DNA of 24,360 nt from a virus: positions 1-24,360 of IMG/VR virus record IMGVR_UViG_3300017731_000049; one strand, written 5' to 3'. Under the pieces are notes generated by a model. It was not told the DNA's origin. It saw only the letters and a list, made by a program, of their open reading frames with translations, and ran no database searches. Both the position numbers and the translations under genes were made by a program. This document shows, in pieces, positions 1-24,360 of this stretch (within the stretch, counting starts at the first letter, position 1; the number at the start of each line of letters is the position of its first letter).

Positions 1-2
1 AT

Positions 3-152
3 TATACCAAACCAACAATGCGAAAGCGTTTATTTAATTCGATAAAAGCCGGTGGTAAAGGTGGTAGACCAGGTCAATGGTCAGCACGTAAAGCACAGAT
101 GTTAGCTAAACAATATAAAGCTAAAGGCGGAGGTTATCGTGGCTCTAAGTAA
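3..152 (+). CDS. Small basic Gly/Lys-rich protein, 5' end probably outside window
   Basis: The reading frame is open from the window edge to a TAA at 150-152. The first ATG inside is at 18 and would give 44 residues. No ribosome binding site is visible in the 17 bases before it, so the true start may lie upstream. The protein is very basic and includes KAGGKGGRPGQWSARKAQ followed by a Gly-rich end. The final 14 bases overlap the next gene, which starts with GTG at 139. From memory, phage proteins exist in which a similar segment sits directly in front of a DUF5872-like domain in one chain, so these two genes may be the halves of such a protein. Function is unknown; the charge suggests nucleic acid contact, which is inference only. 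Confidence 0.5.
   Translation, partial: YTKPTMRKRLFNSIKAGGKGGRPGQWSARKAQMLAKQYKAKGGGYRGSK
129..133 (+). promoter_or_regulatory. Ribosome binding site supporting the GTG start at 139
   Basis: A perfect GGAGG lies five bases before the GTG at 139, inside the coding sequence of the preceding frame. It supports independent, coupled initiation at GTG rather than a frameshifted continuation. Confidence 0.65.
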
Positions 153-390
153 AGGGCAGAAGAGTTTAAAGAAATGGGGTAAAGAAAAGTGGCGTACTAA
201 GAGTGGTAAGAATTCTACAGTAGGTCCTAAAGCTACAGGCGAAAGATATATGCCGTCGTCAGCTGTAAAATCTTTATCAGCAAAAGAATATGCGGCAACA
301 TCAGCGAAGAAAAGAAAAGATACTAAAGCTGGTAAGCAGCATTCTAAACAACCTAAGAAGATTGCTAAGAAGGTAGCAAGGCATAGATAA
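139..390 (+). CDS. DUF5872-like small basic protein (GTG start)
   Basis: An 83-residue, strongly basic protein. Its order of features is a KSLKKWGKEKWRTKSGK stretch, a GPKATGERYMP motif, an LSAKEYAATSAKKRK stretch and a KQPKKIAKKVARHR tail. This pattern matches what I recall of DUF5872, a family found in phages and large viruses with no assigned biochemical role. The start is GTG, chosen because GGAGG stands five bases upstream; the frame is also open further up, to about 106. It overlaps the preceding frame by 14 bases, which suggests translational coupling. No membrane segment or catalytic motif is visible. The Lys/Arg content would allow DNA or RNA binding, but that is inference. Family assignment is from memory and fairly confident; function is open. 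Confidence 0.75.
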   Translation: MALSKGQKSLKKWGKEKWRTKSGKNSTVGPKATGERYMPSSAVKSLSAKEYAATSAKKRKDTKAGKQHSKQPKKIAKKVARHR

Positions 391-404
391 TAAGGAGAGG
401 GGAC

Positions 405-659
405 ATGTTTGAAGCATTCATATTTGTATGCTCAGTTTATAATTTTAATGATTGTCGTACATTCAAAGACTTGACAGGACCACATGAAAGAATGGAAAGT
501 TGTGAAGTAAGAATAGAAGAAATGAAATTTGATATTGTAGATAACAATTTACCTTTTGTAGTTCTTAAACAAAAATGTACGGATCAGTTTACAAACCCGG
601 AAAAGTACAATGGTAATGAAAGCAATACAGAAGAACTTGGAAAAAAACTCAAGATTTAA
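405..659 (+). CDS. Small Cys-containing protein with hydrophobic N-terminus, function unknown
   Basis: An 84-residue protein with a very good AAGGAGAGG site (392-400) just before its ATG. The N-terminus is hydrophobic (MFEAFIFVC), which could be a short membrane anchor or signal. Cysteines lie at residues 9, 17, 33 and 58. The middle contains a TGPHERMESCEVR stretch and an FVVLKQKC stretch. The layout of hydrophobic start, a Cys, about 25 residues, then a second Cys after a beta-like strand recurs in the small protein at 17862-18038. Similar small proteins are, as I recall, common and uncharacterised in marine phages. The last 50 bases overlap the next gene. No function can be given; an envelope location is an inference from the N-terminus and cysteines. 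Confidence 0.75.
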   Translation: MFEAFIFVCSVYNFNDCRTFKDLTGPHERMESCEVRIEEMKFDIVDNNLPFVVLKQKCTDQFTNPEKYNGNESNTEELGKKLKI

Positions 660-942
660 TGAGTACGATGAAGACGGTGATGGTATAGTTACTGATGAAG
701 AACTATTACATTTAAAAGAAATAAAAGAAACAGAAGCTGCACTGCGTAAGCAGTTGGGCCAATTGCGAATGGCAAGGTTTACACTAATAGGTATGGGTGT
801 ATTTACATTAGCAATGTTTTTACCCTGGGTACCATTAGAAAGAGTTGAAGCTTTATCAGATGTAAGTAATTTATTTTATATATCAGGTGCTGGTATAGTC
901 GGTGCATACATGGGTACATCAGCATGGATGAGTAAAAAATGA
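610..942 (+). CDS. EF-hand membrane protein
   Basis: A 110-residue protein with a textbook EF-hand calcium loop at residues 20-31 (DEDGDGIVTDEE): acidic residues at loop positions 1, 3 and 5, Gly at 6, Val at 8 and Glu at 12. A charged helix follows (about 32-52), then two hydrophobic segments at about 57-75 and 87-105 that look transmembrane, and a short basic end. The start is uncertain: ATG at 610 or 616 lies within the previous gene, and neither has a strong binding site. Homologous sequences with the RFNEYDEDGDG pattern are, from memory, widespread in marine phages without known role. Only one loop is present, so calcium binding may need a dimer. A membrane location is predicted from the hydrophobic segments. 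Confidence 0.82.
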   Translation: MVMKAIQKNLEKNSRFNEYDEDGDGIVTDEELLHLKEIKETEAALRKQLGQLRMARFTLIGMGVFTLAMFLPWVPLERVEALSDVSNLFYISGAGIVGAYMGTSAWMSKK

Positions 943-949
943 GGATGAT

Positions 950-1150
950 ATGGCTATTAATGGACAAGGTTGGGAAAACCATGAAGACAGTTTTGAAGAA
1001 ACATTACGAAGAGAAATGTTAGCAGCAAGGCAAGACTTATGGTTACTTAAAATGGATTATAAAGAATTAAAGAAAGCACATTACAAAGTGTTAAAAAGAA
1101 ATAAAGAATTATTAGCAGAGCTAGCAAATACAAAAGAATGTACATGTTAA
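950..1150 (+). CDS. Short charged coiled-coil protein, unknown
   Basis: A 66-residue protein of mostly helical, charged composition. Residues about 14-60 (EETLRREMLAARQDLW onward) show heptad-like spacing of Leu, Met and Tyr typical of a coiled coil, and the chain ends in CTC. A GAGG sequence overlapping the previous stop precedes the ATG by a few bases. No signal peptide or membrane segment is visible. It sits in a run of small genes just upstream of the portal and may be a small virion or assembly-related protein, but nothing in the sequence proves that. Confidence 0.68.
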   Translation: MAINGQGWENHEDSFEETLRREMLAARQDLWLLKMDYKELKKAHYKVLKRNKELLAELANTKECTC

Positions 1151-1156
1151 AATCCC

Positions 1157-1161
1157 AGGAG
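1157..1161 (+). promoter_or_regulatory. Ribosome binding site fixing the start at 1168
   Basis: AGGAG lies six bases before the ATG at 1168. An earlier in-frame ATG at 1138 has no comparable site and lies inside the previous gene, so the later start is preferred. Confidence 0.6.
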
Positions 1162-1167
1162 CGGAAT

Positions 1168-1329
1168 ATGTTTGAAAGATATATACAGGATGGCAGAGAT
1201 CCAAAGTACTTAAGCGGTAAGAAGAAAGAAAAGAAAGAGAGAGTTCTTCCTAAAGCAGGTTCATATGCAGTTAAAGATTTAGAACAACTAAAAAAGAAAG
1301 TGCCTATGTACAGAGGAGAAGCTAAATGA
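1168..1329 (+). CDS. Small Lys-rich protein upstream of portal
   Basis: A 53-residue protein when started at the ATG at 1168, which has AGGAG at good spacing; starting at 1138 would add ten residues and overlap the previous gene by 13 bases. The protein is basic (GKKKEKKERVLPKAG) and ends with VPMYRGEAK. Its stop overlaps the portal start as ATGA (1326-1329), indicating translational coupling to the portal gene. I do not recognise a family. The tight coupling suggests expression with the head genes, which is inference from position only. Confidence 0.65.
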   Translation: MFERYIQDGRDPKYLSGKKKEKKERVLPKAGSYAVKDLEQLKKKVPMYRGEAK

Positions 1330-3476
1330 CCGAACCTTATGGATATAAAGAAAAAGTTACTGATGATGAATTAGTTGAGCTTATTGATAAAGGAATAATG
1401 AATTCTAGTGGTGACTGGTTAGATTCTGCAGACTTATCAAGAGAAAGATTAAAAGCTACGTATGAATATGCAGGTGTACCTGAAAGTCATTTAACACCAC
1501 AAGGTGTAAGCACTATTGTTGATACATCTACAACAGAAGTTATAGAAGCATATACAGCTATTATATCAGATTTATTCTTAAGTAATCATAGATTAGCACG
1601 ATTTGTACCTTATGATGACTCACCAGGCAGCTTTGCTGCGGCAAAAGATGCTTCAGCTATAGTTAATTATTGTTTGTTTAAAAAGAATAATGGCTGGGAA
1701 TTGCTACAGCAATGGATTAAAGCTTCTTTATTATGGAAAAATTCTGTGTGTCGTTGGACATATGTACAAGATAAAGATCATAAGTTTGAAGAGTTTGAAA
1801 GAATATCACAAACAAAGTTAGATGAGCTACTTGCTGCAGACGATATAGAAATAGTAGGGGATCTTCAATTTGAAAATGTAGTTGATGCTATAAATCCTAT
1901 AGATAAAGATGAACCTAATGTAGAGTTAATGTACATTAACGTACGAATTAAAAGAACAATTGATAGATCTCGTGTAAAGCTAGAGTTAGTACCACCAGAA
2001 AACTTTAGAATATCCCGTGAATCTACATCAATTGAAGAAGCATCTTTTGTTGGTATACAAACAGAGATGACAAGATCAGAGTTACGTAAGCATTATCCGG
2101 AAGAAACTAAAGATATTACAGAATGGGACGAGCTAGGAGATAATTCTTACGGTGGTAGCTTAAGATATTCAGAAGAAGTTGCAGCAAGAAAAGAAATTAC
2201 TGGACAAGAGTATATATCTGGTAGTATGGTAGAAGCAGATGTAGCATTAGAAGCTAATAAAACTGTAACAGTTACTGAAGCATGGGTAAATGTAGACAGA
2301 GATGGTGATGGTATTGCAGAATTAAAGCATATAATAACTGTTGGCGACTATATAATGTACGAAGAAGACGTTGATAACATACCACTAGCATCTATTACAC
2401 CTATTGATATTCCATTTGAATTTTATGGTCTGTCAATGGCAGACTTTAGTAGGTCATCTACTCTAGCATCTACAGCTATACTGCGTGGCTTTGTAGAAAA
2501 TACTTACTTAACTAACTATTCGCCTAAGCTTGCAGATCCTAACGTAGTTGATTTTAGTGCATTGCAGAATATGAAGCCTAAACAGATTATACCAACTAAC
2601 GGTAGTCCAGTAAATGCAGTACAACAGATGGCGCCTGAAACAATATCTTCAGGTACTGTGCCATTACTAGAGTACTTGCAGGTAATAAAAGAACAAGCAA
2701 CGGGCATGTCAAAGGCCGCACAAGGTCTTAACGATACTTTGTATATATCAGGTAACTCAGAGCAGAAACTAGCTGCTGTGCAGTCTGCAGCGCAGAAAAG
2801 AATACAACATATTGCACGTAGGTTTGCTGAGACTGGATTTAAAAAGTTAGTTTCTGGTATATATGAAACTATGCGTAAAAATATGAAAGGTAAAATGACA
2901 TACAACTTAGAAGGAGTATATGGTACAGTTAATATAGAAACATTACCTTCTAATATGGATGTAGAAATTTTATTAGACATTGGTGAAAACTCTAATGCTA
3001 ATCAAATTGCAAAATTATCTAAGATAGGTTCAGAAATATTACCAGCATTAAATAGTCAAGGTGTAGGTATGGTAATTAAACCTGCAGCTCCTGCTATATT
3101 AGCTACTAAGTTAATTGAAGCAATGAGTTTAGATAGTAATGATTTCTTAGAAGATTATACTACTGATGAGTTTAAGCAAAGAGCTGCTGAAACAATTCAA
3201 AAGCAATCACAAGAAGCTGAACAAAACAGACAACAAGCAGCAAGAAAAGCTACAGCTGATGCTACTTTAGTAGAAGCTAATATAGGTTTTACTAATGCGC
3301 AAAGCAAAAATACAGAAGATGATAATTCAAAACAATTAGCAGTAGCTATTGATAAACATTATCAAGAATGGGCCAACCTTACTATTAAAGCTACTAAGGA
3401 TGGCGCACAATTACCTGAGCATCCTAGCTATGCTCAAATAATAATGATGGCCAAACAAATCTTAAAGGGAGAATAA
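1326..3476 (+). CDS. Portal protein, P22-like
   Basis: This 716-residue protein matches in length and pattern the P22-like portal family, which forms the twelve-fold ring at the capsid vertex through which DNA is packaged and ejected. Supporting features are an N-terminal helical region with VIEAYTAIISDLFLS, a segment LELVPPENFRIS typical of the wing/stem approach, a calcium-loop-like DRDGDGIAE at residues 324-332, then the conserved PFEFYGLSMADF block followed by a long helical region. The C-terminus is Gln/Ala-rich and helical, like the barrel of P22-type portals. It lies in the expected order before scaffold and capsid genes. The binding site falls in the end of the previous gene. Assignment is from recognised pattern, not alignment; the weak points are exact family and fold boundaries. 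Confidence 0.85.
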   Translation: MTEPYGYKEKVTDDELVELIDKGIMNSSGDWLDSADLSRERLKATYEYAGVPESHLTPQGVSTIVDTSTTEVIEAYTAIISDLFLSNHRLARFVPYDDSPGSFAAAKDASAIVNYCLFKKNNGWELLQQWIKASLLWKNSVCRWTYVQDKDHKFEEFERISQTKLDELLAADDIEIVGDLQFENVVDAINPIDKDEPNVELMYINVRIKRTIDRSRVKLELVPPENFRISRESTSIEEASFVGIQTEMTRSELRKHYPEETKDITEWDELGDNSYGGSLRYSEEVAARKEITGQEYISGSMVEADVALEANKTVTVTEAWVNVDRDGDGIAELKHIITVGDYIMYEEDVDNIPLASITPIDIPFEFYGLSMADFSRSSTLASTAILRGFVENTYLTNYSPKLADPNVVDFSALQNMKPKQIIPTNGSPVNAVQQMAPETISSGTVPLLEYLQVIKEQATGMSKAAQGLNDTLYISGNSEQKLAAVQSAAQKRIQHIARRFAETGFKKLVSGIYETMRKNMKGKMTYNLEGVYGTVNIETLPSNMDVEILLDIGENSNANQIAKLSKIGSEILPALNSQGVGMVIKPAAPAILATKLIEAMSLDSNDFLEDYTTDEFKQRAAETIQKQSQEAEQNRQQAARKATADATLVEANIGFTNAQSKNTEDDNSKQLAVAIDKHYQEWANLTIKATKDGAQLPEHPSYAQIIMMAKQILKGE

Positions 3477-3477
3477 T

Positions 3478-3774
3478 ATGGGCACAGTTACAATTAATGC
3501 ATCAGGTGTTGGTGCAGCACAATCTGGAACAGTTACAACAGCTGCTGGATCAGGCGCTGGTAAAATAATGGTTACTAATGATAGCGACTCAACAATTAAC
3601 TTTGATGTAGCAACAGCTGGAACAACTGTACAATCAAATATTACAGTTCAAGCAAAAGACTATAGAATCGTTGAAGGTTTAAATGATGGCGCACAAACAT
3701 TAGTTAGCTTAACAACTTCACATGGTACTTCAGCGCAAGTAAATGAAGTTGTATATAATACACTAATAGCATAA
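3478..3774 (+). CDS. Small beta-rich Thr/Gly/Ala protein, possible virion component
   Basis: A 98-residue protein with alternating beta-like segments and many Thr, Ser, Val and Gly residues, such as GTVTINASGVGAAQSG and a central INFDVATAGTTVQ. It starts one base after the portal stop, with a GGGAG site inside the end of the portal gene. There are no cysteines, signal peptide or membrane segment. Its position between portal and scaffold and its beta-sandwich-like composition would suit a head decoration or head fibre protein, but this is an inference and I do not recognise the family. Confidence 0.72.
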   Translation: MGTVTINASGVGAAQSGTVTTAAGSGAGKIMVTNDSDSTINFDVATAGTTVQSNITVQAKDYRIVEGLNDGAQTLVSLTTSHGTSAQVNEVVYNTLIA

Positions 3775-3790
3775 ATAATAGGAGGACATT

Positions 3791-3904
3791 ATGGATCCAA
3801 TTACATTTTCAGGCGTAGTTAGTTTTGGTATTAAACTAGTTCTAGCTTTAGGCCTAACAAAAGAAGTTGTAGCTCCGATCTTAGTACCAATTTTTGGCGG
3901 CTAA
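3791..3904 (+). CDS. Mini hydrophobic protein (37 residues)
   Basis: A short frame starting with ATG at 3791 and preceded by a strong GGAGG (3781-3785) at good spacing. The product begins MDPITFSGVVSFGIKLVLAL and continues with a hydrophobic, Pro/Gly-containing end to FGG. Most of it could form one membrane helix, possibly kinked. It fills the gap between two other genes exactly, ending three bases before the next ATG, and this supports it as a real gene despite its size. It begins MDP like the protein at 18052. It could be a small membrane-active peptide; this is inference. Confidence 0.62.
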   Translation: MDPITFSGVVSFGIKLVLALGLTKEVVAPILVPIFGG

Positions 3905-3907
3905 GAT

Positions 3908-4249
3908 ATGGACAAATACCGTGAGACAGCTGAGAAGAAGCTGGGCAATAAAAAATCATACGGTAATCATAAAATACATCCTGAAGAATTAGCGCGACGT
4001 GCCCATGTTAAAGGGCACTTTGCATCTAGGGAAAGAAATGAATTTTTTGATGAAGTATATGGGGAAGTCTTAATAGATCTATTTATAGAATGGTTAAAGA
4101 CTGATCCGCATGAAACTAAATCTCGAGAGTTCCTCTACTCTTCTGCTATGGCACTAGGAAGTGTCAAAGAGAAAATGATAAACTTCGAGACATATGGAAA
4201 GAATATTCCATACCTAAAGGAGGACAATGATGACGAATCGAGAAATTGA
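3908..4249 (+). CDS. Hypothetical soluble protein in head module
   Basis: A 113-residue charged, mostly helical protein. A basic N-terminus (MDKYRETAEKKLGNKKSYG) leads to a HPEELARRAHVKGHFASRERNEFFDEVYGEVLIDLFIEWLKTDP region that is split here only for description, and then an acidic C-terminus (KEDNDDESRN). No membrane segment or known motif is visible. It starts three bases after the previous stop with only a weak binding site, suggesting coupled translation, and overlaps the following gene by 23 bases. I have the impression that similar proteins occur in related marine phages but cannot name a family. A role in head assembly is suggested only by its neighbours. Confidence 0.7.
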   Translation: MDKYRETAEKKLGNKKSYGNHKIHPEELARRAHVKGHFASRERNEFFDEVYGEVLIDLFIEWLKTDPHETKSREFLYSSAMALGSVKEKMINFETYGKNIPYLKEDNDDESRN

Positions 4250-4421
4250 TTACGATAAGTTATTGGAAAATATAAGTGATATGATTAATACATTAGAATA
4301 TGATTCAAGCAGAAGTGGTGGTAAAACTAAGCTTAACTGTGATAAGTTATATTATTTGTATTCATTACAACAAAGATACAACTCACTATTAAAACCTAAA
4401 AAAGAGGTGAATAAGAAATGA
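4227..4421 (+). CDS. Short helical protein, unknown
   Basis: A 64-residue protein starting at the first of two adjacent ATG codons (4227 and 4230), with a near-perfect AAAGGAGG at 4216-4223. The second ATG is equally possible. It is predicted helical, with LLENISDMINTLEYD, then a Ser/Gly/Lys linker and a Tyr-rich helix (LYYLYSLQQRYNSLL). Its stop overlaps the scaffold start as ATGA, so the two are probably co-translated. It lies immediately before the scaffold gene and may assist assembly, but there is no direct evidence. Confidence 0.7.
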   Translation: MMTNREIDYDKLLENISDMINTLEYDSSRSGGKTKLNCDKLYYLYSLQQRYNSLLKPKKEVNKK

Positions 4422-5539
4422 GCGAACAAATACCCGAAGCAGAAGTAGCCTCTACCCCCTTAAAGGATGATGCTGCTGCACCGGATGGTCGAACACAAGA
4501 ACAATTGCTGGCTGACATTGTTTCTAATTCGGATTTTATTCCGAAAGAAGAATCTCTACCCGAAGAGCAAGTACCTGAAGTTGACCCAGGCGAATCAGAA
4601 GATATAGAAGACCCGAAAGAAACTGATGAACCTGAGAACCAAGAAGTTGAAGAAGAAGCTAATACTGAAGAAGTAGAAGATGAAGTTGAGGATGCTGATC
4701 AAGAATCCGCTACCCAAGACACTACATTATTTACTCCAGAGGAATTAGACTTAGAAGCTAAAGTATCTATTAAGATTGATGGACAAGATTCTGAAGTTTC
4801 TTTTAATGATCTTATTAAAGGTTATTCTACTGAACAATCTCTTTCTAAAAAGGGTCGTGAACTTGGTGACGCAAGGAAAACTTTCGAAGATGATTATAAT
4901 AAAAAGCTAGGTGAAGTAAAAGAAATGTCTGATGCTTCAGTAGCTATATTATATAAGTCGGAGCAAGAGCATGCAAAATCATTTCATGCACTTGAAGAAA
5001 AAATCGAAAAAGCTAGAGATGAAAACGATACGTTTAATCTTAGCGAACTTAAAGATAAACGAGAACAAATTCAAAAGAAATATTGGACGGCAAGAAAAGA
5101 ACGCGAAGGTTTACAAAAAACCGTTGCTGAAAAATCTCAGGAGCAAATGCAAAAAGTTTGGAATGAGCAGTTAAAAGTATTTGACGAAGCTATACCTACT
5201 TTAATTCCTGGATTTAATGAGAGTACTGCTAAAGATATTCGTGAGTTTGCACTTAAAGAAGGTATTGATGAAAAAGTATTAGATACTATCATTGATCCTA
5301 ATATAGTTAAGTTTGTTAATGATTATAGAATTTTAAAGCAAGGATTAAATAAAGGTACTGCTAAAAGAAAAGTAGCGCCTACTAAATCTGTTCCTGTTAA
5401 AAAATCTAAACCTGTAAAGCAAAAGAAATTAGATGCTGCACAGGCTTTAAGGAAAAGAGCTTTAAGTAAAGATTCATCAAAAGCAGATCAAGATGCTTTT
5501 CTAAAAAGTTATGCCGAGCGGTCACTATCTAATATTTAA
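4418..5539 (+). CDS. Capsid scaffolding protein
   Basis: This 373-residue protein has the composition expected of a phage scaffold. It has an extremely acidic N-terminal region (residues about 40-115, runs of Glu and Asp), a compact segment around VSIKIDGQDSEVSFNDLIKGY, and a long charged helical or coiled-coil region (about 150-260). The C-terminus is Lys-rich (KSVPVKKSKPVKQKKLDAAQ), suited to binding the inside of the capsid shell. It lies directly upstream of the major capsid gene, the usual scaffold position. Its start overlaps the previous stop as ATGA. Scaffolds are not conserved in sequence, so the call rests on composition and location. A fused protease is not evident. It could instead be a structural internal protein, though this is less likely. 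Confidence 0.75.
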   Translation: MSEQIPEAEVASTPLKDDAAAPDGRTQEQLLADIVSNSDFIPKEESLPEEQVPEVDPGESEDIEDPKETDEPENQEVEEEANTEEVEDEVEDADQESATQDTTLFTPEELDLEAKVSIKIDGQDSEVSFNDLIKGYSTEQSLSKKGRELGDARKTFEDDYNKKLGEVKEMSDASVAILYKSEQEHAKSFHALEEKIEKARDENDTFNLSELKDKREQIQKKYWTARKEREGLQKTVAEKSQEQMQKVWNEQLKVFDEAIPTLIPGFNESTAKDIREFALKEGIDEKVLDTIIDPNIVKFVNDYRILKQGLNKGTAKRKVAPTKSVPVKKSKPVKQKKLDAAQALRKRALSKDSSKADQDAFLKSYAERSLSNI

Positions 5540-5558
5540 ATCTTAGGAGAATTAAGAT

Positions 5559-6728
5559 ATGACTAATCTATTAGCTGTTCGCGCCACTGGAGGCCCAGGC
5601 GGTCCGTCGCGAAGCACAGGTGCTAACGTCTCACAAAGAGAAGACTTAGCGAACTTTATAACAATGATTACTAGAGATGAGACTCCGTTCACATCAGACA
5701 TTGGTAAATCATCAGCATCCGCTATTTATCATGAATGGCAAACAGACACACTCGAAGCTCCAGGTAATTCAAGAATTCCTGAAGGTCAAGACTTCTTAGC
5801 CCCAGCTGCTGGTGGCGCTTCTGCAACACCTGCTGTTGGTGGTAAGTTTGCAGAGTCAGGACCACAAAGAACAAGACTAGGTAACTATACACAGATTAAT
5901 GGTAAGACTATTGCTGTGTCAGGAACTAGACGAGCTGTTGATCAAGCTGGTGTTGCAGACGAATATGCATACCAACTTAAGAAGCGTGGTACAGAACTAC
6001 GAAGAGATGTTGAATTTGATATGATTCACTCTTACAATGTATCTTCTGCTATTACTCCGCAAGATGGTAGTTCAAGATCCGCAGGTGGTTTTCAATCGTT
6101 TATTAACAGCGCAAGCACAGTTGTATATGTAGGCCAATTTATGGCACCTTCTGCAGGTACAGGAAGTTTAGCTGATAATGAAGGTACTGCTGTTTTAAGA
6201 TCTACAGTAGCTGTTTCAAGTTCTACTCCTCCAACAAGAGGAAGCTTAGCACTTACTGATATTGATTCTGTTATGCAGAAGATTTATGAGCAAGGCGGTA
6301 AAGCTTCAAAGATCATGGTATCACCAAAGATCCGAAGAGACTTCTCTGATCTTATGGTTAGTGATACTGGCGTAGTTAGAAACATTGATGCAGGCGGTCA
6401 ATTAAGACAATCTGTTGATGTTTATATGTCAGACTTTGGTGAAGTTATGGTTGTACCTAACTACATCATGGGTTTATCTAACTTACTTGATGGTATACAT
6501 GGACATAACCATGCATCTAATAAATTCACATCAGGTGGTAGACCAGATGCGGCAAACCTTGCAGCATTGATTTACGATCCAATGTGGTTTGCTACAGCTT
6601 ACCTAAGACCTCTACAAGAGGTTGACGTAGGTCAGCAAGGTGATTCAACTAAAGGTATGATGGTTGAAGAGTGCACTCTTGAGGTACGTAACCCATTAGG
6701 ATGTGGAGCAATCTACGGTCTTAATTAA
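5559..6728 (+). CDS. Major capsid protein, SU10/DUF5309-like
   Basis: This 389-residue protein shows the pattern of SU10-type major capsid proteins of the DUF5309 family, which have the HK97 fold. Residues about 27-70 contain REDLANFITMITRDETPFTS followed by the characteristic HEWQTDTLEAP, and further on TQINGKTIAVSGTRRAVDQAG. The C-terminal part has RPLQEVDVGQQGDSTKGM and ECTLEVRNPLGCG, typical of the family's final strand. The start has AGGAG about nine bases upstream. It follows the scaffold and is followed by a strong terminator, as is common for highly expressed capsid genes. There is no sign of truncation. I am confident of the role; the family name is from memory. Confidence 0.9.
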   Translation: MTNLLAVRATGGPGGPSRSTGANVSQREDLANFITMITRDETPFTSDIGKSSASAIYHEWQTDTLEAPGNSRIPEGQDFLAPAAGGASATPAVGGKFAESGPQRTRLGNYTQINGKTIAVSGTRRAVDQAGVADEYAYQLKKRGTELRRDVEFDMIHSYNVSSAITPQDGSSRSAGGFQSFINSASTVVYVGQFMAPSAGTGSLADNEGTAVLRSTVAVSSSTPPTRGSLALTDIDSVMQKIYEQGGKASKIMVSPKIRRDFSDLMVSDTGVVRNIDAGGQLRQSVDVYMSDFGEVMVVPNYIMGLSNLLDGIHGHNHASNKFTSGGRPDAANLAALIYDPMWFATAYLRPLQEVDVGQQGDSTKGMMVEECTLEVRNPLGCGAIYGLN

Positions 6729-6735
6729 AACTATT

Positions 6736-6765
6736 AGGAGAGGCTTTAATTAGTCTCTCCTTTTT
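6736..6765 (+). terminator. Rho-independent terminator after capsid gene
   Basis: A perfect 7-bp stem, AGGAGAG (6736-6742) with CTCTCCT (6755-6761), extends by three more pairs (one G-U) around a 6-base TTAATT loop and is followed directly by four more T residues. It lies seven bases after the capsid stop. It probably limits read-through from the strongly transcribed head genes. Confidence 0.85.
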
Positions 6766-6779
6766 ATTGGAGAATAAAT

Positions 6780-7010
6780 ATGGGAAAGAATTCATTAGAT
6801 ATACCAGGTCTTAAGCTGGTAAATAATTTACCTTTAAAAGAACAGTGGAGACGTGCTAATTTTCATAAAGTATCTATAGGAGATCCACCAATGAAAAAAC
6901 CAGGATATATGAGTTTTGAATCTTGGAAAAAAGCTAAGGGTTTTAATAAAGGCGGAAAAGTTTCTAGCTACTATAAAGACGGTGGTATGGTTATTACAGG
7001 GAGAGATTAA
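6780..7010 (+). CDS. Small protein with GGxVxTGR end motif
   Basis: A 76-residue basic protein immediately downstream of the capsid terminator, with TTGGAG about seven bases before the ATG. It has GLKLVNNLPLKEQWRR near the start, a KKPGYMSFESWKKAKGF segment, and a C-terminal YYKDGGMVITGRD. The same motif, as YYEEGGSVLTGR, occurs near the C-terminus of the next gene, so the two may share a common binding function or ancestry. Its last base overlaps the next start. Function is unknown. Gly/Lys composition suggests a flexible small virion or DNA-associated protein, which is inference. Confidence 0.75.
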   Translation: MGKNSLDIPGLKLVNNLPLKEQWRRANFHKVSIGDPPMKKPGYMSFESWKKAKGFNKGGKVSSYYKDGGMVITGRD

Positions 7011-7303
7011 TGCCGATAAGTAAAAAATATCAAAAGATGGCAATGCAAGTTATTAATGCAAATCCAAATATTGCAGGAGCAAAATCAAATGTTCCAATGC
7101 CTAAGAAAAAACCTAAGCTTAAATATACAGATAGTAAAAGTAATCCAACTAATTTAAAAACTAAAGAGCAAGCTACTTATAAAGCTATGGGTGGTATGGC
7201 TAAGTATTATGAAGAAGGTGGATCAGTATTAACTGGTCGTCAACATAACTTACCTGATCAATTAAAAAAGAAAATAATAGCAGCTAAGAAAAAGAAAAAC
7301 TAA
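7010..7303 (+). CDS. Small basic protein with YYxxGGxVxTGR motif
   Basis: A 97-residue, highly basic protein. It has an N-terminal MPISKKYQKMAMQVINANP helix, a Pro/Lys-rich middle (MPKKKPKLKYTDSKSNP), the motif YYEEGGSVLTGR (residues about 64-75), and a LPDQLKKKIIAAKKKKN tail. The start overlaps the stop of the preceding gene by one base and has GGGAG inside that gene. The motif is shared with the previous protein, suggesting that both bind the same partner or that one arose from the other. I do not know the function. The strong positive charge would allow DNA binding, as inference. Confidence 0.75.
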   Translation: MPISKKYQKMAMQVINANPNIAGAKSNVPMPKKKPKLKYTDSKSNPTNLKTKEQATYKAMGGMAKYYEEGGSVLTGRQHNLPDQLKKKIIAAKKKKN

Positions 7304-7323
7304 TTAACATAACGGAGGGAACA

Positions 7324-7569
7324 ATGTACGTTATAAAAACAAATGCAGGAAATATATACCCAGTAGAAAAGTGTGTATACAGAATAGGTGCAGCTACAGG
7401 TGGTGGTTATAAATTAACTCACTTACAACTTCTTCAAACAAATGAAGCGGCAGGTGATTCACCTATACCAATATTACAAGGAACTCCTAGCACAGCAACA
7501 GCTGGAGACTTATTAGGTTACATCGGTAAGACTGGTAGATTTATTGCTATCACAGAACCGGCTACTTAG
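7324..7569 (+). CDS. Small beta-rich protein, unknown
   Basis: An 81-residue protein with a strong CGGAGGG binding site before its ATG. Alternating hydrophobic residues and Gly/Thr turns suggest a small beta barrel: MYVIKTNAGNIYPVEKCVYR, a GGGYKLTHLQLLQ strand, then LLGYIGKTGRFIAI. One cysteine (residue 17) is present. No signal or membrane segment is seen. It lies between the capsid and adaptor genes, where head decoration or head-completion proteins are often encoded. That role is possible but not shown. Confidence 0.7.
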   Translation: MYVIKTNAGNIYPVEKCVYRIGAATGGGYKLTHLQLLQTNEAAGDSPIPILQGTPSTATAGDLLGYIGKTGRFIAITEPAT

Positions 7570-7581
7570 TAGGAGAAGAGG

Positions 7582-7929
7582 ATGGCAAAAGAAAACGAAT
7601 TTACATTTGGTAGTTCTACAGTAAAACCAAAGGAAGATATTAAAGCAGGCTTTGATTTACAAACAGGTAACTGGGAAGCTAAGCAAGATGTTTCACAGTA
7701 TTTAAAAAATGCTCAGCTAGATAGAGATAGAGAATCATACTTTGGAAGAAAACAAAATAAAAGTGGTTTTAGAAAAATGGCCACTATACCAGATATTGTA
7801 GCTATTAAAATTAATGAAGACCACGGAATAAATTTACATGACAACACATTTATGCGTGATAAAGATAAAATGAAAAAGCTAAAGTATATATTACAAACAG
7901 AATATAAACATTTGCTTGTAAATACTTAG
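7582..7929 (+). CDS. Hypothetical protein with IPDIVAIKI segment
   Basis: A 115-residue protein with AGGAGAAGAGG before the ATG. The N-terminal half is charged and probably flexible. The C-terminal half has a compact pattern: FRKMATIPDIVAIKINEDHG, LHDNTFMRDKDKMKKLKYI and a final LLVNT. I recall similar C-terminal halves in marine phage proteins of unknown function. It immediately precedes the head-tail adaptor gene, so a head-completion or connector role is possible, but no diagnostic motif is visible. Confidence 0.72.
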   Translation: MAKENEFTFGSSTVKPKEDIKAGFDLQTGNWEAKQDVSQYLKNAQLDRDRESYFGRKQNKSGFRKMATIPDIVAIKINEDHGINLHDNTFMRDKDKMKKLKYILQTEYKHLLVNT

Positions 7930-7939
7930 GGAGATAATT

Positions 7940-8812
7940 ATGCCGACTTATGCACAATTTACAGAGTTAGTTAGAGATTGGTCTAATAAAGATTCTTCTG
8001 TATTAAAGGACACTAGGATTCAAGATTGCTTAAGGTATGCTGCCGATAAGTGTTATAGGAATCTTAGAGTAGCGGCATTAGAAAATACTATTACATATAA
8101 CTCTACAGCTTTAAATGCAGCTACTACAACTGGTACTAATTATTTACCAAGTCAAACAGATTTAACTTTACCAAGTGATTTAATAGAGTTTATACAAATA
8201 AGAGAAATAGATGTTAATAATAGAACGTGTAGAGTATTTAATGAAAAGACGGATCTAAGAACATTTAATGATTGGTCAGCACTTAAAACAAGTTACATAG
8301 GTTATTTTTCAAGACAAGGTAATACATTATTATTAGCACCTGGATTTGGTCAAGCAAATAGTTTAAGTACCGCAGATAAAATAGAATTACATTATTATAG
8401 AAGGTTACCTGCACTGAATGCAGTGTACGATGTAACACCAGCTAACTATGCGGCAGAATTTTTAACACAAGATAATACAGCTGCTGTAAGTCTTTTCTTT
8501 GTTAATAATAATACTAATATAGCTTATGCTACACAATCAGAAGCAACAGCTGCAGATACTGGAGGTGTAGGAACAAACAATGCTAAGTACAAAGGTAATG
8601 AAGCCGCTAACTGGTTACGTGATGAGAATGAAAGAGTATTATTAATGGGTGCACTTTCAGAAGTATTTTATTATTTGCAAGATGATGATCAGGGTGTTAA
8701 GTATAAAAAATTATTTGATCAAGAAGTATTTGAATTAAATGATGAGGATACTAAACGTAATGCAGCAGGAGGAAATGTGCAAGTAAACTTTAATGGAAGA
8801 GGGTTAATCTAA
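7940..8812 (+). CDS. Head-tail adaptor protein, SU10-adaptor/tail-tubular-A-like
   Basis: This 290-residue protein has the pattern of phage head-to-tail adaptor proteins, which form a ring beneath the portal. The N-terminus is helical (YAQFTELVRDWSNKDS, RIQDCLRYAADKCYRNLRV). It is followed by LTLPSDLIEFIQIREI, a beta-domain ending in KIELHYYRRLPAL, and a helical C-terminus (EAANWLRDENERVLLMGAL, FDQEVFELNDED). The PSDLIEF segment before a variable beta region and the late helices fit this group as I recall it. GGGAG precedes the start. The stop overlaps the following fibre start as TAATG. Its usual partner, the nozzle, is encoded about 12.8 kb downstream here. Confidence in adaptor role is good, exact family moderate. 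Confidence 0.78.
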   Translation: MPTYAQFTELVRDWSNKDSSVLKDTRIQDCLRYAADKCYRNLRVAALENTITYNSTALNAATTTGTNYLPSQTDLTLPSDLIEFIQIREIDVNNRTCRVFNEKTDLRTFNDWSALKTSYIGYFSRQGNTLLLAPGFGQANSLSTADKIELHYYRRLPALNAVYDVTPANYAAEFLTQDNTAAVSLFFVNNNTNIAYATQSEATAADTGGVGTNNAKYKGNEAANWLRDENERVLLMGALSEVFYYLQDDDQGVKYKKLFDQEVFELNDEDTKRNAAGGNVQVNFNGRGLI

Positions 8813-11800
8813 TGACAACACCAGCAGCACCAGATACAGTTAATTCAGTTGGAGCAACTGATGATGCCTCTAAAGGAGGATTGTTTAATAGTTTAAATAA
8901 TACAACTCTTAATACACTTGAACAAGCAATAGCAACTAGAGCTACTTCTGCAGCAACCTCAGCTACTGATGCACTTGCATCTAAAAATGCTGCTGAGACA
9001 GCTAAGACAGCTTCTGAAACAGCACAAGCCGCTAGTGAAACTGCAAGGACTCAATCTCAAACTGCACAAGCTGCCAGTGAAACTGCACGTGATGCTAGTG
9101 TTGTAGCTAAGACAGCTTCGGAAACAGCTCGTGATGCAAGTGTTGTAGCAAAAACTGCATCTGAAAGTGCAAGAGATACAGCAGTTACTAATGCTACAAC
9201 AGCAACTACAAAAGCTGGAGAAGCTTTAACAAGCGCAAATAATGCGTCTACTTCAGCAGGCAATGCAAGTACTTCAGCAAGTAATGCAAGTACTTCAGAA
9301 ACTAATGCAGGTAATAGTGCAACTGCAGCAGCTAGTTCAGCAACAGCAGCAGCAGCTAGCTATGATGCATTTGATGATAGATATTTAGGAAATAAAACTA
9401 GCGATCCTACTGTTGATAACGATGGTAATGCATTATTAACAGGTGCTTTGTATTTTAAAACTACAGATAATATACTTAGAGTTTATACTGGATCAGCTTG
9501 GGTAACAGTTAAACCAACTACAACAGAGCAAGGACACATTAATACTGTTTCAGGTATACAAGCTAATGTTACAACAGTAGCAGGAATAGATAGTGATGTT
9601 ACAGATGTAGCAGGAATTAGTTCAGCTGTATCAGCAGTAAATAGTAATTCAACTAACATTAATGCAGTCAATAGTAATTCAACTAATATAAACGCAGTAA
9701 ATAGTAATTCAAGTAACATCAATACGGTAGCAAGTGCTAATACTAATATAACAAGTGTAGCTACTAATATAGCTAACGTAAATACAGTTGCAGGAATATT
9801 TGAAGGTACAGCTACATATACAGTTACAGTAGTTAATAGTGGTGGTAATAAATTTGCTATTAATACAGGAGCAGGTTCTGCAACAGCTCCAGCCCTTACA
9901 CTTGTAAAAGGTTTTACTTATACTTTTGATGTCAGTGATAATACTAACAGTGGACACCCACTTGCATTTAAAGATGCATCAGGTAACGCTTATACTACAG
10001 GAGTAACTGTAACTGGAACAGCTGGTCAAGCAGGTGCTAAAGTAGTCTTTGCAGTGCCAGCTACAGGAACACAACCAGCTAGATATTATTGTACTGCTCA
10101 TGGTAATGCTATGGGTAATACTGTTACTACTGAAGACAATGACATTGCAGAAGTATTAGCTATTTCAAATGAAATTACAACAGTATCTGGTATAGCAGGT
10201 AATGTAACAACTGTTGCAGGTATAAGTGCTAATACAACTACTGTAGCTGGTATAGCAGCTAATGTAACTACAGTAGCTGGAATACATGCTAATGTTACTA
10301 CAGTTGCTAGTAATAATACAAACATTAATACAGTCGCAAATATAAATGCTAATGTAACTACAGTTGCGGGTATACATGCTAACGTAACTGTAGTAGCAAA
10401 TATGAGTTCTAATGTAAATACAGTTGCAGGAATAGCTAGTAATATAACTACAGTTGCAGGTATGAATAGTAATATTACAAGTGTTGTAAATAATGCTAGT
10501 AATATTAATACAGTAGCTGGAATAAGTTCTAACGTAACTACAGTTGCAGGAGACACTACAGAAATTAATGCAGTTGCAGGTAATGCTACTAATATTAATA
10601 CAGTGGCTGGTAACAATTCTAACATTAATACAGTAGCTGGTATAAGTTCTAATGTTACTACTGTAGCAGGAATAAGTTCTAACATAACCTCAGTAGTTAA
10701 TAATAGTAGTAATATTAATACAGTTGCTACAAATATAACTAATGTAAATGCTTTTGCTAATACTTATTTTATAGGAAGCTCAGCACCTTCAGGTGGCACA
10801 ATAGGTAGTGGTGATTTATGGTATGATACTAGTTCATCACAAATGAAAGTATACAATGGTTCTGCTTGGGTAACATTTATATCAACTTATAATACAGGTA
10901 ATCTAACAGAAGGATCTAACTTATATTATACAAATGCAAGAGCTGATGCTAGAATTACAAATGCTTTTGGTAATGCTGTAAGTTTAGGTGATAACTTAAC
11001 TGTTGCTGGTGAACTTAGAGGTCCAGCTACATTTGTTATTGATCCAGCAGTAGTAGGTAATAATACAGGAACTGTTCAAGTAAAAGGAAACTTACAGGTA
11101 GATGGTACTACAACCACAGTAAACTCTACAACAGTAGATGTTACTGATAAGAATATTACAGTTGCAAAAAATTCTAACAATGCAGCAGCTGCAAATGGTG
11201 GTGGTCTTACAGTTGATTGTGGAAGTGATACAGATGCAACACTTACTTATACAAATTCAGATGATTCATGGAATGTAAATAAAACTTTTAATGCAACAAT
11301 AGGAACAGCAGCACAAGCTAATATTACAAGTGTTGGTACACTAACTGGATTAACTATTGATGGTGATGCAACTTTTACTGGTGCTAACTATAATGTAGTA
11401 TGGGATAAATCAGACAATGCTTTAGAGTTTGGTGATAATGCTAAAGCTAAATTTGGTGCAGATGGTGATTTAGAAATATACCATGATAGCAGTAATTCTT
11501 ACATAGCTAATAGTACAGGTCATTTATATATTGATGTTGGTGCAAATAATAAAGACATTATTTTTAAAGGAACTGATGGTGGTGTAGATAAAGAAGCTGG
11601 TCGTTTTGATATGTCTTCAAGTGGTAAACTTAAATTAAATGAAGGATTTGAAGTTGCTTCAAATGGTAATGTTACTCTTAAAGCTGGTGTTGATATAGTT
11701 TTTGAAGGAGATACCGATAATTCTAATGAAACAACTTTATATGTTGTTGACCCAACAGCCGACAGAACAATTTTATTACCAAATGCAACTGGAACTGTAA

Positions 11801-11970
11801 TAACTACAGGTAACTCTGATACACCAACAACTACAACATCTTCTGGAGATGCAGACTTTGTTCTTGTAGATGATGGTGGTACAATGAAAAAGATTACCCC
11901 TGCTAATTTAGGCGTAGTTTCTGGTGCAGCAACACAAGGATTTGCAGTAGCAATGGCAATAGCATTATAG
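8812..11970 (+). CDS. Long repetitive tail fibre with cupredoxin-like insert
   Basis: This 1052-residue Thr/Asn/Ala-rich protein is a modular tail fibre. In order: an N-terminal docking segment (residues 1-45, GGLFNSLNNTTLNTLEQAIA); an Ala/Ser/Thr-rich coiled coil with two 14-residue repeats (about 88-115); a short LYFKTTDNILRVYTGSAWVTV box (about 206-227); nine decapeptide units (242-331); a cupredoxin-like domain (332-453); twenty more decapeptide units (454-653); a second box with DLWYDTSSSQMKVYNGSAWV; a YYTNARADARIT segment; then beta-rich modules including EFGDNAKAKFGADGDLEIYH. There is no S74 chaperone at the end. It starts by TAATG overlap with the adaptor gene. It probably forms a trimeric fibre for host contact; the trimer and receptor are inferred. 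Confidence 0.85.
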   Translation: MTTPAAPDTVNSVGATDDASKGGLFNSLNNTTLNTLEQAIATRATSAATSATDALASKNAAETAKTASETAQAASETARTQSQTAQAASETARDASVVAKTASETARDASVVAKTASESARDTAVTNATTATTKAGEALTSANNASTSAGNASTSASNASTSETNAGNSATAAASSATAAAASYDAFDDRYLGNKTSDPTVDNDGNALLTGALYFKTTDNILRVYTGSAWVTVKPTTTEQGHINTVSGIQANVTTVAGIDSDVTDVAGISSAVSAVNSNSTNINAVNSNSTNINAVNSNSSNINTVASANTNITSVATNIANVNTVAGIFEGTATYTVTVVNSGGNKFAINTGAGSATAPALTLVKGFTYTFDVSDNTNSGHPLAFKDASGNAYTTGVTVTGTAGQAGAKVVFAVPATGTQPARYYCTAHGNAMGNTVTTEDNDIAEVLAISNEITTVSGIAGNVTTVAGISANTTTVAGIAANVTTVAGIHANVTTVASNNTNINTVANINANVTTVAGIHANVTVVANMSSNVNTVAGIASNITTVAGMNSNITSVVNNASNINTVAGISSNVTTVAGDTTEINAVAGNATNINTVAGNNSNINTVAGISSNVTTVAGISSNITSVVNNSSNINTVATNITNVNAFANTYFIGSSAPSGGTIGSGDLWYDTSSSQMKVYNGSAWVTFISTYNTGNLTEGSNLYYTNARADARITNAFGNAVSLGDNLTVAGELRGPATFVIDPAVVGNNTGTVQVKGNLQVDGTTTTVNSTTVDVTDKNITVAKNSNNAAAANGGGLTVDCGSDTDATLTYTNSDDSWNVNKTFNATIGTAAQANITSVGTLTGLTIDGDATFTGANYNVVWDKSDNALEFGDNAKAKFGADGDLEIYHDSSNSYIANSTGHLYIDVGANNKDIIFKGTDGGVDKEAGRFDMSSSGKLKLNEGFEVASNGNVTLKAGVDIVFEGDTDNSNETTLYVVDPTADRTILLPNATGTVITTGNSDTPTTTTSSGDADFVLVDDGGTMKKITPANLGVVSGAATQGFAVAMAIAL
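9073..9156 (+). repeat. Two tandem 42-base repeats coding a 14-residue coiled-coil unit
   Basis: Two units encode ASETARDASVVAKT with identical residues but several different codons, followed by a degraded third unit. The 14-residue length equals two heptads, consistent with an extended coiled coil in the fibre stem. The differing codons show that the protein repeat is under selection rather than being a recent duplication. Confidence 0.8.
9535..9804 (+). repeat. Nine 30-base units, decapeptide block 1 of the fibre
   Basis: Nine in-frame 30-base units encode decapeptides of the form N-[IV]-x-[TA]-V-x-x-x-x-x, such as NVTTVAGIDS and NINAVNSNST. The DNA varies at third positions while Asn, Val and the small residues are kept. 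The block ends where the cupredoxin-like domain begins. Confidence 0.9.
9805..10170 (+). other. Cupredoxin-like domain coding segment within the fibre
   Basis: Residues 332-453 of the fibre interrupt the repeat array. A beta-rich segment with YTFDVSDNTNSGHPLAFKD is followed by YYCTAHGNAMGN. Possible type 1 copper ligands are His382, Cys427, His430 and Met434, in the order and spacing (Cys-x2-His-x3-Met) seen in plastocyanin-like and amicyanin-like folds. From memory, similar segments with a C-x2-H then Met pattern occur in other marine phage structural proteins. Copper binding is inferred, not shown. Confidence 0.6.
10171..10770 (+). repeat. Twenty 30-base units, decapeptide block 2 of the fibre
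   Basis: Exactly twenty uninterrupted 30-base units encode decapeptides such as NVTTVAGIHA, NINTVAGISS and NITSVVNNSS. The strongest positions are Asn1, Ile/Val2, Thr4 and Val5. No unit is lost or shifted in frame. Variable DNA with constant protein pattern argues for long-standing selection on a fibre shaft. Confidence 0.93.
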
Positions 11971-11980
11971 GGAGAAAATA

Positions 11981-12316
11981 ATGGCACAAAATTTTAGACA
12001 ATTCAAAGAAAGGAATATAGGAACATCTGCCGTAGATATGCCTAATGGTTCTAACTTTGATAGCTTTGATTGTATTGTAGGAATACGATTAGCGAATGTA
12101 CATACACAATCAATTACGGTAGAAGCTTACATTACAAGTGGAGGTGCAAACTATTATATTATTAAAAATGCACCAATACCAAGTGGATCGTCACTTGAGC
12201 TTATAGATGGTGGCGCAAAGATAGTAGCAGTAAATGGTGACAGATTATACATTAAGTCAAATGTAGCAAGTTCATTAGACGCAATAGTATCTGTTGTAGA
12301 TGCAATTAGTACATAG
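11981..12316 (+). CDS. Small beta-rich virion-type protein
   Basis: A 111-residue protein in a form often seen near tail fibre genes of marine phages, as I recall it. It has a basic start (NFRQFKERNIGTSAV), then alternating strands: CIVGIRLANVHTQSITVEAY, NYYIIKNAPIPSGSSLELI, GAKIVAVNGDRLYI and a closing SLDAIVSVVDAI. The IPSGSSLEL turn followed by a strand and then GDxLYI is the recognisable pattern. It probably forms a small beta sandwich. GGGAG at the end of the fibre gene precedes its start. It could be a fibre-associated or decoration protein; the precise role is unknown. Confidence 0.72.
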   Translation: MAQNFRQFKERNIGTSAVDMPNGSNFDSFDCIVGIRLANVHTQSITVEAYITSGGANYYIIKNAPIPSGSSLELIDGGAKIVAVNGDRLYIKSNVASSLDAIVSVVDAIST

Positions 12317-12324
12317 GAGGTTAT

Positions 12325-13896
12325 ATGCCATACGTAGGAAATCCCTTAGCAACTGCATTTTCAGGTAGATTAAAACAAGATCTTACAGGAGGCAGTGGCA
12401 CAAGCTTTACTTTAAGTCATGCAGTATCAAGTCCTAATGATTTATCTATTTATATAAACCACATACGACAAGAACCAACTACTGCTTATACAGTTAACGG
12501 AACTGCTTTGACAATGACAGGTAGTGTTGCAGGTACAGATGACTTCTATATTATATATGATGAGTTAGCTACACAAAGTATTTCACATCCAGCTAATCAG
12601 GCTTTGACTGCTACAGCAGGTACATTCACTAGTGGGCTAGTAGGAACTACGGCTACGTTTAGTGGTGCTGTATCAGGAACTACTGGTACTTTTAGTAGTG
12701 CATTTACATCTCCAGGAATAGATGACAATGCTAATGCTACAGCTATTACGATTGATAGTAATGAAAATGTTGGTTTAGGAACTACAAGTCCAAATGTTAT
12801 TGCTTCTGGTAACACTCATTTAGATATTCGTTCTGGCACATATAGTTTCTTAGAAGTAGGAACTACTGGAACAACTACAACAAGTGATGTTGGCTATTTA
12901 GAATTTATGAATGGCAATAATAATAGGTTAGCAACTATTGCTGGTGGTGCTGATGGTGCTAACAATGATGGCTATATGAGATTTGCTACTTTAAAGGGTG
13001 GTAGTTTTACAGAGCAAATGCGAATTAACCATGATGGAAATGTTGGTATAGGAACTACAACACCAAGAAATAATTTAGACTTTGGAGTAACATCTAATAA
13101 TGACCATGTAATAGCTTTAAGAGATAACAATACATCAAGAACCATATTAGGATTATCTAATGGCTATGGTGTAAGAGTTGCTGCACCACATGATGGCACA
13201 TCAACAGAAACTATATTTGAAGTTGGTGAAATTGCAGGGGATGGAACTACATACCAAAATGCTAAGTTTAATATTTATTATAATGGTCAGTTTAGACATA
13301 CTGCTCAACTTAATAGTCTTGCTGGTTATATTGTAAATGAGCATGGTTCTTCACCTTATGGAATATATATTCAGTTTGATTCAGCATCACCAAATAATAC
13401 TGATAATTATTTTTTATCTGGACTTGATAGTTCAGCAACAAGAATAAAACTTTATTCTAGTGGAACAGTTAAAAACTCAACTGGAACTTATACATCATTT
13501 TCAGATGAAAGATTAAAGTCAGATATTGTAGATGCAAAATCACAATGGGAAGATATAAAGGCTTTAAACTTTAAGAACTTTATAAAGTTTGATAATCCAG
13601 ATTTTAAACAGCTTGGTTTAATTGCACAAGATGTAGAAAAAGTAAGTCCTAATTTAGTCTTTGAAACACCTCCAGAACCAGAAGAAATAAAACATAGTTC
13701 TGTATTTGGTACTTTATATAAAGATGGTGATGAACTTCCAGAAGGTAAAAAGATTGGTGATGTTAAAGAAGTAAAATCAAAAGTAAAAAATGTTAAAGAC
13801 AGTATTCTTTATATGAAATCAGTTAAAGCACTTCAAGAAGCAATGGAACGAATAGAAATATTAGAAGCTAAAGTAAAAGTATTGGAGAATAAATAA
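12325..13896 (+). CDS. Tail fibre/spike with C-terminal S74 endosialidase chaperone
   Basis: This 523-residue fibre has an N-terminal docking domain (about 1-95, beginning MPYVGNPLATAF and including ISIYINH-type strands). Repeated short beta modules follow (TGTFSSAFTSPGI, NVGLGTTSPN, and later NVGIGTTTPRNNLDF near residue 240). The end is an S74 intramolecular chaperone (from about 390): FSDERLKSD with the likely cleavage Ser at 393, LGLIAQDVEKVSP at about 430, and a coiled-coil tail (ALQEAMERIEILEAKVKVLE). In this family the chaperone trimerises the fibre and then cuts itself off before the Ser. AGGAGG lies before the start. The stop overlaps the next start as TAATG. It is the best receptor-binding candidate in the array. 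Confidence 0.88.
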   Translation: MPYVGNPLATAFSGRLKQDLTGGSGTSFTLSHAVSSPNDLSIYINHIRQEPTTAYTVNGTALTMTGSVAGTDDFYIIYDELATQSISHPANQALTATAGTFTSGLVGTTATFSGAVSGTTGTFSSAFTSPGIDDNANATAITIDSNENVGLGTTSPNVIASGNTHLDIRSGTYSFLEVGTTGTTTTSDVGYLEFMNGNNNRLATIAGGADGANNDGYMRFATLKGGSFTEQMRINHDGNVGIGTTTPRNNLDFGVTSNNDHVIALRDNNTSRTILGLSNGYGVRVAAPHDGTSTETIFEVGEIAGDGTTYQNAKFNIYYNGQFRHTAQLNSLAGYIVNEHGSSPYGIYIQFDSASPNNTDNYFLSGLDSSATRIKLYSSGTVKNSTGTYTSFSDERLKSDIVDAKSQWEDIKALNFKNFIKFDNPDFKQLGLIAQDVEKVSPNLVFETPPEPEEIKHSSVFGTLYKDGDELPEGKKIGDVKEVKSKVKNVKDSILYMKSVKALQEAMERIEILEAKVKVLENK

Positions 13897-14429
13897 TGGC
13901 ATTATCAAAAATAACAGCTGCAAGTATTACAGATAATACTATAACTAATACTCAGATTAATTCTAGTGCAGCTATAGCTACAAGTAAAGTAGCAAGTTAT
14001 GCTTTACCTATTGTATTTGCTTATAGTACTGCATCTCAAAATATTTCTGCTTCTACTTGGACAAATGTAACTATTGGAACACAAGTTATTGATACACACA
14101 ATATATTTGCAAATAGTGTATTTACTCTACCAGTTGGAAAATATTTAATTTCAACTGCTGTAGATTTAGAATGTTCATCTCATAATAATTTATCATCACA
14201 ATTTATAAGAATAACTCAAGATACTTCTCCAGTAAGTGGAACTGAAGTTGACCAATATATGAACCATACTGGTAACAACTTTACGTCTACAACAATGAGG
14301 TCAACAATTATTCACAATGCTCAAAGTGGCAATACTAATGCCATGAGAGTACAAACTTGGTCTAATTGGGGTGCTGGAACAGTAGCAATTAAAAGAGTTC
14401 AACTTTCAGTACAGGGTATAATAGTATAG
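13896..14429 (+). CDS. Short fibre-like protein, C1q/TNF-like fold likely
   Basis: A 177-residue protein starting with MALSKITAASITDNTITNTQ and an INSSAAIATSKV element typical of phage fibre docking ends; a related end is found at 16906. The remainder (about 36-177) alternates strands with Ser/Asn/Thr turns, for example TWTNVTIGTQVI, FTLPVGKYLISTAVDLE and VAIKRVQLSVQGIIV, consistent with a C1q/TNF-like jelly roll. It overlaps the S74 fibre stop by one base. It probably forms a short trimeric tip or accessory fibre. The fold call is from the pattern of strands around LPVGKYLIS, and the target is unknown. Confidence 0.72.
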   Translation: MALSKITAASITDNTITNTQINSSAAIATSKVASYALPIVFAYSTASQNISASTWTNVTIGTQVIDTHNIFANSVFTLPVGKYLISTAVDLECSSHNNLSSQFIRITQDTSPVSGTEVDQYMNHTGNNFTSTTMRSTIIHNAQSGNTNAMRVQTWSNWGAGTVAIKRVQLSVQGIIV

Positions 14430-14458
14430 AATGAAAGATAAACAATAAGGAGAACAAT

Positions 14459-14929
14459 ATGCCATATATAGGTAAGCAATTAATACAAGGAGAGTTTATA
14501 AAGCTAGACAGTATTACTACGTCAGCTACAGCAACTTTTGCCTTGCAACGTGCAGGTGTAGCATTTACTCCAGCAAGTGCTGAATCAATGATTGTAAGTT
14601 TAAACGGAGTAACACAAGCACCTATTGATGCTTACACTTTAAATGGTAGCAATATAGTATTTGCTTCTGCACTTACAAGTAGTGATGTAATAGACTACGT
14701 AATAATACTAGGTGAAACAGGTTCACTAACTACACCAGCTGATGGTACAGTTACAGCAGCTAAGTTAAGTTCACAGTTAGCCAGAGGTAATACACCTATT
14801 AGAATAAATACTAATACACTAGCAACTAGCCAGACAATAGCTTCAGGTGAAAATGGCAGTGTCATTGGACCAGTAACAATTAATAATGGAGTGACCATAA
14901 CTGTCAATGGTACATTTTCGGTGATATAA
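14459..14929 (+). CDS. Short fibre-docking protein related to the S74 fibre N-terminus
   Basis: A 156-residue protein with AAGGAG before the ATG. Its N-terminal domain (MPYIGKQLIQGEF, TATFALQ, MIVSLNGVTQAPIDAYTLNG, VIDYVIILGE) parallels the first 95 residues of the S74 fibre (MPYVGNPL, TSFTLSH, LSIYINHIRQEPTTAYTVNG, DFYIIYDE). It is followed by TPADGTVTAAKLSSQLARG and a beta-repeat end (VTINNGVTITVNGTF), like a truncated beta-helix. The two proteins therefore probably dock to the same virion site. The short C-terminus suggests a stub or cap rather than a full receptor binder. Its stop overlaps the next start by one base. Confidence 0.72.
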   Translation: MPYIGKQLIQGEFIKLDSITTSATATFALQRAGVAFTPASAESMIVSLNGVTQAPIDAYTLNGSNIVFASALTSSDVIDYVIILGETGSLTTPADGTVTAAKLSSQLARGNTPIRINTNTLATSQTIASGENGSVIGPVTINNGVTITVNGTFSVI

Positions 14930-15537
14930 TGAGTAAGCTATTTGTTGATGAAATAAAAGGAAATACAGGTACAACCATTTCAATTCCTAGTGGGCAAACT
15001 TTAAATGTAGCAGGTAACTTAAGCTCTACAGCAGGCTCTATATCAGGAACACCTTCGTTTCCAGATGGAGCTAAAGTAAATACTATTAAACATACTGGTG
15101 GTACTACTGCTATGACTATAGATAGCACTGGTAGAATACTTACTCCAGCTAGACCATCTTTTCATGTTGCTACTACTGCTACTCAAGATGCTACAACTAT
15201 AGTAAATTGGAATACTGAAATTTTTGATATAGGAGGTAATTTTAATACTTCTACAAATAAATTTGTTGCTCCTATTGCTGGAATATATTGGTTTAATTGC
15301 ACAGCTTTGCAAGCAGGTAATGGAGCACAAATGACTATATCTTTAAGAAAAAATTCTTCAAATACTGGAAGGTTTCTTACAAGAACTGATGGCGATAGTG
15401 GTGAACATCATAGTTGTTCTGTTTCAGGATTGTATAATTTAGCTGCAACTGATACTGTAGAAGTATATCTTGAAGGTGGTAGAATATATGGAGATTCAGG
15501 TTACTTTACTAATTTCACTGGTTTCTTATTAGGTTAG
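14929..15537 (+). CDS. Fibre-like protein with C1q-like C-terminal domain
   Basis: A 202-residue protein. Its order is an MSKLFVDEIKGNTG docking end, a SIPSGQTLNVAGNLS repeat, a VNTIKHTGGTTAMTIDSTGR module (about 50-69) shared with the protein at 16163, and a C-terminal domain (about 75-202). That domain has a C1q-like pattern: WNTEIFDIGGNFNTSTNKF, APIAGIYWFNC, ISLRKNSS and YFTNFTGFLLG. In C1q-like domains such strands form a trimeric jelly roll often used as a phage fibre tip. The start overlaps the preceding stop. It is a likely tail fibre tip; the binding target is unknown. Confidence 0.78.
   Translation: MSKLFVDEIKGNTGTTISIPSGQTLNVAGNLSSTAGSISGTPSFPDGAKVNTIKHTGGTTAMTIDSTGRILTPARPSFHVATTATQDATTIVNWNTEIFDIGGNFNTSTNKFVAPIAGIYWFNCTALQAGNGAQMTISLRKNSSNTGRFLTRTDGDSGEHHSCSVSGLYNLAATDTVEVYLEGGRIYGDSGYFTNFTGFLLG
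15076..15109 (+). repeat. 34-base direct repeat, copy 1
   Basis: An exact 34-base match to 16265-16298, in the same reading frame, coding for VNTIKHTGGTT. The match stops abruptly at the next base. It marks a module shared by two fibre genes. Confidence 0.9.
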
Positions 15538-15545
15538 GGGGATAT

Positions 15546-16166
15546 ATGACAAGTACACTAAACGTAGATAAAATAATGAATGTATCTGGAGATCAAGACT
15601 CTGGAGTTGATCTTCAAACAAACGATCAAGTTAAATTAAAGACTGCTAATACTGATAGGATAACAGTAACTGATGCTACAACTACTATAGCTAATAATTT
15701 ACATTCTGCTGGAACAGTAATACAAGTCCTTCAAGCTTTTGATAATACAGCAGTTGTTTATACAACAGGAAATTCATGGGTAGACTTAGGTGCTTTATCA
15801 GTGTCAATTACTCCTAAATTTTCTTCAAGTAAAATATTAGTTTCATGTCAAATAGGTTGTGTTGAGCACTCAGCTAATTCTTATTTAGTAGCTTTTAAAT
15901 ATTTAAGAGGAAGTACAGTTATTGGAAACAACTCTGCTCAAGGAATAGGTGGCTCAACTGGAATTAGAGGTCAAGGTAGTGGTGATGTAAATGCTGTTTA
16001 TGGTGCTGTCCTACCTCAATTTTTAGACAGCCCAAATACTACAAGTGCTACTACATATAAAGTTCAGTATAATAATTATAATGGACAAAGTTTTTATTAT
16101 TTAAGAGATAGTGGAAATAATGAAAACTATGTAGCTACTCTTACAGTTATGGAGATTGCACAATGA
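15546..16166 (+). CDS. Fibre-like protein with MxxTLNVDKI docking end
   Basis: A 206-residue protein beginning MTSTLNVDKIMNVSGDQDSG, the same docking style as MSKLFVDEI in the gene before. A short TDRITVTDATTTIANN segment leads to a beta-rich C-terminal domain: VIQVLQAFDNTAVVYTTG, WVDLGALSVSITPKFSSSK, ILVSCQIGCVEHS and a final VATLTVMEIAQ. The pattern of TITPxxxSSKILV strands is common in phage tail proteins as I recall it. GGGG near the preceding stop gives a modest binding site. Four bases overlap the next gene as ATGA. It is probably another short appendage protein; the fold is inferred. Confidence 0.73.
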   Translation: MTSTLNVDKIMNVSGDQDSGVDLQTNDQVKLKTANTDRITVTDATTTIANNLHSAGTVIQVLQAFDNTAVVYTTGNSWVDLGALSVSITPKFSSSKILVSCQIGCVEHSANSYLVAFKYLRGSTVIGNNSAQGIGGSTGIRGQGSGDVNAVYGAVLPQFLDSPNTTSATTYKVQYNNYNGQSFYYLRDSGNNENYVATLTVMEIAQ

Positions 16167-16828
16167 GTTCAATTATAAAAGTACAAAATATACAATACAC
16201 AGATGGTGATGCTGCTCTTACTATTGCTGATGGTGGTGGAGTAACTGCTAGTAATGGGTTAAGTGTAAATACTATTAAACATACTGGTGGTACTACTGGA
16301 ATGGCTATTGATACTAATGGCTTCGTAACACAACCAAATAAACCAATGTGTTCTGTAACAAAGAATGTAGATAGCCAAACTCAAACTATAAGTGGTAGTA
16401 ATTATTACACACTTACTGGTATGACTAGTGCCTATCAAAATTCTTATTCTGTAAATAATAAATCATATTGGAATACTAGTAATTCAAGATTTGAAATTCC
16501 CAGTGGTGCTCCAACTGCTTTTTATCACTGTGAATTTAATACTTTATTTGGAATAACAAGACCTAGTAGTGGTGTTAACTGGGGATTTATTGGAATAAGA
16601 AAAAATAATTCAAGTGGTTTGTCTAACAATATTTCTGCACAAGCATATACAGAAGCAACTAATAGTATGGGAACTAGCACTTATGTTTATGGTATGCTTT
16701 CGTGTGCTTGTATTTATTCATTAGCTGCTGGTGATTGGGTTGAACCTATATTCAGTGGAAGTTCAGGAGTAGCTATGAGGATACACTCTGGTAATTATAC
16801 TAACTTTACAGTAATGCAAGTCGGATAG
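16163..16828 (+). CDS. Fibre-like protein with C1q-like C-terminus
   Basis: A 221-residue protein with docking end MSSIIKVQNIQYTDGDAA, a short ALTIADGGGVTASNG segment, and the VNTIKHTGGTTGMAIDTNG module shared with the protein at 14929, where the DNA is identical over 34 bases. The C-terminal part has SYWNTSNSRFEIPSG, FIGIRKNNSSG, CACIYSLAAGDWVEPIF and NYTNFTVMQVG, parallel to the C1q-like domain of the 14929 protein but with two adjacent-region Cys residues. The ATG overlaps the previous stop. It looks like a paralogue with a diverged tip, as expected where the binding surface evolves quickly. Confidence 0.77.
   Translation: MSSIIKVQNIQYTDGDAALTIADGGGVTASNGLSVNTIKHTGGTTGMAIDTNGFVTQPNKPMCSVTKNVDSQTQTISGSNYYTLTGMTSAYQNSYSVNNKSYWNTSNSRFEIPSGAPTAFYHCEFNTLFGITRPSSGVNWGFIGIRKNNSSGLSNNISAQAYTEATNSMGTSTYVYGMLSCACIYSLAAGDWVEPIFSGSSGVAMRIHSGNYTNFTVMQVG
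16265..16298 (+). repeat. 34-base direct repeat, copy 2
   Basis: An exact match to 15076-15109 inside the neighbouring fibre gene, about 1.2 kb away. It could support recombination between the two genes. Confidence 0.9.
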
Positions 16829-16838
16829 GAGATAAAAA

Positions 16839-16895
16839 ATGACAGAAGAAGTAGATGATAGAATTCAAAAAGAAAAAGACGAAGATAAAAAATAG
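16839..16895 (+). CDS. Possible 18-residue charged mini protein
   Basis: A tiny frame, MTEEVDDRIQKEKDEDKK, preceded by AGGAGA (16827-16832) at good spacing and ending ten bases before the next ATG. It fills the gap between two fibre genes. It is almost entirely charged and probably helical. It may be a real leader-like minigene or a coincidence of a purine-rich spacer; there is no way to decide from one sequence. Confidence 0.35.
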   Translation: MTEEVDDRIQKEKDEDKK

Positions 16896-16905
16896 GGAGA
16901 ATTAA

Positions 16906-17628
16906 ATGGCTATCACAAAACTAAAAGCTCTCGGAGTTACCGATGGCACTCTAACTAATACACAAATAAATGCAAGTGCTGCGATAGCTAAATCTAAACT
17001 GGGAGCTTTAGATATTGTTAATGCAGACATTAATGCTAGTGCTGCCATAGCATCTACAAAAGTATTACATGACTATGCTTTAATACATACAATAAATGCA
17101 TCTAATCAAGCTGCAGTAACTTTTACATCAAGTCATATTACAGATACTTATATGGATTACAAAATTGTTATAAGGAATTATGTACCAGCAACAAATGGTC
17201 AAGCTCTTTTTGTTTTTCCTTCTGTCGATAATGGTTCAAATTACAATGTACTTATTGAACAACACATGACTTATGCAGATTTAAAAGCATCTCTTGATTT
17301 TGGTAGAGCTGGTACAAATGGAAATAGTAACGCTAAAATACAAATAGGTGCTGGAACAGAAAATACTGCAAATAAAGGTATGAGTGCAGATTTGACGTTT
17401 ATTGGTTTAAGGCAAACTACTGGTTTTAAAGCAATGCATTTTAGTTGTCATAATGCACACGACCTTGATGGTGGTCATAATACTGGCAATGACTACTGGT
17501 GGACTGGTGGTTCAAAAATTATAGGCACATCAAATTCAGATAGAACAGCAATAAATAATTTAAAATTTACAGCTGCTAGTGGAAATATTAATGCAGGTAA
17601 ATTTAGCCTTTATGGAATAAGAACATAA
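16906..17628 (+). CDS. Tail fibre-like protein, last of the fibre array
   Basis: A 240-residue protein starting MAITKLKALGVTDGTLTNTQ, with two copies of an INASAAIAxxK element (about 21-31 and 41-51) resembling the N-terminus of the 13896 protein. The C-terminal domain (about 57-240) is beta-rich: YALIHTINASNQAAVTFTSS, MDYKIVIRNYVPATNGQALF, ADLTFIGLRQTTGFKAMHFS and a final KFSLYGIRT. The YKIVIxNxVPA and FSLYGI patterns recur in phage tail proteins as I recall them. GGGAGA precedes the start. It is probably another short fibre or fibre tip; the receptor is unknown. Confidence 0.76.
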   Translation: MAITKLKALGVTDGTLTNTQINASAAIAKSKLGALDIVNADINASAAIASTKVLHDYALIHTINASNQAAVTFTSSHITDTYMDYKIVIRNYVPATNGQALFVFPSVDNGSNYNVLIEQHMTYADLKASLDFGRAGTNGNSNAKIQIGAGTENTANKGMSADLTFIGLRQTTGFKAMHFSCHNAHDLDGGHNTGNDYWWTGGSKIIGTSNSDRTAINNLKFTAASGNINAGKFSLYGIRT

Positions 17629-17654
17629 AAATGAAACTTTCAACGGAGATAAAG

Positions 17655-17861
17655 ATGTCACAAGAACAAAGATTAGAAATAGCTTTAGCTAGGTTGGAAG
17701 AACGAGTCGAAGCTATGCAAGACGATATGAAGCACATGAAGAATACTATGGGTGAATTAAAAGCTACAGCTAATAGATGGAGAGGTGCATTCTGGGTTAT
17801 GATGGGTTTGGCTGGTTCAATAGGAGTGCTAAGTAATTTCTTATCTGGCTGGATGGAGTAA
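17655..17861 (+). CDS. XhlA-like coiled-coil membrane protein
   Basis: A 68-residue protein from the ATG at 17655, which has CGGAGA at good spacing; an earlier in-frame ATG at 17631 lacks a binding site and would place this one inside the gene. Residues about 3-40 form a charged coiled coil (LEIALARLEERVEAMQDD), followed by NRWRGAFW and one hydrophobic helix (about 44-64). This N-coil plus C-membrane layout is that of XhlA/DUF7201-type small phage membrane proteins, some of which act with holins. The stop is directly followed by the next ATG. The role in lysis is inferred from layout and neighbours; no endolysin is visible in this window. Confidence 0.68.
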   Translation: MSQEQRLEIALARLEERVEAMQDDMKHMKNTMGELKATANRWRGAFWVMMGLAGSIGVLSNFLSGWME

Positions 17862-18038
17862 ATGCTTTGGGTGCTAATAGTATTCTTAGCAGGTAAAGAA
17901 CAAGAGCCAGTTTACTTTAACGACTTAGATGTTTGTTTAGAGTACTCAGCAAAAGTAGCACATCAAAATCATAATCAAAGAGTAGCAGGGGACAAGATAT
18001 ATGTGAAAGCATATTGTATACCGAGGAAAAAAGAATAG
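17862..18038 (+). CDS. Short secreted or membrane-anchored protein with two Cys
   Basis: A 58-residue frame starting directly after the preceding stop (TAAATG), with a GGAG site inside the previous gene. It has a hydrophobic N-terminus (MLWVLIVFLAG) suitable as a signal or anchor, then VYFNDLDVCLEYSAKV, a His/Asn-rich middle, and IYVKAYCIP near the end. Cys25 and Cys52 could form a disulfide outside the cytoplasm. The arrangement resembles the protein at 405-659, which has Cys33 and Cys58 in a similar context. It is too short for an easy family call. A periplasmic or envelope role is inferred. Confidence 0.65.
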   Translation: MLWVLIVFLAGKEQEPVYFNDLDVCLEYSAKVAHQNHNQRVAGDKIYVKAYCIPRKKE

Positions 18039-18051
18039 AGAGGTATAACTT

Positions 18052-18528
18052 ATGGATCCTGTAACAGCAATTGCGGCGGCTTCGACCGCATTTGGGTTAA
18101 TTAAGAAAGGCTTCGCGGCGGGGCGTGATATAGAATCAATGTATTCCGATATAGGAAAATGGATGGGTGCTTGTAGTGATGTTAATCATTCAGTTAAGAT
18201 GGCAAACAATCCACCAGTATTTAAAAAATTATTTGCAGGGAGTAGTGTAGAACAAGAAGCTATGGACGCATTTGCAGCTAAAAAGAAAGCCGAGGCAATG
18301 GAAGAAGAATTACGTAATTGGATTAACTTAACTCATGGTCCTAATGCATGGAATGAGCTTTTAAAAATGCAGGTTAAGATACGAAAGCAACGGCAAGAAA
18401 CCTTATATAAACAAGCTGAGCTACGTAGAAACATGCTTCAAGTAATAGGAATCATATTATTAGGAATCGTATTTGTAGGGTCTATTATAGGAACTTTATG
18501 GATGCTTATACAACGAGGAATACTTTGA
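18052..18528 (+). CDS. Conserved marine-phage-type protein with C-terminal TM helix
   Basis: A 158-residue protein. The N-terminus is MDPVTAIAAASTAFGLIKKG with an Ala-rich helix; then FAAGRDIESMYSDIGKWMGA, a VFKKLFAGSSVEQEAMDAFA segment, and a long charged helix (AKKKAEAMEEELRNWINLT, RKQRQETLYKQAELRR). It ends in a membrane helix (about 131-152). I recall many phage proteins of this layout around the structural or lysis genes, with no firm function. The 3' end overlaps the next gene by 31 bases. Likely location is the inner membrane, anchored at the C-terminus. It may take part in lysis or in infection-stage membrane events, as inference. AGAGAGG precedes the start. Confidence 0.75.
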   Translation: MDPVTAIAAASTAFGLIKKGFAAGRDIESMYSDIGKWMGACSDVNHSVKMANNPPVFKKLFAGSSVEQEAMDAFAAKKKAEAMEEELRNWINLTHGPNAWNELLKMQVKIRKQRQETLYKQAELRRNMLQVIGIILLGIVFVGSIIGTLWMLIQRGIL

Positions 18529-18752
18529 TTTATGCACATGACAAATACAAATTAGAAATAAATAAAGATAAAGGTAAACTTTATACCTACGATAAATTAA
18601 TATTTCAAGGGTTTGCTTTTAAAGCATTAATGATGTTTATAGATTTTTGTGATGATGATAATGTTAGATGGAAATTTCAATCACAATTAACTATGAGAGA
18701 ACAATGTAGATTTAAGGAGAGGAAGAAAAATGATAAGGAGAAAACTTTATGA
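18498..18752 (+). CDS. Hypothetical protein overlapping its neighbours
   Basis: An 84-residue protein rich in Lys, Asp, Phe and Tyr. From the ATG at 18498 (AGGA just upstream) it overlaps the preceding gene by 31 bases. An alternative TTG at 18525, with GAGG at 18515-18518 and forming TTGA with the previous stop, would give 75 residues and better fits the overlap style of this genome. It has YKLEINKDKGKLYTYDKLIF, a FKALMMFIDFCDD segment and a charged, basic end. Its own stop overlaps the next start as ATGA. No family is recognised. The predicted fold is a few strands followed by a helix. Confidence 0.6.
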   Translation: MDAYTTRNTLIYAHDKYKLEINKDKGKLYTYDKLIFQGFAFKALMMFIDFCDDDNVRWKFQSQLTMREQCRFKERKKNDKEKTL

Positions 18753-19171
18753 GGTATTCAATACTGCTTATGTTATTATTAGCGGGTTGCCGTACAGACT
18801 TTTCAGATATTGTTACGGGTGCTGGCGCGTCTGGAGCTGCAGCTGTTGCAAGTCTGGTTACAAGCAGTCCTGCGATAGTTGCAGGTGTGACTGTGGGTGG
18901 TGCGTTGGCTGGGAGTCTCGCAGTGGATGATGCACCAATAACAGCCGCAGATTATGGTGGTGAAGATGGACAGATAAATTCTTTTTATGAATTAATGTCT
19001 TTTGCTATTGCAAACTTTATGCAACAAATGATAGGCTTAGCTGTTGTTGTTGGAGGGCTATGGTTACTAGCAGGTTACTTTGGAGCACGTAAGAAAAGAC
19101 CTGAAGAAAAAGCTATGGAGCAACAGGTTAGTATGCTTGTTGATAAGATTGGAAAAATGAAGGAGAAGTAA
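18749..19171 (+). CDS. Lipoprotein with additional TM helix, possible spanin-like
   Basis: A 140-residue protein with a bacterial lipoprotein signal: MRYSILLMLLLAGC, where LAGC is the lipobox and Cys14 the likely lipid-bearing residue. After it come a Gly/Ala-rich hydrophobic stretch (about 21-59), an acidic Gly-rich linker (59-78), a clear membrane helix (about 94-112) and a charged, cytoplasm-like tail (ARKKRPEEKAMEQQ to the end). A lipid anchor at one end and a membrane helix near the other is the layout of single-chain spanins, which fuse inner and outer membranes during lysis. Here the tail after the helix is long and the middle short, so this is only a suggestion. AAGGAG precedes the ATG, which overlaps the previous stop as ATGA. 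Confidence 0.7.
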   Translation: MRYSILLMLLLAGCRTDFSDIVTGAGASGAAAVASLVTSSPAIVAGVTVGGALAGSLAVDDAPITAADYGGEDGQINSFYELMSFAIANFMQQMIGLAVVVGGLWLLAGYFGARKKRPEEKAMEQQVSMLVDKIGKMKEK

Positions 19172-19172
19172 T

Positions 19173-19808
19173 ATGGATATTCCTATATACCGAGGCGAAC
19201 CATTGTTTACTAAAAGATATGGTGCATGGTGGTCTCCATTTCCTGATAAAGCTCAGGGATATAGAGGAAACCCATTCCACAATCAATTCAATCTTAAAGA
19301 AGGTAATCCAGGTAAAATACTAAAAGCCAAAACAAATTTAGATGATTTTAAACAGGCAATGCGAGGAGTAATTGTACAACATCATACTAACTTAAATAAA
19401 GGTCAATCATTTGTAGGATATTCTGGTAGGCCTTATTTAAAAACGTCTATAGCAGATGCTTTTAAACAATTAGATAAAGATGTAGAAGATATAAGATCTG
19501 GTAAAACAACTATAGAAAAGTTAGCTAAAGATAATATATTATTTAGAGAAGGATATTTTCTAGGAAAACAATATGATAAACTTAAACCTAAATTAGCTTT
19601 AAAAGAAACTATAAAACCTCTTGTAGGACCATTAGCTAAAGAAACAGGAAAGGCTGCACTTAAAGTTGCAGGGCCTATTGGTGCTGCTTATACTGCTCTT
19701 GATTTCTTTAGAGGTTCTCCTGCAAATGAAGGTGAAGACGAAGCAATAAGAGCTATGAAAAATAAGGTATATAATAAATCGTTTAAAGGTCCTTTATCTA
19801 AGAATTGA
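19173..19808 (+). CDS. Unknown protein with possible ADP-ribosyltransferase-like N-terminus
   Basis: A 211-residue protein. Residues 1-60 hold IPIYRGEPLFTKRYGAWWSP with Tyr6-Arg7-Gly8 and Trp19-Trp20-Ser21, then DKAQGYRGN and GKILKAKTNLDD. The order YRG, a WxS/T strand, an Ala-x2-Tyr helix and a Gly-led strand recalls small ADP-ribosyltransferase-fold proteins, with Arg7 and Ser21 in the place of the R and S of the R-S-E motif; a matching Glu is not obvious. The middle is charged and helical, and the C-terminus has a hydrophobic helix (AGPIGAAYTALDFF) followed by a basic end. AAGGAG overlapping the previous gene's end precedes the ATG. The enzyme call is tentative; a structural protein is equally possible. 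Confidence 0.55.
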   Translation: MDIPIYRGEPLFTKRYGAWWSPFPDKAQGYRGNPFHNQFNLKEGNPGKILKAKTNLDDFKQAMRGVIVQHHTNLNKGQSFVGYSGRPYLKTSIADAFKQLDKDVEDIRSGKTTIEKLAKDNILFREGYFLGKQYDKLKPKLALKETIKPLVGPLAKETGKAALKVAGPIGAAYTALDFFRGSPANEGEDEAIRAMKNKVYNKSFKGPLSKN

Positions 19809-19811
19809 ATG

Positions 19812-19848
19812 TCCCCTATAACATAAGGAAAACTACGTTTACAGGGGG
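19812..19848 (+). promoter_or_regulatory. Imperfect hairpin covering the nrdJ ribosome binding site
   Basis: TCCCCT at 19812-19817 can pair with AGGGGG at 19843-19848 (one T-G pair). After one mismatch, three more pairs follow (TAA with TTA). The right arm is the nrdJ binding site, six bases before the ATG at 19855. There is no T-run, so it is not a terminator. It could hide the binding site and lower or regulate translation; this is inferred from pairing alone. Confidence 0.4.
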
Positions 19849-19854
19849 TACAAT

Positions 19855-21627
19855 ATGCTACATAATACAGAATTCCTAGGGCCCGAAACATCTATATCAC
19901 AAGAAATAGATATGATGAAGTACCGGCAAAAAGATGAAAGCTTTGATGAGAAGATTAAAAGAATAGCTAATACATTATCTGATAATGAAGATCATAGATA
20001 TAAGTTAGAAGGTATACTAGGCAATATGAGATTTCTACCAGCAGGTAGAGTACAAGCTGCAATAGGATCTAATAGAATTACAACTGCATACAACTGTTTT
20101 GTATCAGGTATAATAGACGATAACATGAATAGCATAATGGAGAAAGCCAGTGAAGCTGCTGAAACAATGCGTAGAGGCGGTGGGATTGGTTATGACTTTA
20201 GCCGCATCAGACCAAGAGGCGATAAAATTAAATCACTCGATAGCCAGGCTAGCGGTCCTGTTTCCTTCATGGGTATCTTTGATGCTGTGTGTCAAACCAT
20301 CGCTAGCTCAGGACACAGACGTGGGGCGCAGATGGGTGTCCTTAGGGTCGACCATCCGGATATTAAAGAGTTCATTGCTGCTAAACGTAATTCTGATAAG
20401 CTCACTGGTTTTAATATTAGTGTTGGTATAACTGATAAATTTATGGAGGCATTGACTAATGATTTGGATAGCAGCTTTACGTTGGAATTCGAAGGAAAGC
20501 CGTACGGGACAATATGCGCAAAAGACCTTTGGGATGAAATCATGGATAGCACTTGGGACTGGGCTGAGCCTGGCGTATTATTTATTGATCGCATAGAAGA
20601 AATGAATAACCTTTATTACTGTGAAGAAATATTTGCTACAAATCCGTGTGGTGAGCAACCCCTACCACCATATGGCGCATGCTTACTTGGCTCATTTAAT
20701 CTTACAAAGTATTTAGATGAAGAACAAATTGTAGGTGGTGATAAAGCACAATCACATTTTGAGTTTGATTTTAAAAAATTCAAAGCAGATATATATCAAG
20801 TAGTAAGAGCAATGGATAATGTTATTGATAGAACTATATATCAATTAAAAGAACAAGCTGACGAAGCTAAGAACAAAAGAAGAATGGGATTAGGTTTAAC
20901 AGGGCTAGCTAATGCTGGTGAACTATTAGGTTTACCGTATGCATCAGAAGAATTTATGACGTGGTCTGAAAAAATATTTGCATGCTTAAGAGATACTACA
21001 TATAAAGCTTCAGCCTTATTAGCAAAAGAGAAAGGTGCATTCCCGTTATATAGAGAAGCATATTTAAAATCTAATTTTGTTAGAGGCTTACCTTCTTCAG
21101 TTAAAAAATTAATAAGAGAACATGGAATTCGTAACAGTCACTTAACTTCAATAGCACCAACAGGTACTATTAGTTTAGTTGCTGACAATGTTAGTGGAGG
21201 AATTGAACCTGTATTTAGTCATTATTATGATAGAACTATCCAAACTTTTGAAGGGCCTAAGACCGAGAGAGTAAAAGATTACGCTTACAATAAAGGAGTT
21301 GAAGGACGATCAGCTAACGATATAAATGTTAATGAACACTTAGCTGTATTATTGCTTGCACAAAACTACATAGATAGTGCGTGCTCAAAAACCTGTAACG
21401 TAGGTGATGATATTACGTATGAAGATTTCAAACAAGTTTATGTTGATGCCTGGAAAGGCGGGGCGAAAGGATGTACCACATTTAGACTTAGTGGTAAACG
21501 ATTCGGCGTACTGCAAACCGTGGAAGAAAAAGAGAAGAACACAAATGCGATTGAGACAGTTAAGGAAGAGGAACAAGTTGAAGCTTGTTTTATAGATCCT
21601 CAAACTGGTCAAAAGGAATGTGCTTAA
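19855..21627 (+). CDS. nrdJ: Class II (B12-dependent) ribonucleotide reductase
   Basis: This 590-residue enzyme makes deoxyribonucleotides from ribonucleotides using an adenosylcobalamin radical. Key residues are visible: Cys81 in TAYNCFVSG, Cys265 in NPCGEQPL with Asn263 and Glu267 (thiyl radical site), and Cys276 eleven residues on; this spacing matches the redox pair and radical Cys of the Thermotoga NrdJ structure. Also present are GGGIGYDFSRIRPRG (108-122), APTGTIS (434-440), SKTCN, GCTTFR and a C-terminal Cys pair (578 and 589) suited to re-reducing the active site. It has no N-terminal ATP-cone. It sits between a membrane cluster and the nozzle gene, not in a replication module. A central block, roughly 20161-20580, is richer in GC than its flanks. 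The product is probably functional. Confidence 0.95.
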   Translation: MLHNTEFLGPETSISQEIDMMKYRQKDESFDEKIKRIANTLSDNEDHRYKLEGILGNMRFLPAGRVQAAIGSNRITTAYNCFVSGIIDDNMNSIMEKASEAAETMRRGGGIGYDFSRIRPRGDKIKSLDSQASGPVSFMGIFDAVCQTIASSGHRRGAQMGVLRVDHPDIKEFIAAKRNSDKLTGFNISVGITDKFMEALTNDLDSSFTLEFEGKPYGTICAKDLWDEIMDSTWDWAEPGVLFIDRIEEMNNLYYCEEIFATNPCGEQPLPPYGACLLGSFNLTKYLDEEQIVGGDKAQSHFEFDFKKFKADIYQVVRAMDNVIDRTIYQLKEQADEAKNKRRMGLGLTGLANAGELLGLPYASEEFMTWSEKIFACLRDTTYKASALLAKEKGAFPLYREAYLKSNFVRGLPSSVKKLIREHGIRNSHLTSIAPTGTISLVADNVSGGIEPVFSHYYDRTIQTFEGPKTERVKDYAYNKGVEGRSANDINVNEHLAVLLLAQNYIDSACSKTCNVGDDITYEDFKQVYVDAWKGGAKGCTTFRLSGKRFGVLQTVEEKEKNTNAIETVKEEEQVEACFIDPQTGQKECA

Positions 21628-21637
21628 GGAGATTTAA

Positions 21638-23857
21638 ATGGCAAGCAAAGTTATACCTATTACTAACTTAACACAATTTGGTGTAGTTAAAGATACACCA
21701 ACAGTTGGGTTAGCACCTAATGTATTTACTGATGCCAGAAATATAAGATTCAGAGATATGGCTGCACATAAAATGAAAGGTGATGTAGCTTTATCTCCTG
21801 ACTTAACTATACCAATGCCTGGAGGATCTACTGCAGGAAATATATTATTTATAACATGGTGGAATAATCCTAACTTAGTTCCATCTAGCACTACTTATTA
21901 TGTATTTGTAGCTGAACAAAAAATAGGTGGTAGTGTAGTAGGTAATCGTACATTTCTTTATAGAACTGATGGTACTATAGAAGATGTAACTCCTACCATA
22001 GACCTACAAGGTACTGGAGCTAATAAAGGTTTTGCAGAAAGTGAAAACTGGCAAACTACAGAATTTGCTGGTGGCTTTTGTTTAATAATAAATAATGGAA
22101 TACAAGCTCCTCATTATATAATGGATACTCTTGATAATACTACTATAGGTAATGTACCTAGCTTTGCTAAGTTACCAGGATGGGAATCATATAACTCAGC
22201 ACCTAAAGTATTAGAAGCTACAGTTAAATTAGCATTTGGTAATACAGGAGTTACAGTTGATAATCCTAGGTTATTTGATTTAGGACAGAAAATAGATTTT
22301 ACTAAGAACACTTTATTTGTAACTAAACAAACACCTAATGAAACTACAACTGAATGTGCACCTATAGCTGCTGACACAAATGCAGGAAGCAATGCACCTA
22401 ATGGTGGTGTAATAGCAACTAACTTTGTACCAGGAGATGTACCAGCAAGTCCAGCTACTTCAGCCAATAGTAATTTTCAATATGCAATATATACTAATAC
22501 AGAAACAGATACTACTAATATTGTTTTTAATACTAACATTGTAGAGAATGATGTTGTAAGATGTTTTGTTGTATCAAGAAACCCAATAGCTACTAGATGT
22601 GGTGTTATAAGATCTTTTGGTAACTTTTTAGTTGCAGGTAATTTAAAAGAAAGTACAACAGCTGGTGTTATACGTAGCTTACCAGGAGTTGTAAGAACTT
22701 CAGATGTAGCCGTACCAGGTTCAGTACCACAGAACTGGAATCCATTTGCAGCAGGAACAAATACTGCAGATGAATTTACATTATCAGATACTGCAACTGT
22801 ACAAGACTTAGTACAGCTTCAAGGTAATATGTATATCTATACAAATACATCTATTCATAATTTAAGATTAACTAATAGTACTGTAACACCTGTTGCATTT
22901 TCACCAGTTACTTCACAGTATGGGGCACAAACAACTGATGGTGTTGTAGAGTTTAATGGTAAACATTTAGTTGTAGGTAGTAATGATATATATTTATTTT
23001 CAGGAAATCCTGGTAATATAACTTCAATAGCTGATGCAAGAGTTAGAGATTATTTTTATAAACATTTAAACAATGCTAAAGCTAATAAATTATTTATATT
23101 GCGTAATCAAAAAGAAGATGAGATATGGATTAACTATCCTAAAATTACATACAATGATGATGGTACTATTAATAATAGCAGCACAGTTTGTAATGAAGCA
23201 TTAATATATAATTTTAGATTAAATAATTGGACAGTAAGAGATTTAAATGGAATTGTATCCGGTGTTATAGCGCCAGTTAAAGGAGCCACAAATGCTGATA
23301 GACCTTGGAGTGCGACTACAGTTAGCTTTGATAAATTATTTCCAGTGTTTGCACAAGTATGTACATCAGGAACCAGTAATTCTGGCTCTTCTATCTTAGC
23401 AGCTGATATAGGTTATACACATAGAGTACTAGATAATAGTGATGATCCTTATACTTCTTACTTAGAGCGTGAAGGATTATCAATAACACCAGAGTTTTAT
23501 ACAGAATCTTTTAACTCAATAGCTTTACTTGTTCAAGGACAAGGAATACTAAGAGTTACATCAGTATCTTCTAATGCTCCTGGTAGTTCAAAAGATATAG
23601 ATTTTAATGCAGTTATAAGTACCTCAGTTAAAAAAGGAGTTCTTCGTATTTCTTCTAATGATACTTTAAATAATAAAGTTGGTCCTGAATATAAATCAGA
23701 TTCCAGAATAAATGGAAGATTTATTAGTTATAAAATAGATGATGCAAATCCAGCAACTAATACTGATGGAAATTTTACTAATAATAATTCTTCAACTTCA
23801 ACATCATGGAATTTATCTGGTCTTCAAATTGAAGTACAAGACGGAGGAACAAGATGA
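21638..23857 (+). CDS. Tail nozzle / tail tubular protein B-like
   Basis: This 739-residue protein has the N-terminal pattern of podovirus nozzle or tubular-B-type proteins, which form the end of the short tail tube: LTQFGVVKDTPTVGLAPNVF, DARNIRFRDMAAHKMKGDV, then long beta-rich stretches. Further features are GFAESENWQTTEFAGGFCLI with IQAPHYIMD, RCGVIRSFGNFLVAGNLKE, a PQNWNPFAAGTNTADEF segment and KLFILRNQKEDEIWINYPK. These are what I recall from tail nozzle proteins of marine podoviruses, typically near this length. AAGGAG precedes the ATG. The stop overlaps the next start as ATGA. The fold cannot be proven here. An alternative is a P22-type tail stabilisation protein. Confidence 0.72.
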   Translation: MASKVIPITNLTQFGVVKDTPTVGLAPNVFTDARNIRFRDMAAHKMKGDVALSPDLTIPMPGGSTAGNILFITWWNNPNLVPSSTTYYVFVAEQKIGGSVVGNRTFLYRTDGTIEDVTPTIDLQGTGANKGFAESENWQTTEFAGGFCLIINNGIQAPHYIMDTLDNTTIGNVPSFAKLPGWESYNSAPKVLEATVKLAFGNTGVTVDNPRLFDLGQKIDFTKNTLFVTKQTPNETTTECAPIAADTNAGSNAPNGGVIATNFVPGDVPASPATSANSNFQYAIYTNTETDTTNIVFNTNIVENDVVRCFVVSRNPIATRCGVIRSFGNFLVAGNLKESTTAGVIRSLPGVVRTSDVAVPGSVPQNWNPFAAGTNTADEFTLSDTATVQDLVQLQGNMYIYTNTSIHNLRLTNSTVTPVAFSPVTSQYGAQTTDGVVEFNGKHLVVGSNDIYLFSGNPGNITSIADARVRDYFYKHLNNAKANKLFILRNQKEDEIWINYPKITYNDDGTINNSSTVCNEALIYNFRLNNWTVRDLNGIVSGVIAPVKGATNADRPWSATTVSFDKLFPVFAQVCTSGTSNSGSSILAADIGYTHRVLDNSDDPYTSYLEREGLSITPEFYTESFNSIALLVQGQGILRVTSVSSNAPGSSKDIDFNAVISTSVKKGVLRISSNDTLNNKVGPEYKSDSRINGRFISYKIDDANPATNTDGNFTNNNSSTSTSWNLSGLQIEVQDGGTR

Positions 23858-24360
23858 CGATTACAGAACCTTCACAATATAGTGATAAGGATCCCTCGCA
23901 ATCTGCATGGGAAAAACAAGTTACTGAAGCTACTAATAGAATACAACATCAAATAGATAATATAAATGAATCAGTAAATACTCCTCAATCTTTAGTTGCA
24001 GTATATTCTAAAACACAAGATGGTGCAGTACAACAGTTTACACCATTTGCAGACGGCGATGGCTTTGTTGCATACGTTGCATACACAGATTCGTTACCTA
24101 CTTTACCTGTTACCGGTGCAACATTCTCAGCATACTCAGATGAAGAAATAGACGTTATAATAAAACAATATAGAGAAGTAGCAGCAAGACCTACTAATCC
24201 AGGTACAACATCTTATCAAGTATCAGGTGCTGTATGGACTTCAAGTAGTAACTGGACTAAAACAAAACTAAATAGAGCTGGTGTTAATGTATGGTTTTGT
24301 GAAGCTAAAATAAAAGGACTAGCTGGTCAAACAGTTACAGCTAAGTGGAGTAACCCTAAA
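23854..24360 (+). CDS. Tail-associated protein, 3' end outside window
   Basis: A frame starting at the ATG at 23854, preceded by GGAGG (23843-23847) and overlapping the nozzle stop as ATGA. It stays open for 169 codons to the end of the window. The product begins MTITEPSQYSDKDPSQSAWE, with a helical EKQVTEATNRIQHQIDNINE segment and then beta-rich repeats: SLVAVYSKTQDGAVQQFTPF, FVAYVAYTDSLPTLP, YQVSGAVWTSSSNWTKTKL and VWFCEAKIKGLAGQTVTAKW. The helical start followed by beta modules suggests an appendage or fibre protein attached to the tail tip. Its coupling to the nozzle gene fits a tail-tip role. Full length and the C-terminal domain are unknown. Confidence 0.78.
   Translation, partial: MTITEPSQYSDKDPSQSAWEKQVTEATNRIQHQIDNINESVNTPQSLVAVYSKTQDGAVQQFTPFADGDGFVAYVAYTDSLPTLPVTGATFSAYSDEEIDVIIKQYREVAARPTNPGTTSYQVSGAVWTSSSNWTKTKLNRAGVNVWFCEAKIKGLAGQTVTAKWSNPK

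Follow-up and report, generated by a model that had tools for sequence, protein, structure and literature searches.

The window, which is the entire virus record of 24,360 bases, contains a long tail fibre gene whose N-terminal part matches phrog_38058 (tail fiber) with an E-value of 8.6e-39 in PHROGs profile comparison. The gene is preceded by a virion structural gene (7940-8812) and followed by more fibre genes; the portal, scaffold and major head genes all lie upstream, and a ribonucleotide reductase gene lies farther downstream. The latter encodes the large subunit (19855-21627) and is placed within the structural gene block, ahead of a virion structural gene. One of the downstream fibre genes (12325-13896) carries a C-terminal SDERLKSDIVDAKS, which we take to resemble the S74-type self-cleaving chaperone of tail spikes. 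The features considered here are the following:

8812-11970, plus strand: tail fibre gene, an open reading frame of 1052 amino acids assigned to PHROGs tail fibre families
9535-9804, plus strand: first decapeptide array, 9 units in one phase, residues 242-331
9805-10140, plus strand: predicted cupredoxin-fold domain, about residues 332-443, from the AlphaFold2 model and structural matches
9955-9957, plus strand: codon of His382, predicted first copper ligand, followed by Pro383; aligns with a plastocyanin ligand His
10090-10092, plus strand: codon of Cys427, predicted thiolate ligand; aligns with the plastocyanin ligand Cys
10099-10101, plus strand: codon of His430, predicted second His ligand; aligns with a plastocyanin ligand His
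10111-10113, plus strand: codon of Met434, predicted axial ligand, in Cys-x2-His-x3-Met spacing
10141-10170, plus strand: degenerate decapeptide unit DIAEVLAISN, residues 444-453, preceding the second array
10171-10770, plus strand: second decapeptide array, 20 units in one phase, residues 454-653

A reading of the letters alone had described a fibre whose decapeptide array is divided into 9 and 20 units by a single domain, here about 112-120 residues long. Those unit counts are confirmed, and the interval assigned to the feature, 9535-10770, coincides exactly with the outer ends of the two arrays. DNA identity at a lag of 30 bases is 0.59 in the first array (codon-shuffle mean 0.36, sd 0.03) and 0.66 in the second (mean 0.40, sd 0.02), and since these values stand well above the codon shuffles, both arrays are far beyond chance. 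The same reading had the 30-base register preserved on both sides of the domain, and this holds within each array; the arrays themselves are offset from each other by two residues. The phase is 2 (modulo 10) before the domain and 4 (modulo 10) after it, so the register is kept within each array and not across the domain, and a single register running through both arrays is ruled out. Homologues carry a segment resembling the degenerate unit in the corresponding position (alignment A3). When the domain was modelled together with its flanking repeats, the domain was retained and the arrays appeared as low-confidence helices (pLDDT about 45-60), and we therefore draw no conclusion on the fold of the shaft.

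What is the fold of the inserted domain? Residues 329-446 were modelled with AlphaFold2 from an alignment of the window domain and 48 relatives (A1, 49 sequences), giving a mean pLDDT of 94.6, a pTM of 0.88 and ten strand segments. The predicted model displays the Greek-key sandwich of about eight strands that defines the cupredoxin superfamily. Comparison by Foldseek and VIA-align 2 placed the N-terminal cupredoxin domain of the three-domain nitrite reductase of Hyphomicrobium (2dv6) at the top of the solved structures, with a Z-score of 9.8 over 106 residues at 2.9 A; two-domain laccases (Z about 8.2) and rusticyanin (2cal, Z 8.0) were other top matches. Foldseek E-values against the PDB are weak, the best being 2.4e-3. 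SO1698, a similar sandwich labelled as an aspartic peptidase, also matches the model at Z about 8, and for this reason the fold match by itself is no proof of a copper site. The structure prediction that the sequence-only reading had called for thus yielded the cupredoxin sandwich, with copper proteins as its best solved matches. We conclude that the fibre domain is predicted with high confidence to have a genuine cupredoxin fold of the plastocyanin/azurin type.

The translation of the reading frame has His382, Cys427, His430 and Met434 at exactly the positions first given for them. In the model His382 (model residue 54) stands directly ahead of the strand at 56-59, Cys427 ends the next-to-last strand (96-99), and His430 and Met434 (model residues 102 and 106) lie in and after the loop that follows the Cys strand. 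The model is metal-free, and the agreement of this placement with cupredoxins is one of strand positions only. An intradomain disulphide was considered and is ruled out, the domain having one Cys. The Cys-x2-His-x3-Met loop of the window is common to 152 copies of the family; in 45 copies, which include almost all of the bacterial and the majority of the cultured-phage ones, the spacing to Met is x2, as in amicyanin. The extra residue of the x3 copies is a nearly invariant Gly (Gly431). Among characterised Cys-x2-His proteins the spacing to Met is x2 in amicyanin and x4 in plastocyanin and pseudoazurin, and we know of no characterised blue copper protein with Cys-x2-His-x3-Met. Because the x3 loop falls between these known lengths, it may give rise to unusual spectra.

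Are the four residues conserved as a set? Among 159 distinct untruncated copies on viral contigs, 158 have His, Cys, His and Met, and one (L070) has Asn, Ser, Asn and Tyr. In the latter (6001-6327 of L070) the reading frame is intact with all four ligands replaced, which makes it a natural ligand-less control. With bacterial and cultured-phage copies added, and with copies taken singly, shared ancestry included, His/Cys/His is kept in 199 of 202 untruncated copies, with Met at the fourth position in 197 and Gln in two (L160 and L174), and the other three depart from this set; Gln in place of the axial Met is the known alternative of the stellacyanins. In 209 unfiltered copies, again counted singly with shared ancestry included, His430, Met434 and Cys427 rank third, fourth and fifth in conservation among about 116 columns, and His382 ranks eleventh. 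His, Cys and His are the sole invariant columns of the wide alignment A2; the rows of A2 were pre-filtered for the Cys-x2-His motif, and the unfiltered counts are preferred for that reason. Similarly, some scans of the sequence collections used patterns that contain ligand residues. The pattern of the genome scan contained none, and there His/Cys/His was kept in 28 of 30 untruncated copies. The Cys-x2-His loop is missing from four copies in L176, two in L168 and one each in L174 and L171, and likewise from the second domains of L182 and L184. Reading the degenerate and truncated copies by eye revealed none in which only one of Cys and the second His was kept. Some copies that have lost the remaining ligands still possess the first His, and a low-scoring bacterial copy (L174, 748-826) has Cys, His and Met and lacks the first His. 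The expectation that the ligands would be conserved together is therefore borne out by the 199 of 202 copies with His/Cys/His and Met or Gln, and by the joint loss of Cys and the second His from degenerate copies. This ordered and jointly conserved set of His, Cys, His and axial Met or Gln is what characterises a type 1 site.

The relation to plastocyanin becomes visible by sequence when distant relatives are included. The window domain and its closest relatives, compared by sequence with Pfam, NCBIfam and the PDB, returned nothing useful: no Pfam model scores above its cut-off on the window domain, and PF00127 gives weak matches in two of the 49 relatives, the best at E 0.0077. A profile of the 49 close relatives found mostly weak antibody matches in the PDB, which we take as chance matches between beta-sandwiches, and a CopC match in the Prochlorococcus protein L156 was set aside as overlapping better Ig-like matches. 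Relatives found in viral contigs, in marine bacterial genomes and in cultured phages were then added, and the broader profile was compared with 497 ORFs surrounding Pfam Copper-bind matches in cyanobacterial and other genomes. It picks out plastocyanin-family proteins with E-values down to 5e-16, and none of the reversed ORFs used as a control matched. Where the profile alignment is full-length, the ligands of bacterial plastocyanins line up with His, Cys, His and Met. Likewise, plastocyanins head the PDB matches of alignment A2; the E-values are weak (0.007-0.05), and all four ligands align. The ligands thus align with those of known type 1 proteins, with scores that are weak but consistent. 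One protein, L198, comes from the Prochlorococcus genome that also holds L156 and is matched by both Pfam Copper-bind (1.7e-6) and the phage profile (5e-16); it thereby links the phage domain to the plastocyanins.

The domain is widespread and is not the curiosity of one fibre. Relatives are encoded by at least 570 stretches of IMG/VR viral contigs, and the cultured phages that carry it infect Prochlorococcus, Synechococcus, Pelagibacter and Methylophilales. Tail fibres and gp7-like baseplate proteins contain it, and gp9-like connectors, whose N-terminus matches T4 gp9/10, carry it at their C-terminal end. The sequence-only reading had expected a copper site on a phage fibre to be unusual; the predicted site is not rare, since many tail and baseplate proteins of marine phages contain the domain. 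Decapeptide repeats flank it on both sides in 47 of 164 viral-contig ORFs, and 29 of the 164 contain two cupredoxin copies. Proteins of about 450 residues with two tandem copies, an architecture unlike that of the window fibre, are found at L027-L031, L034, L035, L038, L039, L041 and similar loci. Three related fibres (L235, L236 and L238) share 86-87% identity over a 172-residue C-terminal stretch and have repeats and no domain, from which it follows that the module is optional. These three fibres contain long arrays of a different decapeptide-like repeat (LGTSANVTAMGH). The bacterial copies examined belong to large proteins of surface type that also contain cadherin, Ig-like or calcium-binding repeats; some of the contigs within bacterial genome bins may themselves be viral. 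Finally, we note that a gene of Synechococcus phage S-SCSM2R (PQ898602.1; L181, 2240-2746) is annotated as PetE. Its product has no visible signal peptide, a virion-like N-terminus and a C-terminal domain of the fibre cupredoxin family, and a peptidase S8 family protein is encoded next to it. The product resembles a virion protein that was given the name plastocyanin, and other phage petE annotations may need re-checking.

What does the module do? In our view the fold and the ligand set are settled as far as computation goes, and we consider it probable that the fibre domain combines a cupredoxin fold with a functional copper-type metal site. That copper is actually bound in the virion also seems likely to us, as an extrapolation from these data. 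Type 1 copper sites are known mainly for electron transfer in enzymes and small carrier proteins. The role that we favour for the phage domain is that of a metal-binding adhesion module exposed at the surface: some copies have kept the fold after losing the ligands, yet nearly everywhere else selection has retained them. Judging from the ligand-less copies, the fold may not depend on the site, which in turn argues that the site has been retained for a separate function; a role in attachment, taken alone, is a tentative proposal. We envisage that the module, lying within the decapeptide shaft with its intact type 1-like set of His382, Cys427, His430 and Met434, would enter the virion with its site empty, assembly taking place in a host cytoplasm that has little free copper. 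After lysis copper, either Cu(I) or Cu(II), could occupy the site, which in its filled state could stiffen the domain or make a metal-mediated contact with the host surface. Most phage fibres are trimers; if this one is, three sites would be positioned at one height.

The main rival to this proposal is that the domain is a plain rigid spacer or joint, a stable fold recruited for stiffness whose ligand residues are retained for packing and bind no metal. The module is dispensable in fibres with similar ends (L235, L236 and L238), as spacers can be, and the shafts and baseplate proteins in which it is found are places where rigidity counts. The sequence signature of the family also persists in some ligand-less copies, as a spacer would allow, but the same persistence implies that the fold does not seem to need the ligand residues. 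Packing, moreover, would predict frequent single substitutions, whereas Cys and the second His are either present together or absent together, and the sole axial change in otherwise intact sites is from Met to Gln, a known copper ligand. We regard the spacer as unlikely. A second alternative is a site that binds a metal, but not copper in the type 1 manner; the metal might be zinc, or iron such as that bound by HxH motifs in T4 and alterophage fibres, and tail fibres of phages are documented to contain iron (PMC11705849). Apo-cupredoxins take up other metals in vitro. However, a cupredoxin fold with Cys, two His and Met has the ligand set of type 1 copper, a fourth residue that is Met or Gln argues for a soft metal, and the domain has no HxH motif; we hold another metal to be quite improbable. 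Four fitting residues could, in principle, have arisen by chance in an unrelated beta-sandwich such as an immunoglobulin-like fibre domain, as the antibody matches of the close-relative profile and the BFVD label of one relative (immunoglobulin-domain protein) might suggest. Against this, the wider profiles rank plastocyanins first and select them among the 497 ORFs, the structural matches are mostly cupredoxins, and the ligand columns are among the most conserved. Coincidence is already contradicted by the computation and is extremely improbable.

Marine phages that infect Prochlorococcus, Synechococcus, Pelagibacter and methylotrophs have the complete ligand set conserved in structural components. 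Were these sites to take up copper, virions would count among the copper-binding constituents of seawater, and attachment might be copper-dependent. We offer, as a speculation, that marine phage particles bind copper through a module of blue-copper type that recurs in their fibres and baseplates, and that this module would be loaded from seawater or the host surface and would help attachment or trigger an infection step. Such particles could conceivably represent the copper counterpart of the iron Trojan-horse hypothesis. The natural ligand-less copies and the module-free fibres are ready-made controls, and several PHROGs virion families gain a fold and a testable chemistry.

We rate the domain as a familiar copper fold in a new place, namely phage tail proteins. 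Our literature search for cupredoxins or type 1 copper in phage tails, virions or cyanophages, with most subscription journals and preprints outside its scope, returned no report. Cyanophages are known to carry plastocyanin genes as metabolic genes (PMC2984593). With plastocyanin (PF00127, Copper-bind) the window domain shares the fold class and the order and aligned positions of His...Cys-x2-His...Met; it differs in having His-Pro where plastocyanin has His-Asn and an x3 loop where plastocyanin has x4, and whereas plastocyanin is a small stand-alone protein, the window domain is an internal module of a 1052-residue virion fibre. The nitrite reductase N-terminal domains (2dv6, 6tfd and 6tfo, Z 9.0-9.8) and rusticyanin (8.0) are among the best structural matches of the model, but they are parts of redox enzymes or electron carriers and share 13-16% identity with the window domain. 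The window domain has no match in NCBIfam, which includes the amicyanin model TIGR02657; the sibling domain of S-SCSM2R matches that model over the Cys-x2-His-x2-Met loop, far below the cut-off (E 2.9e-4), and the amicyanin loop is one residue shorter than that of the window domain. Tail-fibre metal sites have a precedent, as the T4 fibre holds seven iron ions and six sites have been proposed in phage R22Y, an alterophage (PMC11705849). A hypothesis of metal-mediated attachment exists. The sites of T4 gp37 and R22Y are octahedral iron sites with HxH ligands in the fibre trimer, whereas that of the window is a predicted thiolate-containing cupredoxin site inside one domain, in which His382 and His430 are the only His residues. 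Among the closest known systems are also phrog_677, phrog_30742, phrog_32294 and phrog_693, which share the window domain both by sequence (E 1e-8 to 1e-17) and by fold. These families comprise the cyanophage gp9-like connector, fibres and baseplate wedge, and PHROGs does not describe them as cupredoxins. Their cultured-phage members mostly have the x2 loop, and the decapeptide setting is confined to part of the family; the ligands are retained in the gp9, gp7, Mosig, Baldr, Melnitz and Bellamy proteins.
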